A stretch of DNA of 62,608 nt, from positions 1 through 62,608 of the forward strand of contig NZ_LBMH01000014.1 in assembly GCF_001005305.1 (NCBI RefSeq), read 5' to 3'. This DNA is from Kordia zhangzhouensis. GTDB lineage: Bacteria; Bacteroidota; Bacteroidia; Flavobacteriales; Flavobacteriaceae. A model generated the notes under the pieces. The model saw nothing but the letters and a program-made list of their open reading frames with translations, ran no database searches and had not been told where the DNA came from. The position numbers and the translations under genes were made by a program. Below, piece by piece: positions 1-62,608 of this stretch. How positions within the stretch are numbered: the first letter of the stretch is position 1; each line of letters begins with the position of its first letter.

Positions 1-3000
1 GCCTACCACCAAACCAAAGGCAGCATGAAATAATGTCGCTGGACTCATTTGTAATTCTTGTGATACACGGTAAATCCTAGAAGAAAGACCCTCTGATAAT
101 CTTACTGTAGATTCTACGATGTTAACACCATCTCCATGAACATCTTGTAATCCAAAAGGTAACGTAGGGGATTCTATAGACTCAAAACGTGACTTAAAAT
201 AAGACTCGCTAGCACTCAAAGATTGTGTATGTAGTACATGACCTATAAAATTTCTGTAGAGACTTGGAGGCGGTAAAGTAGCTGCGTTTCCTGATAGGTA
301 TTGTCCAATCTCTTCGATAATGATTTCCAATCCTACATGATCCAACATTAGGTGATGTAAATTAAGCAGTAGGTAATAGTTTTGATTTTCTTCATCTTCT
401 ACCGTACGTAATTCTAATAAGGGAGCTTTTGATACATCAATCCGATGATGGTGGTTACTAATATAATCTTGTAATTGACCTGCTACAGCTTTGGTATCTT
501 CTAACTCTATCGGAGCTACTGAAAGTGACACCTCTCGCAATACGACCTGTACAGCATGTGGAAGTCCTGCACTTAAAACACAAGTACGTAATACATCGTG
601 ACGATTTATTACAAAGGATAAGGCTTCTAAAAAGGCTGCTCGTTTTGCTTGACTTGAGAAACAAAGAAGATTTGGCATGATGTATACATCGCCGCGCGCC
701 GATGCACTCATCAGATAATGAAAATAAATGCCCTCTTGTAGTGGTGATAAAGGATAGATATCTTCAATGTTTTCTGCGCCACCATCAACCAAATCCATGA
801 TTGTTTCTAAATGATCCTGTTCAAAATCGAGCAATGGAACCATCTCTGGAGTAATGTAGTTACAGCCATCTACAATACCATTCGCTGGGACAACATACGC
901 TGGCTCTTGCTCTTGTAGCCTTAAGGCAAGCTTACCTATTGTGGGATACTCAAATATATCCTTCACCGAAAGTTGTAAATCATAGTGCTGCAATGCCGAA
1001 ATCAGCTGAATCACTAGTAAGGAATGACCTCCTAGTTCAAAGAAGTTCTCTTCAATGCCCATCTTATCAATCCCCAATAATGCTTGCCATATCTCAGCCA
1101 ATTGCTTCTCCATAGCAGTTTGGGGAGCAATGTAAGTTGTACTCGTATATAGTTGGATATCTGGTGCGGGTAAAGCTTTTCTATCTATTTTGCCGTTGGT
1201 CGTTAGCGGTATTTCTTCTAGTAAAACCCATATCTTGGGAATCATATAGCCTGGTAAGCGAGAACCTAAAAATAGTTCTAGGGAAGCTTTGGAAAACTCT
1301 CCCTCAAACACCACATATCCAACCAAATAGCTTGTTTCCTGACAATCATGCTTGACTACTACACAGCTGTTCAATATTGATTCGTGTTCTAACAGTGCAT
1401 GCTCTATCTCTCCTAGTTCAATACGATAACCTCTAATTTTTACCTGAGTGTCTTTTCTTCCTAAAAGTTCTATGTTTCCATCAGGTAACCAACGTGCTAA
1501 ATCTCCCGTTTTGTATAAACGTTCACCTTCATCAAATGGATTGATGATAAATTTTTCTGTAGTTAAAACGCTTCGATTCAGATAGCCTCTGGCTACTTGT
1601 ATCCCTGATATACATAATTCACCAACAACTCCGATCGGTTGTAATGCCTGATTGGTACCTAAAACATAGAGTTTTGTGTTGGCTACTGGTTGACCTATTA
1701 ATATTTTATCAATGTCTTCCTCTAACGGAACATGCCAATAACTAACATCAATCGCTGCTTCTGTTGGCCCGTATAAATTGGATAAAGCTACCCCTGGTAG
1801 TTTTTCTTTAAATAAACGTACATCATCCAATTGTAAAGCTTCTCCACTGCATAGAACACGACGTAAGGTGCCACAATCATTTGGTGAAAGCGCTTGTAGA
1901 AAAACACGCAACATCGAGGGAACAAAGTGAAGCGTCGTGACTCCTGCTGACTCTATCAAATCTTTTAAATACTCCGCATCTTTGTGACCATCTGGCTTGC
2001 TAAATACCAACCTAGCACCACAAATATTGGCCCAAAAAAGCTCCCATACTGAAACATCAAAACTAAACGATGTTTTTTGTAGTATTACATCATCTCTTGT
2101 CAATCCATACTCAGATTGAGTCCATAACAAACGATTGACAACTCCGGCATGTTCATTCATAACTCCTTTGGGATGACCTGTACTCCCTGAGGTATAAATT
2201 ATATACGCTAATTGTCTGCTTGATAGTTCTACTGAGACTTTCCCTGTATTATATTTTGAGATGTCTGACCAATTAGTATCTAATAATACCGTCTTTAATG
2301 TTGCTCTGTTAGTAAATATAGAAGCATATCTTGAATTACTTAGAATCAATTCAATCTTACCATCTGATAGTATATAGTTAATACGATGCTCAGGATAATC
2401 TGGATCGATAGGCACATACGCACCTCCACTTTTTAAAATCCCTAATATTCCTATTAGCATAGACAAAGAACGATCAATACAAATTCCTACTAATGTTTCT
2501 GACTCAACTCCCTGTCCTACTAAATAACTAGCCAATTGATTGGAACGTTTATCTAATTCTTGGTAGGTAAGTGTTTCTTCTTCATAAACAACCGCAATCG
2601 CATCGGGGGTTTTTAATACCTGTCTTTCAAATAAGGCTACAATCGTTTGATCTTTTGGATATTCGACTTGCGTAGCATTGAACTTATGTAGTAATATGTC
2701 TTGTTCGAATGCAGAGATCATGTTTAAAGATTGGATAGACTGACTTACATCTTTGGTAATGACTTCCAATAAGGAGCTGTAATGATCTAATATTCGAAGA
2801 ATCGTTTCTTTTTTGAATAATGAAGTACTGTATTCAATGTGTAAAGAGAGTTCTGTTTTGTTTTCTTCTACATGTAAACTGAGATCAAATTGTGAAGTTG
2901 TAGTATCACTTTTCAAGAAAGAAACTTCCAATTCATCAGTGATAAAATCTGAAATTTCTAAAGAGTCTTCTAGTGAAAACATGACTTGAAATAATGGATT

Positions 3001-5703
3001 CATGTTCATCTCACGTGTAGTCACTATGTTGTTGACTACTAGCTCAAAAGGAGTTAATTGATGTTCGTAACTTCCTAATGCCGTATTTTTTACACGTAAT
3101 AGTAATTCTTTAAACGTAGGATTTCCGCTTAGATCTGTTCGCAAAGCCAACGTATTTACAAAAAATCCTATCATGCCTTCTAAATCTGATTGTGTACGAT
3201 TGGCAATAGGTGTTCCTATACAAATATCGTCTTGTCCACTATATTTCATCAATAAAACCTTGAACGCTGATAATAAAAACATGAATACCGTACTGCCTTC
3301 TTCTTTACATATTTGATAAATACGAGCACTTAACTGACTATCTAATTTGAAATTTTTAATCGTTGCACCTGTGGTATTTTGAATGAATGGTCTTGCATTA
3401 TCTAACGGTAGTTTTAGCTGAGAAACACCTGATAAATTGGAGTGCCAGTATGTCAATTGTTCTTTGAGGAAATCACTCGTTAGTGCATTTCGTTGCCAAA
3501 TAGCATAGTCTGCATATTGAAAAGATAATGGTGATAGTGTTGGGATTGACCTGTTTATTAAAGCGCTATAAATTCTTTTAAATTCTTCAGCAAAAATTTG
3601 AATTGACCAACCATCACTAGCGATATGATGAAAAACACACGCTAATACATGTGCTCCATTTTCTGCTTCAAAGAAACAGGCTCTAAACATGTAATCTTCT
3701 GAGAGATTGAATGACTTTATTGTATAAGAGTTGATAAGTTCTTGCGCTGATTGTTCAAGGTTTTTTTGTCCTTTTTCCAGCGTCCAGTTTTCTGATGATT
3801 GTACTGTTTGGTATCCTATTCCATTTTCTGATTTGATAACGGTTCTTAGTATTTCATGTCGCTCTACTATCGCTCTTAGAGAAGCTTCTAATATTTCAAA
3901 ATTAACAGCTCCTTTTAATTGTAATCCGCCAGAAATATGATAGTCTTGTGTTCCTTGCAATTGGTCCAAAAACCAAAGTCGTTCTTGACTGAATGACAAT
4001 GGAATGTTCCCTATTTTTTCTTGTACTGAAATTGCGGGTAAAGTATCTTTTTTAACAGCTAAACGTACTTGACTGGATAACGATTTAATGGTTGGATACA
4101 TAAAAATAGTGGTGATAGAGATATCAATACCCAATTGTTTTTGAATCATTGATATCATTCGCGTCGCCAATAGTGAATGCCCTCCTAATTCAAAAAAGTT
4201 ATCTTCCAATTCTATTGTTGAAATATGCAATAATTCTTGCCAAATAGTTCGTAGTTTTTCTTGTGTTGGGGTCACAGTTATAGATGGAAGCGTTACTTCT
4301 TTCTTTGCTAATTCGTCATAATTGATACAGCCATATGGGTCTTTAGGCAACTCTGAAACAAACTCAATGTGAGAAGGCAAATTGTCTAAATTTACTTTTC
4401 TTTTTAACCAAGTTCTAAACTCGCTACCTAAAATTTCACCTTCGGATTCTAGCTCTACAAATGCAATCAAGCAGTGCAATGATTTTTTATATACTACTGC
4501 TGCGTCTATCACATTGTTGTGTAGTTTTAAAATATCTTCCGTTATATCGGGCGTAACAAGCTTGTCGTCGATATATATTTCTCTGGCGCTTTTTTGTTGC
4601 AGTACGATTTCCCCATTTGATGTAAATTTTGCTTTATAAGCCAACGCTTTTAGTTGCTTAGAATGATTCCCAACATGTACTTCTTTCAGAGAATTTTGTA
4701 CTCCTACAGGAGTTGAGAAGTAGTTACTTTCAACCCAAAGTGTTCCTGAAACTTCTAACGGAACAGCGCGGAATTTAGCATCTAATATTTGTAAGTTTAA
4801 TTTTCCCAGAGGTTTGGTGTAATTTACAAATGTGTCTTCTTTTGTATCAAATGCCGTTTCTGTTTGAATTATTGATAGATGAATTCCTTGTATGTGAAGT
4901 GTGACAATTATTTTCTCTAATTTTTTAAATACTTGTTTTAATTTTTTGATGCATTTCCCCGAAATTTTTTCATCTGATGTGATAATAAGTTCAGTAACTT
5001 CAAAGGTGCAATTTGCAGCTAATTTTTGAAGCAATTTGTGGTTTGAAGCTACTTGCTTTGAAATTTTTAAAGTTCCGACTCCATTCTTATGATTTGTGTT
5101 ATCATCAGTAAAATAGAGTGTTACTCCTGATGCAATGGCAGGTAATATATATTCTAATACATCTGTTTTTTCAAGGTCTTTACTTGCCTGTAATTTTGTT
5201 TTTAGATGTAAACCAAAAGACGATTGTACTTCTTGTAGGTGCTTTTCAATGTCTACTGCTTCTATTTGATATCCTTCACTTCCTGTTTTGTTTACTAGAA
5301 TAATTCCTCCTACTTGGCTTGAACTTGGCGTATTCTCATTGAACGTAACTGCAGACAACTTTTGAAAGGCTTTCAGCGCAAATGTTTCTTGAGTATCAGT
5401 TGATAGATATATTTTTTCATCTTGAAAAGCAGTTTGAATACACGTCTCAATGAGTTGTTCTTTGGATGAAGTCATGATAGCGTATCCCCCAGATTTTATA
5501 ATTGCTAACAGATTTACAACTTGAGCTATTGGGTTTCGATATGCAAGCACAACTTTTTTTCCTGCAAGATTTCCTATTTCGCAACATTTTTTCTCAATAG
5601 AATTCCATAGTGTTGAGTAATTTATTTCAGTTTCATTATATATTAATGCAGGAGTTTTAGCCTCTCTTTTTTGTAGAAATGAAAAGATAGTTTGATTGTT
5701 CAT
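1..5703 (-). CDS. Non-ribosomal peptide synthetase, 3' part outside window (degenerate A-PCP-C-A(Ser)-PCP-C...)
   Basis: The frame is open from ATG at 5703 to the left edge (1901 codons seen, no stop). Domains: residues 1-440 look like an adenylation (A) domain that has lost its motifs; PCP1 has FFELGGHSLL with Ser510; a condensation (C) domain has intact HHIASDG at 692-698; a full A domain has YTSGSTGHPKG (1170-1180), NLYGPTE and TNGKIDRKAL; PCP2 has FFELGGHSLL with Ser1561; a further C domain opens with YPLSPLQEG and has HHLMLDH (1783-1789). Read against GrsA, the second A domain has specificity residues D1216, V1217, W1220, H1259, L1284, S1286, L1310, I1318, D1319 and K1505. This is DVWHLSLIDK, the known L-serine code. 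The gene starts 33 bases after the upstream PKS stop, so the two are probably co-transcribed. The product is inferred to be a serine-containing lipopeptide. Confidence 0.93.
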   Translation of the reverse strand, partial: MNNQTIFSFLQKREAKTPALIYNETEINYSTLWNSIEKKCCEIGNLAGKKVVLAYRNPIAQVVNLLAIIKSGGYAIMTSSKEQLIETCIQTAFQDEKIYLSTDTQETFALKAFQKLSAVTFNENTPSSSQVGGIILVNKTGSEGYQIEAVDIEKHLQEVQSSFGLHLKTKLQASKDLEKTDVLEYILPAIASGVTLYFTDDNTNHKNGVGTLKISKQVASNHKLLQKLAANCTFEVTELIITSDEKISGKCIKKLKQVFKKLEKIIVTLHIQGIHLSIIQTETAFDTKEDTFVNYTKPLGKLNLQILDAKFRAVPLEVSGTLWVESNYFSTPVGVQNSLKEVHVGNHSKQLKALAYKAKFTSNGEIVLQQKSAREIYIDDKLVTPDITEDILKLHNNVIDAAVVYKKSLHCLIAFVELESEGEILGSEFRTWLKRKVNLDNLPSHIEFVSELPKDPYGCINYDELAKKEVTLPSITVTPTQEKLRTIWQELLHISTIELEDNFFELGGHSLLATRMISMIQKQLGIDISITTIFMYPTIKSLSSQVRLAVKKDTLPAISVQEKIGNIPLSFSQERLWFLDQLQGTQDYHISGGLQLKGAVNFEILEASLRAIVERHEILRTVIKSENGIGYQTVQSSENWTLEKGQKNLEQSAQELINSYTIKSFNLSEDYMFRACFFEAENGAHVLACVFHHIASDGWSIQIFAEEFKRIYSALINRSIPTLSPLSFQYADYAIWQRNALTSDFLKEQLTYWHSNLSGVSQLKLPLDNARPFIQNTTGATIKNFKLDSQLSARIYQICKEEGSTVFMFLLSAFKVLLMKYSGQDDICIGTPIANRTQSDLEGMIGFFVNTLALRTDLSGNPTFKELLLRVKNTALGSYEHQLTPFELVVNNIVTTREMNMNPLFQVMFSLEDSLEISDFITDELEVSFLKSDTTTSQFDLSLHVEENKTELSLHIEYSTSLFKKETILRILDHYSSLLEVITKDVSQSIQSLNMISAFEQDILLHKFNATQVEYPKDQTIVALFERQVLKTPDAIAVVYEEETLTYQELDKRSNQLASYLVGQGVESETLVGICIDRSLSMLIGILGILKSGGAYVPIDPDYPEHRINYILSDGKIELILSNSRYASIFTNRATLKTVLLDTNWSDISKYNTGKVSVELSSRQLAYIIYTSGSTGHPKGVMNEHAGVVNRLLWTQSEYGLTRDDVILQKTSFSFDVSVWELFWANICGARLVFSKPDGHKDAEYLKDLIESAGVTTLHFVPSMLRVFLQALSPNDCGTLRRVLCSGEALQLDDVRLFKEKLPGVALSNLYGPTEAAIDVSYWHVPLEEDIDKILIGQPVANTKLYVLGTNQALQPIGVVGELCISGIQVARGYLNRSVLTTEKFIINPFDEGERLYKTGDLARWLPDGNIELLGRKDTQVKIRGYRIELGEIEHALLEHESILNSCVVVKHDCQETSYLVGYVVFEGEFSKASLELFLGSRLPGYMIPKIWVLLEEIPLTTNGKIDRKALPAPDIQLYTSTTYIAPQTAMEKQLAEIWQALLGIDKMGIEENFFELGGHSLLVIQLISALQHYDLQLSVKDIFEYPTIGKLALRLQEQEPAYVVPANGIVDGCNYITPEMVPLLDFEQDHLETIMDLVDGGAENIEDIYPLSPLQEGIYFHYLMSASARGDVYIMPNLLCFSSQAKRAAFLEALSFVINRHDVLRTCVLSAGLPHAVQVVLREVSLSVAPIELEDTKAVAGQLQDYISNHHHRIDVSKAPLLELRTVEDEENQNYYLLLNLHHLMLDHVGLEIIIEEIGQYLSGNAATLPPPSLYRNFIGHVLHTQSLSASESYFKSRFESIESPTLPFGLQDVHGDGVNIVESTVRLSEGLSSRIYRVSQELQMSPATLFHAAFGLVVG

Positions 5704-5736
5704 CTAAGTCAATATTGGTTGGTAAATAAATGCTGT

Positions 5737-8700
5737 TTACAAGTTATTCCAGGAAGAAAATACGTTTGTGTCTTTTTTATTTTCTATCGAAAGTTGAGAA
5801 ATCGTTTTTGTTGCGCTACTTATTGCATCATCTAACATATGTAGAAAACAGTTTGCCCAATTTGCTATGACTTCTTTGTCAAAAAGTGCGGTATTATAGT
5901 AGAAGTCCATCATTAAATTATTGTCCATTTCAATAATACTAATGCTCAGTTCATATTTTACATATGATACAGGAGGAAAGTAAAATGTTGCTTCAAGACC
6001 TTCAAAATTGAGTTGTTTTTTAACACTATTCATGTCTATTTCTGCTGTAATTTGTGGAGGCATTACATCACTACAATTTTCTAGAATTTCATTAAATGAA
6101 CAGTTTTGGTGTTTTATGGCTTCAGTAGTTACTGTCTTTATTTTTTCAAAATAGCCTGTAACGGTCTGTTGTTCATCTATATCTATATAAATTGGAAGCA
6201 TTTTTACGCATTGCCCAACTATATTTTTTTTACCCATTGCCAATTGCCCTGACGAGGGTATTCCAACGACAAATGTTGTTTGTGAAGAAAGTCGTTGTAA
6301 TAGTAATGTATAGGTTGCAAAAAGCACGTTAAACACGGTGAGTTTATTTGTTTTTGAAAAATGTAATAACCTTTCTTTTAGCGAATTATCAATTTTTTGA
6401 CTAAATAGATTTCCTCTTTTTGAATTAGGCGTTACAATATGACCTGTAGCTAAGCTTACTTTGGGATATTTTTTTTGAAATTGCTTTTTCCAAAATTCTG
6501 AGGATTCTTGTTGATGTTCTCGTGTATTCACTTCTGTGTACCATTGGTTGAATTCGCTCAATCCTGTAGGTTTTAATAAACCAACCTCAGCTCCTTTGAT
6601 TTCCGTTGCATAAATCGAACTTAACTCATTCCAAATGATTTCAATAGAATAACCATCACCCACTAAATGATGTGTTGTCAATAGTATTTTGTGATGTGTT
6701 TTTGAAATTTCAAGAATTACCATTCTTATAAATGGACCATTTGCTAAGTTAAATGCTTCTACTCCTTGTTTTCCTAAAAACTCAATATAATCCTCTGTTG
6801 AAATAGCTTCGGTTGTGACATGGTTGTTTTGTAAGTATGTAATCTTTGGAGTTACTTTTGATGCAATATGATATCCGTTTTCGTCAATTTTTGTAGATCG
6901 CAAAACCTCGTGGCGATTTACCACTTTTATGAACGCATTTTGGAATGCTTCTACATGTAGATTTCCTTTTAATTCAATAATTTGATTTTCGTTAAATGAA
7001 CTCGACGCATGTTGATTTACAGATACTAGCGCATATAATTTTTCCTGATCTTCTGAAAAAGCAATGGATGTTGTCGTTGTGTTTTCTTTAGGAGATGTAT
7101 CAATCCAATCTGACTGCAGAACTGCTTGGGTAGATTTGACAACTGCCTGATATATAAACTCAATATCTTCATCTGAATGTGCTGTGGAAAGAAAACAATT
7201 TCTTCCTTCCCAAACATATATTTTATTGGCTAATAAATGTTGATAAAACAAGTCCCAACCTCCTTTTAGGAAAAATCTAAAAAGAGAGCCAAATGCTACT
7301 ACTTTTACAGATGCGCCTACCTCATCAAAATAAGAATTCAATCTTTTTACCAAAGTCATTGTCTTTTTATTAAGATTGCTCTGTAAGGTATTTCCTTGAT
7401 CTTTTAAATAAGTTAATAAAGCTAGAGAAGCACTCATCGTTAAAGGATGTTGATTGAATGTTCCTGCTACAAAGGTTGTGGGTTTGTTAGGATAAGAGTT
7501 GTCTCCAAATTGCCAGCTTCCTCCATCAATAGCATCCATAAATTCTGCGTTTCCTGCGACAACTCCAATGGGCATTCCTCCTCCGACAATTTTTCCATAA
7601 ATACATATATCAGGATCAATTTCAAACCATTTTTTTGCTCCGCCTACATGAATTCTAAATCCCGATATGACTTCATCAAAAATGAGCGCAGTACCGTTTG
7701 ATTTTGTTATTTTTTGTAATTCTTGTAAAAATTCTTTTGGTTGAATATCGGGTCTTCTACTTTGTACAGGTTCCACCAATACAGCTGCCAACGTGGAAAT
7801 ATGTTCTTCTATATAATCTAATGATTCTTGCCTACCATATTCTAATACTACAGTATTCTCAATAAAATTCTCTGTAATTCCTGATGCTAATGGAATTGGA
7901 TTTCCCAGATCTAAAGGATTATTTATTGCTAAGATTCCATCAAAAGTTCCATGATATGATTCTTTAAAAATCACATATTTTTTTCTCCTTGTAGTCGCTC
8001 GGGCTAGTCTTAAAGCCACCATAACTGCTTCTGAACCAGAGTTATAAAAAGCAACTCGCTCATTACCTGTTAGTTCTGAAATTAAAGCAGCTACTTTTCC
8101 TGCTGTAGCATTCATAGGACCTACAGCATATCCTTTGTACAATGCTTCTTGTAATGCTTTTTCAATAAAATCTGGATTGTATCCTAGTAAATTCACTCCA
8201 AAGCCCATCGTTAAATCTACATACTCGTTATTATCTAAATCTATAATTTTTGAGCCTTTCGCTTTGTCTGCTATAATTTGGTAAGTTATTTCTTTGGTTT
8301 CAGGCTTAAATCCTGCTACATTCCTATTATTTGCAAGTACTTTACGGTATTTTTGAGTATGTTGTTTTGTATCATTTGTTTGCGTTACAATTTCATGTAT
8401 TAGTTTTTCCAGATGATTTGCTTGAGTGGTTGTAAATACTTTAGAAACATCTTTTTCAATTTCTTTATACGGCACAAAGTAATCTATAGCATTCCGTTTA
8501 TACTGAACCTGTTTTTTTACCTGTTGAGATGTCATGCTTTTTGCCATTCCATTTTTAACAATGAACTCTGCTAGTTTTTTTAAATTACTAACCTCATTGT
8601 AAAATTGTCCCAATTCTAGATTAATATTGTATTGTTTTTTTATGGTCTGTATAAATTGAAAAATAATAATCGAATCTATTCCAAGATCAAATAAATCTTT

Positions 8701-10707
8701 ATCTAAAGCATCTTCAGTTACTTGAATTCCTGTGTTTACAGAAATAAGCTCCGAAAGTTGTTTGTATATAGTTTCATATTTTAATTCTGGAATTTTAGTA
8801 ACGGGTAGTGTTTGCTGTTCTGTATGTTGTATTGGAAAATTTACACCTTCAAAATTAGGCCAGCAAGATGTTTCAGCCAGTGGATAGCGTGGTAAATCAA
8901 TATTTGTGTAGACATTATTTTGGTAATATCTTCTCCAGGGAATGACGGCTCCTTTTTTATATTCTGCTAATAGATATGTTAAAAACTGAGTTCCATTTTC
9001 CTCTTTTCTTGTTTCAAAAAGTGCTGTATTTATTTTGTAACTGTACTCAACTTGGGTAATATGATTTTCTGGATTTTGCAATAGTATTTTCAATTGCGCT
9101 AATGTTGTGACTTCGACTCCAAAACGCCAGTTATAAGTTCCTTTTTTTGTATTTGTTGCATAACAAATATCTGCTACAGCGATTAAATTATTTTCGTCTG
9201 ATATTAAATGTATGTAGTCACTGATACACTGTTTTAAGGTGCTTTTGTTGTGGGCACTTAAGGTAAATAGAAAGCTTTTTTCATCATTGATTGTATCATC
9301 TACTTTGTTTGGTACATATTCTTCTAAAATTACATGTGCATTGGTACCACTAATTCCAAAAGAACTTACTGCACATCTTCTTTTACTTTCAGATAGCCAA
9401 TCTTTTGATTCTGTATTGAAATAGAAAGGAGAATTTTGAAAATCTAATGATGGATTTGGCTTATTGTGATTAATTGAAGGGGCAATTGTTTTATGCTTGA
9501 GTGACATGATACATTTTATAAGACCTGCGATTCCTGCTGCTTCAAACTGATGTCCAATGTTGCTTTTTACTGCGCCTAATGCACAAAATTGCTTTTTAGA
9601 AACCCCTTCAAACGCATCGCATAATGCTTGAAACTCTATTTGATCGCCCAATTTTGTTCCTGTACCATGTGTTTCTATAAATCCTAAGGTGTGTAGATCA
9701 ATTTTTGCTTTTGTAGCGGCTTCTTTAATTACGCTTGTTTGTGCTTCTGGATTAGGAGCTATGATTCCTGAAGATTTTCCATCCTGATTGATTGCCGTAC
9801 CTTTGATAACCGCATAAATAGTGTCTTTATCTGCTATTGCATCATCTAATCGTTTTAATACAATTGCAGCAACTCCTTCTCCTATTCCTGCACCGTCAGA
9901 TTTGTGATCAAAAGGTTTTGTTGTTCCTGTTGGCGATTCAAAACCTATATGATATTTTCCCTTTTCTGGTAATAGATACATTTTTCCTCCTCCAGCTACT
10001 GCCATATCACTATCTCTATTTGATAATGAATTACAAGCTAGATGAATGGCTACCAATGATGAAGAACAAGCTGTATCTATGGTTAAGGCTGGTCCTTTGA
10101 AGTCCATAAAATAAGAGAGTCTGCTTGAAGCTAATGAGTTTGTATTTCCCGTTAATGATGCCGAACCTAATGTGTCACTAGATTGGTTGATGATATCAAT
10201 ATATTCCGCATAATTTATATCGCCAGAAGCTCCTAAGAAAATACCTGTCTTTTCTACATGAGTTTGAACATACCCTGCATCTTCCATAGCTCTCCATGAA
10301 GTTTGTAAGAATAGACGATGTATAGGATTTATAACCGAAGCAGTAGCATGATCAATTTTAAAAAAATCAGCATCAAAATGATCTATACTATTTAGATATC
10401 CTCCATTTTGAAACGTAAGCGTATCAATAGCAATTCCTTTTGATTTATAGTATGATACCAGTTGCTCTTTTCGAGCCTTGGGAAAAGATGCGATACTATC
10501 TTTTTTATTGATGATATTATCCCAGTATTGCTCGGGGTTTTTAGCGTTTGGAAATTCTAAAGCCATACCAATTACAGCAATACTTTCATTCCTTTTTTCA
10601 CTTTTTAAGTTTGCTAATTCTGATTTGTACTTTTCAATTTTGTATATCGCTTTTTTTAATGGGCTTAATTCGTTGAAACGTTTTTCATTTGAGTAACTCA
10701 TCTCCAT
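5737..10707 (-). CDS. Hybrid PKS/NRPS protein: KS - AT remnant - ACP - aminotransferase - C (MycA/ItuA-like logic)
   Basis: A 1656-residue megasynthase. A ketosynthase spans about 40-460, with DTACSSSL (Cys214), HGTGT and KSNIGH motifs intact. Residues about 465-640 keep the linkers that normally flank an acyltransferase (LFTLSAHNKSTL... and ...LPRYPLAETSCW), but the AT itself is absent, as in trans-AT enzymes. An ACP has DLGIDS with Ser679. A class III PLP aminotransferase spans about 800-1200, with YGKIVGGGMP placing the Schiff-base Lys at 1039. A C domain spans about 1225-1640, with HHLVGDG at 1346-1352. There is no ketoreductase, so the beta-keto group would be left for amination. By analogy with MycA of mycosubtilin, the protein should extend an acyl chain by one malonyl unit, convert the beta-keto to a beta-amino group and pass it to the downstream NRPS. 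ATG at 10707 or two codons later is possible. Confidence 0.93.
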   Translation of the reverse strand: MEMSYSNEKRFNELSPLKKAIYKIEKYKSELANLKSEKRNESIAVIGMALEFPNAKNPEQYWDNIINKKDSIASFPKARKEQLVSYYKSKGIAIDTLTFQNGGYLNSIDHFDADFFKIDHATASVINPIHRLFLQTSWRAMEDAGYVQTHVEKTGIFLGASGDINYAEYIDIINQSSDTLGSASLTGNTNSLASSRLSYFMDFKGPALTIDTACSSSLVAIHLACNSLSNRDSDMAVAGGGKMYLLPEKGKYHIGFESPTGTTKPFDHKSDGAGIGEGVAAIVLKRLDDAIADKDTIYAVIKGTAINQDGKSSGIIAPNPEAQTSVIKEAATKAKIDLHTLGFIETHGTGTKLGDQIEFQALCDAFEGVSKKQFCALGAVKSNIGHQFEAAGIAGLIKCIMSLKHKTIAPSINHNKPNPSLDFQNSPFYFNTESKDWLSESKRRCAVSSFGISGTNAHVILEEYVPNKVDDTINDEKSFLFTLSAHNKSTLKQCISDYIHLISDENNLIAVADICYATNTKKGTYNWRFGVEVTTLAQLKILLQNPENHITQVEYSYKINTALFETRKEENGTQFLTYLLAEYKKGAVIPWRRYYQNNVYTNIDLPRYPLAETSCWPNFEGVNFPIQHTEQQTLPVTKIPELKYETIYKQLSELISVNTGIQVTEDALDKDLFDLGIDSIIIFQFIQTIKKQYNINLELGQFYNEVSNLKKLAEFIVKNGMAKSMTSQQVKKQVQYKRNAIDYFVPYKEIEKDVSKVFTTTQANHLEKLIHEIVTQTNDTKQHTQKYRKVLANNRNVAGFKPETKEITYQIIADKAKGSKIIDLDNNEYVDLTMGFGVNLLGYNPDFIEKALQEALYKGYAVGPMNATAGKVAALISELTGNERVAFYNSGSEAVMVALRLARATTRRKKYVIFKESYHGTFDGILAINNPLDLGNPIPLASGITENFIENTVVLEYGRQESLDYIEEHISTLAAVLVEPVQSRRPDIQPKEFLQELQKITKSNGTALIFDEVISGFRIHVGGAKKWFEIDPDICIYGKIVGGGMPIGVVAGNAEFMDAIDGGSWQFGDNSYPNKPTTFVAGTFNQHPLTMSASLALLTYLKDQGNTLQSNLNKKTMTLVKRLNSYFDEVGASVKVVAFGSLFRFFLKGGWDLFYQHLLANKIYVWEGRNCFLSTAHSDEDIEFIYQAVVKSTQAVLQSDWIDTSPKENTTTTSIAFSEDQEKLYALVSVNQHASSSFNENQIIELKGNLHVEAFQNAFIKVVNRHEVLRSTKIDENGYHIASKVTPKITYLQNNHVTTEAISTEDYIEFLGKQGVEAFNLANGPFIRMVILEISKTHHKILLTTHHLVGDGYSIEIIWNELSSIYATEIKGAEVGLLKPTGLSEFNQWYTEVNTREHQQESSEFWKKQFQKKYPKVSLATGHIVTPNSKRGNLFSQKIDNSLKERLLHFSKTNKLTVFNVLFATYTLLLQRLSSQTTFVVGIPSSGQLAMGKKNIVGQCVKMLPIYIDIDEQQTVTGYFEKIKTVTTEAIKHQNCSFNEILENCSDVMPPQITAEIDMNSVKKQLNFEGLEATFYFPPVSYVKYELSISIIEMDNNLMMDFYYNTALFDKEVIANWANCFLHMLDDAISSATKTISQLSIENKKDTNVFSSWNNL

Positions 10708-10883
10708 AGTTTTCTTTTTAAAAGATTCGTATTTTAAATTTTTAGGAGGGTATTTTTATATGTTTAAAGAGGGAAACATATGTAGAGAATTAATTGTCGT
10801 GTATTTTTTCACTTAAGAATGCTATGTTATGACTGAAATTTCATTTTTTTTAATGTTTTCTCATCAAACGGCACTCTCTATAT

Positions 10884-11558
10884 TTATTTAGAAAGTATTA
10901 ATATCAAGCGTTTATTAGGCTCTTCATCAAACATTTTTGGTTGTTCTTCCTTGTAGTATATTTTATATCCTATAGCTTTAGCAGTATCGATAATTTCTTG
11001 ATTAGATTTTGGTCTTTGTTCAGAAAATAAGATTGGAATTCCATAATCAACCACATTATTGAGAAATATGTACCCTTCTTTATTTAGCATTGGGAATAAG
11101 CTGGTTAGTAATTGCTTGTAATCAACATAGTTTACTATTTGAGACATGGTAACTACATCATAGAAGTCTTTATAGTATCCGAATTGTGCGGTCATTTTTT
11201 GCGTCAAATCATGAAAAAATGTAGTTGAATCAATGTTTAATTTAAAGATAAAGCATCTAAATTTTTCTGACAACCAGTTAATTACATTTTGATCGTTTTC
11301 TAAGAAATTGATATTGTGATTTTTAGGTAAGTAATTTTGCAATTCTTCCGAAAACAAAATAGGCGTAAAAAAAGGCCCTATTTCTAAAAAATTCTCACCA
11401 AAAATAGCACTGTTATCTAATAGGTAAGGAAGTAATTTTCGACCTGTTTCAATCATCCTAATTCTAGCTTCAGCATCAAACTCTTTTCCATATTTATTAT
11501 CACTTAATGACCAGCCAGGCCACTCTATTTGGTAGCTTTTTTCTATGCTTTTTTGCAT
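10884..11558 (-). CDS. SAM-dependent methyltransferase-like protein inside the lipopeptide operon
   Basis: 224 residues. The fold signature is that of a class I methyltransferase: FLEIGPFFTPIL near residue 58 resembles motif I, INFLENDQNVINWL an acidic second strand, and YDVVTMSQIVNYVDY followed by LFPMLNKEGYIFLNNV the motif IV/V region. It has no signal peptide or membrane segment. It lies between the acyl-AMP ligase (28 bases upstream) and the PKS (176 bases downstream), all on one strand, so it probably tailors the product or an intermediate. Motif I is divergent (EIGP rather than DxGxG), so binding of SAM is likely but not certain, and the methyl acceptor (N, O or carbon) cannot be read from sequence. 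Confidence 0.65.
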   Translation of the reverse strand: MQKSIEKSYQIEWPGWSLSDNKYGKEFDAEARIRMIETGRKLLPYLLDNSAIFGENFLEIGPFFTPILFSEELQNYLPKNHNINFLENDQNVINWLSEKFRCFIFKLNIDSTTFFHDLTQKMTAQFGYYKDFYDVVTMSQIVNYVDYKQLLTSLFPMLNKEGYIFLNNVVDYGIPILFSEQRPKSNQEIIDTAKAIGYKIYYKEEQPKMFDEEPNKRLILILSK

Positions 11559-11586
11559 TTTCTATGTATTTGTTGTGATTTAAAGT

Positions 11587-13716
11587 TTATATTAGTTTGT
11601 CTAATAGCTGTAAGACTTCATCATCACTTAGCGATTCTATTTTGGTAAGTAGTTCAGCATCATTTTTAGCCTCACTCTTTTCATCTTCTACATGTGTATT
11701 AGATTTCTTGGAACTAAATAATTGGGCTTCTATGTATGCTGAAAGTTTGAGTATTGTTGGATACTTGTAAAAAATAGTTGTTTCTGCAATGAGACCAAGT
11801 CTGGTTTTTAATAGTTGCGCCAATTGTACAGCATGAATAGATTTAAACCCTTGATCTCCTAAAGGAATTTGCATATCTATCATCACATTTTCGCCATTAA
11901 GAATTTCTAAACATAGTGATGTCAGCCAAGTATTGATATCTTTTAATCTATTTGTTGAATTTTTCCACACTTGCAATGTATTGTGAAGCATTTCATGGCT
12001 TATGAGTCTACTAATTTCTTCAAACTCTCCATTTTGATATCTTTTTAGTAATATACCGTGTTGTAGTTTACCGCTTGTTGTTTTAGGGATTTCTTTAACT
12101 GGAATGATGACATCTGGTATAATTCCTAATGCGTTTGAAAGTCTCTTTTGTATGGCAATAATGACATTCAAGAAATTTTCAATTTTTCTTTTATAGTAGA
12201 TAAAAACAAGTAGCTTTTCTTTATTATTTCCATTGCTTGGCACTCCGCAAACAGCTACTTTCCCTAGTGTTACATCTGCTGTTCCTATAATGATATTTTC
12301 TATATCACTAGCATAGTAATTGTGCCCTTGTAGAATCATCATATTTTTATGCCTACCTGTAATAACTAAAGTATCATCCTCTAGCAGAAAACCTAAATCG
12401 CCTGTACGTAACCAATCATTTTTTAGAAAAGCCATTTGCGTTGCTTCTGGGTTTTTATAGTATCCTTTCGTAACGTTTTTACCTTTAATATCAATAAAGC
12501 CTAATGTATTTTTACCTAAGGAATTTCCTTTTTCATCATTGATAGCTACACGGCAACTTAAAAGAGTTTTTCCAACTCCAACAAAATTTTGTGTTTTTTT
12601 TTCATCATGTTGTTGCGCAAAAATGAGTTCTTTTCCTATAACAAGCGATTCTCTTTTTACAGTGTATACTGAAATTTTATCTCCAATATTGGATGATGAA
12701 ACTCCGACTGAAGCTTCGGCTAATCCATAGCTAGGAATTATACAATGGTCAGATAAATTGTACTGAGATAGTAATTCTGTAAAATCTAAGCAGACTTTTT
12801 CGGAGATTGGCTCGGCACCGTTTATGATAGATTTTACACATGATAAATCCCAATTGATTTTTTGATCAGGTCTCCTATAGAATGCTTGCATAAAGTACTG
12901 ATATCCAAAATTAGGAGAACATAGTCTAGTTGCTCTATATTCATGAGTTTTTTCCATCCACAATAAAGGTCTTTTTATAAATAAACTTGTGGGCATCATC
13001 ATGTGATTACAACTAGCTACAATGCTTGACAAATGAAAAGCAATCATTCCCATATCGTGTGTGAGCGGAATCCAACTAAAGTAGTTATCATCTGTGGTTA
13101 TTTTAAATCTTTCAATGATATCATACGTATTGTAAATTAGATTTTCGTGTGTTAACATGACACCTTTAGGCATACTAGTAGATCCGGAAGAATATTGAAT
13201 AAAAGCCAGCTCATCTGAAAAAACAGTTACAGGAATCCCTTGGGTTGAATTTTCAAAAACTTCTGATGATGCTATGCAACTTTTTTTAAAATTTGTTTTG
13301 TTTTTTACGAGTCCCTTTTCAATTCCAAAGGTAATAAGCTTCTCTAATTTTTCCGCCGAAGTAAATATTTTAGGATGTGTAAGATTGTTCCAAATTCTAA
13401 ATGGTTTTAGCTTGTGTTCTTCTTTCCCTCCAATAGCAACAGGAATAGGAATGTATCCTCCTAATATACATGCCCAAAAAGCAATTAAAAATTTATGATG
13501 GTCGTCTTCATAAATAATAATTTCATCTCCTCTATTTATACTTTTTTTGCGTTGTAATGTCCCTAAAAAAAATAATGCTTCTTGGTAAAAAGTTGCATAC
13601 GAAACAAAATGCTCCTTATTATTTGCGGTAATGAATATGATACCTTTTTCGGTATTGTTTGATATCCCAAGGATTAACTCGTTGAGGGTTTTATAAGTGT
13701 ATAACTTTTTTGACAT
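11587..13716 (-). CDS. Fatty-acyl-AMP ligase fused to acyl carrier protein (loading protein of the lipopeptide line)
   Basis: 709 residues. The N-terminal 570 or so residues are an AMP-dependent synthetase of the FAAL type: QYSSGSTSMPKGVMLTHEN (P-loop-like A3 motif), WIPLTHDMGM, a SYGLAEA motif, WLRTGDLG, and TTSGKLQ with the catalytic Lys. A carrier protein follows at about 590-670 with LGDQGFKSIHAV (Ser626 for phosphopantetheine). The C-terminus, after an acidic linker, has LSDDEVLQLLDKL, a helix of the docking type. FAALs activate free fatty acids as acyl-adenylates and load them on the carrier without CoA. As the first gene of the operon, it should supply the lipid tail. No canonical TAnnTTTG promoter was found in front of it, although 746 non-coding bases precede it. 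Confidence 0.92.
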   Translation of the reverse strand: MSKKLYTYKTLNELILGISNNTEKGIIFITANNKEHFVSYATFYQEALFFLGTLQRKKSINRGDEIIIYEDDHHKFLIAFWACILGGYIPIPVAIGGKEEHKLKPFRIWNNLTHPKIFTSAEKLEKLITFGIEKGLVKNKTNFKKSCIASSEVFENSTQGIPVTVFSDELAFIQYSSGSTSMPKGVMLTHENLIYNTYDIIERFKITTDDNYFSWIPLTHDMGMIAFHLSSIVASCNHMMMPTSLFIKRPLLWMEKTHEYRATRLCSPNFGYQYFMQAFYRRPDQKINWDLSCVKSIINGAEPISEKVCLDFTELLSQYNLSDHCIIPSYGLAEASVGVSSSNIGDKISVYTVKRESLVIGKELIFAQQHDEKKTQNFVGVGKTLLSCRVAINDEKGNSLGKNTLGFIDIKGKNVTKGYYKNPEATQMAFLKNDWLRTGDLGFLLEDDTLVITGRHKNMMILQGHNYYASDIENIIIGTADVTLGKVAVCGVPSNGNNKEKLLVFIYYKRKIENFLNVIIAIQKRLSNALGIIPDVIIPVKEIPKTTSGKLQHGILLKRYQNGEFEEISRLISHEMLHNTLQVWKNSTNRLKDINTWLTSLCLEILNGENVMIDMQIPLGDQGFKSIHAVQLAQLLKTRLGLIAETTIFYKYPTILKLSAYIEAQLFSSKKSNTHVEDEKSEAKNDAELLTKIESLSDDEVLQLLDKLI

Positions 13717-14138
13717 TTTAAAAATTCTTTCTTTTTAACTCTGACAATACAGTATGAAGTGTGGAAAATGGTTTTTGTAATTAAAAAGTGCTTATTAATT
13801 CTATATAAATAATCTGTAGAAGCAAGTAATTATAGTTTTAAGATTTTTGACGGGTAAACATTTCTATTTAAAAGTATCACTTGCAGTAATTTTTAGGTTT
13901 ACTACATTAAAAATAGTAACTATAAGAAGATTCTTATTTTAATGATAAAGATTATTATTCGCCAACTTCTATAGCATTTTTTAGAAGCTTTTTATTCTGA
14001 AGTCTTAAGAGATATTTTTGATTTTCTTTCTACAATCAAAGCAGTTATTTTAACTCCTACGGGCTAAAAAATATTAGTTTTTAATTATTGTACAGCTCTG
14101 CTTAGTCAATTAGCAGTGTATATTATCAATTGACATTT

Positions 14139-14169
14139 TTTTTATAATGAATTCCATTCATTATAAAAA
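14139..14169. repeat. Perfect inverted repeat (14-bp arms, 3-bp centre) upstream of the lipopeptide operon
   Basis: The core arms are TTTATAATGAAT and ATTCATTATAAA around TCC, extended by two T/A pairs on each side. There is no T-run after the hairpin in either direction (the T-run precedes it), so it does not look like a terminator. It lies about 420 bases before the acyl-AMP ligase start. An operator or DNA-structure element is possible. Confidence 0.6.
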
Positions 14170-14353
14170 TATTAAATATCATAAATATAAAATATGACTT
14201 TACCGTAAAATAATTATGTATTAACCTTAAAGAAGAAGTAAATTCCTTCGTGGTGTTTATGAAGACTTACCTTTTTTCGGACAGTTCTAAATTTGACAAA
14301 ATAAAGTTAAACAGCTTGCATAAACTCATAAATCCCCCTCAAATTCTCCATCA

Positions 14354-14379
14354 AAAAGTTCGAACTTTGAATTCTCGAG
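14354..14379. repeat. Direct repeat copy A (AAAAGTTCGAAmTTTGAA element)
   Basis: AAAAGTTCGAACTTTGAA, then two bases, CT, one base and GAG. A second copy in the same orientation is at 15203-15228. The two copies flank the small outer-membrane protein gene. The element contains the palindrome AGTTCGAACT. Confidence 0.45.
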
Positions 14380-14399
14380 GTCACATAAATTGTAAAAAC

Positions 14400-14420
14400 C
14401 TGTAATTTAAAACATTACAG
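14400..14420 (-). terminator. Hairpin terminator after the small beta-barrel gene
   Basis: Stem CTGTAAT/ATTACAG with a 7-base loop. On the minus strand it is followed, after one G, by five T. On the plus strand it is followed by nine T. Confidence 0.6.
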
Positions 14421-14462
14421 TTTTTTTTTATACTACAAGAGGTATCCTATTTATGAATTTTA

Positions 14463-14999
14463 TTAAAATTTATAACCAACTCCTAATCTCAATGTATTAC
14501 GACTATAACTATTAGAATTACTATCAATTAATACTTCCTTTGATAAACCATAACCATATCTTCCCTCAATAAAAAAGCGTTTAGATATATTATATTGCGT
14601 TCCTATTTCAAGTGAAACAGATAATGGTTCATATAAAGCATTTTCAATTGTTTTGTTTGCAACAACATCCAATTTTGGACCAGACATGATAGACCATTTA
14701 TCATTCAAATGGTATTTTAGTAGCAGAGGAATTTCTAAAAAACTAATGTCATCTGTATACGAGTACAATAATTCGTATTGAAAACTTAATGTATTACTTA
14801 GACTAGTTTCTGCAAAAAAACCTCCATATAGTTCTAACCCAGAATAGTCATTATCTGATGAGGTATTTAAGTAACTTTGATTTAATCCTGCTTTAAAACC
14901 AAATATTGTTTGATTTTTTAAAAAGTCTTTTTTTTCTTGAGAAAATGAGAAAAATGTACATCCCAAAAAGAAAATAGATAATAGTAATTGTTTTTTCAT
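14463..14999 (-). CDS. Small outer-membrane beta-barrel protein
   Basis: 178 residues from ATG 14999, chosen because MKKQLLLSIFFLGCTFFSFSQ is a clean Sec signal peptide; an in-frame start nine codons upstream would put it out of place. The mature part alternates hydrophobic and polar residues in beta-strand style (FGFKAGLNQSYLN, FQYELLYSY, IPLLLKYHLN, RFFIEGRYGYGLSKE) and ends in TLRLGVGYKF, with a terminal Phe as expected for an outer-membrane barrel recognised by the BAM machinery. It resembles the PorT/OmpW-like porin families of Bacteroidetes. It stands alone between the pump operon and the lipopeptide operon, and its substrate is unknown. Confidence 0.75.
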   Translation of the reverse strand: MKKQLLLSIFFLGCTFFSFSQEKKDFLKNQTIFGFKAGLNQSYLNTSSDNDYSGLELYGGFFAETSLSNTLSFQYELLYSYTDDISFLEIPLLLKYHLNDKWSIMSGPKLDVVANKTIENALYEPLSVSLEIGTQYNISKRFFIEGRYGYGLSKEVLIDSNSNSYSRNTLRLGVGYKF

Positions 15000-15202
15000 T
15001 TCAAATAGTTTTAAGTTAATACCCAAATCTAACGATACAAATTGTTAAAAGACTAAAAGATAATCACAATAAAGCTCTAAATATTTTAAAACAAATTGTT
15101 AAAAATTAACATTTTCAAATTTTGATATACAGTGTAAAATTCAAAATACAAACTAGTTTCATATAGATTTTATTAGTATAGAACTTCTCCAAAATCCACT
15201 AC

Positions 15203-15228
15203 AAAAGTTCGAAATTTGAAAGCTAGAG
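15203..15228. repeat. Direct repeat copy B (AAAAGTTCGAAmTTTGAA element)
   Basis: AAAAGTTCGAAATTTGAA, then two bases, CT, one base and GAG. It is the partner of copy A at 14354-14379, in the same orientation. Confidence 0.45.
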
Positions 15229-15280
15229 ATAACAAGTAAACTAGATTCTATTTGCTTTTTCTTTTTAATGTTAACTATAA

Positions 15281-15310
15281 AAAAAACTCCTTGTTGATAA
15301 AGGAGTTTTT
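15281..15310 (-). terminator. Rho-independent terminator of the HAE1 efflux operon
   Basis: Stem ACTCCTT/AAGGAGT embedded in A-run and T-run flanks, 22 bases after the stop of the outer-membrane channel gene. On the minus strand it ends in a run of six T. Confidence 0.8.
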
Positions 15311-15331
15311 GTAGTGCTATTTTTATTAAAA

Positions 15332-16768
15332 TTACCTCCAACCTCCACCTAAAGCTCGGTACAAGTTAATTTTAGCGGCTAACTGTTCTTTTTTTGTTTG
15401 CACTAACGACACCTTAGCTTCTAAAGCGTCACGTTGTGTTAACAAAACTTCCATATAATCTGCCCTTGCCGATTGAAAAAGCTTATTCGAGATTTCTATA
15501 GACCTTGTTAGTGAAATAACTTGATCATTTTTATTTTCAAAACTTTTTTGAAGATTTTCAATATTGGAAAGTTCATTAACAACTTCTATATAGGCATTCA
15601 ATATGGTCTTTTCGTATTCGTACACCGTTTGTAGTTGTCTAGAGTTTGCATTATTGTATGCCGCTTTGATAGCATTCCTGTTTATTAATGGCCCAACCAA
15701 ATCACCCGCTAGATTATATAGTAAAGCACCAGGAGTTGACGTTAAGTATTTTGAATTAAAAGCAGAAAGTCCGATGCCTGCCTTGATTCCAAAGGAAGGA
15801 TAAAAATTAGCACGAGCAACTTTTACATTCAACTTAGCTGCTTCCAACTCATATTCAGCTCTTCGAATATCTGGTCTGTTGATTAATAATTCAGAAGGAA
15901 CTCCTGTAGAAATTGAATCCATTTGTAATTCCATAAAAGTATCCGAATTTCTAACAATAGAAGAGGGTTGGCTACCGATTAAAAAATTAAGTCGATTCTC
16001 TATTTCTACAATTTTTTGTTTCACCTCAAAACGCTCACTTTTGTTTTTAGATAGCTCGGCTTCAAATCGTTGTACAGCTAATTCTGTTACACGAGCGGCT
16101 TGTTTTTGCATTTTTACAATATGAAGTGCATTTTGCTGTATTTCTAAATTTTGATCTATAATACGTAATTGATTGTCTAAAGCAATTAATTCATAATACG
16201 TTTCTGCAATTTCAGCCACTAAATTCGTAATCATGAAGTTTTTACCTTCTACAGACGATAAGTATTCCATGACTGCCATTTTTTTTGAATTGCGCAGCTT
16301 TTTCCAAATATCAATTTCCCAAGAAACATTTAATCCTATCGTATAGTTTGGCAAAGGATCTGGAAAAGCTTCTTCTTCATGAATTGGCAAGTTTTCTTCA
16401 ACAGCACCATTTCTAGTAAATTTACTTGCCTTTTCTAGTTCTGCTCCAGCTTTATAGCTTATAAAAGGAAGATATTCTCCTTTTCGCACTTGTATTTCAT
16501 TTTTAGCAACTTCAATTTGTTGCAACATAATGTTTAACTCTTGATTATTTGCTAGGGCCGAATCGATTAAGGCATTCAATTTTTCGTCGGCAAAAAATTC
16601 TTTCCATGAGATGCTTGCGCTATTTAATGTGTCTTTTTGAATTTTTTCAAACTGATTAGGCATTGTTTTTTTAGCACTCCTTACTGTTTTTGTGGGTACA
16701 CATGAGTGAAGAATGATTGTTAGTATAAAAAGAAGTGTCCTTATATATGTATATTTAGTTATTGTCAT
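15332..16768 (-). CDS. RND efflux outer-membrane channel lipoprotein (NodT/OprM family)
   Basis: 478 residues with an N-terminal lipoprotein signal ending in the lipobox LHSC (Cys about 23). The body is a TolC-type outer-membrane factor: two long helical repeats around ALANNQELNIMLQQIEVAKNEI and ALIDSAL in the first half and SELLINRPDIRRAEYELEAAKLNVKVARANFYPSF in the second; the RPDIRxAE signature is typical of NodT. The start overlaps the end of the RND pump gene by 14 bases, so the two are translated together. It forms the exit duct of the tripartite pump encoded by the two genes upstream. Confidence 0.92.
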   Translation of the reverse strand: MTITKYTYIRTLLFILTIILHSCVPTKTVRSAKKTMPNQFEKIQKDTLNSASISWKEFFADEKLNALIDSALANNQELNIMLQQIEVAKNEIQVRKGEYLPFISYKAGAELEKASKFTRNGAVEENLPIHEEEAFPDPLPNYTIGLNVSWEIDIWKKLRNSKKMAVMEYLSSVEGKNFMITNLVAEIAETYYELIALDNQLRIIDQNLEIQQNALHIVKMQKQAARVTELAVQRFEAELSKNKSERFEVKQKIVEIENRLNFLIGSQPSSIVRNSDTFMELQMDSISTGVPSELLINRPDIRRAEYELEAAKLNVKVARANFYPSFGIKAGIGLSAFNSKYLTSTPGALLYNLAGDLVGPLINRNAIKAAYNNANSRQLQTVYEYEKTILNAYIEVVNELSNIENLQKSFENKNDQVISLTRSIEISNKLFQSARADYMEVLLTQRDALEAKVSLVQTKKEQLAAKINLYRALGGGWR

Positions 16769-19700
16769 AATCTTGCTCTTTATTTTTGGAAGTAATCTTT
16801 TGTAAAAGTTCTTTTAATTGACGTAGTTGCTTTTTGATAGATTTCTTTTCTTCAGATGCTCGTACAAATTCCTCTGAAACAGGTTCATCTGATTCATTTT
16901 TGATTAAACTACGACCGTCGGACATTTTGGCAAAAATGTAATACAACCCTGGTATAATAATCACTCCAATTAATGTCCCTATAAGCATTCCTCCCATAGC
17001 CGAACCGCCAATTGTTTTGTTTCCTATTGCACCTGCGCCAGTTGCTATAACTAAAGGAATTAATCCGGCAATAAAAGCAAAAGAAGTCATTAAAATAGGG
17101 CGAAATCGCATTTTTGCTCCTTCAATAGCGGCATCAAAAATCGGAATGCCTTCTCGTCGTTTTTGCACTGCAAATTCAACAATGAGCACCGCGTTTTTCC
17201 CCAAGAGACCAACTAGCATAATGAGTCCTATTTGCGCATATACATCATTCGCGAGTCCCATTAACTTTAGAAGTAAAAAAGAACCAAATATTCCGACTGG
17301 TAATGATAATATGACCGCCAATGGAAGTAAAAAACTTTCATATTGAGCAGCAAGTACTAAGTATACAAAGATCAATACGACTGCAAAGATATAGATGGAT
17401 TCATTCCCTCGACCAGCCTCATCATAGGAAAGGTCTTCCCAAGCAATATCATATCCTCTTGGAAGTTTTTCTTTTGCTACTTCCGTAATTGCATTGATAG
17501 CATCTCCACTTGTATATCCTGAAGCAGGTAATCCTCTAATAGCAGCAGAGTTATATAGATTATACCGTGTAATTTCATTAGGCCCTAATCGTTTTTCTAA
17601 GCTCATAAATGCAGAGTAAGGAACCATTTCTCCAGCTTCATTTTTTACAAATAGTTTTTCAAGATCTGAAGGAAATCTTCTGTACTCAGGAGCTGCTTGC
17701 GTATACACTTTGAAAAAACGCCCAAATTTTATAAAGCCTTGCTCGTAGGTACTTCCTATAAGAATATTTAAGTTTTCCATAGCCGCTCCAATTGAGACTC
17801 CTTTTTGCATTGCAGCTTTATTATTGATAATTAACTCATATTGAGGATAATTTGCTGCGAAAAAAGTAAAGAGTCCACTAAGTTCTTTTCGTTCTCTTAG
17901 TGCATCCATAAATGCATTGTTTATTTGCTCAAATTCATGGTAATCGGTATTATCTGTCTTGTCTAAAAGACGTAAAGAAAATCCTCCTGAAGAACCAAAA
18001 CCTGGTACTGCTGGTGGCTCAAAATATTCAATTACTGCTCCAAGGTTTTTACTTTCTTCCTCTAGCTCTTCCATAATTTCATGAACAGTTTTCTCTCTTT
18101 CTGACCATGGTTTTAAATTGATTAAGCAAGTTCCTGCATTCGAACCTCTACCTTCTGTCATAATTTCATAACCTGCTAGTGATGATACAGAAGCAATGTC
18201 TTTTTTTTCTTCACAAAGTTTTTGAAGATTTCTAGCAACTTCATTAGTTCGCTCTAAAGTTGCTCCTGGAGGTGTTTGTATGATGGCATATATAGTTCCT
18301 TGATCTTCATTTGGAATGAATCCAGCAGGAAGTGTTTTATTCGTGAAAAATATACCAGCACAGAAAACGGCTAGAATCCCAAATGTAAGTACACGTCGAT
18401 TTACAATGAGTGTTAGTAAACGTACGTAACGTCCTGTGAGTTTGTCAAATGTATTGTTAAACCAATCTATGAAACGATTGACTGGAGATTTTTTTCTAGG
18501 CTTCCCATGATTATTTTTCAATACCATAGCACAAAGTACAGGGGTAAGTGTTAAAGCTACTATTGCAGATATTATGATAGATCCTGCCATAGTAATAGAA
18601 AATTGTCTGTAAAAGACTCCTACAGGTCCTGTCATGAAAGATATAGGAACAAATACAGATACCATTACTAAAGTAATGGCTATAATTGCTCCCCCAATTT
18701 CGCTGATTACACTTTTCACAGCTCGATATGGAGAAAGATGTTCTGATTCCATTTTGGCATGCACTGCTTCTACCACCACAATAGCGTCATCTACCACAAT
18801 ACCAATGGCTAATACCAAAGCAAAGAGAGTAATCAAATTGATAGAGAGTCCAAATAATTGCATGATGAAAAATGCTCCAATAAGCGAAACAGGAACTGCT
18901 ATGATTGGGATAAGTGTTGATCTGAAATCACCCAAGAATAAAAATACGACAAGTGCTACAAGAATAAAAGCGTCTCGTAATGTATGAATAACTTGTTCGA
19001 TTGATGCGTCTAAGAAATTTGACACATCATAACTAATTTTATATTCGATTCCTGGAGGAAGGTATTCTTCTAGCTCTGTCAATTTATCTTTAACAGTTTC
19101 TATAACATCACTGGCATTACTTCCAAAGGTTTGTTTTAAAACTATAGAAGCCGAAGGTTTGCCATTAAAATTAGAATAAATATCAAAAAATTCACTCCCC
19201 AATTCTACTTCTGCAATGTCTCCTAGAGTTAGAATTTCTCCTTCTTCATTAGACTTGATAATAATATCTTTATATTGTTGAGGCTCATTGTACCTCCCTT
19301 GGTAGGTCAATACATATTCTAAGGATTGTGCTGCTTTCCCAGAACTTCTTCCTAGTCTTCCTGGTCGTGCTATGAGGCTTTGCTCATCCATTGCTTTCAA
19401 CACTTCTTCTGCCGATATATTGTAAGCCCTCATTCTATCTGGTTTTAACCATACACGCATAGCGTATTTGCGACTTCCTAAAATATTTGCGCTCGCAATT
19501 CCGTTGATACGCTGTAATTCAGGAACCACTTTGGTATACGCATAATTGTATAGAAAATTTTCGTCATTGTCCTTAGCATTACTATACAAGTTTACGTACA
19601 TCAACATACTTGGTTGTACCGGTGTGATGATAACTCCTTCTCTTTGCACCAATGGCGGTAATAGTGGCATTACTTGATCTACACGTGTTTTTACACGAAC

Positions 19701-20012
19701 TACGGCTTGACTTGGATCTGTTCCTGGTTCAAAAATAATCCGCAACGTTCCTTCTCCAGCACTAGTAGCATCAGAAGCTATATAACGCATTCCTTGTACA
19801 CCATTGATAGAAGTTTCCAAAGGAATTAGTGTTGATTTTACTAATACATCTGCACTTGCCCCTGGATAAGCTATAAAAATGTTTACTGTAGTGGGTGCAA
19901 TTTGCGGAAATTGAGAGGTTGGGAGCTTGTTGATAGAGAGCAATCCTGTGAATATGATGATTACTGAAATCACAATTGCAAGCACAGGTCTTTTGATAAA
20001 GTTACTGAACAT
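16755..20012 (-). CDS. RND multidrug efflux pump, HAE1 (AcrB-like) family
   Basis: 1085 residues, the normal length for AcrB plus a 45-residue charged cytoplasmic tail. The first transmembrane helix is at 9-28. The proton-relay pair is seen in GIVVDDAIVVVEAVHA (Asp408-Asp409) and its partner Lys in LVGLLGKNAVLIVEF. Large periplasmic loops lie between. The family exports amphiphilic compounds by proton antiport from the inner membrane and periplasm. It sits after the membrane-fusion protein (23 bases) and overlaps the outer-membrane channel. It ends 3 kb from the start of the lipopeptide operon, so export of or tolerance to the lipopeptide is a possible but unproven role. Confidence 0.95.
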   Translation of the reverse strand: MFSNFIKRPVLAIVISVIIIFTGLLSINKLPTSQFPQIAPTTVNIFIAYPGASADVLVKSTLIPLETSINGVQGMRYIASDATSAGEGTLRIIFEPGTDPSQAVVRVKTRVDQVMPLLPPLVQREGVIITPVQPSMLMYVNLYSNAKDNDENFLYNYAYTKVVPELQRINGIASANILGSRKYAMRVWLKPDRMRAYNISAEEVLKAMDEQSLIARPGRLGRSSGKAAQSLEYVLTYQGRYNEPQQYKDIIIKSNEEGEILTLGDIAEVELGSEFFDIYSNFNGKPSASIVLKQTFGSNASDVIETVKDKLTELEEYLPPGIEYKISYDVSNFLDASIEQVIHTLRDAFILVALVVFLFLGDFRSTLIPIIAVPVSLIGAFFIMQLFGLSINLITLFALVLAIGIVVDDAIVVVEAVHAKMESEHLSPYRAVKSVISEIGGAIIAITLVMVSVFVPISFMTGPVGVFYRQFSITMAGSIIISAIVALTLTPVLCAMVLKNNHGKPRKKSPVNRFIDWFNNTFDKLTGRYVRLLTLIVNRRVLTFGILAVFCAGIFFTNKTLPAGFIPNEDQGTIYAIIQTPPGATLERTNEVARNLQKLCEEKKDIASVSSLAGYEIMTEGRGSNAGTCLINLKPWSEREKTVHEIMEELEEESKNLGAVIEYFEPPAVPGFGSSGGFSLRLLDKTDNTDYHEFEQINNAFMDALRERKELSGLFTFFAANYPQYELIINNKAAMQKGVSIGAAMENLNILIGSTYEQGFIKFGRFFKVYTQAAPEYRRFPSDLEKLFVKNEAGEMVPYSAFMSLEKRLGPNEITRYNLYNSAAIRGLPASGYTSGDAINAITEVAKEKLPRGYDIAWEDLSYDEAGRGNESIYIFAVVLIFVYLVLAAQYESFLLPLAVILSLPVGIFGSFLLLKLMGLANDVYAQIGLIMLVGLLGKNAVLIVEFAVQKRREGIPIFDAAIEGAKMRFRPILMTSFAFIAGLIPLVIATGAGAIGNKTIGGSAMGGMLIGTLIGVIIIPGLYYIFAKMSDGRSLIKNESDEPVSEEFVRASEEKKSIKKQLRQLKELLQKITSKNKEQDYDNN

Positions 20013-20035
20013 TTTTTCTGTTTTTTTAGATTAAA

Positions 20036-21112
20036 TTATTCAGTGTATAAAGCTAGATTTGAAACCGCTTCTTCTGGATTGATGAACTCATAATCAATAT
20101 GATCTCCATTTTTTACCAACCGAATTCCTTCTAATACGATTTTATCTTCAGCAGTTAATCCTTTTTCAACTATAAACAAGTGTGGAAGTTCTCCGCCAAT
20201 TTTGATTTCTTTTTGATGTATGATATTATTACTATCTAAAACAAATACAAATTTTTTGTCTAATACTTCAAAAGTTGCTTTTTGCGGAATCATTAATACT
20301 TCTTTGAAAGGTATTTTCATCAAAATACTACCAGTCTCTCCGTGTCTGAGTATTTTATCAGGGTTAGGAAATGTAGCTCTAAACGCAATATTTCCTGTTT
20401 CGTTGTTAAACTCTCCTTCAATGGTTTCGACCAATCCTTTTTGGTTGAACACTCGATTATTAGCTAGTAATAATTCGACTTCTCGTTTTTCCCCAGCATG
20501 ACCGTTCATTATGTAATCTAAATATTCAGCTTCAGGTACGTTAAAGTATACCCACATTTTACTATTGTCAGAAAGTGTAGTAAGCAATTCACCTTCATCC
20601 AACAAACTTCCTTCTCTTACGTGAAAATGATCTATAATACCGTCAAAAGGCGCTTTGATATTGGTAAAACCTAAGTGAATACTTGCCATATTTACTTCGG
20701 CTGTTGCTTTTTCAAATTTGGCCTTTGACATTGCCAATTCATTAGATGAAACAATATCATTGTCTGCCAATAGTTTGGTGTTTTTGTATTCAATTTCAGC
20801 TAAATCTGCTTCGGCTTTTGCTTTTTGTAGTTCCGCATCATATACATTAGGCATAATCTTAAACATTGATTGTCCTTTATTTACAAATTGACCTTCATCA
20901 ACGGAAATACTTTGAAGGTATCCTTTTTCAAGTGCTCTAAGTTCAATATGTTTAATGGAGTGAATTTGACACACATAATCTTTTATAATGATAGTGTCTT
21001 TTTTTATAGGGCTTGTTATTTTGTGTGTTATGTGTTCTGTATGTTTTTTTTCATGATGATTGCAACTTACAAGCGTAAAGCAAACCATCAAGAACAAAAT
21101 GAATGATCTCAT
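20036..21112 (-). CDS. RND efflux periplasmic adaptor (membrane-fusion protein)
   Basis: 358 residues. The lipoprotein signal is LVSCNHHEKK. The order of parts is that of AcrA/MexA: a lipoyl half (LRALEKGYLQSISVDEGQFVNKGQSMFKI), a short coiled-coil hairpin (ELQKAKAEADLAEIEYKNTKLLADNDIVSSNELAMSKAKFEKA), the second lipoyl half (GFTNIKAPFDGIIDHFHVREGSLL), then a beta-barrel and membrane-proximal domain. It bridges the HAE1 pump and its outer-membrane channel encoded directly downstream. A small secreted-protein gene ends 126 bases before it. Confidence 0.93.
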   Translation of the reverse strand: MRSFILFLMVCFTLVSCNHHEKKHTEHITHKITSPIKKDTIIIKDYVCQIHSIKHIELRALEKGYLQSISVDEGQFVNKGQSMFKIMPNVYDAELQKAKAEADLAEIEYKNTKLLADNDIVSSNELAMSKAKFEKATAEVNMASIHLGFTNIKAPFDGIIDHFHVREGSLLDEGELLTTLSDNSKMWVYFNVPEAEYLDYIMNGHAGEKREVELLLANNRVFNQKGLVETIEGEFNNETGNIAFRATFPNPDKILRHGETGSILMKIPFKEVLMIPQKATFEVLDKKFVFVLDSNNIIHQKEIKIGGELPHLFIVEKGLTAEDKIVLEGIRLVKNGDHIDYEFINPEEAVSNLALYTE

Positions 21113-21238
21113 TATGGAAATTTTTATGATTTTTTTTAATTTTTTGTATACAAAAGCTGTGTATAGTAGCTCATGTAAATGAAGAATAATTTACTAAAGA
21201 ATAGAAGGTATACGATTGTTTACCTTAGTTTAAAAAAA

Positions 21239-21637
21239 TCATAATCTAAAAACCTCAAAGAAAAGATAGATAGGAGTTGTAGATAATAGTACGCTTTTGT
21301 CAAATGGTTTTTGGCACTTGACTTTTTTCGTTGCAAATCGTAAATACGATGAGTAAAATGTATGTGATACTGCAACTTGTGTACTAGTTGTTGTGTTTTC
21401 TTGTTCTTCTTCTGGAGTTTCCTCACCTATTTCACTTAAAATTTGAATGTGTTGATGATCAAGTGACTGAATTGTAATTTTATCATTTTTATGTACTTGA
21501 AAAGTATCAACATCATGAGACGTAGTTATGTGTGTTGAAACAGCAGCATGAAGTGTTGCTTGGTTCCCAAAAAATTGAAATCCAAACACAAACAACAACG
21601 TTGTTAATAAAGAAATATGTATACGTTTTTTCTCCAT
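21239..21637 (-). CDS. Small secreted or membrane-anchored protein leading the HAE1 efflux operon
   Basis: 132 residues, function not recognised. The N-terminus (MEKKRIHISLLTTLLFVFGF) is a signal peptide or single membrane anchor. The middle is polar with an acidic stretch (GEETPEEEQENTTTS), and the C-terminus is STTPIYLFFEVFRL, reminiscent of the end of small periplasmic proteins (HYC_CC_PP type) that often open Bacteroidetes metal-efflux operons, although their HYC and CC motifs are missing. A good promoter lies directly before the ATG and the gene precedes adaptor, pump and channel on the same strand. The other RND operon in this window also opens with a small exported protein (31294-31689). 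Confidence 0.6.
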   Translation of the reverse strand: MEKKRIHISLLTTLLFVFGFQFFGNQATLHAAVSTHITTSHDVDTFQVHKNDKITIQSLDHQHIQILSEIGEETPEEEQENTTTSTQVAVSHTFYSSYLRFATKKVKCQKPFDKSVLLSTTPIYLFFEVFRL

Positions 21638-21645
21638 TGCGATTG

Positions 21646-21676
21646 CAAATTTAATTTCCTAGAATTACATACACAA
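21646..21676 (-). promoter_or_regulatory. Bacteroidetes-type promoter of the HAE1 efflux operon
   Basis: On the minus strand TTG (21676-21674), 20 bases, then TAAATTTG (21653-21646), a full match to the -7 consensus TAnnTTTG. The -7 box ends only nine bases before the ATG at 21637, so the transcript would be nearly leaderless if that start is right. Confidence 0.6.
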
Positions 21677-21780
21677 GAAATAAAGATGTTAATATTTTTC
21701 TAAAAAAAATGTGGTTTCTTACTTTTTCAATGCACTGTATATAACAAGAATTACTAGCATTTATAATATCTTTTACAGAA

Positions 21781-21814
21781 AAAAATGATCACTTTTTGAA
21801 GAAGTAATCATTTT
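21781..21814 (-). terminator. Hairpin after the DUF3570 gene
   Basis: Arms AAATGATCACTT and AAGTAATCATTT with one mismatch, about 100 bases past the DUF3570 stop. A-run and T-run flanks on both sides suggest bidirectional use. Confidence 0.45.
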
Positions 21815-21912
21815 ATAGTATAATGCTCTATTGCATGCTTTTGTTTTTACAAAAGTGTTATTAAGTCAATAGCATATTTGTAAATTAGAAGAGGTATTTA
21901 ATTAAGTTAAAA

Positions 21913-23211
21913 CTAGTCAAGTACAAACTTAAATCCAGTGGAAATTATGTTTGCTGAAAGTCCATCACTACGCGTATAATGATTGAATCGTATATCAAAT
22001 GTTTTAAGTCCGAAATTTAAAATTTTAAATTTCGTGAAAATGTCATAATACTTGAATCCAATTCCATATTGATGACTGTCAAATTCTGACAAATCATAAT
22101 CAGAAGTATAAAATTCATCTGTAGAAAGATGTGTTTCAAAAGGAGCAAAATAATCAGCTTTTGTTTGCGAATAATATCTATACGTTGGATAGAATGTAAA
22201 TTTACCTTCTGCTAATTTGATAGGAACTTCAATACTAGCAGTATGTGCATTAATTCCCCAATCATCAAAGTAATAACGATAGTAGGTGCGAAGCGAAAAA
22301 GTTTCATCAATATAATAGTTAAATCGTGCTCCTACTGGTAGTTTGAATCGTGAATCAGGAAGTTTTTCGACATCATCTCCTAATTGAAAGTTTTGTACAA
22401 AAAAATCATTTACATCTGCAAAATATACCCGTTGATGAGGAGTTGACAATAATCCATCTTGCTTTACAAGATCTAGAAATAATGATATTTGGGCATTTTC
22501 ATTTAAGACTTGTGAAAAACTAACCGAGACTGAATAAGTATTTCTTCCTTCATTTTCAAATTGTGTAAATGAATTAGAATAGTTTCCTGTGCCAACAATG
22601 TCTGGTCTTGTAAATCCTTCTTGAAATTCGGCAGGATATTGAGGATTCCAAGTGTCAAGATATATATTAGCTTTTACACTTAATTCCGTATTTTTTTGAT
22701 TGAATAGACGAGTATAACTTCCGCCTAAACCAATAGAAAAATAATCATATTCAGATGCTACGTTGACATGACCACTCCAAATAGAATTTCTATCTTCTGA
22801 AGAATGCGCATAATTCACATTAAGGTTTACCCATGTATCACTTTGAGAAGCTCCCGAAGAAGCTTGAAAAGGATCTGCAGCGCTATCGCTATCAAAAGGA
22901 TTTATATTACTTGATGATGCCGACGTGTACGCCGATATACCTGCATCGATTGTTAAGACATCGTCGTCATTTAAAGGAATGGCTACTACAAAAGTTGGCG
23001 TAACATCCGTAAGTTCTTCTGTTCCTTTTCCTCCAGTAACAGCCGCATGTGTTCCATCTTGTGCATAATAGCTCATTAAAAAATCTACTTCAGTACTTTC
23101 CAATACCCGTTTTTTATAGGATGTATTGGAAGATTCATTTTCACTTTCTTGAGCATGGAGCATAGTGATGCTGAGTAGTAATGACACTGTAAAGATTAGG
23201 GTGTATTTCAT
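21913..23211 (-). CDS. DUF3570 outer-membrane beta-barrel protein
   Basis: 432 residues with signal peptide MKYTLIFTVSLLLSITMLHAQ. The early motif VDFLMSYYAQDGTHAAVTGGKGTEELTDVTP, the repeated amphipathic strands (ALTIDAGISAYTSASSSN-like, YRYYFDDWGINAHTASIEVP, YPTYRYYSQTKADYF) and a C-terminus of FKFVLD match the DUF3570 barrel family. It is the last gene of a four-gene operon: thioredoxin, ApbE flavin transferase, DUF4266 lipoprotein, DUF3570. This set recurs together in Bacteroidetes and Proteobacteria as far as I recall; its biochemical role is not established. The ApbE neighbour suggests that an extracytoplasmic flavin- or redox-dependent process is involved. Confidence 0.8.
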   Translation of the reverse strand: MKYTLIFTVSLLLSITMLHAQESENESSNTSYKKRVLESTEVDFLMSYYAQDGTHAAVTGGKGTEELTDVTPTFVVAIPLNDDDVLTIDAGISAYTSASSSNINPFDSDSAADPFQASSGASQSDTWVNLNVNYAHSSEDRNSIWSGHVNVASEYDYFSIGLGGSYTRLFNQKNTELSVKANIYLDTWNPQYPAEFQEGFTRPDIVGTGNYSNSFTQFENEGRNTYSVSVSFSQVLNENAQISLFLDLVKQDGLLSTPHQRVYFADVNDFFVQNFQLGDDVEKLPDSRFKLPVGARFNYYIDETFSLRTYYRYYFDDWGINAHTASIEVPIKLAEGKFTFYPTYRYYSQTKADYFAPFETHLSTDEFYTSDYDLSEFDSHQYGIGFKYYDIFTKFKILNFGLKTFDIRFNHYTRSDGLSANIISTGFKFVLD

Positions 23212-23243
23212 GTGCTTTGATTCGTCGTTTTAAAATTTAGAGA

Positions 23244-23459
23244 TTAGTTACATCCGCAACCACCTCCTGCTTTTCCTCCATTAGCTCCTGAAGCAGCTTC
23301 TCGATAAACTTGAAAGTTTGTTTCAAATCGCTCAATTGAATTGGCAGATAGTTTCATATCTGGATCATTCAAATTCACTTTTTCATATTCTTTTACAGCC
23401 ACACAAGAAGTTAGTGAGATTGCACTGCATCCAATGAGCAAGGTTTTTTTAAAATTCAT
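23244..23459 (-). CDS. DUF4266 small lipoprotein with C-terminal Gly/Cys motif
   Basis: 71 residues. The lipobox is LTSC (Cys19), so the mature protein is a lipid-anchored peptide of about 53 residues. It carries NDPDMKLSANSIERFE and ends in GGKAGGGCGCN. The terminal glycine-rich run with two cysteines one residue apart is the hallmark of DUF4266 and suggests metal binding, disulfide exchange or a covalent modification. It lies 5 bases after ApbE and 32 bases before DUF3570. Confidence 0.8.
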   Translation of the reverse strand: MNFKKTLLIGCSAISLTSCVAVKEYEKVNLNDPDMKLSANSIERFETNFQVYREAASGANGGKAGGGCGCN

Positions 23460-23464
23460 ATGTG

Positions 23465-24457
23465 TTATTCGTTTTTTAATTTGTCTTGAATGTCAATATT
23501 TGTAGAGTGAACTATTTTCCCTTTTTCATCTACAATTATACATTCAATCCCTTTTAATTGATTAATAAAATTGAGTCCTACATCTTTTCCCATTACAAAT
23601 ACGGAAGTTGCCAATGCATCGGCTAATTCTGCACTTGGTGCAAATACACTTACACTAACAATACCGCTACTAGGATACCCCGTTCGAGGATCAATAATAT
23701 GTGAATACCGTTTTCCATTAATCATGATATATTTTTCATAATTCCCAGAAGTGACCACTGCTCTTTCAGAGATTGGAAGCAACGCAAAAACATTATTCTT
23801 GTTCATTGGATTGGTTATGCCCACTTTCCATTGATCTCCATTGGTTTGGGTTCCCCAAGTGTTCATGTCGCCTGAAGCATTAATGATTCCCGCTTGTACT
23901 CCTTTTTGTTTTAGCAATTGTTTGGCTTTGTCTGCAGCATATCCTTTGCCTATAGCTCCAAAACCAATTTTCATTCCCTTTATTTTTAGAAAAACGGTTT
24001 GTTTTTCTTTATCAAGTATAATGTGTTGATATCCTACTTTGGCAACAGAAGCTTTGATGTTTTCTGGTGTAGGCATTTTAGTTACACTTCCATCAAATTT
24101 CCATATTCGATCCATTGAAGCATAGCTTATATCGAAAGCTCCATCAGTTAATTTTGATATCTGAATAGCTCTTTCTATAAGATCAAATAACTCTTTATCT
24201 ACGTGTACAGCTTTGATTCCAGCATTTCTATTAATCTTTGATGTTTGCGAGTTTTCATCCCAAGACGATATTAGTTTTTCAATTCTGGAAATCTCTGTTA
24301 CTGCTATGTCAATATATGTATCCGCTTCCGTTTTATTATTAGCCACTACCGTAATATCAAAACGAGATCCCATCAATTTGAGAGTTCGCTTGTGTGTTTC
24401 TTGTGCGTTTATAGCAACAGTCGTTATTATATAGATTATGGCAAAAAAGTACTTCAT
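23465..24457 (-). CDS. apbE: FAD:protein FMN transferase (ApbE family)
   Basis: 330 residues from ATG 24457, which gives a proper signal peptide (MKYFFAIIYIITTVAINAQ); a TTG four codons upstream is possible. Motifs include LMGSRFDITV, IGKGYAADKAK (substrate pocket), SGDMNTWG, SHIIDPRTGYPSSG and SAELADALATSVFVMG near the C-terminus, where the Asp and Ser/Thr residues bind Mg and the FAD phosphates. The family moves FMN from FAD onto a Thr of a target protein outside the cytoplasm, as in NqrB/NqrC and RnfG. No obvious target with the D/S-G-A-T/S motif is encoded nearby; the neighbours are DUF4266 and DUF3570. Confidence 0.92.
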   Translation of the reverse strand: MKYFFAIIYIITTVAINAQETHKRTLKLMGSRFDITVVANNKTEADTYIDIAVTEISRIEKLISSWDENSQTSKINRNAGIKAVHVDKELFDLIERAIQISKLTDGAFDISYASMDRIWKFDGSVTKMPTPENIKASVAKVGYQHIILDKEKQTVFLKIKGMKIGFGAIGKGYAADKAKQLLKQKGVQAGIINASGDMNTWGTQTNGDQWKVGITNPMNKNNVFALLPISERAVVTSGNYEKYIMINGKRYSHIIDPRTGYPSSGIVSVSVFAPSAELADALATSVFVMGKDVGLNFINQLKGIECIIVDEKGKIVHSTNIDIQDKLKNE

Positions 24458-24469
24458 TATACTAAACAA

Positions 24470-24910
24470 TTATTTTTCAAAAGATTGTAATAATGAGATA
24501 TAGGCTTCTGGAGTTGTATTCTTATAGCCTGTTTTTCCTAACACTTTTCCCTGCGAATCTAATACTACTACTAGAGGAAAGTACCCTTCTTGATTGTAGA
24601 GAGCCGCTAGTTCATTGTTATGCTTTTGCTGCTGCTCTGATAGTTTATTTTTTTTCCTCTTCGGAAAATCAGCACGCAACAACACATACTCATTGGTTGC
24701 CGTTTTTTTAAACGCTTCTGACTGAAATATGGATTTTTCTAATTTTATACATGGTGCACACCAGTCAGACCCTGAAAAAACTAAAATTATATTTTTATGT
24801 TCTTTGCTTGCTTGCACTTGTACTTCTTTAAAATCAGTATTCCATTCTTGTGCATAGACTACCATATTAACTGATAATAGAAATAGAAGAGCTACTAAGT
24901 TTTTTTTCAT
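24470..24910 (-). CDS. Exported thioredoxin-like protein (WCAPC)
   Basis: 146 residues. Signal peptide MKKNLVALLFLLSVNMVVYAQ, then a thioredoxin fold with redox motif WCAPC at Cys51 and Cys54 and the cis-Pro region at YFPLVVVLDSQG. Spacing and the FSGSDWCAPC context resemble periplasmic DUF255/thioredoxin_7 proteins. It is the first gene of the operon with apbE (12 bases downstream), DUF4266 and DUF3570, which suggests that it keeps cysteines of the DUF4266 lipoprotein reduced. An FNR-type box sits about 75 bases upstream of its ATG. Confidence 0.88.
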   Translation of the reverse strand: MKKNLVALLFLLSVNMVVYAQEWNTDFKEVQVQASKEHKNIILVFSGSDWCAPCIKLEKSIFQSEAFKKTATNEYVLLRADFPKRKKNKLSEQQQKHNNELAALYNQEGYFPLVVVLDSQGKVLGKTGYKNTTPEAYISLLQSFEK

Positions 24911-24984
24911 TTGCTTTGTTTTATGTTCTGTTAAAACACATGATAAATTTATATATTAAACGAAATCTTACTTCAGAAATTACA

Positions 24985-24998
24985 TTGATATTTATCAA
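24985..24998. promoter_or_regulatory. Perfect FNR-type operator TTGAT-N4-ATCAA
   Basis: TTGATATTTATCAA, a perfect palindrome identical to the Fnr-family consensus. It lies between the end of the Crp/Fnr regulator gene (25013) and the start of the thioredoxin operon (24910). An AT-rich TAAATTTA stretch near 24953 would place the box near -41 of a thioredoxin-operon transcript, the usual position for activation. Confidence 0.7.
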
Positions 24999-25012
24999 CT
25001 TTTTATGTGTTT

Positions 25013-25708
25013 TTAGGTACTCATAGAGACCTTTACCAAGCCTTCATAGTTTTTAATAAAAATGCTTCTTCCTTGTGTAGTGATTAATTCTTCGTCTTTA
25101 AAATCTTTGAGCATCCGAACTAAAGATTCTTTTGCAGTTCCAACCATACTTGCTAGGTCGTCTCTATTGATATTAATGACCGTCTCAGAGTCTGCATTTT
25201 CATGAAATTTATTTTCTAAAATTAATAGGTTTAGTGCGGCACGTTCTCTAACGGTATGCTTAGCTAAGAGTTTTGTTGCATTGATAAAAACACCAAATTC
25301 GTGACTTAAACTTTTTAGTAGCCGCTTTGACAACTCATGTGAGCGCGCTATTGCTTTTAAGAAATTTTCCTTAGGAATGAATTCTATGACACTGTCAACA
25401 AGCGCTATTGCAGAGTCTGCATATAATTCTTCACTGAGCAATGCGTGATAACCTAAATATTCATTTTCTTTACAGATATAAAATATATGTTGTGTCCCAA
25501 AACTTGTCGTTGTTAGTTTTTTTACCTTTCCTTGTAGCACTCTGTAAATCCCCGTAGGACTATCTCCTTCTTTAAAAATAAATGCACCAGCTTTAAAATT
25601 CTGTGTTTCAACACCTGTTTTTAAAACAGATAGAATATCTTTAGGCAACTCTCCTAATATCTTTTCATTGTTGAAACTATATTTTTTTGTGGGAAATGAA
25701 TTTTTCAT
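25013..25708 (-). CDS. Crp/Fnr-family transcriptional regulator
   Basis: 231 residues. A cyclic-nucleotide-binding-type beta roll covers about 30-130 (FKAGAFIFKEGDSPTGIYRVLQGKVK), a long dimer helix follows, and the C-terminal winged helix contains DDLASMVGTAKESLVRMLKDF. The recognition helix keeps Glu and Arg at the positions that read TTGAT/TGTGA half sites (E-x-x-V-R, against E-x-x-S-R in Fnr). The N-terminal cysteine cluster of Fnr is absent, so it is not an iron-sulfur oxygen sensor of that kind; the ligand is unknown. It starts 14 bases after the metal-efflux adaptor gene and is probably the last gene of that operon. A perfect FNR box lies 15 bases past its stop codon. Confidence 0.9.
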   Translation of the reverse strand: MKNSFPTKKYSFNNEKILGELPKDILSVLKTGVETQNFKAGAFIFKEGDSPTGIYRVLQGKVKKLTTTSFGTQHIFYICKENEYLGYHALLSEELYADSAIALVDSVIEFIPKENFLKAIARSHELSKRLLKSLSHEFGVFINATKLLAKHTVRERAALNLLILENKFHENADSETVININRDDLASMVGTAKESLVRMLKDFKDEELITTQGRSIFIKNYEGLVKVSMST

Positions 25709-25722
25709 TTATATTTTTTTAT

Positions 25723-26865
25723 TTAGTCCCCTAATAAACCGAAAGCTCCTTTTGTTAAAAATTTTGTTTCAGGAGGCAAATTATCTACATTTTCAATCAC
25801 AATGTATTCATTGTAACTTTCTCCTGTTTTAATTTCTTTTTGTTCAAAATAATAGTTGTCAGCTTCTTGTTTACGCAACACTAATACATAAATCTTGTCA
25901 TCAATTGCAACCGTAGCTTCTTTAGAAAGTGCTTTTGAAGTGACTGTATCTGTAATAATGGAAGCTTCTACAAACATGCCTGTTAAAAAATTATGAGACG
26001 TTTCGTCTTCAATATGTCCATGCACTTTAATAGTTCTATTATCTTCTATCACAGTTCCAACCAAATGTACAGTTGCCTTAAATGTATTTGTTCCAGTTTC
26101 TGGAATTTTAAATTCTATCTCTTGTCCTTTTTTTACTTTTAGAATATCTTTTTCAAATACGGAAAGTTCTAAATGAATGTGACTATTATCTATAATTTCT
26201 ATAATCGGAGTTGCAGGCGAAACATACATTCCTTTGGTAATGTTCACTTTGGCAATTTTTCCTGATAATGGTGCATATATAGACGCTTCTGAAGTTATTT
26301 TTCCTTGTTCTACTGCTTTTGGAGAAATGTTAAGGATTTTTAATTGCGTACGCAAGCCATTGTAAGTAGCTTTTGCAGTTTTATATTCACTTTCAGCCTT
26401 AAGGAAGCTCTTTTGCGAGGTGATTTTTTCAGTAATCATTGTTTTTTGACGCTCATATTCTGACTTCAAAAAAGCAAGTTGTTCATATACTTCTGCATAC
26501 TGTTGTTGCAAAACCACAAACTCCTGATTTTCAACAGTAACGAGTCGCTGTCCTTTTTCAATCGTATCTCCTTCCAAGAAAGGCATATTTTTGATGTAAC
26601 CTCCCATAGTTACACTAACAACTGCTTTATTTTCAGGTGGTACATCAATCATTCCGTTGACTTGAACTGTAATTGGAAATGTTCTTTCTTCAAGCACACC
26701 TAGTTGCATTTGATTTTGCTCAAATTGTACTTTGGATATTTGTATCATGGTTTGCGTAGACTCGCTTGATGAGACTACTGATTCGCTCTTATCTTCTTTT
26801 GTTTCACAACTGAAAAACAAAAAAAACAGACTTCCTAATAGTATTTTATAGAATATGCGTTGCAT
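25723..26865 (-). CDS. Heavy-metal efflux RND periplasmic adaptor (CzcB/CusB-like)
   Basis: 380 residues, lipoprotein signal with lipobox FFSC. Order: beta-barrel start (GMIDVPPENKAVVSVTMGGYIKNMPFLEGDTIEKGQRLVTVENQEF), helical hairpin (VLQQQYAEVYEQLAFLKSEYERQKTMITEKITSQKSF), lipoyl return (ASIYAPLSGKIAKVNITKGMYVSP) and membrane-proximal domain. It lies 10 bases downstream of the fused CzcA-type pump and 14 bases upstream of the Crp/Fnr gene. No His/Met-rich tail is seen, so the metal (Cu, Zn, Co, Ni) cannot be assigned. Confidence 0.92.
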   Translation of the reverse strand: MQRIFYKILLGSLFFLFFSCETKEDKSESVVSSSESTQTMIQISKVQFEQNQMQLGVLEERTFPITVQVNGMIDVPPENKAVVSVTMGGYIKNMPFLEGDTIEKGQRLVTVENQEFVVLQQQYAEVYEQLAFLKSEYERQKTMITEKITSQKSFLKAESEYKTAKATYNGLRTQLKILNISPKAVEQGKITSEASIYAPLSGKIAKVNITKGMYVSPATPIIEIIDNSHIHLELSVFEKDILKVKKGQEIEFKIPETGTNTFKATVHLVGTVIEDNRTIKVHGHIEDETSHNFLTGMFVEASIITDTVTSKALSKEATVAIDDKIYVLVLRKQEADNYYFEQKEIKTGESYNEYIVIENVDNLPPETKFLTKGAFGLLGD

Positions 26866-26875
26866 AATATTTTGT

Positions 26876-29800
26876 TTATAGAGTTAAATAATTAATGGCA
26901 ATGATTGTTTCATTATATTCCGCAAGTTTTTCGAGATAGTCTAACTTTATCTCATAAGCATTCTCCAGGTTTTGAATGTATTGGTAAAAGTCAATTTCTC
27001 CATTTTTAAAACTCCCATTCGCTGTTTTTAAAATTTCATCAGCAAGCAAAGTTCCTTCTTCTTCAAAATATAAGAGTCCTCTTTCTAGCTGCGTTGCTTG
27101 TAGAAGAAGTGTTTTATAAGTTGCTTTTACATGTACTTCATAGTCATTTGATTCTTGCTGAACAATTTCATTAGTAATTTTTGCAGCTTTAATTTTAGCA
27201 GATTGCCCTCCAAAAAGTAGCGGTATTTTTACTCCTATTTGATAGCCATATAAATTATCATTCAACTGAGAATTAGACCCTTGAAAATAGCTTACTGTAA
27301 TGTCTGGTAAAAGTTTTTGTTTTTCAAAAGATTGCTCTGCTTTTGACAAATCAATCCTGCTTTGATAGTATGCCATTTCAGAACTATTAGTAATAGATGA
27401 TGGTACTTGTTCCCATTTTTTTACTGGCGTTTTCTGTATAAGAATACTATCTTCCGTTTGCACCAACCTGCGTAAATCTTCATACATTTGCTGTACATTT
27501 TTTTGAGATTCTGTATAGGATAAACGAATTCTTTTTTGTTTGGAAGCAGCTGTAATTTTCTCTAAATAGTTGGTTTCTCCCAATTCAAAACGTCTGGAAG
27601 CCATTTTTGAAAAATCAGTATAGAGACTATCCAATTTTTTGTATAATTGCGCCTTTTCAAGAGCTATTTGATATTTATTAAAACTCAATGTAATGTTACG
27701 CATGAGTATTTTTTCTTGAATAGAAAATTGATAAGAAGCTACTTTTTTTTGTGCTTGATACATTTTTCTTTCAGAAAAATAAACTGTTGGAAAACGAAAG
27801 TCTTGTGCTATTCCTATAACTCTAAGTGGTTCGTTATTGACCGCGAGATTATTTTGATCATAAGCATAATATATATGAGTTTTATCAAAAGTAAAGGCAC
27901 TTTTGATTCCGATTTCTGCACGATACACTTCTAGTTCGTTGGCTTTGAGGCCTGCATTATTTTCTTTAGCTAAAAGAATCAATTCCTCAAGACCTAATTC
28001 TGTATTTTCTTGAGCATACATTCCAAGTGAAGAAAACAGAAAAAACAATATCAATTGTTTGTTAAAACCTGTGGCTTTTGGTTGTTTATTATTTTTTGGC
28101 TCTCGATGAAACCACGCATATAATACTGGCAATACAATAAGTGTTAATAAAGTAGCCGTAACCAAACCACCAATAACTACTGTTGCTAAGGGTCGTTGTA
28201 CTTCTGCTCCTGCATTTGTTGAAATTGCCATTGGCAAAAAACCTAATGCTGCAGCAGATGCGGTTAGTAAAACAGCTCTGAGTCTATCTTTTGTTCCTTG
28301 TTTTATCAATGTTTCCATATCATCAAAACCTTGCTTTTTTAATTCTTTAAAATGCTCTATTAATACAATTCCATTAAGGACTGCAATTCCAAAAAGTGCA
28401 ATAAATCCGACACCTGCCGAAATACTAAAAGGTAAATCTCTTAACCAAAGCAACCATATACCTCCAACAGCAGCAAGTGGAATTGCAGAATAAATCAAGA
28501 ATGCCTCTTTGACTGATCGAAATGCAAAGTAAAGCAGTATAAAAATCAATAGTAATGCAATAGGAACGGCAATCAATAATCGCGCTCTGGCACTTTGCAA
28601 ATTTTCAAACTGTCCTCCATATGTAATTGAATATCCTACTGGTAATTTTATGTTTTGATTAATTAAACGTTGTATATCGTCTACTACAGATTGAAGGTCT
28701 CGATTACGAACATTTACCCCTACCACAATTCTTCTCTGTGTATTGTCGCGAGAAATTTTTGCAGCTCCTTTTTGATAGCTAATAGTCGCCAATTCTCGCA
28801 AAGGAATTTTTCCTCCTGAAGGCACATCTACATATAAATTTTGAATATGTTCAATATCTTGTCGCTTTTGCTTATCTAACCGAACAACCAAATCAAAGCG
28901 TTTTTCTCCTTCAAAAACATGTCCTACTGTTTTTCCTGCAAAGCCCATAGATACCATATCATTCAAATCTTGAATATTTAGTCCGTAACGCGCTATTTGT
29001 GACCTATTATACTTGATATTCATTTCTGGTAATCCGGCAATTTTTTCAACAGAAACATCCGCAGCACCAGAAACATCTTGTATCAGGTTTCCTATTTCGT
29101 TTCCTTTTTTTGCTAATATTTCTAGATCTTCTCCAAAAATTTTGATTGCTATATCGGCTCTTACTCCTGTAATCAACTCATTAAAGCGCATTTCAATAGG
29201 TTGTGTAAACTCTACTTCCATTCCCGGAATGACTGCCAACGCTTCTTTAAATTTATCTGCTAACTCATCTTTTGTATCTGCAGAAACCCATTCACTTTTT
29301 GGCTTCAATACTATGATTACATCACTTTCTTCCATAGACATTGGGTCCGTTGGCACTTCTGCTGCGCCAATTCGAGTTACTACTTGTTTGACCTCCGGAA
29401 ATTGTTGCAAAAGAATCGTTTCTATTTTTGTAGTAATCGCTACTGTATTTTTTAAAGAAGTACCCGTTTTTAATACTGGTTGAATTACAAAATCGCCTTC
29501 ATCTAAGGTAGGCACAAATTCGCCTCCCATCGTAGTATATACATATCCCGAAGCAATTAACAATCCAATGGCTACAGTCAAAACTAGTTTTTTGCTTTGC
29601 AATGCCCAATGAATAATAGGTTCATATACTTTATATACCCATTTCATCAAACGAATAGAAATATTTTTATGACTTGTGGTTGAAGGTTTTAAAAATAAAG
29701 AAGCCACGACAGGAACATAGGTAAAACAAAAAATCATAGCGCCTATAAGAGCAAAACTAAACGTAAGAGCCATCGGTTTAAACATTTTTCCTTCAACTCC

Positions 29801-31213
29801 ACTTAATGATAAGATTGGAATAAATACAATTAAAATGATTAATTGTCCGAAAATGGCAGAATTCATCATTTTAGAAGCTCCTGTATATGTAATTTGATCT
29901 TTGAGTTTTTGTTGAGCTGTTTTTGACAAAGATTGAATTTCTGTTTTCTGCTGTGTAATATGAAAGGCTATAAATTCAACAATAATCACAGCTCCATCAA
30001 TGATAATTCCAAAATCTATAGCTCCTAAACTCATTAAGTTGGCATCAACTCCAAATATATACATTAAGGATAATGCAAAAAGTAAACACAACGGAATGAC
30101 GGATGCTACGACAAGCCCTGAACGTAAATTACCGAGTAATAAAACAACAATAAAGATTACAATCAAACAGCCTAAAATTAAATTTTCAGTGACCGTAAAA
30201 GTTGTTTTTGAAATGAGTTCGCTACGATCTAAAAAAGCATTGATATACACTCCCTCTGGAAGAGATTTTGAAATCAACGCTACACGTTCTTTAACGGCTT
30301 CAATTACTTTTTTAGAGTTTGCATCCTTGAGCATCATCACTTGTCCTAACACCTTTTCTCCTTCTCCGTTTCCTGTAATTGCCCCAAAACGCATTGCAGT
30401 ACCAAAACCAACTTGAGCCACATCTTTTACATAAATAGGAAGCCCATTCTTAGTAGCGACAACTACATTTTCTATATCTTTCAAAGAACTTAACAACCCT
30501 TCTCCACGGATAAAGTATGCTTGATTGATTTTTTCAATATAACCGCCTCCAGCTACGCTATTATTTTTTTGTAAAGCTGTAAAAACTTCTTGTGCTGTAA
30601 TATTCATTGCATTCAATCGTTCAGTATTGATTGCTACTTCATATTGTTTTAAAAAACCTCCCCAAGTATTTACCTCAACTACACCAGGAATTCCTGAAAG
30701 TTGGCGTTTAACCACCCAATCTTGAATGGTACGAAGTTCTTGAGCAGTATACACATCTTTAAATGCTGGTTTGACATCAAGGATGTATTGATAAATTTCT
30801 CCTAAGCCTGTAGTAATCGGCCCCATTTCGGGCGCTCCAAAGCCTTGAGGTATTTTTTCAGATGCAGATTTGATTTTTTCAGCTATAAGCTGACGTGGTA
30901 AATATGTTCCCATCTCATCGTTGAAAACTATTGTAACCACAGAAAGTCCAAATTTAGAAACCGATCGTATTTCTTTAACGCCCGGTAAGTTTGCCATTTC
31001 CAGTTCAACTGGATATGTAATGAACTGTTCCATATCTTGCGTAGACAAGTTTCGAGAAGTTGTAATAACTTGCACTTGATTGTTTGTAACATCTGGAACT
31101 GCTCCTATAGGAATTTGAGAAAGTGAATACAATCCAAACCCAATAATAAATGCAGTAAACAAAAGAATAATAATTTTATTCTTTATGCTAAAGTTTATAA
31201 TATGTGATAACAT
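26876..31213 (-). CDS. Heavy-metal RND pump fused to its outer-membrane channel (CzcA/CusA-CzcC fusion)
   Basis: 1445 residues. The first 1045 or so form an HME-type RND pump, with the signature AIDFGIIIDGAVIIVEF (Asp400, Asp406, Glu413) and a second proton-path helix in LFGIAVLNGIVLIEHF. PTDPMSMEESD in the pore domain is typical of CzcA relatives. After WFHREPKNNKQPK comes KQLILFFLFSSLGMYAQ, which looks exactly like a signal peptide with its cleavage site, followed by a 380-residue TolC/CzcC-like outer-membrane factor (GLEELILLAKENNAGLKANELE...). It therefore encodes two of the three components in one chain, as in other Bacteroidetes. The adaptor follows 10 bases later. Confidence 0.93.
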   Translation of the reverse strand: MLSHIINFSIKNKIIILLFTAFIIGFGLYSLSQIPIGAVPDVTNNQVQVITTSRNLSTQDMEQFITYPVELEMANLPGVKEIRSVSKFGLSVVTIVFNDEMGTYLPRQLIAEKIKSASEKIPQGFGAPEMGPITTGLGEIYQYILDVKPAFKDVYTAQELRTIQDWVVKRQLSGIPGVVEVNTWGGFLKQYEVAINTERLNAMNITAQEVFTALQKNNSVAGGGYIEKINQAYFIRGEGLLSSLKDIENVVVATKNGLPIYVKDVAQVGFGTAMRFGAITGNGEGEKVLGQVMMLKDANSKKVIEAVKERVALISKSLPEGVYINAFLDRSELISKTTFTVTENLILGCLIVIFIVVLLLGNLRSGLVVASVIPLCLLFALSLMYIFGVDANLMSLGAIDFGIIIDGAVIIVEFIAFHITQQKTEIQSLSKTAQQKLKDQITYTGASKMMNSAIFGQLIILIVFIPILSLSGVEGKMFKPMALTFSFALIGAMIFCFTYVPVVASLFLKPSTTSHKNISIRLMKWVYKVYEPIIHWALQSKKLVLTVAIGLLIASGYVYTTMGGEFVPTLDEGDFVIQPVLKTGTSLKNTVAITTKIETILLQQFPEVKQVVTRIGAAEVPTDPMSMEESDVIIVLKPKSEWVSADTKDELADKFKEALAVIPGMEVEFTQPIEMRFNELITGVRADIAIKIFGEDLEILAKKGNEIGNLIQDVSGAADVSVEKIAGLPEMNIKYNRSQIARYGLNIQDLNDMVSMGFAGKTVGHVFEGEKRFDLVVRLDKQKRQDIEHIQNLYVDVPSGGKIPLRELATISYQKGAAKISRDNTQRRIVVGVNVRNRDLQSVVDDIQRLINQNIKLPVGYSITYGGQFENLQSARARLLIAVPIALLLIFILLYFAFRSVKEAFLIYSAIPLAAVGGIWLLWLRDLPFSISAGVGFIALFGIAVLNGIVLIEHFKELKKQGFDDMETLIKQGTKDRLRAVLLTASAAALGFLPMAISTNAGAEVQRPLATVVIGGLVTATLLTLIVLPVLYAWFHREPKNNKQPKATGFNKQLILFFLFSSLGMYAQENTELGLEELILLAKENNAGLKANELEVYRAEIGIKSAFTFDKTHIYYAYDQNNLAVNNEPLRVIGIAQDFRFPTVYFSERKMYQAQKKVASYQFSIQEKILMRNITLSFNKYQIALEKAQLYKKLDSLYTDFSKMASRRFELGETNYLEKITAASKQKRIRLSYTESQKNVQQMYEDLRRLVQTEDSILIQKTPVKKWEQVPSSITNSSEMAYYQSRIDLSKAEQSFEKQKLLPDITVSYFQGSNSQLNDNLYGYQIGVKIPLLFGGQSAKIKAAKITNEIVQQESNDYEVHVKATYKTLLLQATQLERGLLYFEEEGTLLADEILKTANGSFKNGEIDFYQYIQNLENAYEIKLDYLEKLAEYNETIIAINYLTL

Positions 31214-31293
31214 TTTTTCATAAAATAATCATAGTGAGCGCTCTTCTACGCAACAGTGTAGAAGAACATAAATAAATTAAGTCAACAGATTAC

Positions 31294-31689
31294 TTATGAT
31301 AGCCGTGGTGGCTGAAGAAATTTTTGAGAATGTAGAGAAGATGTACTTGAAGTATAATGAAATTGAACATCTCGTAATTCTACATATTCAATGGTGTTTA
31401 ATTTTATTTCGGAAGACTGTATAAAAAAAATCGTAGAAGCAACTTGCACCGTTTGTTGGCAAGGTAGCTTTTCATGATCTTCTCGCTCTTCTTGATGTTC
31501 TTTTTCATGGGTGCTTTTTAGTTCGCCATAATGTTTTGAAACAAATTCAAAAAAAGTATCACCATATTGCGTATTGTGATATTGTGCATGTTCAATAAAA
31601 TCATCTAGCTGGAAAATATCGCCAACAGTAAACCCTACACTTTTAAAAAGGATTATAGATGATAATATGACTGTAAATATTGTACGCAT
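31294..31689 (-). CDS. Small exported protein leading the heavy-metal efflux operon
   Basis: 131 residues, function not recognised. The N-terminus (MRTIFTVILSSIILFKSVGFTVGD) is a signal peptide or anchor. The middle is rich in His and acidic residues (HEKEHQEEREDHEKLPC), which could bind metal, and the C-terminus ends in QPPRLS. It resembles in size and place the small periplasmic proteins found in front of Bacteroidetes metal-efflux genes. It lies 80 bases before the pump gene; that gap holds a CTTCTAC/GTAGAAG hairpin (31243-31264) without a T-run, perhaps an mRNA-processing or stability element. Confidence 0.65.
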   Translation of the reverse strand: MRTIFTVILSSIILFKSVGFTVGDIFQLDDFIEHAQYHNTQYGDTFFEFVSKHYGELKSTHEKEHQEEREDHEKLPCQQTVQVASTIFFIQSSEIKLNTIEYVELRDVQFHYTSSTSSLHSQKFLQPPRLS

Positions 31690-31927
31690 GTTATGTAAAG
31701 ATACATATTTAGTTTTGACTCTTATGTTATTTAAGTTACAAATAGCTACTATTTCTTTTCTATGATAACAATACAGCTTTATATAACTCGTCTGTAACTC
31801 ATTTTAAGTCATAAAACTAAAGGTATTCGTATAAGTTTATTAATTTTTGATGCGCTTTTGTATTTTCTTAAAAATTAAAAAAAAGAATTAACTTAGCTAT
31901 ATTATAAATCAACTAATATGTGATTAG

Positions 31928-31946
31928 CTGTATCATTTTGATACAG
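31928..31946. promoter_or_regulatory. 19-bp palindrome upstream of the response regulator/phytochrome genes
   Basis: CTGTATCATTTTGATACAG: perfect 8-bp arms with a 3-bp centre, 36 bases before the response-regulator ATG. No T-run follows, so it is a candidate operator rather than a terminator. The binding protein is unknown; the neighbouring regulator has only a receiver domain. Confidence 0.55.
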
Positions 31947-31981
31947 GAAACTCTTCACTCACTATAAATTAACTACCTACT

Positions 31982-32431
31982 ATGAAAAAATTCACTATAT
32001 TTTATGCAGATGATGATGAGGATGATCTCATGTTCTTTGAAGAAGCGGTGACTTCCATATGCGAAGAGAATGAAGATTTAATCGAATTGCATTTATTGAA
32101 AAATGGTGTGAATTTGATTGATTTTGTAGAGGAAAAAAGCAATACAGATTCTGTTGTTTTTTTAGATTTAAACATGCCGTTAAAATCAGGCTTTGAATTA
32201 TTAGAAGAAATACGTTCCAATCCAGCGATACAGCATACGCCAATTATAATGTATTCTACTAGTTCAAGTGAACATAATATTTCGCTTAGCCAAAAATTAG
32301 GTGCTAATTATTATGCAATTAAGCCTAATAGCTTTGGCGACTTAATTAAGATTATTTCTTGTGCTGTAAAGATTAATTGGGAGCAAGATACTCGTGACAC
32401 CAACAATTTTATTTTCAATAAAATTACATAA
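31982..32431 (+). CDS. Single-domain response regulator (Rcp1-like) of the phytochrome
   Basis: 149 residues, a receiver domain only. The acidic pocket is ADDDEDD (10-15), the phosphoacceptor is Asp62 in VVFLDLNMPLKSG, the switch residue is Ser/Thr in IMYSTSSSE, and the conserved Lys is in AIKPNSF. It has no DNA-binding or enzymatic output. Such regulators next to bacteriophytochromes of cyanobacteria and Bacteroidetes accept phosphate from the phytochrome kinase. The phytochrome gene begins 44 bases downstream. A 19-bp palindrome lies just upstream. Confidence 0.9.
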   Translation: MKKFTIFYADDDEDDLMFFEEAVTSICEENEDLIELHLLKNGVNLIDFVEEKSNTDSVVFLDLNMPLKSGFELLEEIRSNPAIQHTPIIMYSTSSSEHNISLSQKLGANYYAIKPNSFGDLIKIISCAVKINWEQDTRDTNNFIFNKIT

Positions 32432-32475
32432 GCATATTTTACGCAGCTTTTTTTGAACACTACACTTGATACTCT

Positions 32476-34734
32476 ATGAATTACAGAAACATAACCAATC
32501 ATGACATTGTAAATCTTGAGAATTGTGAAGACGAACCTATTCACATTCCAGGACTTATACAGCCACATGGTTTTTTACTTTCAATAGATTCTAAAAGCAA
32601 TATCATAAATGTGTGTAGTGAAAATATTAAGGATTTTTTAGAGCTTACCTATCAAAAGGCACTTGGACATGCTATTAGGAATGTTTTTGACGCAAATTTA
32701 ACAACAGCTTATCAGCTTTTTAAAAGTGAAAAAAACGCACTACAGAAAGAAACGCACCTTAGCATACAAGAAAAACATTTTTCTATAAGTTTTCATTACA
32801 GCGACCAAAACATTATCATTGAAGGAGAACCTACTGAAAATCAATTTAATCAAGATCAAAAACTCTATAACTCTTCAAAACAGTTATTGAGTTATATTCA
32901 AGATACTTCTACACTAAAAGAATTATGCAATTCTGTTGCCCTAGCTGTAAAGGATATTACTAAGTATGACCGAGTAATGATTTATAGGTTTGATGCCAAT
33001 TACAATGGAGAAGTTTTTGCTGAGAGTAAAGAAGAACACCTTGAATCGTTTTTAGGATTGCACTATCCTCACACTGACATTCCGAAACAAGCGAGAGCAC
33101 TTTATATTAAAAACCATCTTCGTATTATTGGTGATGTGAATTACAGACCTGTCGAATTATACACACTTACTTCTAGTGCTGTTGATACTTTAGATTTAAG
33201 CTTATCTGTGCTTCGTAGTGTTTCACCAATTCATATACAATATTTACACAATATGGGTGTTGGCGCTACTTTAACAGTGTCTTTAATCCATAAAGGAAAA
33301 CTTTGGGGGTTGATTGCTTGTCATCATTATTCGCCTAAATATTTAAGTCAGGAAATTCGAAATACTGTTAAACTTCATGGGCATTTTATTACCTCACAAA
33401 TTGATGTTCGATTGCTCAATGAACAATATGAAATTGCTCGAAAAGCTACTACTGCCGTAGATACTCTTACAGCCAAAGACTTGAATTTTTATAGAAGCTC
33501 AATTCAGCAACTTTTCAATGAAGAAGCCATTAAACATATTTGTAACAGTTGTGGCGTTTCTGCCTCCGTAGATGGGAAAGTATACACAAATGGTTTTACG
33601 CCTGATGAAGAACGAATTAAACAGTTAGGAGATTTCCTCTATAATTATAGCAAAAAAGGGCGATTCACTACAACATCTCTTTCTCAGATAACATCAAATT
33701 TTGAAACAATTTCCTCTAATTTTCCTGGTATTCACTATCACGCTATGGGAAATGAAAATAATTTCATAATCTGGTATCGAAATCCAACAATACAAGAAAT
33801 CCATTGGGCAGGAGATCCTACCAAATCTATTGAAAAAGATAAAAATGGTTTATCGCCCAGAAAATCATTTGAAAAATTTACTGAAAACGTTAAAAATACA
33901 TCAAAACCTTGGTTAGATGCAGAGTTGACCGCTTGTTCCAATTTTGTTAATTTCTTTCAAACACATATCAAATCAATCATTATTAATGAAGAGAAAGAAA
34001 ACCAAAAAAAGCTAAGCGAAATCCTTAAAGAAACTAATGCAGAGTTAGAAAATATTAATTGGATTAGTACGCACGACTTACAAGAACCTCTTCGAAAAAT
34101 TCGCATGATGGCTTCTACGTTACTAACGAAAGAAGATAAAAACTCACTTTCTGAAAAAGTAGTACACAAAATTGAACGTATGCAAAATTCTGCAGAACGT
34201 ATGCAAACGTTGATTAGTGACATTTTGAAATACACTAAAACGAACGTAGATACACCAGAATTGGAAGTAGTTGATTTGAACGAAGTGATGCTACAACTTT
34301 CCAAAGAGATTGCAGACACACTTGCAGACGCCGATGCAACATTAAAAATTGGAAAACTACCAAAAATTAAAGGAATTCCTTTTTTGCTTAAGCAATTATT
34401 TCTGAACACTATTTACAATTCATTAAAGTTTAGAAATCCTAAAAGAGCTCCGCATATCAGTATTCAAGAGATGGAAGATGAAAATGATAATATATTGCAA
34501 AGCGGTTCGTATCACTTAATTGAAGTTACTGATAACGGAATTGGTTTTAAAAACGAATACAAAGAGAAAATCTTTAAAATATTTTCTCGTTTAAATAGCA
34601 AATCCGATTATGACGGATCGGGAATAGGTTTGGCACTTTGCAAAAAAATCATGACAAAGCATCAAGGAGTTATCAGTGCTGATGGAGAAGAAAATGTAGG
34701 TGCTTCAATACGGCTTTATTTTCCTAAGATTTAG
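32476..34734 (+). CDS. bphP: Bacteriophytochrome histidine kinase
   Basis: 752 residues. The N-terminal PAS-like domain begins NLENCEDEPIHIPGLIQPHG, where Cys17 is the expected thioether site for biliverdin. The GAF domain has DRVMIYRFDANYNGEVFAES, YPHTDIPKQAR (the PxSDIP motif, with HT for xS) and LWGLIACHH. The PHY domain has the tongue motif SPRKSF. The kinase has an H-box THDLQEPLRK (His533), N-box, DNGIGF and GSGIGLALCKK. It is therefore a red/far-red light sensor with a complete HWE/HisKA-type output. It overlaps the convergent heme oxygenase gene by 11 bases; that enzyme supplies its chromophore. Confidence 0.96.
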   Translation: MNYRNITNHDIVNLENCEDEPIHIPGLIQPHGFLLSIDSKSNIINVCSENIKDFLELTYQKALGHAIRNVFDANLTTAYQLFKSEKNALQKETHLSIQEKHFSISFHYSDQNIIIEGEPTENQFNQDQKLYNSSKQLLSYIQDTSTLKELCNSVALAVKDITKYDRVMIYRFDANYNGEVFAESKEEHLESFLGLHYPHTDIPKQARALYIKNHLRIIGDVNYRPVELYTLTSSAVDTLDLSLSVLRSVSPIHIQYLHNMGVGATLTVSLIHKGKLWGLIACHHYSPKYLSQEIRNTVKLHGHFITSQIDVRLLNEQYEIARKATTAVDTLTAKDLNFYRSSIQQLFNEEAIKHICNSCGVSASVDGKVYTNGFTPDEERIKQLGDFLYNYSKKGRFTTTSLSQITSNFETISSNFPGIHYHAMGNENNFIIWYRNPTIQEIHWAGDPTKSIEKDKNGLSPRKSFEKFTENVKNTSKPWLDAELTACSNFVNFFQTHIKSIIINEEKENQKKLSEILKETNAELENINWISTHDLQEPLRKIRMMASTLLTKEDKNSLSEKVVHKIERMQNSAERMQTLISDILKYTKTNVDTPELEVVDLNEVMLQLSKEIADTLADADATLKIGKLPKIKGIPFLLKQLFLNTIYNSLKFRNPKRAPHISIQEMEDENDNILQSGSYHLIEVTDNGIGFKNEYKEKIFKIFSRLNSKSDYDGSGIGLALCKKIMTKHQGVISADGEENVGASIRLYFPKI

Positions 34735-35290
34735 TTTGAGTTAAATGTGATTGTAACGCACTAAAAGTTTCTTTGGCACCTCGAATCATTTCTTCTTCGT
34801 TAATGGTCGCTTCAATTTTTAGCATTGAATCTTTAAAACTAGTCCACATTTTTTGTGTTTCCTCACTATAAGAGTCAAAATAAGTATGTGCACCTACTGA
34901 AGTTACCGACAATTGCTTATCAAGCATTTTTACGATAATCTGTCCGCCTAAAGTAGAGCCTTCTATCACATACAAAATACCTAATGCATAGGATGTACTA
35001 GAAATAGATAAAGGGTTAAAAGTAGTATCGGGCTTAAAACTCGCATGAATGGCATGTATATCTTGAAGCAGTCGCTCGGTATGCTTTCGAGCGGAAATAT
35101 CACTAATAAATGTAGTATCAATCGCAAGCTGAATCTCATCTTCAAGAGGTTTATAAAACGCATATAGTCGTTCAAGTAAATGTCCATATTGTTCCATAGA
35201 AGATAAACTTTTAAGTTCTGTAATCAATACTTTTTCTACACTTTGATGATCTTCTTTTGTGCGTTCTTTTATACTATCTAGTAGATTCAT
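34724..35290 (-). CDS. bphO: Heme oxygenase (biliverdin-producing, BphO type)
   Basis: 188 residues. The N-terminal helix has SIKERTKEDHQSVEK, with the His in the place of the proximal heme ligand, and the distal helix has the glycine-rich GILYVIEGSTLGGQII, which bends over the heme. The enzyme opens heme to biliverdin, iron and CO. Its 3' end overlaps the convergent phytochrome gene by 11 bases, a compact pairing that strongly supports the role of chromophore supply. Tail-to-tail overlap also means that the two transcripts are partly antisense to each other. Confidence 0.93.
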   Translation of the reverse strand: MNLLDSIKERTKEDHQSVEKVLITELKSLSSMEQYGHLLERLYAFYKPLEDEIQLAIDTTFISDISARKHTERLLQDIHAIHASFKPDTTFNPLSISSTSYALGILYVIEGSTLGGQIIVKMLDKQLSVTSVGAHTYFDSYSEETQKMWTSFKDSMLKIEATINEEEMIRGAKETFSALQSHLTQTKS

Positions 35291-35567
35291 TATTGCTTAA
35301 CTCTTTTTTAAAATTAACTCTATATTTATGCTTCATTTTTTCTAGAATCTCTACAAGATTAGTTTTGTAGTAAGTTATACATAGCATACATATTTTTCAA
35401 AAATATAACTGTTTTTTAGATTAGCTACCCATTTTTTTATAGAATCAAATTCTGGAAATAGAAATTTATCTTTCTCAAATAAATACTATATACATCATGA
35501 TTAGTAACTTTGAATTAATCTACAAGTATAAATTTATACAGAAATTTGTGATTTAAATTAAGACATC

Positions 35568-36899
35568 ATGTTAAGGAAGAAAAAATTTATGTGCATCCTA
35601 TGTCTGTTTTGTACATTATGGATAATTGCTCAAGAAAGCTTATTACGTTCAGGTCCAATGGTAGGATATTCAGATTTCAGAGAAGCGCTGATTTGGGTTC
35701 AAACTACTGCACCTGCAAAAGTTAAAATAGGATATTTTGCTACTGGTGAAACAGAAAAATTCACACATACTGTAGAAACAAGTTATAAAAGTGATTTAAT
35801 AGCCAAGCTAACTCCAAATGATGTTGCATATGGTAAAACGTACACTTACAAACTATACATCAACAATATATACATTCCTAGAGATTACAAATTAGAGTTT
35901 CAAACTCAGCCTTTGTGGCAGTACAGAACTGATCCTCCTAATTTTAAAATTGTACTTGGTTCCTGCAATTTTATCAATGAGAAAAAAGATGATCGACCAA
36001 AGCCATATGGAGCTAAATATCAAATTTTTGATGCCATTCTCAAAAAAGATCCCGATTTGATGTTATGGGTAGGCGATAATATGTATTTACGAACTCCAGA
36101 TTTTATGACCGAAACTGGGATTCGTCACCGATATCAACATACAAGAGCCACTAAAGAACTTCAAGCATTACTAGGAAGTGTACACCATTATGCAACGTGG
36201 GATGATCATGATTATGGTCCAAATGATGCTGACAGAAGTTATGTAAACAAAAAAATAACCGAACAAACTTTTAATGACTACTGGGGAAATTTAAACACGA
36301 ATGCCGTAGGAAATGGAGGAATAACTCAACACTTTGCTTGGAACGACATCGAATTTTTTATGCTTGATAATCGCTACCATCGAGCTCCAAATGACGATCC
36401 TAGTATTGATAAAGCATATCTAGGAAAAGAACAATTAAACTGGTTAATTGATGCATTGACTACTAGCAAAGCAACCTTCAAAATTGTTATAAATGGCGGA
36501 CAAGTACTAAGCGATGTCGCTAAATTTGAAAACTACGCAACCTATCCAACAGAACGTACAGAATTACTACAACGCTTACACAATGCTAAAATTGAAGGGG
36601 TTCTCTTTATAAGTGGCGATAGACATCATACTGAAATTTCTCGATTGGAACGCAAAGACGCTTACCCATTAATCGACATAACTTGTTCTCCTCTTACTGC
36701 AGGAACTCATACCGCCAGAGATGAAGGGAATACGTTACAAGTAAAAGGGACAACCTACTACAATCGTAATTTTGGTATTATAGAAGTTACAGGCAAACGC
36801 AGTAATCGTGAATTATTACTAATTATTTATGATTCTGAAGGAAACAAAATATTCGATTACCAAATCAAAGCCCAAGAATTAAAATATAATAGGAAATAA
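35568..36899 (+). CDS. PhoD-like alkaline phosphatase/phosphodiesterase, exported
   Basis: 443 residues with signal peptide MLRKKKFMCILCLFCTLWIIAQ. An N-terminal fibronectin-like domain (ALIWVQTTAPAKVKIGYFATGE) precedes the metallophosphatase: VLGSCNF, LMLWVGDNMYLR, ATWDDHDYGPND, FFMLDNRYHR and FISGDRHHTEI supply the metal-binding Asp, Asn and His residues of the PhoD family. The family hydrolyses phosphate mono- and diesters in the periplasm. A perfect -7 box TAACTTTG lies at 35505-35512 but no clear -33 element was seen. The endonuclease V-like gene follows after 45 bases. Confidence 0.88.
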   Translation: MLRKKKFMCILCLFCTLWIIAQESLLRSGPMVGYSDFREALIWVQTTAPAKVKIGYFATGETEKFTHTVETSYKSDLIAKLTPNDVAYGKTYTYKLYINNIYIPRDYKLEFQTQPLWQYRTDPPNFKIVLGSCNFINEKKDDRPKPYGAKYQIFDAILKKDPDLMLWVGDNMYLRTPDFMTETGIRHRYQHTRATKELQALLGSVHHYATWDDHDYGPNDADRSYVNKKITEQTFNDYWGNLNTNAVGNGGITQHFAWNDIEFFMLDNRYHRAPNDDPSIDKAYLGKEQLNWLIDALTTSKATFKIVINGGQVLSDVAKFENYATYPTERTELLQRLHNAKIEGVLFISGDRHHTEISRLERKDAYPLIDITCSPLTAGTHTARDEGNTLQVKGTTYYNRNFGIIEVTGKRSNRELLLIIYDSEGNKIFDYQIKAQELKYNRK

Positions 36900-36944
36900 T
36901 AGCACATGTTTGTATATTAAAAACAGATTTTCTTATTTCACAAA

Positions 36945-37445
36945 ATGATTGCTGCTATTGACATACATTATAAAGAAACATACGCTAAGGCTGTGTGTGT
37001 CATTTTTGATTGGACCGATGACGTCCCGCAACAGGTATATACTGCAAAAATAGAAGATGTAGCACCATACATACCTGGAGAATTTTACAAACGAGAACTG
37101 CCTTGTATCCTAAAAGTTTTAGAACAAGTATCTTATGAAGAATTAGAAACAATTATTGTAGATGGGCATGTATATGTTGACAATAATGGCAAATATGGCC
37201 TAGGAGGATATTTATGGGAAGCCCTTGATAAAAAAACTCCAATTATAGGTATTGCCAAAAAGTCTTTCATAAATACTGAAAAAGTTTCATTCCCTTTGGT
37301 TCGTGGTTTTAGTAAGAATCCTTTATACATATCAAGTATCGGAATCTCTATTGAAAAAACAGTAAAAAAAGTACAATCACTTCACGGAAAACACCGAATA
37401 CCTACTATTTTAAAATTAGTAGACACTATCTCCAAAAGCGATTAA
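36945..37445 (+). CDS. Short, divergent endonuclease V-like protein
   Basis: 166 residues, against about 220 for typical Nfi. Family landmarks remain: AAIDIHYKE (first metal Asp), APYIPGEFYKRELP (the PYIPG wedge motif and following Glu), TIIVDGHVYV (second Asp), GLGGYLWEAL and IGIAKKSF (Lys). The N-terminal extension is missing, the His that usually follows the VDG motif is not at its normal place, and the C-terminal catalytic-region His appears as Asp (ILKLVDTI). The canonical enzyme cuts DNA or RNA 3' of inosine. Whether this one is active is uncertain; it may belong to a short subfamily. Confidence 0.72.
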   Translation: MIAAIDIHYKETYAKAVCVIFDWTDDVPQQVYTAKIEDVAPYIPGEFYKRELPCILKVLEQVSYEELETIIVDGHVYVDNNGKYGLGGYLWEALDKKTPIIGIAKKSFINTEKVSFPLVRGFSKNPLYISSIGISIEKTVKKVQSLHGKHRIPTILKLVDTISKSD

Positions 37446-37642
37446 AAAATAGACGCATTTGTTACTCTTACGTTAAAAGCAAGTTTTTTCTCAAAAGACA
37501 GAATTTTAGTAACTTAAGCATCGTAAAAACTCCTTTATTTGATAAAAAACAAGTATTTATACGCTACTTAATACTGCTGTTTTTTCGGAAATTTGAATTT
37601 TACGAAAAACACCTTTAAATCAACCAAATTAACAAAGAAGAC

Positions 37643-39106
37643 ATGAAAATCGTATCTAAAGCTACTGCTATACTATGCATAGCACTCTTATTTTTCACTT
37701 CATGTGAAGAAAAAAAGAAAGAAAAAAACAATGAAGACTCAGAAACATCTTCAACTGCAAAAGCACAAACAACCTATGATCTTGCCGACGCTGAAACTAT
37801 AGACAGTACATGCGCTTGCTTAACAGATTGGTTTCCGCACACTCAAACACCTGCTCCAGCAGAAGGAAAAGGAAGCCCATTTGATGCAAGTAGTACTACA
37901 AATTGTATCTTTCATCAATGGTCTTGGCAAAAATTTTTATGGCTCACAAAGCCTGACGGAGATACTCCTTTATTCCTTAAAGAAACTATACAAGTTGACC
38001 CATACATGAGTCCTGTAACTATCCCTTCTGGAGTTTCGTTAGTATTAACTTCCTCTGAAGCGGAACAAGCTGGTTCTTCAGGAATATTAAAATCAAATCC
38101 AAATTTTAATGCTAATGGAAAATCTGGAACTGTATATTATGCTATTTACATGAATGATATCATGAATACAGCAGCAAAAGAATATGCTGCTCAAATTGCT
38201 AGCGGAAAACTACAGCCTGCAAACTCTCAAGCATTTCCTGTTGGATCATTTGAATTAAAAACTTCATGGGTTTCAACTGAAGTTATTCCTGAATCAGAAC
38301 GAGGTAATTATTACACTACAAATGCAAGTATCGATGGAACAACAACTGAAGTTGCTATGTTGGGTATGCATGTAGTTGGAGTTGTTGAAAACCATCCAGA
38401 ATTCATTTGGGCAACTTTTGAACACAATAGTTTAGCTCCTGCTTTTGATTGGACTACAGGAACTGCAAGTGCAGATAGTGAAACGCTATTATTTAAAAAA
38501 GGAAGTACTTCTTCTATTGACGGAATTTATTGGAATAGCAAAACGGGAGCTCCGAATGCAGCTAGCGAAGCGTATATCCTATTTGAATATGGAGTTCCAA
38601 GAGTACAAGGTGCTCCTGACAGTAACTTTATGGAAACTAGCCAATCAGAACCTTTAAATTACAATAACATCCAAAATATTAACAATTGTGTTGCAGAAAA
38701 TCTTTCTGATGTATGGAATAATTATGCTTACAGCGGTTCTATTTGGGTAAACACTGACGGGCTAACTCCTGCAGAACAAGTTGCTCTCTTAAAAAATGAA
38801 GGATATAACTTAGGAAAAGCAACTCCTGGTTCTGTTACTAGAGGTTCTGTGAATGCTGCAAATATAACAATGGAAACGTACACGCAAACATTTAATTCTA
38901 GCTTATCCAGCATAGATGCTAGCAACTTGGCAAACTGCTTGTCTTGTCACAACGCAAAAAGTTTCAGTGGAAACCAGCCTACTTCTCCACTATATATCAG
39001 TCACGTATTCAACGGATATCTTGAAAGTCAAAAAGGTACTTCTAAAAAAGATATCAAGTTAATGAAGGTAAAAGACTTTCAAGAAGCTTATATAGACAAA
39101 CAATAA
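37643..39106 (+). CDS. Monoheme cytochrome-like lipoprotein
   Basis: 487 residues. The lipobox is FFTSC (Cys21), followed by a highly charged low-complexity linker. The globular part has FHQWSWQKFLWLTKP, VAMLGMHVVGVVENHPEFIWATFEHNSLAP, and near the C-terminus NCLSCHNAK, a CxxCH heme c site. I recognise the pattern (WQxFLWL, GMHVV...P.FIWATFEH, SCxxCH) from uncharacterised exported cytochrome-like proteins, but know no function. It is presumably anchored outside the cytoplasm and carries one c-type heme. It is preceded by 197 bases without another gene and followed by a strong terminator. Confidence 0.75.
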   Translation: MKIVSKATAILCIALLFFTSCEEKKKEKNNEDSETSSTAKAQTTYDLADAETIDSTCACLTDWFPHTQTPAPAEGKGSPFDASSTTNCIFHQWSWQKFLWLTKPDGDTPLFLKETIQVDPYMSPVTIPSGVSLVLTSSEAEQAGSSGILKSNPNFNANGKSGTVYYAIYMNDIMNTAAKEYAAQIASGKLQPANSQAFPVGSFELKTSWVSTEVIPESERGNYYTTNASIDGTTTEVAMLGMHVVGVVENHPEFIWATFEHNSLAPAFDWTTGTASADSETLLFKKGSTSSIDGIYWNSKTGAPNAASEAYILFEYGVPRVQGAPDSNFMETSQSEPLNYNNIQNINNCVAENLSDVWNNYAYSGSIWVNTDGLTPAEQVALLKNEGYNLGKATPGSVTRGSVNAANITMETYTQTFNSSLSSIDASNLANCLSCHNAKSFSGNQPTSPLYISHVFNGYLESQKGTSKKDIKLMKVKDFQEAYIDKQ

Positions 39107-39138
39107 ACTTCGTTTAAAAAATATTTACACACAAAAAA

Positions 39139-39166
39139 AGAGAATCCTAAGGGCAATGGATTCTCT
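39139..39166 (+). terminator. Terminator of the cytochrome-like gene (hairpin family I, copy 1)
   Basis: Stem AGAGAATCC/GGATTCTCT with loop TAAGGGCAAT, flanked by an A-run before and a T-run after, 33 bases past the stop. The loop and stem are shared with hairpin copy 2. Confidence 0.8.
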
Positions 39167-39265
39167 TTTTATTTTTAGTACCAATTCGTACTCATTATTG
39201 ACAATACTATTATTCTAATTAAGTCGGTACTATCTATTTAAACTTACAATTTAAAATAAGCGCAT

Positions 39266-39302
39266 AAAAAAAGAATCCTCAGGGCAAAGGATTCTTTTTT
39301 TA
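39266..39302. repeat. Terminator-like hairpin, family I copy 2
   Basis: Stem AAAAAGAATCC/GGATTCTTTTT with loop TCAGGGCAAA, followed by T7-A-T5. It shares the stem core and the AGGGCAA loop with copy 1. The following AACAAT/ATTGTT inverted repeat is at 39310-39327. Confidence 0.7.
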
Positions 39303-39480
39303 TTTTTAAACAATTATCAGATTGTTAATACTTCAATACTAAATAATAACAGTGTAAATATACTTCAGTATACAGATGCATATACCATAAAGTCGATGAA
39401 AATGGTATTATATGTAGATAAATGGTTCTTTTTAATCGACGACCAAAAAATTTATACAATACTTCAAACTATTATGTATA

Positions 39481-39516
39481 AAAAAAAGAACTTTCGGGGC
39501 TCAAAAGTTCTTTTTT
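39481..39516. repeat. Terminator-like hairpin, family I copy 3
   Basis: Stem AAAAAAGAACTTT/AAAGTTCTTTTTT-like with a GC-rich loop (CGGGGCTC), followed by an A/T tract and an ACAAT/ATTGT inverted repeat. The downstream spacer is about 70% like that after copy 2. Confidence 0.65.
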
Positions 39517-39695
39517 ATTTTTTTACAATTTACCAGATTGTAATTATCGTAATACTAAATATTTACACCAAATATACAAGCTCTAGTTTCTTTAAAATAC
39601 TAAAGTCGATAAGCTTAGCTAGAGTGTAGATGAATGACAACATTATGACGATAAACGCACTGTATAAATAGGAAATCTCAACGTTTTTAAAAGCG

Positions 39696-39721
39696 AAAGG
39701 AGTGTTCCCCAACACTCCTTT
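39696..39721. repeat. Terminator-like hairpin, family II copy 1
   Basis: Perfect 11-bp arms AAAGGAGTGTT/AACACTCCTTT with a CCCC loop. Only a short T-run follows. Confidence 0.7.
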
Positions 39722-39810
39722 CTAATTGTAGAATAATAAACCTCAATAAAAATACTCATTGAAACTTGGTTCCAATGTAGTAAATGTTATTGAAGATGAA
39801 TAGGATTAAT

Positions 39811-39843
39811 TAATAAGCGTCGAAAAAACTTAATAAGCGTTGA
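39811..39843. repeat. Short direct repeat TTAATAAGCGTYGAA
   Basis: Two copies of TTAATAAGCGTCGAA / TTAATAAGCGTTGAA separated by five bases, between the two family II hairpins. Confidence 0.5.
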
Positions 39844-39863
39844 ATTTTATCTCTAAAAAACAA

Positions 39864-39890
39864 AAAGGAGCGTCCCCCAACACTCCTTTT
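39864..39890. repeat. Terminator-like hairpin, family II copy 2
   Basis: AAAAGGAG...CTCCTTTT arms around a C-rich loop (CGTCCCCCAACA). It is close to copy 1 in the stem and in the CCCC-AACACTCC part. Confidence 0.65.
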
Positions 39891-40364
39891 GCATAAGAAA
39901 TATATTCTTCTGTTTTGACTAAAAAGTATTTGAAGAATAAATAACCTAAAAAACCTATGGTAAACATATATAATCTACTTAAATATTAAAAGAAATGATA
40001 CCCGTAATTTATAAATTGCGTATAATGCTAAATATACTTAAAAAATTGAATATCAGCTATTAAAAGTGTTTTACCTCTTTAGTTTTTTAAAAATTTCATA
40101 CCACTCACCTTTTTAGAACTATCATTGAAGAATTTTAAAAAAAACATACTTCTAGACGAAATGATTACTCCTAAATTAACGTCAATTTTATATCGACAAA
40201 AAGTTAAGATTTATACCGAACACATTTTTTTGATACCAAATAAAAACGACCTTCACATCTACTAATTTCTACACTTTAATCTAATAAACTCTATCGAAGT
40301 TTTATAAAACCCCTTTCAACAATCACAAAGATTGTTTGTTATATTTGTATCAAAATATAGAGAT

Positions 40365-41774
40365 ATGAAGATTGAACAAATATATACTGGTTGCTTAGCA
40401 CAAGGAGCCTACTACATTGAATCTAATGGAGAAGCCGCTATTATTGATCCATTACGTGAAACTCAGGCATACATAGAGAAGGCTAAAATGAACAAAGCTT
40501 CAATAAAGTATGTTTTTGAAACGCATTTTCATGCAGATTTCGTATCTGGGCATATAGATTTGGCAAAAGCCACGGGTGCTACAATTGTATTTGGTCCCAA
40601 TGCACAAACAGATTATGAAATATACAATGCTAAAGACAATGAAGAATTCTCTTTAGGAAAAATAAAAATAAAAGTTTTGCATACGCCTGGTCATACGTTA
40701 GAATCTACAACTTATTTATTAATAGATGAAGATGGTAAAGATCATGCAATTTTTTCAGGTGACACTTTATTTTTAGGAGATGTTGGGCGACCTGATCTTG
40801 CTATCAAATCAGATTTAACCAAAGAAGATCTTGCTGGAATGTTATACCATTCACTCCGTACTAAAATTATGCCTCTTGCTGATGATGTAATCGTATATCC
40901 TGCGCATGGAGCTGGTTCTGCCTGTGGTAAAAATTTAAGCAAGGAAACCGTAGGTGTGTTAGGAGAGCAAAAAAAGACCAATTATGCGTTACGTGCTGAT
41001 ATGTCAAAAGAAGAATTTATTAAGGAGGTATTAGATGGTATTGCACCACCACCACAATATTTTGCAAAAAATGCTTTTATGAACAAAACTGGATACCCTT
41101 CTTTTAAAGTGGTACTAGAAAAAGGGAATGTTCCTTTACTCCCTGAGAAATTTGAAGCTATTGCAAATGAAGAAAATGTATTAGTATTAGATGTTCGTCA
41201 TCAAAAGGATTTTGTAGAAGCACATATTCCCAACAGTATCTTTATTGGGCTTAATGGTGGATTTGCACCTTGGGTTGGCGCATTAATCACAGACTTACAA
41301 CAACCTATTTTATTAATAGTTCCTGAAGGAAAATCTGAAGAAGCCATCACTCGTTTGTCTAGAGTAGGTTATGACAATACACTAGGATATTTAGATGGTG
41401 GTATAGAAGCTTGGAAAAAAAGTGGTAGAGATGTTGCTAGTATCGAATCAATTTCTGCTGAAGAATTTGCATCTCGTCTACAACAACATGAATTACAAGT
41501 ATTGGATGTGCGAAAAGATGGAGAATACCAATCTAAACATATGGAAAAGGCACAACATTTCTCTTTAGACAACATCAATCAGAATATGAATCAAATAGAC
41601 ACTAGTAACAAATACTATATACATTGTGCTGGTGGATATCGTTCAGTAATTGCGGCTTCTATTTTAAAAGCTAGAGGATTTCATGACATCGTAGATGTTG
41701 CTGGCGGATTTGGAGCAATACAGAAAACCAGTATTCCACTTACTGACTTTGTTTGTCCTTCTACCCTACGTTAA
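40365..41774 (+). CDS. Metallo-beta-lactamase/double-rhodanese protein (persulfide dioxygenase-like)
   Basis: 469 residues from ATG 40365 (MKIEQIYTGCLAQ); an earlier alternative start would overlap the TATATTTG promoter-like box at 40340-40347. The N-terminal MBL domain has THFHADFVSGH, the Asp/His residues of the single-iron ETHE1-type site, LHTPGHTLEST, FSGDTLFLGDVGRPDL and YPAHGAGSACGK. Two rhodanese domains follow: the first has LIVPEGKSEE in place of the catalytic loop and lacks the Cys, the second has IHCAGGYRS with the active Cys. Such proteins oxidise glutathione persulfide or related sulfane sulfur. It is likely involved in sulfide detoxification in the cytoplasm. Confidence 0.92.
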   Translation: MKIEQIYTGCLAQGAYYIESNGEAAIIDPLRETQAYIEKAKMNKASIKYVFETHFHADFVSGHIDLAKATGATIVFGPNAQTDYEIYNAKDNEEFSLGKIKIKVLHTPGHTLESTTYLLIDEDGKDHAIFSGDTLFLGDVGRPDLAIKSDLTKEDLAGMLYHSLRTKIMPLADDVIVYPAHGAGSACGKNLSKETVGVLGEQKKTNYALRADMSKEEFIKEVLDGIAPPPQYFAKNAFMNKTGYPSFKVVLEKGNVPLLPEKFEAIANEENVLVLDVRHQKDFVEAHIPNSIFIGLNGGFAPWVGALITDLQQPILLIVPEGKSEEAITRLSRVGYDNTLGYLDGGIEAWKKSGRDVASIESISAEEFASRLQQHELQVLDVRKDGEYQSKHMEKAQHFSLDNINQNMNQIDTSNKYYIHCAGGYRSVIAASILKARGFHDIVDVAGGFGAIQKTSIPLTDFVCPSTLR

Positions 41775-41797
41775 GATTCAAAAGTAAGAGATATAAA

Positions 41798-41820
41798 AAA
41801 GGCGCTGGTTAGGCGCCTTT
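41798..41820. terminator. Bidirectional terminator between the MBL and HEIGH protease genes
   Basis: AAAGGCGC/GCGCCTTT stem with a 7-base loop, between two convergent genes, with A/T tracts on both sides. Confidence 0.85.
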
Positions 41821-41892
41821 ATTTTATATGTTAAAAATCGCTCGCGATTTTGATTTTATTTTCTTATTACTGTGTTTTAAGAATAATATATT

Positions 41893-42735
41893 CTAGTACA
41901 AATAGCGTAATGCAGTAATATCACTACTACTGAATTCTCCATCCTCACTTGAACTAAAACAAGCATTCATTAATGAAGTTGGATCCCATCCTGTAGGTGT
42001 TCCTGGGATATGAATTGCACCAACTCCAGCGCTTCCTTCGTTTGTGTTTTGTCCACAGCTTTGTCTGCTGAAGTAGTCTGAGTGACGGAAACCAATTGAA
42101 TGTCCAATTTCGTGTCCAATTACGTGCTCGTGTACGTTGTTGCTGTATGGTGCTAATCCAGAGTTAATTTTAACCCACTTGTATGGATTTCCTCCTGAAG
42201 GGAAACCTGCAGATCCACCTGCTCCTCCAGAAACTTGGTATACTACGATATCTTTATCTTGGTAGTTAGTACCAAACGATAATTGGAAAGAAATATCTAG
42301 GTTCAATGCATTGTAGTTATCTACAGCCCACTGAAGTCCAGTTCTCATTTTTGTAGTTAATCCGTTAGAATTATTTCCTGTATATCCAATAATAGTAATT
42401 ACACCATCACTTACTAGGTTATTAGTGCGGTAATGTTTGCTAGTGATTCCTTCTCCAATATCCATATTCATGATTTGGTCATACGACATCATGATATCAC
42501 CTTCAAGCACATACGCTTCTTCCATTTTGCCTCCTGGCTTTTCAAACATGGTTTTTTCCATGTCATTTACATTAAAGTGAAGTGATTGCGCTTTTTCAAA
42601 TAGCTCTTGTGGAATTCCAATAGGTGCTGTGCTTTGCTCCTCTTCTGCTATTTCAACGTTGTCTTTACTACATGAAGTAAAAGTAAGACCCATCGCCAAT
42701 GCCATTAGCAGTGCTAAGTTTTTAATTTTTTTCAT
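41893..42735 (-). CDS. M57-type HEIGH metallopeptidase lipoprotein
   Basis: 280 residues from ATG 42735, which places a lipoprotein signal (MKKIKNLALLMALAMGLTFTSC) at the N-terminus. The propeptide-like region contains KMEEAYVLEGDIMMSYDQI. The catalytic domain has VHEHVIGHEIGHSIGFRHSD, the HExxHxxGxxH zinc motif that names the dual-action HEIGH family, and SLMNACF as a Met-turn-like element. It is secreted to the outer face of a membrane as a lipoprotein; substrates are not known. Confidence 0.9.
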   Translation of the reverse strand: MKKIKNLALLMALAMGLTFTSCSKDNVEIAEEEQSTAPIGIPQELFEKAQSLHFNVNDMEKTMFEKPGGKMEEAYVLEGDIMMSYDQIMNMDIGEGITSKHYRTNNLVSDGVITIIGYTGNNSNGLTTKMRTGLQWAVDNYNALNLDISFQLSFGTNYQDKDIVVYQVSGGAGGSAGFPSGGNPYKWVKINSGLAPYSNNVHEHVIGHEIGHSIGFRHSDYFSRQSCGQNTNEGSAGVGAIHIPGTPTGWDPTSLMNACFSSSEDGEFSSSDITALRYLY

Positions 42736-42910
42736 TTTAAAAGTTTTTTCGGTTAATGTTATAAATTGTTTGGAGCGATTTTTAACACAACACAATAATA
42801 TAACATTTATTAAGTAATTCCTAATAAAATGTTAATATTGTTAATGATATGTAAAAAATTAACAGATTATATGTGTTTTGTTAGATATTCATCAAAATAA
42901 AACACAAAAA

Positions 42911-42936
42911 AATAGACACCGTAAAAAGTGTCTATT
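42911..42936 (-). terminator. Terminator after clpS
   Basis: AATAGACAC/GTGTCTATT stem, 8-base loop, followed on the minus strand by seven T; 31 bases after the clpS stop. Confidence 0.8.
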
Positions 42937-42967
42937 GTACTGTAGGGTAAGAAAAATCTAGGGTTTA

Positions 42968-43243
42968 CTATATTATTTCCGCCGAAAGTCCTGCTTCCAA
43001 AAGTTTACTACACCTAGGTTTTAAATCTTCGTATTTGCCAGTTTTTACTGTACATTTTCCTTTATAATGAACTATTATTGAGCATTGTTCGGCTTGTTCA
43101 GCAGTATGATCACAAGCGTAAATTAGTGTTTCAATAACATGATCGAACGTGTTAACATCATCATTGTATAATATGATTTCATTATTTGTTTGCACATCTT
43201 CAATGGTAAGAAGTTCTTCTTTGTGTTGTTCTTGTGTACTCAT
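42968..43243 (-). CDS. clpS: ATP-dependent Clp protease adaptor ClpS
   Basis: 91 residues from ATG 43243 (MSTQEQHKEELL). ClpS core: IILYNDDVNTFDHVIETLIYACDHTAEQAEQCSIIVHYKGKCTVKTG, with the Asn-Asp-Asp N-degron pocket (YNDDVNTF). It hands N-end-rule substrates to ClpA or ClpC. It lies 10 bases after prmA, as in many flavobacteria. Confidence 0.93.
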   Translation of the reverse strand: MSTQEQHKEELLTIEDVQTNNEIILYNDDVNTFDHVIETLIYACDHTAEQAEQCSIIVHYKGKCTVKTGKYEDLKPRCSKLLEAGLSAEII

Positions 43244-43253
43244 ATACAATCTT

Positions 43254-44093
43254 TTATTGTAAAGTTACAAATTTTAACGCTACCCAATTATTTTTTTGAA
43301 GTTTGTCTGCAAATTTTAACTTGTTTTTGGTGCACTCTTCCGTTATCAATGGTATGTCTTCAGTATAAAAACCACTTAAAAATAATACTCCATTCGGATT
43401 GAGGCATTTGGCATATTGATGAATATCATTCAACAATATATTTCTATTAATATTAGCAATAATGATGTCATACTTTTTTCCTATCAACAAATTCACATCA
43501 CCTTCATACACTGAGATATGATGGCAATTATTTCGTTCTACATTCTCTAGAGAGTTTATATAACACCAGTTATCAATATCGATTGCATCAATAGGCGTAG
43601 CGCCTTTCATTTCAGCCAAAATCGCCAAAACACCTGTTCCACAACCCATATCTAATACTTTTTTATCTACAACGTCTGTTTTTAAGATATGCTGCAACAT
43701 CATGTGAGTAGTCTCATGATGCCCTGTACCAAAACTCATTTTAGGTTCAATTACAATATCATAATCTACAGTAGGCTTTTCATGAAATGGCGCACGTACT
43801 ACACATTTTCCATCGACTTCAATAGGTTCAAAATTCTTTTCCCATTCTTCATTCCAATTGACTTGTGCAATTTCTTCTTTTTGATATTCAATTGTAAATG
43901 CGGTATTGGTAAGTATTTGAATATCATCCAAAATTCCCTCGTACCAATCGTCTTTTTGTATGTAAGCATTCACACCTACTTCGTTTTCTACAAAGCTTTC
44001 AAACCCAGCAAAACCAAGTTCTGCAATTAAAATTTCTGTAGCAGGTTGAACAGGCGAAACCGTAAAGGTATATCCAATATATGTTGTTGACAT
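43254..44093 (-). CDS. prmA: Ribosomal protein L11 methyltransferase
   Basis: 279 residues. The C-terminal SAM domain has KVLDMGCGTGVLAILAEMKGA, IDAIDIDNWC and NINRNILLND, typical of PrmA, preceded by EPKMSFGTGHHETTHMML, the diagnostic FGTGxHxTT motif. The N-terminal part is the L11-binding domain, shortened as in Bacteroidetes. It methylates ribosomal protein L11 in the cytoplasm. It is adjacent to tpiA (3 bases) and clpS. Confidence 0.96.
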   Translation of the reverse strand: MSTTYIGYTFTVSPVQPATEILIAELGFAGFESFVENEVGVNAYIQKDDWYEGILDDIQILTNTAFTIEYQKEEIAQVNWNEEWEKNFEPIEVDGKCVVRAPFHEKPTVDYDIVIEPKMSFGTGHHETTHMMLQHILKTDVVDKKVLDMGCGTGVLAILAEMKGATPIDAIDIDNWCYINSLENVERNNCHHISVYEGDVNLLIGKKYDIIIANINRNILLNDIHQYAKCLNPNGVLFLSGFYTEDIPLITEECTKNKLKFADKLQKNNWVALKFVTLQ

Positions 44094-44096
44094 TTT

Positions 44097-44846
44097 TTAA
44101 ATAGCGTTAATGATTGCTACAAAATCTTCTGCTTTCAAAGAAGCTCCTCCAATTAATCCACCATCAACATCTTGTTTTGCAAAGATTTCAGCGGCATTCG
44201 TAGGTTTAACACTTCCTCCATATAAAATTGAAACAGTTGTTCCTACTTGATCTCCAAACTTTTCTGAAATAGTTTTTCTAATAAAGGCATGCATTTCTTG
44301 TGCTTGTTCTGGTGAAGCTGTTTCTCCTGTTCCAATTGCCCAAACTGGTTCATATGCCAAAATTATGTGTTCCCAATCGGATGTTTGTAAGTGAAATAAT
44401 GCATTTTTTAATTGCTCTTCAACTACCGAAAAGTGACGACCAGACTTACGGTCTTCTAGTTCTTCTCCAAAACAAAAAACAACTTGCAATTCATTCGATA
44501 AAGCAGCAGCTACTTTTTTTGCAAGCAACTCATCGGTTTCTCCAAAATACGCTCTTCGTTCACTATGCCCTAGAATTACAGTATTTACCCCTACACTTTT
44601 TAACATTTGGGCAGAAATTTCTCCTGTAAAAGCTCCATTAGGTTCTTGATGCATATTTTGAGCAATGACTTCTATATTGTGTCCTTTTAACACATTGAAT
44701 GCCTGAAAAAGATTTACAAATGTTGGAGCCACCATAACAGTAGCTTCTGTATTTGGCACCAAAGCAATTAAGTCATTCAGTAAGGCTTCCGTCCCAGAAA
44801 GATCATTATTCATTTTCCAGTTTCCTGCAACTATTTTACGTCTCAT
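44097..44846 (-). CDS. tpiA: Triosephosphate isomerase
   Basis: 249 residues, the full length. Active-site elements: GNWKMN (Lys), LGHSERRAYFGE (His), YEPVWAIGTG (Glu) and the phosphate-binding GGSVKPTNAAE and DGGLIGGASL. It interconverts dihydroxyacetone phosphate and glyceraldehyde-3-phosphate. It forms a tight operon with the thioredoxin lipoprotein upstream (12 bases) and prmA downstream. Confidence 0.98.
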   Translation of the reverse strand: MRRKIVAGNWKMNNDLSGTEALLNDLIALVPNTEATVMVAPTFVNLFQAFNVLKGHNIEVIAQNMHQEPNGAFTGEISAQMLKSVGVNTVILGHSERRAYFGETDELLAKKVAAALSNELQVVFCFGEELEDRKSGRHFSVVEEQLKNALFHLQTSDWEHIILAYEPVWAIGTGETASPEQAQEMHAFIRKTISEKFGDQVGTTVSILYGGSVKPTNAAEIFAKQDVDGGLIGGASLKAEDFVAIINAI

Positions 44847-44858
44847 GTGTTTATTTTT

Positions 44859-45353
44859 TTATTGTTTGATAGCTTCTAGTAGTGATTTTTCAGTTGTGGT
44901 TGTAGCTTCAAAAAGTTTGATACTTCCATCAGGATTAACCACCATATATCTCGGAATCCAATTAATACCAATCGCTTTTCCAAATGTTCCTTTCATCCCT
45001 GATGGAACATAATAATGTTCACCTATCAGCTTATATTTTTGAATTCCAGCTTTCCAGCTAGTTATTTTACGATCCAAAGATAAAAATAGGTACGTTAATT
45101 CTGGATGATTTTTTTGAATTTCTTTTACTTTAGGTATCCCTTCAATGCAATCAGGACACCAAGATGCCCAAATATCAATAAAGATTGTATTTCCTTTATA
45201 TTTTTTTAGAATTTTTTCAAACTCTATTGTTTCTCCATCAATTGTTTGCATTTTTTCCTGCAGCGCTACCGAAGGGAATTCAGATAAAATTTCTTTTTCA
45301 CAACTTTGTAAAGAGAGGAAAATAAAAATTACTAATAGTATATTCTTCATCAT
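44859..45353 (-). CDS. TlpA/ResA-like thioredoxin lipoprotein
   Basis: 164 residues. Lipobox LQSC, so it is membrane-anchored outside the cytoplasm. The thioredoxin fold has FIDIWASWCPDCIEGIPKVKEI with the WCPDC redox pair and WIPRYMVVNPDG with the cis-Pro. Such proteins reduce disulfides in cytochrome c maturation or cell-envelope proteins. Its start codon overlaps the stop of the L,D-transpeptidase gene by one base (TAATG), so translation is probably coupled. Confidence 0.9.
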   Translation of the reverse strand: MMKNILLVIFIFLSLQSCEKEILSEFPSVALQEKMQTIDGETIEFEKILKKYKGNTIFIDIWASWCPDCIEGIPKVKEIQKNHPELTYLFLSLDRKITSWKAGIQKYKLIGEHYYVPSGMKGTFGKAIGINWIPRYMVVNPDGSIKLFEATTTTEKSLLEAIKQ

Positions 45354-45910
45354 TATTTTTGAATCGTAATTTGAGTTTGTTTAGTGATATATGGATAAAT
45401 TTCATTTATATCAGCATTTTTCATAGAAATACAACCCAACGTCCAATTTCGTTTTTCATCAATCATATTATCTTTACCTTCAGGTACTCCATGAATGCCT
45501 ATCTCACCACCAATCGTTTCGCCTTCTTTGATAATGCCTGCTGCTTTTTGTTGGTTAAATTTTTCCCAAGAAGCTGCATTCGGGTAATCAATCCAAATAA
45601 ATTTTGACCAATTGCGATGGGGATATTTGTCGCGCACGCCAAACACACCTTCTGGCGTACGACGATCACCTTCTTTTTCTTTGTCTTCTACTGGATTTCC
45701 ACCAAATACCACAGCATAGGTTTTTACCAAAGTATCTGCCGTAAAAACTTTCAAAGTGTAATCACTTTTATCAATGACTAATTGAATTTGCGTATGCGCA
45801 GGTAATACCTTTTTTAATGATACCCCATCAGTAATTTCATGTTTGTTTGTACAAGAACTTCCTAAAAGAAACCCTAATAGTAAGACAAAATACAGATTGT
45901 TAACTTTCAT
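45353..45910 (-). CDS. L,D-transpeptidase (YkuD family) lipoprotein
   Basis: 185 residues. Lipobox LGSSC (about residue 20). YkuD domain: QIQLVIDKSDYTLKVFTADTLVKTYAVVFGGNPVEDKEKEGDRRTPEGVF, GEIGIHGVPEG (His) and NWTLGCISMKNADI (catalytic Cys). The family makes 3-3 peptidoglycan cross-links or attaches proteins to peptidoglycan. The ErfK/YkuD-only layout has no LysM domain. It is followed by the thioredoxin lipoprotein with a one-base overlap. Confidence 0.93.
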   Translation of the reverse strand: MKVNNLYFVLLLGFLLGSSCTNKHEITDGVSLKKVLPAHTQIQLVIDKSDYTLKVFTADTLVKTYAVVFGGNPVEDKEKEGDRRTPEGVFGVRDKYPHRNWSKFIWIDYPNAASWEKFNQQKAAGIIKEGETIGGEIGIHGVPEGKDNMIDEKRNWTLGCISMKNADINEIYPYITKQTQITIQK

Positions 45911-45978
45911 TTTGATTAAAGAATTCCCATTATATTTTAAATGAATTACCCAATCTTAAAATTGTAAATAAAAGAGTT

Positions 45979-47055
45979 TTATTGTAATCGTATTTTAGGA
46001 TCAAGGTAAGCATATATAATATCAACTAATATATTGATAATTACAAACATAGTCGCTATTATTAGTACAGAACCCATAATAATCGGTAAGTCTTGACTGT
46101 TGAGCGCGTCTACAATTTCTTTTCCCAAACCGTTCCAACCAAAAATGTATTCTACAAAAACAGCACCAGCCAACATAGACGCAAACCAACCTGAGATTGC
46201 TGTAATCACTGGATTTAATGCATTTTTGATGGCGTGTTTTTTGACTACTTGAAACTCACTTAACCCTTTGGCACGTGCCGTACGAATATAATCTTGATTA
46301 AATACTTCTAACAGCGAATTACGCATGAGTTGAATGACAACCGCCAAGGGACGAATTCCCAATACAATAGCGGGTAGAATGAGGTTTTTCCAGCGAATGC
46401 TGATTGATTCACCAAAATCATCAACTTCATATAAACTTCCTGTCATGTTCAAATTGGTAAATTCATGCAGTAAAAACCCAAAAATCCACGCAAAAAGAAT
46501 CGCGCTGAAAAACGAAGGAACGCTCATTCCTAACGTACTAATAATTTGGATTAATTTGTCAATAAACGTGTCTTTGTAAATAGCTGAAATAACTCCAAAA
46601 ATTAATCCTAAAAACATGGCAATACTAATCGCTGCAATGGCCAAAACGATTGTGTTTGGCAAGGTTTCTCCAATAACTTGTGAAACCTTTTTTCCAGATT
46701 TTTGAAACGATTCGCGCAAATACGGTAGTTTGATCACTGTGGTTGTATTTCCAATCGTGAATAGTTGAAGTGCGCTGTATTTATCTTCTGAGAGAAAAGT
46801 ATAATCGTCTTTTTGAGTAGAATGAAACGACAACAAAGATAAATCATTCAAATAGTACACATATTGCGTAAGTACAGGTTTGTCAAAGCCGTATTTCTTC
46901 TTTACAATCGCCACTTGTTCTTCTGTTTGATTCTGTCCAAGCATCATTTTGGCAGGATCGCCAGGCAAAATGTTGAACAAGAAAAAAATCACCGTCACAA
47001 CACCAAAAAGTGTCAAAAAAGCATAACCTATTTTATGTACAATGTAGCTTACCAA
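45979..47055 (-). CDS. ABC transporter permease, DppB/OppB family
   Basis: 358 residues. The only possible start after the in-frame stop is TTG 47055 (MVSYIVHKIGYAFLTLFG). The first helix and the GDPAKMMLGQ motif are typical of dipeptide/oligopeptide permeases. The binding-protein-dependent signature is RTARAKGLSEFQVVKKHAIKNALNPVIT, with five or six membrane helices. It is an inner-membrane subunit for peptide or nickel uptake, but no partner permease, ATPase or binding protein is adjacent; the partners must be elsewhere. It lies 6 bases after the MauE-like protein. Confidence 0.92.
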   Translation of the reverse strand: MVSYIVHKIGYAFLTLFGVVTVIFFLFNILPGDPAKMMLGQNQTEEQVAIVKKKYGFDKPVLTQYVYYLNDLSLLSFHSTQKDDYTFLSEDKYSALQLFTIGNTTTVIKLPYLRESFQKSGKKVSQVIGETLPNTIVLAIAAISIAMFLGLIFGVISAIYKDTFIDKLIQIISTLGMSVPSFFSAILFAWIFGFLLHEFTNLNMTGSLYEVDDFGESISIRWKNLILPAIVLGIRPLAVVIQLMRNSLLEVFNQDYIRTARAKGLSEFQVVKKHAIKNALNPVITAISGWFASMLAGAVFVEYIFGWNGLGKEIVDALNSQDLPIIMGSVLIIATMFVIINILVDIIYAYLDPKIRLQ

Positions 47056-47061
47056 AAAGAG

Positions 47062-48165
47062 TTACAGTTTTATAGTGTCAAAATCATTGTAATGTGCTTT
47101 GTCGACAATGGTTCCTCTTTCAAGTTTTAGTATCCCTGGATTGGAACGAACTACTGTTTTTAACGCTGTTTCATCCGACAAGTAAAAGTCAAAATTGAAT
47201 TGCATCAAATCGGCAAGCGACTTCATATCGTTTGGATCTGAAGAAGATAACCCAATTACTTTGTATCCCGCATCAATCGCTTTGTCTGTAAAACTTTTTA
47301 CTTTTTCAAAACCGTCTTCTTCTGCTTTGTCAAGACTGTACATGATGACAATGATTAATTTGTCTTCTTCCATCATCATTTCGGTCACATCTCCTTCATC
47401 TAGACTTTCAATAGAAAAATCGTGAATCGGTGGCTCGTATCCCTTTTCAATCATACGACTATCTACTTTTACATACGTTCCACCTTCAACTTCAGGGTAC
47501 TCTGTACTACGTGTTACAATTTCTTTTTCTTCACCATTTACATTGAATGTCCAAATGTATTCAAACACAGGTCGCGGTGTTTCTGGAGGAATGCTCATTC
47601 CTTCCATAATGTTAGCTCCTACATGATATGGTCTAAAATCAAACACTGGTAAATGATTCAATACGTGTCTTCCAAAGAAAATACATGCAATCAAGCTTAC
47701 AGTTGTGATTCCTGCATTTATTTTATTAGTAAATAATGGTTTGATATGCGTATGCCCTATTACTAGGATGATAATTAAGACTAATAAAAACACGTCTTTC
47801 CAAAAGCTTTCCCACGGTGTAAGTTTTAAGAAATCTCCAAAACATCCACAATCAGTTACTTTATTAAAATAAGCCGAATAAAATGTAAGAAATGTAAAAA
47901 ATAAGATAAGCCCTAAAAGCATTCCCAATACTGGCTTTTTTTGATAACCGAGCAGAATCATTACTCCGAGAATAATTTCAAGAATCACAATAAACACAGC
48001 AATTCCGAGCGCATACGGAGAAAGAAATTCCATGTTCAATACACCTTCTGAAAAATATTCGGTAAGCTTGAATGAAAAACCAACAGGATCGTTGAGTTTG
48101 ATAAATCCTGAAAAGATAAATAATCCGCCAACAATAATTCGAGCAATTGCAATCAGGTATTTCAT
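47062..48165 (-). CDS. MauE/DoxX-type membrane protein with thioredoxin-like C-terminus (BT_3928-like)
   Basis: 367 residues. The N-terminal half has four or five membrane helices with the GGLFIFSGFIKLNDPVGFSFKLTEYF signature of MauE/DoxX relatives and VTDCGCFGDFLKLTPWESFWKD. The C-terminal half has a thioredoxin-like domain without a CxxC pair (KLIIVIMYSLDKAEEDGFEKVKSFTDKA...GYKVIGLSSS). In Bacteroidetes this family lies near folP, tpiA and prmA, as here. A role in disulfide or electron transfer across the inner membrane is inferred, not shown. Confidence 0.85.
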   Translation of the reverse strand: MKYLIAIARIIVGGLFIFSGFIKLNDPVGFSFKLTEYFSEGVLNMEFLSPYALGIAVFIVILEIILGVMILLGYQKKPVLGMLLGLILFFTFLTFYSAYFNKVTDCGCFGDFLKLTPWESFWKDVFLLVLIIILVIGHTHIKPLFTNKINAGITTVSLIACIFFGRHVLNHLPVFDFRPYHVGANIMEGMSIPPETPRPVFEYIWTFNVNGEEKEIVTRSTEYPEVEGGTYVKVDSRMIEKGYEPPIHDFSIESLDEGDVTEMMMEEDKLIIVIMYSLDKAEEDGFEKVKSFTDKAIDAGYKVIGLSSSDPNDMKSLADLMQFNFDFYLSDETALKTVVRSNPGILKLERGTIVDKAHYNDFDTIKL

Positions 48166-48272
48166 GTGTTTTTTATTTTTGTCTTTTTGCGTGAGATTTT
48201 ATGTAAATTTCGTCCAAAATAATCAATTTATAAAAAGAAATGGACATAAGTTTGTTTTAAAGGTATGTAAGT

Positions 48273-49094
48273 ATGCGAAGTATAAACTGTAAAGGCACTT
48301 TGATTTCTCTAGACACTCCTAAAGTGATGGGAATTTTAAATATAACTCCTGACTCTTTTTATGATGGAGGAAAGTATAAGGATGCAAAAAGCATTGTGTC
48401 ACAAGTAGAAAAAATGCTGAAGGAAGGAGCTACTTTTATTGACATAGGAGCTTATAGTTCGCGACCAAGTGCTGCAAAAGTTACAGAAGAAGAAGAAAAA
48501 CAACGATTGCTTCCTATATTGGAATTAATTTTGGGCGAATTCCCTAACGCATTAATCTCAGTAGATACATTTCGAAGTGAAATTGCCAAAAAAGCCATTG
48601 ATATAGGAGCCACTCTGATTAATGATATTTCTGCAGGGAATTTAGATTCGCAGATGATGAAAACTGTAGGAGAATTAAATGTTCCTTATATCATGATGCA
48701 TATGCAAGGAACTCCTCAAAATATGCAACAAGATCCTTTTTATGAAAATGTAACAAAAGATATTATTCGAGAACTTTCTGAAAAAATTGCGCTAGCTAGA
48801 ACTCATAAAGTTAATGACCTTATTATTGATCCAGGCTTTGGTTTTGGAAAAACGATTGCGCACAATTATACTATTTTAAAACAGCTTGATTTATTTGAGA
48901 TTTTGAATTGCCCTGTGCTAGTTGGAGTTTCTAGAAAATCTATGATTTATAAAGTGTTAGAAACATCTCCTCAAGAAGCTTTAAATGGAACTTCTATCAT
49001 ACATACAATTGCATTACAAAATGGCGCATCAATTTTACGCGTACATGATGTTAAAGAAGCCGTAGAATGTGTGAAATTGGTTTCTATGTTATAA
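48273..49094 (+). CDS. folP: Dihydropteroate synthase
   Basis: 273 residues. Motifs: MGILNITPDSFYDGGKY, GATFIDIGAYSSRPSA, ISVDTFRSEIA, INDISAGN, YIMMHMQGTPQNMQ, IIDPGFGFGKT and VGVSRKSM. It joins p-aminobenzoate to the pterin pyrophosphate in folate synthesis and is the sulfonamide target. It is divergent from the MauE-like gene, and followed by a terminator and a hidden small peptide gene before cdaA. Confidence 0.98.
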   Translation: MRSINCKGTLISLDTPKVMGILNITPDSFYDGGKYKDAKSIVSQVEKMLKEGATFIDIGAYSSRPSAAKVTEEEEKQRLLPILELILGEFPNALISVDTFRSEIAKKAIDIGATLINDISAGNLDSQMMKTVGELNVPYIMMHMQGTPQNMQQDPFYENVTKDIIRELSEKIALARTHKVNDLIIDPGFGFGKTIAHNYTILKQLDLFEILNCPVLVGVSRKSMIYKVLETSPQEALNGTSIIHTIALQNGASILRVHDVKEAVECVKLVSML

Positions 49095-49128
49095 AAAAAC
49101 TGCCTAAATTATTTTTTAGACAGTTTTT
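49093..49128. terminator. Bidirectional terminator between folP and the Cys-rich peptide gene
   Basis: AAAACTGCCTAAA/TTTAGACAGTTTT with one mismatch, right after folP. On the minus strand it lies 14 bases past the stop of the small peptide gene. Confidence 0.75.
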
Positions 49129-49141
49129 CCTTTTTTAAGAA

Positions 49142-49297
49142 TCAAAGACAATAACAACACTGTACTTCCGCACAATGATGTCCACAATCTGTACAAATAC
49201 CATTGTTAAAACATTTAGCGCGTCCACCATTAATTTTTTGTTGCTCTTTTTTTTCGATTTCCGAAACTCCATTAATTTTTAAAATACTACGTAACAT
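49142..49297 (-). CDS. Cys-rich double-glycine leader peptide (bacteriocin/RiPP-like precursor)
   Basis: 51 codons, ATG 49297 to TGA at 49142. The first 25 residues form a leader of the double-glycine type used in flavobacteria: MLRSILKINGV, an E/K-rich helix (EIEKKEQQK), then INGG. After Gly24-Gly25 comes a 26-residue core with seven cysteines (29, 35, 38, 42, 47, 48, 50) and two adjacent His. The gene has its own strand (opposite to folP and cdaA) and a terminator. The leader predicts export and cleavage by a C39-peptidase ABC transporter; none lies in the window (the ABC exporter at 51-53 kb has no C39 domain). No modifying enzyme is adjacent either. Function unknown; an antimicrobial or signalling peptide is an inference. 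Confidence 0.75.
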   Translation of the reverse strand: MLRSILKINGVSEIEKKEQQKINGGRAKCFNNGICTDCGHHCAEVQCCYCL

Positions 49298-49431
49298 AAT
49301 GATAGGTTTTTATGGTTATATATTTTTAATATAAAAAACTTACAAATCACCTAGCTACGGTTTCGCCATAAAAGTGAGTTTACGACAACTTTATCTATGA
49401 GGTTCTATTATATTTATTATTTTTACTTTAA

Positions 49432-50232
49432 TTGTATACGCAACTGACATTGGATTTTATCGATTTTTTAAATTTTGACCTGCTAGATTTTATTGAGATT
49501 ATTCTCGTTGCCGTGCTTTTGTATTATATCTATAAACTTGTAAAAGGAACGGCAGCGATTAATATTTTTATTGGAATCGTTATTATTTTCATTATTTGGA
49601 AAGTAACAGAAGCTTTGGATATGAAGGTATTAAGCAATATTTTTGGCGGTTTTATCAACGTAGGAATTATTGCTTTATTTATTGTCTTTCAACAAGAAAT
49701 CAGAAAGTTTTTATTAATGATTGGTTCTACCAATTTTGCGACCAAACGCCGTTTTATAAAACATTTCAAATTCCTAAAACAAGATGTAAATACAGAAACC
49801 GACATTGAAGCTATTGTTAAAGCTTGCACCAAAATGTCTGCTTCAAAAACTGGTGCTATTATTGTAATTGAACGAAATAATTCACTGGATTTTGTCAAAG
49901 ATTCGGGTGATAAGATGGGCATGGACGTAAATGTTCCTACGTTAGAAAGTATCTTCTTTAAAAATAGTCCATTACATGATGGTGCTGTTATTATTCAAGG
50001 GAATCGAGTCACAGCTACACGTGTAATTTTACCCGTTTCAAAAGAAACCATGATTCCGCAACGCTTCGGATTACGCCATAGAGCTGCTGTTGGAATTACC
50101 GAAAAGACTGACGCCCTTGTATTAGTAGTTTCGGAAGAAACCGGCCAAATTTCCTATATCCGCGACGGCGAGTTTGTACTATACGAAGATATAGGAATGC
50201 TTCAAGAAATGGTTCAAAATGATTTGAATTGA
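49432..50232 (+). CDS. cdaA: Diadenylate cyclase (c-di-AMP synthase)
   Basis: 266 residues from a TTG start at 49432; upstream ATGs are out of frame. Three membrane helices (residues 20-85: LDFIEIILVAVLLYYIYKLV, INIFIGIVIIFIIWKV, FGGFINVGIIALFIVF) lead to the DAC domain with LHDGAVIIQGNRV (DGA motif) and FGLRHRAAVGITE (RHR motif), both needed to make c-di-AMP from two ATP. Placement after folP is typical of Bacteroidetes. A DUF3667 membrane protein starts 10 bases later and may be co-transcribed. Confidence 0.96.
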   Translation: MYTQLTLDFIDFLNFDLLDFIEIILVAVLLYYIYKLVKGTAAINIFIGIVIIFIIWKVTEALDMKVLSNIFGGFINVGIIALFIVFQQEIRKFLLMIGSTNFATKRRFIKHFKFLKQDVNTETDIEAIVKACTKMSASKTGAIIVIERNNSLDFVKDSGDKMGMDVNVPTLESIFFKNSPLHDGAVIIQGNRVTATRVILPVSKETMIPQRFGLRHRAAVGITEKTDALVLVVSEETGQISYIRDGEFVLYEDIGMLQEMVQNDLN

Positions 50233-50242
50233 TTTACTCCGT

Positions 50243-51079
50243 ATGAACCCACACCTTTTATATTGTAAAAACTGTAATACTACACTCCAAGAGACCGATC
50301 AATTTTGTGCAAATTGCGGTGCAAAAATTATTCGTAACCGATTAACTCTGAAAAATCTTTGGCAAGATTTTTCAGAACGCTTTTTAAACTACGACAATGT
50401 TTTCTTTAAAACTATTCGTCATATGTTTACCCAACCAGAAGAAGTAATTGAAAGTTATATACAAGGAACACGAAAAAAATACTTACACGTTTTTAATTAT
50501 TTTGCAATCTCTTTGACAATTACAGGTTTTCTTACATTTATTTTTTTGAAATTTTATCCTAATATTTTCACAGATGCAATGGATGTTTTCAACAGTTCAC
50601 AGCAATCGGAAGCGCAAAAGCAACTGTTTTCCAATTTTATGTCGGGATTTGTAGATTTTCAATCACTCATTTACTTACTGATTATTCCGCTGCTTGCTTT
50701 AATTTCTAAGATTGTTTTTTACAATTATAAACAATACAATTATACTGAACACACTATAATTTATTTATATGCATATTCACATACGGTAGTGTTGTTAAAT
50801 TTAATGTATTTGGTTTGTATCATTGTGTATGCACCACTCTTGCAATACTTCGTATTATTATCTATTCCTTTAAGTACTATTTATGTAGGCTATGTTTTAA
50901 AACGTTTGTTTAGGCTGAATTTAAAGCAAATTCTTATAAAGTCACTGCTTTTTATAGTGATTGGAAGTATTTTTTATATAATTATTGTTTTTATCATTGG
51001 TATACTTATCGTTTTGTCAATGCTTGTTGATGGAAGCTTTATCGAAATGATAGAACAGCAAAAAATGAATGGAAACTAA
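50243..51079 (+). CDS. DUF3667-type membrane protein with zinc ribbon
   Basis: 278 residues. An N-terminal zinc ribbon (YCKNCNTTLQETDQFCANCGAKI, two CxxC pairs) is followed by FKTIRHMFTQPEEVIESYIQGTRKKYLHVFNYFAISLTITGF and four further membrane helices. This matches DUF3667 proteins, which have no known function. It directly follows cdaA and converges with the ABC exporter gene. Confidence 0.8.
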   Translation: MNPHLLYCKNCNTTLQETDQFCANCGAKIIRNRLTLKNLWQDFSERFLNYDNVFFKTIRHMFTQPEEVIESYIQGTRKKYLHVFNYFAISLTITGFLTFIFLKFYPNIFTDAMDVFNSSQQSEAQKQLFSNFMSGFVDFQSLIYLLIIPLLALISKIVFYNYKQYNYTEHTIIYLYAYSHTVVLLNLMYLVCIIVYAPLLQYFVLLSIPLSTIYVGYVLKRLFRLNLKQILIKSLLFIVIGSIFYIIIVFIIGILIVLSMLVDGSFIEMIEQQKMNGN

Positions 51080-51087
51080 AATAATTA

Positions 51088-52854
51088 TTAGGTTGTTTCC
51101 TGCTGAATAAATTGTACTTCGTAGAGATTTTTGTAATACCCATTTTCAATTTGCAGTAATTCTTCGTGCGACCCTTGCTCTACAATATTTCCGGCATCCA
51201 TTACTATAATTGTATCAGCTTTTTTAATTGTTGCCAATCGATGTGCTATTACAATAGATGTTCTACCTTTTGTAATTGTGTCTGTAGCATTTTGTATTAG
51301 CTGTTCAGAATACGAATCGACCGAAGATGTTGCTTCATCTAAAATTAAGATTCGTGGATTTGTTACATATGCTCGTAAAAAAGAAATCAATTGACGCTGA
51401 CCAGATGACAACATCCCACCGCGTTCTTTTACGTTATAATCATAGGTATTAGGCAAACTCATGATAAAATCATGCACCCCAATTTGCCGAGCCGCTTCTT
51501 CTACTTTTTCTCTGGTAATAGAGGTATCTTGTAATGTAATATTATTGAGAATAGTATCTGCAAATAAGAATACATCTTGTAATACAACTGCTATTTTTTC
51601 GCGTAATGCCGCCAATCGTACATTTTTTATATCAATTCCGTCAATACGAATGATTCCTGAATCAATTTCATAAAAACGATTTAATAAATTAATAATTGTA
51701 GATTTTCCTGCGCCAGTAGCTCCTACAATAGCGACTGTTTGTCCTTGTTTGACATCAAAAGAAATTCCATGCAATACTTCTTCATCTTCTACATATGAAA
51801 AACGAACATTTTCAAATGAAATATTTCCTTGAATGTCCAAATTTGTGATTTCTCCTTTATCTTCAATTTTACTTTCTGTATCTAAGATTGAAAATACACG
51901 TCCAGCGGCCACCATTCCCATTTGTAAAGTATTGAACTTATCTGCAATTTGTCGCAACGGTCTAAACAACATGCCTATCATCATAATGAACGCCAAAATG
52001 TTTCCTAATTGTACCGAAGCAGTTGTGGCAGACATCAACCCTCCGTACCAAACAATTAAACCAACTGCAATTGAGTTGGCCAAATCGGGAATTGGAAAAA
52101 AGATAGAGTTATACCAAATTGTCTTTAGCCATCCTTGCTTGTGCTTTTCATTGATTTCTTTAAAGTTTTGATATTCGGTTTCTTCACGAGAAAACAATTG
52201 AACAATCTTCATTCCTGTAACACGTTCTTGTACAAATGAGTTCAAATTGGATATTTGTGCTCTTACTTCTTCAAAAGCAGCTTTCATCGCTTTTTGAAAA
52301 ACACGTGTTGCATAAACAATTAGCGGAAGTATTGTAAAAACTATGAGTGAAAGTTTCCAACTCATCCAGAGCATGACTCCCATTACTACCAACATTTTTA
52401 AAAGATCTGCTATAATTACAAATAATCCTTGACTGAAAATGCTGGCAATTGTTTCAATATCGCTTACAGCTCTGGTAACTAACCGTCCAACCGAAGATTT
52501 GTCATAATATGCCATTTTAAATTGTAGCATTTTATGAAACAATCTTGTTCGAATATCTTTTACAATACTTTGCCCTAACCAGTTCGCATAAAACACAAAT
52601 AGAAATTGAAAAATTACTTCTAATACTAATACACCTAGCATAAAAAGAATGAAAAGTAATAATCCTTCTTTATCTTTAGTCACTATATAATTATCTACCG
52701 TAAACTTCAATAATACAGGACGTGCAACTGCAAAAACCGATAATAAAATTGCTGCAAGCGCCACAAAATATAGCGTAATTTTATATGGATTGGTGTACGT
52801 TAATAAACGTTTAAAAAGTCCTACATCAAATACTTTTCCTGTTACTTTACTCAT
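51088..52854 (-). CDS. ABC exporter, MsbA-like half transporter
   Basis: 588 residues. Six membrane helices are in the first 320 residues. The nucleotide-binding domain has Walker A VGATGAGKSTI, Q-loop VLQDVFLFADTI, signature LSSGQRQLISFLRAY, Walker B ILILDEATSSVD and H-loop VIAHRLAT. It exports a lipid or drug substrate from the cytoplasm or inner leaflet. The NBD is complete and no peptidase C39 domain is present. The start overlaps the end of truA by 8 bases. Confidence 0.93.
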   Translation of the reverse strand: MSKVTGKVFDVGLFKRLLTYTNPYKITLYFVALAAILLSVFAVARPVLLKFTVDNYIVTKDKEGLLLFILFMLGVLVLEVIFQFLFVFYANWLGQSIVKDIRTRLFHKMLQFKMAYYDKSSVGRLVTRAVSDIETIASIFSQGLFVIIADLLKMLVVMGVMLWMSWKLSLIVFTILPLIVYATRVFQKAMKAAFEEVRAQISNLNSFVQERVTGMKIVQLFSREETEYQNFKEINEKHKQGWLKTIWYNSIFFPIPDLANSIAVGLIVWYGGLMSATTASVQLGNILAFIMMIGMLFRPLRQIADKFNTLQMGMVAAGRVFSILDTESKIEDKGEITNLDIQGNISFENVRFSYVEDEEVLHGISFDVKQGQTVAIVGATGAGKSTIINLLNRFYEIDSGIIRIDGIDIKNVRLAALREKIAVVLQDVFLFADTILNNITLQDTSITREKVEEAARQIGVHDFIMSLPNTYDYNVKERGGMLSSGQRQLISFLRAYVTNPRILILDEATSSVDSYSEQLIQNATDTITKGRTSIVIAHRLATIKKADTIIVMDAGNIVEQGSHEELLQIENGYYKNLYEVQFIQQETT

Positions 52855-53599
52855 GTGTTGTAAATGTTTCTGCAGGATAGCTTACTTCTGTTAAATATAA
52901 TGCTTTTCCTGGCACTGAAGTTCCTGCGTTGCTTCGATCTCTTGATTCTATAATTTTTTTAAATTCTGTAATGGATAGTTTGCCCAAACCTACATTTAGT
53001 AAAGTCCCCACAATAGCACGTACCATATTTCGTAAGAAGCGATCTGCACGTATGGTAAAAATCAATACTTCATTTTTTTGTTCCCAAATTGCTTTTTCTA
53101 TTGTGCAGATATATGTTTTTACATCTGTATGTGTCTTGGAAAAACATTTAAAATCTTTGTAATTAAACAGTTCTTTGGCAGCTTCATTCATTAATGAAAC
53201 ATCTAGTTTTTTATAAACTGTATGTGCCGAATGAATATGAAAAGGATTTTTTTTTGTAACAATCCAGTATTCATATGTTCTGCTCATAGCATCAAATCGC
53301 GCATGTGCATCGTTTGCAACTTTATAAACTGCATGTATAGCAATATCATTGGGCAAAAACGAGTTCAGTTTATATGTTAAAGCGGAACTATCAAAGATTT
53401 TTTCTGTATCAAAATGTGCATACATTTGCTTTGCATGTACACCTGTATCTGTTCTTCCTGCACCAACAATAGCAATTTCTGTTCTCAGTATTGTAGATAG
53501 GGCTTTTTCAATAACTTCCTGTACTGAAATTGCATCTGGTTGATTTTGCCAACCATGATATTTTTTGCCGTGATAAGAAAGTTCAATGAAGTATCTCAA
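52847..53599 (-). CDS. truA: tRNA pseudouridine synthase A
   Basis: 250 residues from TTG 53599 (MRYFIELSYHGKKYHGWQNQP, the normal family N-terminus). The catalytic Asp is in AGRTDTGVHAKQMYAHFD. KNPFHIHSAHTVYKKLD, FRFLRNMVRAIVGTLL-like RFLRNMVRAIVGTLLNVG and TSVPGKALYLTEVSYP are the remaining family blocks. It modifies U38-40 in the anticodon arm of many tRNAs. It is divergent from the phosphoesterase gene; -7-like boxes TACTTTTG (plus) and TATCTTTG (minus) lie at 53610-53617 and 53636-53629. Confidence 0.95.
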   Translation of the reverse strand: MRYFIELSYHGKKYHGWQNQPDAISVQEVIEKALSTILRTEIAIVGAGRTDTGVHAKQMYAHFDTEKIFDSSALTYKLNSFLPNDIAIHAVYKVANDAHARFDAMSRTYEYWIVTKKNPFHIHSAHTVYKKLDVSLMNEAAKELFNYKDFKCFSKTHTDVKTYICTIEKAIWEQKNEVLIFTIRADRFLRNMVRAIVGTLLNVGLGKLSITEFKKIIESRDRSNAGTSVPGKALYLTEVSYPAETFTTHE

Positions 53600-53699
53600 G
53601 GTATTTTGCTACTTTTGTTACAGACTCACAAAGATAAGTTTTAATTCATTATTTTACGGGAATTCACATTTATTTAGGAAAGTTTTACCAAAACAATTC

Positions 53700-54197
53700 A
53701 TGAAGAAAATTTTACTGTTATCCGATACACATAGTCATATAGATGATCAGATTTTGAAACATGTTAAAAATGCTGACGAAGTATGGCACGCAGGAGATAT
53801 CGGAGAATTATCAGTTACTGATACAATTAAAGAATTGAAACCGTTACGCGGTGTGTTTGGTAATATTGACAATGACAAAGCACGTATGGAATTTCCTGAA
53901 CATAATCGCTTTATGTGTGAAAATGTTGATGTTTGGATTACGCATATTGGAGGCTATCCCAACAAATATAATGTACGTGTTCGAGAAGAAATTCGGCAAA
54001 ACCCACCTCAATTGTTTATTTGCGGTCATTCTCATATATTAAAGGTAATGTTTGATAAAAAATTAAATTTGCTACACATGAATCCTGGAGCTTGCGGAAA
54101 ACATGGCTTTCATAAAGTACGAACTATGTTGCGTTTTGTAATTGACAATAATAAAATTAAAGATTTAGAGATTATTGAACTTGCCAATCGGTATTAA
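53700..54197 (+). CDS. YfcE/MJ0936-type metallophosphoesterase
   Basis: 165 residues from ATG 53700 (MKKILLLSDTHSHIDDQ, the usual start of the family); an upstream in-frame start would overlap the promoter region of truA. Metal-site motifs: LSDTHSH, VWHAGDIGE, GVFGNIDND, WITHIGGYP, FICGHSHILK and MNPGACGKHGFH. It is a soluble phosphodiesterase of unknown natural substrate. Confidence 0.93.
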   Translation: MKKILLLSDTHSHIDDQILKHVKNADEVWHAGDIGELSVTDTIKELKPLRGVFGNIDNDKARMEFPEHNRFMCENVDVWITHIGGYPNKYNVRVREEIRQNPPQLFICGHSHILKVMFDKKLNLLHMNPGACGKHGFHKVRTMLRFVIDNNKIKDLEIIELANRY

Positions 54198-54250
54198 AAC
54201 AACAAGCCTCATCTGTATACTGAGACTCGTTGTATATAAATTGTCGTTTT

Positions 54251-55105
54251 TTAACTCAATCCATGTAAGATTGCTGCAGCGTAAGCCGCTGGATCATTTC
54301 CACATTTCTCAATATCATCATATAACCAAATAAACCCGCCTGTAATACCCTCTTTTTTCCATTTCCCAAATTGAGCATTTACTTGTTTTGGATTCATTCC
54401 TTGATCGCAATTATCCCCATGTGTACACCATAAACCTGGATTAATAAATGCAGCGGCGTCAAATCCTTTTGACATGGCTTTTTGCAGTGGTTCAATCCAA
54501 TATTGCTTTACATTTCCAATATTATATGCTCCACCTGCATAACATTGCAAATTGAAACCGGTTACCAATCCTGGATGGGTTTGCTCAATAGAAACCAAAC
54601 AATTAATCCAAAATGGGCTATTCGTGTATGGACAAAAAGTAATTTGTTGATATCCGATTCCTGCTAGCATTCTACTAAATCTTACAATTGTATTTATACT
54701 GTAATTACCTTCATCATCATAATCTATTCCATCAATTACTGGTATTTCTTTTAATAAAGCTTGAAAGTTTCTATATAAAACACTTGTCGGACCATCTCCT
54801 TGCGTATTTAAAAGGTTCATTATGTTATAAAAATCATTGGTTTGCCAACCTCCAATGGAAAATAAAATACGGTTAATACTACCTTCTTCTTTTACTTTCG
54901 CCAATTCTGAAGCCCAAGAAGGGTCTCCTATATATTCACCGTTTGACACCACTGGTGTATCATTATATACAAGATCTCCATTGTGATGCACATGTAATGC
55001 CCAGCAAACTAATGTTGTAAAACCTGAGCTATTTATTGTTTGTAACACAGAATTTGGTCCTGGATAAAAAGGTCCACCACCATAAATTGAAGCTGTAAGT
55101 CCCAT
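54251..55105 (-). CDS. Glycoside hydrolase family 18-like protein without a signal peptide
   Basis: 284 residues. The family 18 catalytic signature DxxDxDxE is intact in VIDGIDYDDEGN (Glu as acid), preceded by ILFSIGGWQTNDFY, the SxGG motif. Other strands: FTTLVCWALHVHHNGDLVYND, QITFCPYTNSPFW, GFNLQCYAGGAYNIG and GFIWLYDDIE. It would cut chitin or related glycans, or be a lectin-like variant. The N-terminus (MGLTASIYGGGPFYPGPN) starts directly in the barrel with no signal peptide, so export by another route or an intracellular role should be considered. Confidence 0.82.
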   Translation of the reverse strand: MGLTASIYGGGPFYPGPNSVLQTINSSGFTTLVCWALHVHHNGDLVYNDTPVVSNGEYIGDPSWASELAKVKEEGSINRILFSIGGWQTNDFYNIMNLLNTQGDGPTSVLYRNFQALLKEIPVIDGIDYDDEGNYSINTIVRFSRMLAGIGYQQITFCPYTNSPFWINCLVSIEQTHPGLVTGFNLQCYAGGAYNIGNVKQYWIEPLQKAMSKGFDAAAFINPGLWCTHGDNCDQGMNPKQVNAQFGKWKKEGITGGFIWLYDDIEKCGNDPAAYAAAILHGLS

Positions 55106-55287
55106 AATTGGAGTTTTTTAAGTTTTTGTATTTATAAACTTACAACTGTATCTACTTACATTTAAACGTGATTTTCTTGCTTTTTAGATTCACGTATTTT
55201 CACTTGGTCAACCTTACACAATCATACAAAGAGTACATTTCATTGCTGCAATGACTTTTAAGTTATTATTTAGCCTTCACAGATAAA

Positions 55288-55319
55288 AAAACTCCAAAGT
55301 TTTCACACTTTGGAGTTTT
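55288..55319 (-). terminator. Terminator after the DUF4293 gene
   Basis: AAAACTCCAAAGT/ACTTTGGAGTTTT stem with a 6-base loop, ending on the minus strand in a seven-base T-run. Confidence 0.85.
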
Positions 55320-55347
55320 ACGCACTAAGATTACTAAGATGTTAGGT

Positions 55348-55761
55348 TTATCGCAATCGATCTACAGATTTTACAAGGTCTTCATCCTTTTTAATTGCTC
55401 GATTTGCGAGCACTAATAAAACGATAGAAATAATAGGAATGATTACCCCAATACCTTTCTCAGAGATTTTTTCAATCCCTCCAGATAAATTTAGCATTCG
55501 ATATACAAATATCCCTAATAAAATAAGGTGTAATAAGATGTTGAATCTATTCAACACGAATTGTAATTTTCTATTTTTATATAAAAAGATAGTGATTAAT
55601 GCTAGTGCTGCGGATGCCACAAAAATCCCTAAATATAAAGGATCGTCTTTTGCAAATACTTCTACTTCATTTTCTAGCGAATACAAACTAAATACAAATG
55701 TTAATCCGCCGCAAATTCCTGCAACTAATAACATATATATACTTTGAATTCTTTGAATCAT
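55348..55761 (-). CDS. DUF4293 membrane protein
   Basis: 137 residues with four membrane helices (6-27, 44-61, 68-89, 101-121) and a charged C-terminal tail (IKKDEDLVKSVDRLR). It begins MIQRIQSIYMLLV, a start typical of DUF4293 proteins that are encoded next to rho in Bacteroidetes. No function is known. It is divergent from rho. Confidence 0.85.
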   Translation of the reverse strand: MIQRIQSIYMLLVAGICGGLTFVFSLYSLENEVEVFAKDDPLYLGIFVASAALALITIFLYKNRKLQFVLNRFNILLHLILLGIFVYRMLNLSGGIEKISEKGIGVIIPIISIVLLVLANRAIKKDEDLVKSVDRLR

Positions 55762-55824
55762 ATCTCAATTTTGGAACACAAAAATAATAGTTCTTTTCAT
55801 AAAATACTATTTTGTTTATTAAAA

Positions 55825-55832
55825 TAAATTTG
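55825..55832 (+). promoter_or_regulatory. Probable -7 box of the rho promoter
   Basis: TAAATTTG, a full match to TAnnTTTG, leaving an mRNA leader of about 100 bases. No good -33 element at 19 bases was found. Confidence 0.45.
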
Positions 55833-55936
55833 TATTATTGCATGAACAATTCATAATCTGTTGCTATCAACGGATTTACGTCTTCTTACGAGTATCACTA
55901 CTCATTTTCAAGAAAAATTCATTTACAAATTTATAC

Positions 55937-57637
55937 ATGTTAGAAATTTCAGAATTAAAGAGCAAAAAGCTACCCGAATTGCAAGAAATTGCCAAAACTT
56001 TAGCCGTTCCCAAGTATCGAACTTTAAAGAAATTAGATCTGATATACAAGATTTTAGATCATCAAGCTATCAATCCTGAATCTGTAGCTCCTATTACAAA
56101 GTCTGAACCTAAAACAGACGATAAGAAAGCGCCTGCAAAAAGGAAACGAATTAAAAGAGAACCTAACCAAACTACTGACAAGAATACGTCTGCTCCTCAA
56201 AAAAAGCAAGAGCTTTCTACTGAAAAGTCTACTAGTTCTAATCAAAAACAACAGAGAACTTCGAATAAAACTATAGAGAAGACTCAAAAAAATACAGCTT
56301 CTAATTCTAAAAATGAAGATGTAAAAAAGAATACCAAAGATTCTTCGGATAATCAAAATAACTCCAACAATAATAACAATCAGAAGCAATCACATAACAA
56401 GCATGCGAATAAGAAAGATCATTCGCAACAAAATAAACATAATAATAATAAGAAAGACAATTCCAATAAGAACAACGGAAATAAAGACCAACGCAATCGC
56501 TATCGCGAACCTGATTTTGAGTTTGATGGTATTATAGAAAGTGAAGGAGTTTTAGATATCATGCAAGATGGATATGGTTTCTTACGTTCTTCTGATTATA
56601 ATTATTTATCCTCTCCAGATGATATTTATGTATCACAATCACAAATCCGCTTGTTCGGATTAAAAACTGGAGATACAGTTTTAGGTATTATTAGACCTCC
56701 AAAAGAAGGTGAAAAATATTTTCCATTAATTAAAGTTAGCAAAATTAACGGGTTAGACCCAGACGTTGTAAGAGACCGTGTCGCTTTTGAGCATTTGACT
56801 CCGTTATTTCCCGATGAGAAATTTAAAGTAGCTGAACGTCAAAGCACTATTTCTACACGAATTATTGATTTATTTTCTCCTATCGGAAAAGGGCAACGTG
56901 GAATGATTGTAGCGCAACCTAAAACTGGTAAAACCATGTTACTAAAAGATGTTGCTAATGCGATAGCTGCCAATCACCCAGAAGTATATCAAATTATTTT
57001 GCTAATTGATGAACGTCCAGAGGAAGTTACAGATATGCAACGCAATGTAAAAGGAGAAGTGATTGCTTCAACTTTTGACAAAGAAGCATCAGACCATGTA
57101 AAAGTTGCCAATATTGTTTTAGAAAAAGCAAAACGTTTGGTGGAATGTGGTCATGATGTAGTAATTCTTCTAGATTCAATTACTAGACTAGCTAGAGCCT
57201 ACAACACTGTTCAACCTGCTTCAGGAAAAATATTAAGTGGTGGTGTTGATGCAAATGCATTGCACAAACCTAAACGCTTTTTCGGAGCTGCAAGAAATAT
57301 AGAAGGTGGTGGTTCATTATCAATCATAGCTACAGCATTGACAGAAACTGGTTCAAAAATGGACGAGGTTATTTTTGAAGAGTTTAAAGGAACTGGTAAT
57401 ATGGAACTTCAGTTGGATCGTAAAATTTCCAATAGACGTATTTTCCCAGCGATTGACCTTACTTCTTCTAGCACTAGAAGAGATGATTTATTACTTGATG
57501 ATAATACGATTCAACGTATGTGGGTAATGCGTAAATATTTAGCAGATATGAATCCTGTAGAAGCCATGGAATTCATTAACCAACGCATTAAACAAACGAG
57601 AAATAATGAAGAGTTTCTACTTTCTATGAATGGATAA
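55937..57637 (+). CDS. rho: Transcription termination factor Rho with long disordered insert
   Basis: 566 residues from ATG 55937 ([22 protein letters not shown], the Rho N-terminal helix bundle); an in-frame ATG 33 codons upstream is unlikely. Residues about 48-190 are a low-complexity Asn/Lys/Gln-rich insert. Then come the RNA-binding cold-shock domain ([21 protein letters not shown]), Walker A QPKTGKTM (327-334), [15 protein letters not shown], Walker [17 protein letters not shown] and the Q/R-loop region. Rho ends untranslated transcripts by ATP-driven translocation. Such N-terminal inserts are common in Bacteroidetes Rho and can drive phase separation. Confidence 0.97.
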
Positions 57638-57665
57638 AGAAGAAACTATTGTATAAAAAGTTATT

Positions 57666-57703
57666 AAAAAAGCTACTTGATTAGTATATCAAGTAGCTTT
57701 TTT
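57666..57703 (+). terminator. Terminator of rho
   Basis: AAAAAAGCTACTTGAT/ATCAAGTAGCTTTTTT stem with a 6-base loop and an extended T-run, 28 bases past the stop. Confidence 0.9.
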
Positions 57704-57736
57704 TTAACTCTTATGTTTTTAGAAAAAAAAGGACAT

Positions 57737-57768
57737 AAAAAAACTCCAATCTAATTTGGAGTTTTTTT
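57737..57768 (-). terminator. Terminator of rpsT
   Basis: AAAAAAACTCCAA/TTGGAGTTTTTTT stem, 27 bases past the rpsT stop on the minus strand. Confidence 0.85.
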
Positions 57769-57795
57769 ATACTATCTTTTAAGTGTAATAACTTC

Positions 57796-58047
57796 TTATA
57801 AAGAACTTACATGCTTAGCAAGCTTAGACTTCAAGTTAGCAGCTTTATTATCATGGATAATATTACGCTTTGCCAACTTATCAATCATTGAAGCTACACT
57901 AGAAAATAATGTCTCAGCTTCTTTCTTATCAGTCAATTCTCTTAACTTTTTAATAGCGTTACGAGTGGTTTTGTGCTGATATCTATTTCTAAGGCGCTTA
58001 GTCTCGTTGCTTCTAATTCTTTTTAATGCTGACTTGTGATTTGCCAT
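57796..58047 (-). CDS. rpsT: Ribosomal protein S20
   Basis: 83 residues, normal length. [24 protein letters not shown] is the family N-terminus; the rest is a helical bundle rich in Lys and Arg ([19 protein letters not shown]). It binds the 5' domain of 16S rRNA in the 30S subunit. Two tRNA-Glu genes lie directly upstream on the same strand. Confidence 0.98.
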
Positions 58048-58085
58048 TTCTTTTTAATTAACTTTTTTAAACTTAAAATGTTTAG

Positions 58086-58157
58086 TAGCCCGTAGGGGAT
58101 TCGAACCCCTGTTACCAGGATGAAAACCTGGCGTCCTAACCCCTAGACGAACGGGCC
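58086..58157 (-). tRNA. tRNA-Glu (UUC), copy 1
   Basis: 72-nt cloverleaf: acceptor GGCCCGT/ACGGGCT, anticodon arm CCAGG-TTTTCAT-CCTGG with anticodon TTC, T arm CAGGGG-TTCGAAT-CCCCT, discriminator A, CCA not encoded. Its sequence is identical to copy 2. Confidence 0.97.
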
Positions 58158-58177
58158 ATCATTTTTCAATGAGGATG

Positions 58178-58208
58178 CAAATTTAATTTAATAATTGACA
58201 TTTGCAAA
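58178..58208 (-). promoter_or_regulatory. Promoter of tRNA-Glu copy 1
   Basis: TTTG (58208-58205), exactly 19 bases, TAAATTTG (58185-58178): the full Bacteroidetes sigma-A consensus, 20 bases before the tRNA 5' end. Confidence 0.8.
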
Positions 58209-58230
58209 ATAAACTTTCAGAAAAAATTTG

Positions 58231-58302
58231 TAGCCCGTAGGGGATTCGAACCCCTGTTACCAGGATGAAAACCTGGCGTCCTAACCCCTAGACGAACGGG
58301 CC
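58231..58302 (-). tRNA. tRNA-Glu (UUC), copy 2
   Basis: Identical 72-nt sequence to copy 1, same strand, with its own promoter. Anticodon TTC in loop TTTTCAT. Confidence 0.97.
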
Positions 58303-58322
58303 ATTATTTCTGTTAGCGGATG

Positions 58323-58352
58323 CAAAAATACAACTATTTTTATATGCTCCAA
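58323..58352 (-). promoter_or_regulatory. Promoter of tRNA-Glu copy 2
   Basis: TTG (58352-58350), exactly 19 bases, TATTTTTG (58330-58323), followed by GCATCC as in copy 1. Confidence 0.8.
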
Positions 58353-58379
58353 CTATTTTTTAATTTTTTTTTATTTTTT

Positions 58380-59858
58380 TTAATATGCTTTCGCAAATAA
58401 CACTCTTTTCTTAGAAGGATTCCCCGAATATACACATTTTCCTTCTTCCTCCAAAGCATCTAAAGGAATACAACGTATGGTAGCCTTTGTAAGTTCTTTT
58501 ATTTTACTTTCAGTTTCCTCAGTGCCATCCCAATGCGCAGATACAAATCCTCCTTTGGTTTCAATTACTTCTTTAAATTCTTCAAATGAATCTACTTCAG
58601 TTGTATGCTCTTCTCTAAATGTTTTAGCTCTTGAAAATAAGTTGTCTTGTATTTCTTCTAACAATTCCAATACAGTTTCTACAGTATTCTCTTGAGCCAC
58701 CGATTGTTTTTCAAAAGTATCTCTTCTGGCAATCTCTAAAGTACCATTTTCAAGATCACGTGCTCCCATCGCAATTCTTAATGGAACTCCTTTTAACTCC
58801 CACTCTGCAAATTTTGCCCCTGGTCGTAATGTATCTCGCTTATCAAATTTTACAGAAACTCCTTTTGCTTTTAATGAATCTGTTATTTCAGCTACCTTTT
58901 CAGAAATAGCTTCAAATTGTTCTTCATTTTTATAAATAGGTACAAAAACGACTTGTATTGGCGCTAATTTTGGTGGCAATACCAATCCAGCATCATCGCT
59001 ATGCGTCATGATTAATCCTCCCATTAAACGCGTTGAAACTCCCCAAGAAGTTGCCCAAACTAATTCTTGCTTTCCTTCTTTAGTTACATATTTTACATCA
59101 AAAGCTTCCGCAAAGTTTTGCCCTAAAAAGTGAGAAGTTCCTGCTTGTAGCGCTTTTCCGTCTTGCATCAAAGCTTCAATTGTATACGTATCTAAAGCTC
59201 CCGCAAAACGTTCACTTTCTGTTTTTGCTCCTTTTACTACTGGCATAGCCATAAAATCTTCTGCAAACTCTGCATAGACTTTTTGCATTTGTAACGATTC
59301 TGCTACCGCTTCTTCTTTGGTTGCATGTGCAGTATGACCTTCTTGCCATAAAAACTCTGCAGTACGCAAAAACAAACGAGTACGCATTTCCCAACGTACA
59401 ACATTTGCCCATTGATTGATAAGAATTGGTAAATCTCTGTATGATTGAATCCAATTTTTATAAGTGTTCCAAATAATAGCTTCACTTGTAGGACGCACTA
59501 TTAATTCTTCCTCTAACTTAGCATTAGGATCTACAATAAGTTTCCCTTTATTTTCTTCGTCAGTTTTCAATCGATAATGCGTTACCACAGCACATTCTTT
59601 TGCAAATCCTTCCGCATTTTTTTCTTCTGCTTCAAAAAGACTCTTGGGCACAAAGAGTGGAAAATACGCATTTTCATGTCCAGTTTCTTTGAACATTTTA
59701 TCTAATTGTGCTTGCATTTTTTCCCAAATTGCATAGCCATAAGGTTTGATTACCATACAACCTCGTACTGCCGAATTCTCCGCTAAATCAGCCTTTACCA
59801 CCAATTCATTATACCATTTGGAGTAGTCTTCAGTTCTCTTTGTTAATTTCTTACTCAT
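58380..59858 (-). CDS. proS: Proline-tRNA ligase, archaeal/eukaryal type
   Basis: 492 residues, without the editing (INS) domain of the E. coli enzyme. Class II motifs: [19 protein letters not shown] (motif 1 region), [54 protein letters not shown] (motif 2) and [19 protein letters not shown] (motif 3). The C-terminal anticodon-binding domain ends in a zinc-less extension finishing FAKAY. It charges tRNA-Pro. No T-box is seen upstream; a GCACAA-ATA-TTGTGC palindrome lies at 59872-59886. Confidence 0.97.
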
Positions 59859-59958
59859 TACTAGTAGTTTGGCACAAATATTGTGCTTATGTTAAATAAA
59901 AAATAGTTTCGGCAAAACTAACTATTTTTGTATTGTTCAACAATTAATTTTAGGAGAT

Positions 59959-60930
59959 ATGCGAGTAATTTACCATTTAAAAAACAACATACCAGCCTTA
60001 CTAACTTTAGTATTGGCTTCTTTGACATTAACATCTTGTGGAATGTATCAACAAGCCACTTATGATGATGGTATATATGAAACTGATGATACTAGAGGCG
60101 AAACTGTTGAATATGGACAAAGCTACGACTCCAACAATAGTAACGCATACCAAAATTATTTTGAACAAAAATCGTTAGAAGCTGACGATCGATATGGTGA
60201 TATTTTTACTGATGTAGAATCATACTCTAGCCAAAACGAAACTACTCCTGAAACAAATGTTGACAATATCCGCTACTCCGAAAGCTATTCTCCATGGGGA
60301 GAAACTACTGAAGACATTACCATTAATGTATATGGTGGTGCTGGATTTGGAGTTTGGAACAACTGGGGCTGGAATGGCTGGGGTTGGAACCGTTGGGGTT
60401 GGAATCGCTGGAATAACTGGGGCTGGGGATGGAATAACTGGGCTTGGAATCCTTGGGGCTGGAACAACTGGGCTTGGGGCTGGAATTCTTGGGGATATGC
60501 AGGGTATTACAACCCATATTGGAGATCTCCTTATTACGGAAACTACGCATACAACAGAGGGAGAAGAACATATGCTAACAGAGCACTAGCTAATAGAAGA
60601 GCTGATTTTTATTCAAGAACAACCAATAGAAATAGTACTCGATACTCAAATTCTAGATCTTCCAGAAGAAGTAATAACAGAAGTGTTCGTCCTTCTGACG
60701 GTTCAAGAAATACTAGAGCAACTAGAAGTACACGTAACACTAGAAACACTCGTGCTACTAGATCTTCTAATTCACGCATTCGATCTACACGTTCAAATAA
60801 CTCAACAAGATCTTATAACAGAAGCCAATCATCTTCCTCAAATAGAGGAACATATTCATCTGGAGGCAGAAGATCATCTTCTAGCGGAAGTAGATCTTCT
60901 GGAGGTGGTAGAAGAGGTGGCAGAAGCTAA
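59959..60930 (+). CDS. Lipoprotein with Trp-Gly-Trp-Asn repeats and Arg/Ser-rich tail
   Basis: 323 residues, no family recognised. Lipobox LTLTSC (Cys about 27), then an acidic Tyr/Asp/Glu-rich part (32-110). Residues about 125-180 hold roughly a dozen Trp in near-tandem WGWN/WNNW units (GWNGWGWNRWGWNRWNNW), followed by Tyr-rich YYNPYWRSPYYGNYAYNRG. From about 200 to the end the chain is nearly all Arg, Ser, Asn, Thr and Gly (RSSRRSNNRS, RSTRNTRNTRATRSS) and ends SGGGRRGGRS. The mix of acidic start, aromatic middle and basic tail suggests a disordered or surface-binding protein. A -7-like box TATTTTTG lies at 59923-59930. The FadL-like gene follows after 44 bases. Confidence 0.8.
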   Translation: MRVIYHLKNNIPALLTLVLASLTLTSCGMYQQATYDDGIYETDDTRGETVEYGQSYDSNNSNAYQNYFEQKSLEADDRYGDIFTDVESYSSQNETTPETNVDNIRYSESYSPWGETTEDITINVYGGAGFGVWNNWGWNGWGWNRWGWNRWNNWGWGWNNWAWNPWGWNNWAWGWNSWGYAGYYNPYWRSPYYGNYAYNRGRRTYANRALANRRADFYSRTTNRNSTRYSNSRSSRRSNNRSVRPSDGSRNTRATRSTRNTRNTRATRSSNSRIRSTRSNNSTRSYNRSQSSSSNRGTYSSGGRRSSSSGSRSSGGGRRGGRS

Positions 60931-60974
60931 AATTATATATTAATCCATTATCCCTAACAATACTAAATCACATT

Positions 60975-62495
60975 ATGAAAAAAGTATTTATACTATTCAT
61001 AGGCGTTCTCTCTTTGTCTATAAGTCACGCCCAAAATATAAATGACGTTGTTCGATATTCTACTGAAAATCTGAATGGAACCGCACGTTTTAGAGCAATG
61101 AGTGGAGCTTTTGGAGCTCTTGGAGGTGACTTTTCTGCCTTTACTATCAATCCTGCTGGATCAGCAGTTTTCAATACTGGAGAAGTTACAATTTCTCTTA
61201 GTAATTATTCAAATGATAACGATGTTTCCTATTTTGGAACTTTAGCCAATAGCAATGAATCGGAATTTGATTTAAATCAAGCCGGAATAGCTTTTGTATT
61301 TAATAATGTTGGCGATGGAGATTGGAGAAAAATTTCTTTAGGACTGAACGTTCAAAATAATGACAATTATTATAATAACTTTTTTGCTACAGGTAGAAAT
61401 AGCACAAGAGGAATTGCTGATTATTTTGTAACCTTTGCCAACGGTCAAGAGTTAGGAGTCATTGCTCAACAACCTGGAGAAAGTGATACTGACACGTATT
61501 TGATTTTAGGTGAAGACTTCGGATTTGCCGCCCAACAAGGTTTCTTAGGATATGAAGGTTTTGTAATTAATCCTGATAGCAACGACAACGCTAACACTTC
61601 GTATAGCTCAAATGCCGATTATTCTGCTGGTGCAGATCACAATTATGTAGTACAGACCTCAGGCTTCAATAGAAAATACACATTCAATTTTGCGACTCAA
61701 TATAAAAACAACCTTCTTTTAGGTATCAATATCAACTCACATGACGTTGATTATAGAGAACGAAAAGTTTTAATAGAAACACCCGTTGCAACCGCTTCAG
61801 GCCTGCAATATGCTGAATTTTCTAATGAATTATACACATATGGTACTGGTATTTCCTTTCAACTTGGAGCAATCTTAAAATTGCAAAATATACGTCTAGG
61901 AGGTTCGTATCAATCTCCAACATGGTATAGTTTAAATGACGAACTTATTCAGAGCTTAAGTACTGATTTTCGAGATCCTGGAAACCCAAGCGATATTCTA
62001 AGAAGAGATATTTTCCCTAATGTAATAAACGCATATAGAGAACATCGAATAGTTACTCCAGGGAGTATTAATGGTAGTTTTGCTTACATTTTTGGAAAAA
62101 GAGGCTTAATTAGTTTTGATTACTCATTAAAAGATTTTTCAAATGCTAAATTACGTCCAACTAACGATTTTCTACAAGCTAACAGCTCTATTGAAAATCA
62201 ATTGCAAGCTGCATCAAGTTATAGAGTTGGTGGCGAATATCGAATTGATAAATTCAGCTTACGCGGAGGATATCGTTTTGAGGAAAGTCCATACAAAAAC
62301 GGGAACACAATTGGTGATTTAGAAGGGTATTCATTAGGATTAGGTTATAGTTTTGGTAGCTTTTCTATTGACTTGGCCTATGACCGAAGCGAGCAAATTA
62401 GAAATTCTCAACTTTTTCAAGTTGGTTTAGTAGATACAGCTAATATTAATAACGTAAATTCTAACGTTACTTTATCTGTTTCTTTCAAATTATAA
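60975..62495 (+). CDS. FadL/OmpP1-like outer-membrane protein
   Basis: 506 residues. Signal peptide MKKVFILFIGVLSLSISHAQ. The start of the mature part, DVVRYSTENLNGTARFRAMSGAFGALGGDFSAFTINPAGSAVF, matches the N-terminal hatch of the FadL/OmpP1 (Toluene_X) family with its GxxG...NPAG motif. The rest alternates in barrel style and ends in NSNVTLSVSFKL. It probably forms a channel for hydrophobic compounds. Co-transcription with the upstream lipoprotein gene is likely. Confidence 0.87.
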   Translation: MKKVFILFIGVLSLSISHAQNINDVVRYSTENLNGTARFRAMSGAFGALGGDFSAFTINPAGSAVFNTGEVTISLSNYSNDNDVSYFGTLANSNESEFDLNQAGIAFVFNNVGDGDWRKISLGLNVQNNDNYYNNFFATGRNSTRGIADYFVTFANGQELGVIAQQPGESDTDTYLILGEDFGFAAQQGFLGYEGFVINPDSNDNANTSYSSNADYSAGADHNYVVQTSGFNRKYTFNFATQYKNNLLLGININSHDVDYRERKVLIETPVATASGLQYAEFSNELYTYGTGISFQLGAILKLQNIRLGGSYQSPTWYSLNDELIQSLSTDFRDPGNPSDILRRDIFPNVINAYREHRIVTPGSINGSFAYIFGKRGLISFDYSLKDFSNAKLRPTNDFLQANSSIENQLQAASSYRVGGEYRIDKFSLRGGYRFEESPYKNGNTIGDLEGYSLGLGYSFGSFSIDLAYDRSEQIRNSQLFQVGLVDTANINNVNSNVTLSVSFKL

Positions 62496-62520
62496 CATTA
62501 CCACTACTAATAACTTTCTA

Positions 62521-62555
62521 AAAAAGCCTTATTTTAAAAAAAAATAAGGCTTTTT
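62521..62555 (+). terminator. Terminator of the FadL-like gene
   Basis: AAAAAGCCTTATTTT/AAAATAAGGCTTTTT stem followed by T-run, 25 bases past the stop. Confidence 0.9.
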
Positions 62556-62608
62556 TATTTTCTATAAATTTAAACGTTATATAAAACCCTATCTCTTCAA
62601 TGTAAAAT

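Follow-up and report, generated by a model that had tools for sequence, protein, structure and literature searches.

A small cysteine-rich double-glycine peptide gene between folP and cdaA of Kordia zhangzhouensis appears to belong to a dispersed set with a shared promoter palindrome

A 51-codon reading frame between folP and cdaA of Kordia zhangzhouensis is a real gene for a cysteine-rich precursor peptide with a double-glycine leader. Judged from comparative sequence data, the gene appears to belong to a set of Kordia peptide genes that are scattered over the genome and co-regulated, and disulfides appear to fit best as the modification of its core. In the window, which is the whole stretch of 62,608 nucleotides analyzed, the gene and its surroundings comprise the following features.

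49142..49297, minus strand: double-glycine precursor peptide gene of 51 codons, with the stop codon at 49142-49144
49223..49297, minus strand: leader of 25 residues ending in KINGG, of a type common to other peptides of the same genome
49145..49222, minus strand: core of 26 residues with 7 cysteines, of which C29, C35, C42, and C47 are invariant in 20 aligned family members
49095..49129 (ends approximate), both directions: terminator-like hairpin separating the peptide gene from folP, which converges on it, seen in the alignment of 8 orthologues
49356..49370, minus strand: 15-bp palindrome TATGGCGAAACCGTA, ending 58 nt upstream of the start codon, from aligned upstream regions
49328..49333, minus strand: TATATT, a TAnnTT element exactly 22 nt past the palindrome and a putative promoter element

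The earlier note had proposed a hidden peptide gene at this place, and the 51 residues and stop codon given there are the exact translation of window:49142-49297:-. The cysteine pattern described for the core, C-x5-C-x2-C-x3-C-x4-CC-x-C with seven cysteines and a His-His pair, was present in the 26 residues, and the computed average mass of the reduced core was 2892 Da (about 2.8 kDa in the earlier note). The gene is flanked by folP (PF00809) and cdaA (DAC, CdaA_N). It was the only reading frame in the window that combined a double-glycine leader with at least four core cysteines, a combination found once per 100 mononucleotide shuffles. The region 49050-49480 had no Rfam match, and the peptide had no Pfam match at an E value of 1 and a single NCBIfam match far under the cut-off. 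Two other frames on the minus strand of the window were recorded, namely, a MauE/DoxX-type membrane protein two genes from the peptide gene (47062-48165) and a weak double-glycine look-alike, a short frame with the end ANGGKAGGGCGCN (23247-23357).

A peptide match was found in 10 of the 11 Kordia genomes, our own included, in a search at an E value of 1e-4. At the site between folP and cdaA, an intact frame was present in eight of the 11 (our own, G001, G003, G004, G005, G006, G009, and G010), and the seven other orthologues were in frame with 59 to 80% identity to our peptide. The frame was absent from this site in G002, and the contig of G007 stops within folP, so that its site stood outside the count of intact and broken copies. 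Disruption in close relatives, named in the earlier note as evidence against a gene, was seen in G008 only, where the leader GG was lost, an in-frame stop had appeared, and the palindrome was gone too; intact copies were present elsewhere in that genome, and the frame was undisrupted in the seven other genomes. When the eight intact copies were compared pairwise (28 pairs), the pooled pN/pS was 0.317, with the same value for leader and core, and third-position differences were in excess. This pattern of substitution indicates that the peptide gene is under purifying selection. The hairpin shared with folP was seen in all eight aligned orthologues with compensatory changes, the fold window being too short to span the whole hairpin in G003. 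In that genome, folP and the peptide frame do not adjoin: at this locus (L045), folP is followed first by a lipoprotein-like gene and then by a second, broken stretch of folP 3' sequence, an order that resembles an insertion with duplication.

The reading of the N terminus as a double-glycine leader also held, because the leader ends in GG and the preceding run is common to other precursors of the same genome. A search of our genome with the peptide returned 15 matches at E values of 10 or less, itself included, most of which had a similar leader; the cores of the double-glycine peptides within one genome were highly diverse. Among 20 chosen family sequences, the GG and cysteines 29, 35, 42, and 47 were invariant and E44 was nearly so, and C38, C48, and C50 were missing in some relatives. 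Related cores were found in Tenacibaculum (L057 and L058) and in three more Flavobacteriaceae genomes (L062, L069, and L074). The His-His pair was not conserved, being EK in G005 and HY in G009. The net charge of the core was 0 to -2, i.e., not cationic. A knottin-like fold was rejected, since the PDB sequence search gave a single chance-level match (E value of 0.47), the structural model was weak (mean pLDDT of 66), and Foldseek returned nothing. Two further peptide types were noted in passing. Double-glycine peptides at L036:1501-1695, L038:1501-1695, L057:3175-3363, and similar places have cores of the form QCGINGYCGPGNCCNTAGWC..., whose cysteine pattern we take to resemble that of hevein-type chitin-binding domains. 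Short cysteine-free double-glycine peptides, with tails such as ADKMHNKITQLMQS, adjoin cysteine-rich ones at L033, L036, L038, and L039 and form a third type.

What the present analysis adds to the earlier note is a candidate promoter element, the palindrome with TAnnTT, which appears from sequence comparison to be shared by scattered double-glycine genes. In the 11 Kordia genomes, the pattern TAWGGNNAAACCKTA had 108 sites, and the reversed pattern, used as a control, had 38. A double-glycine peptide gene lay 37 to 63 nt downstream of 58 of the 108 sites under a strict leader rule (50 were without one); for background positions, the counts were 278 of 8480 within these loci and 49 of 6794 at Kordia loci other than these. 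At the 58 sites, the palindrome was oriented one way in 42 cases and the other way in 16. When the leader rule was relaxed a little, 61 sites qualified (45 to 65 nt), and these have TAnnTT exactly 22 nt past the palindrome. Other peptides came from loci retrieved independently of the palindrome. With a looser form of the palindrome allowed, the full composite preceded 23 of the 46 such peptides of our leader type (our own orthologues account for seven) and 7 of the 17 of lanthipeptide type; about half of the independently found peptides were without the exact composite element. In 653 kb of sequence, with overlapping loci counted in, there were 44 composites, and 20 shuffles gave a mean of 0. 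At the folP-cdaA site, the palindrome was kept in seven of the eight orthologues and was degenerate by eye in G009, and no TAnnTTTG promoter was found in the 220 nt upstream of the eight. The palindrome is centered 30 nt upstream of TAnnTT, a place that would suit an activator.

Outside Kordia, the N-free form of the palindrome was present in 81 of 299 family genomes. In the scan of cluster and peptide loci from outside Kordia, no palindrome preceded a double-glycine peptide gene, and for this reason the regulon claim is limited to Kordia. Six of 30 non-Kordia palindrome loci (L257, L260, L263, L264, L281, and L286) had the site 62 to 121 nt before long reading frames with signal-like starts, which were mutually unrelated by BLASTP and ran past the sequence ends. 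In other genera, the palindrome may therefore serve other secreted proteins. At least one site was present in 17 of 38 oxidase-bearing and 62 of 259 oxidase-free non-Kordia genomes (P = 0.010). In G204, the oxidase match was preceded by a palindrome at a distance of about 110 nt, with no TAnnTT at 22 nt, and a second palindrome lay inside an apparent exporter coding sequence.

As stated in the earlier note, no recognized maturation or export gene stands beside the peptide gene. A C39 ABC exporter, for which the note had proposed a search, is found elsewhere in the genome. Two C39 matches were present. One, on contig C12, is a 735-aa C39 ABC exporter with DCGPTC in its N terminus, next to HlyD; it was the only intact C39 exporter found in the genome, and its 19.5-kb region also contains the genome's only LanB match. 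The other, on contig C1, is a protein of 518 aa composed of a degenerate C39-like part, VKOR, and then a thioredoxin-type CxxC. Among such fusions (45 loci), all 40 that were read had the VKOR and thioredoxin cysteine pairs, and no cysteine of their C39-like parts aligned at the place of the catalytic cysteine; the N-terminal part matched TIGR01846 weakly. HlyB, the ABC protein of type I secretion, likewise has a C39-like domain without catalytic residues, which is a substrate-binding part. The degenerate domain is joined to an ABC transporter in HlyB and to VKOR and a thioredoxin-type CxxC in the fusion. Because the oxidase fusion and the sole intact C39 exporter lie on other contigs, maturation of our peptide would act in trans.

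The fusion was present in all 11 Kordia genomes, and in each of them one or more C39 matches fell in an open frame longer than 730 aa. Across 299 Flavobacteriaceae, it was found in 15 of the 16 genomes positive for the A1 peptide profile and in 25 of the 283 others (Fisher's exact test, P = 8e-14, or 4e-12 without the two Kordia genomes), values that ignore phylogeny because the 16 profile-positive and 40 fusion-positive genomes come from a single sample of related genomes. Outside Kordia, most matches of the A1 profile cover mainly the leader, and the link to the oxidase is therefore one of leader type rather than of our own core. A double-glycine peptide with at least two cysteines lay within about 1.5 kb of the fusion at 33 of the 45 loci (L115 and L130, at least, being doubtful) and at 25 of the 28 fusion loci outside Kordia (L115, at least, being doubtful), whereas two of 13 control chunks of the window were positive, one of them through our own peptide. 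Five of 11 wider regions (L134, L136, L137, L139, and L140) contained peptides, a full C39 exporter, HlyD, and the oxidase; in four, HlyD came with an ABC frame that had no C39 part, and two had neither. The L143 stretch had no oxidase. Six further regions entered the cysteine parity count and the palindrome scan, outside the gene-by-gene reading. At L136, in another genus, a homologue of our core lies within a cluster of oxidase, C39 exporter, and HlyD, and the C12 exporter was 55.7 to 59.1% identical to five complete cluster exporters of other genera. Control of the oxidase gene by the palindrome of a neighboring peptide gene was considered and dropped, because a terminator-like hairpin and an apparent second promoter, seen by eye, separate the two genes. 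Two other arrangements were observed. A second C39-like/VKOR/thioredoxin paralogue, 26 to 29% identical, occurs in six of the 11 Kordia genomes (L128 to L133) and is not accompanied by a convincing peptide gene. In several genera (L048, L135, L137, L141, and L142), the oxidase lies, by eye, between mreB/rodA-like and surE/lpxB-like genes, at some of these sites with a full exporter cluster and at others with a peptide alone, as if the exporter had been lost.

We infer the transcription, regulator, processing, bonds, and target of the peptide as follows. A regulator would bind the palindrome upstream of TAnnTT and would thereby switch, in a presumed direction, our gene along with many scattered double-glycine genes. 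The C39 ABC exporter with HlyD, whose genes are present on contig C12, would cut after GG and export the core. The C1 fusion would recognize the same leader type through its degenerate C39-like part and, as its genomic association with such peptides suggests, would oxidize the core through VKOR and the thioredoxin-type CxxC to two or three disulfides with one cysteine left over. In the last and weakest step, the secreted peptide would act outside the cell as a bacteriocin-like antagonist. Taken as a whole, a disulfide-rich peptide of some 2.9 kDa that is switched by the palindrome, matured in trans, secreted, and bacteriocin-like is the explanation that we consider somewhat more likely than not. 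The sites of the reversed control, the 50 palindromes with no peptide gene behind them, and the peptides without the exact composite count against it. Antagonism as a step of its own is put forward more tentatively; it is favored by the great diversity of cores in a single genome, and the non-cationic core is a point against an antimicrobial role, many antimicrobial peptides being cationic. The main alternative to antagonism is a secreted signal that informs sister cells. A promoter element common to many peptides and a core that is not cationic would suit a signal, but the diversity of cores in one genome fits an arsenal better and no receptor was identified, which makes a signal rather unlikely.

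The earlier note had left disulfides, lanthionines, and metal binding side by side for the core. Of the three, disulfides are plausible, lanthionines did not hold, and metal binding through the His-His pair was weakened. Of 100 non-redundant cores with a similar leader, each with at least two cysteines, 84 had an even and 16 an odd cysteine number, which fits disulfides for the peptide class; the set was defined by a leader pattern and a 60% redundancy cut over loci fetched by peptide or oxidase queries and includes a few off-type leaders. Our own peptide breaks this trend with its seven cysteines, a number retained in seven of the eight orthologues, and the odd cysteine may be a free thiol, form a dimer, or have another role. 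We do not claim a C38-C50 pairing from joint presence, because the five-cysteine relative at L025 does not fit. A secreted metal-binding or redox peptide, in which the cysteines, with or without histidines, bind copper or zinc or stay as free thiols, would account for seven cysteines in 26 residues and for the odd count. It is, however, disfavored by the unconserved His-His pair, the loss of C38, C48, and C50 in relatives, the association of the leader type with the oxidase, and a genome with no match to the MNIO enzyme (PF05114), and we regard it as somewhat less probable still than a signal. The lack of PF05114 also led us to reject an MNIO-modified peptide, and bactofencin A was rejected with an NF038163 score of 15.5 bits against a cut-off of 35.

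That the LanB cluster of contig C12 turns the peptide into a lanthipeptide in trans is very unlikely. The only LanB match does share its region with the C39 exporter, and leaders of lanthipeptide type do carry the same promoter element, but the core of our peptide has a single Ser/Thr (1 to 3, against 6 to 7 cysteines, over the eight orthologues) and the leader had no match to lant_leader_L1a (NF038153) at an E value of 1; this model matches an L1a-type Kordia peptide weakly, under its cut-off. A chance reading frame or a dying gene, as the broken copy in G008 and the absence in G002 might suggest, is hardly credible against a pN/pS of 0.32, seven intact orthologues besides our own, and the conservation of the palindrome (seven of eight) and the terminator hairpin.

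The disulfide-rich, in-trans reading can be compared with several known systems. Prochlorosins have many scattered precursor genes and few enzymes, with LanM lanthionine chemistry in cyanobacteria; the scattered precursors are alike, and the disulfides proposed here and the common promoter palindrome are different. As far as the excerpts of Coyne et al. 2019 (PMC6671954) describe them, the bacteroidetocins (class IIf) resemble our peptide as products of Bacteroidota with a double-glycine leader and cysteines in the core, whose system includes a thiol oxidoreductase and an exporter of the C39 type. In the same excerpts, their leaders have 15 to 16 residues, the mature peptides have 42 to 48 residues with usually four cysteines, and four genes stand together, including those for a transmembrane protein, a thiol oxidoreductase, and an ABC exporter. 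Our peptide falls outside these lengths, with a leader of 25 residues and a core of 26 with seven cysteines, and unlike that four-gene locus, its gene is an orphan with its machinery on other contigs. The class I lanthipeptides of Bacteroidetes have LxLxKx5L...GG leaders and a C39 protease in their clusters, according to the excerpts of PMC7268733, and LanA, LanB, and LanC genes are reported for a Kordia algicida cluster in the part of PMC3091789 consulted. The GG leader is common to both, and Kordia leaders of the lanthipeptide type carry our promoter element; compared with the description excerpted from PMC7268733, however, our leader is without the LxLxKx5L motif, the core has its one Ser/Thr, and no LanB stands alongside. 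In the literature library searched, no paper came up that links C39 or bacteriocins to VKOR (vitamin K epoxide reductase), and none on double-glycine leaders in Flavobacteriaceae.

Such peptides readily escape gene callers and cluster-based mining because their reading frames are short and no maturation gene lies nearby. The palindrome and the fixed TAnnTT offer a sequence handle for listing them in Kordia, and the C39-like/VKOR/thioredoxin fusion is a testable candidate enzyme for leader-guided disulfide formation. Kordia may have a dispersed regulon of orphan precursors of disulfide and lanthionine types with one palindrome, a fixed promoter distance, maturation in trans, and a leader-guided oxidase, a possibility that we place just short of an even chance. 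If true, the secreted peptides of one marine genus would include a co-regulated set, with a regulator and a target that could be searched for directly.
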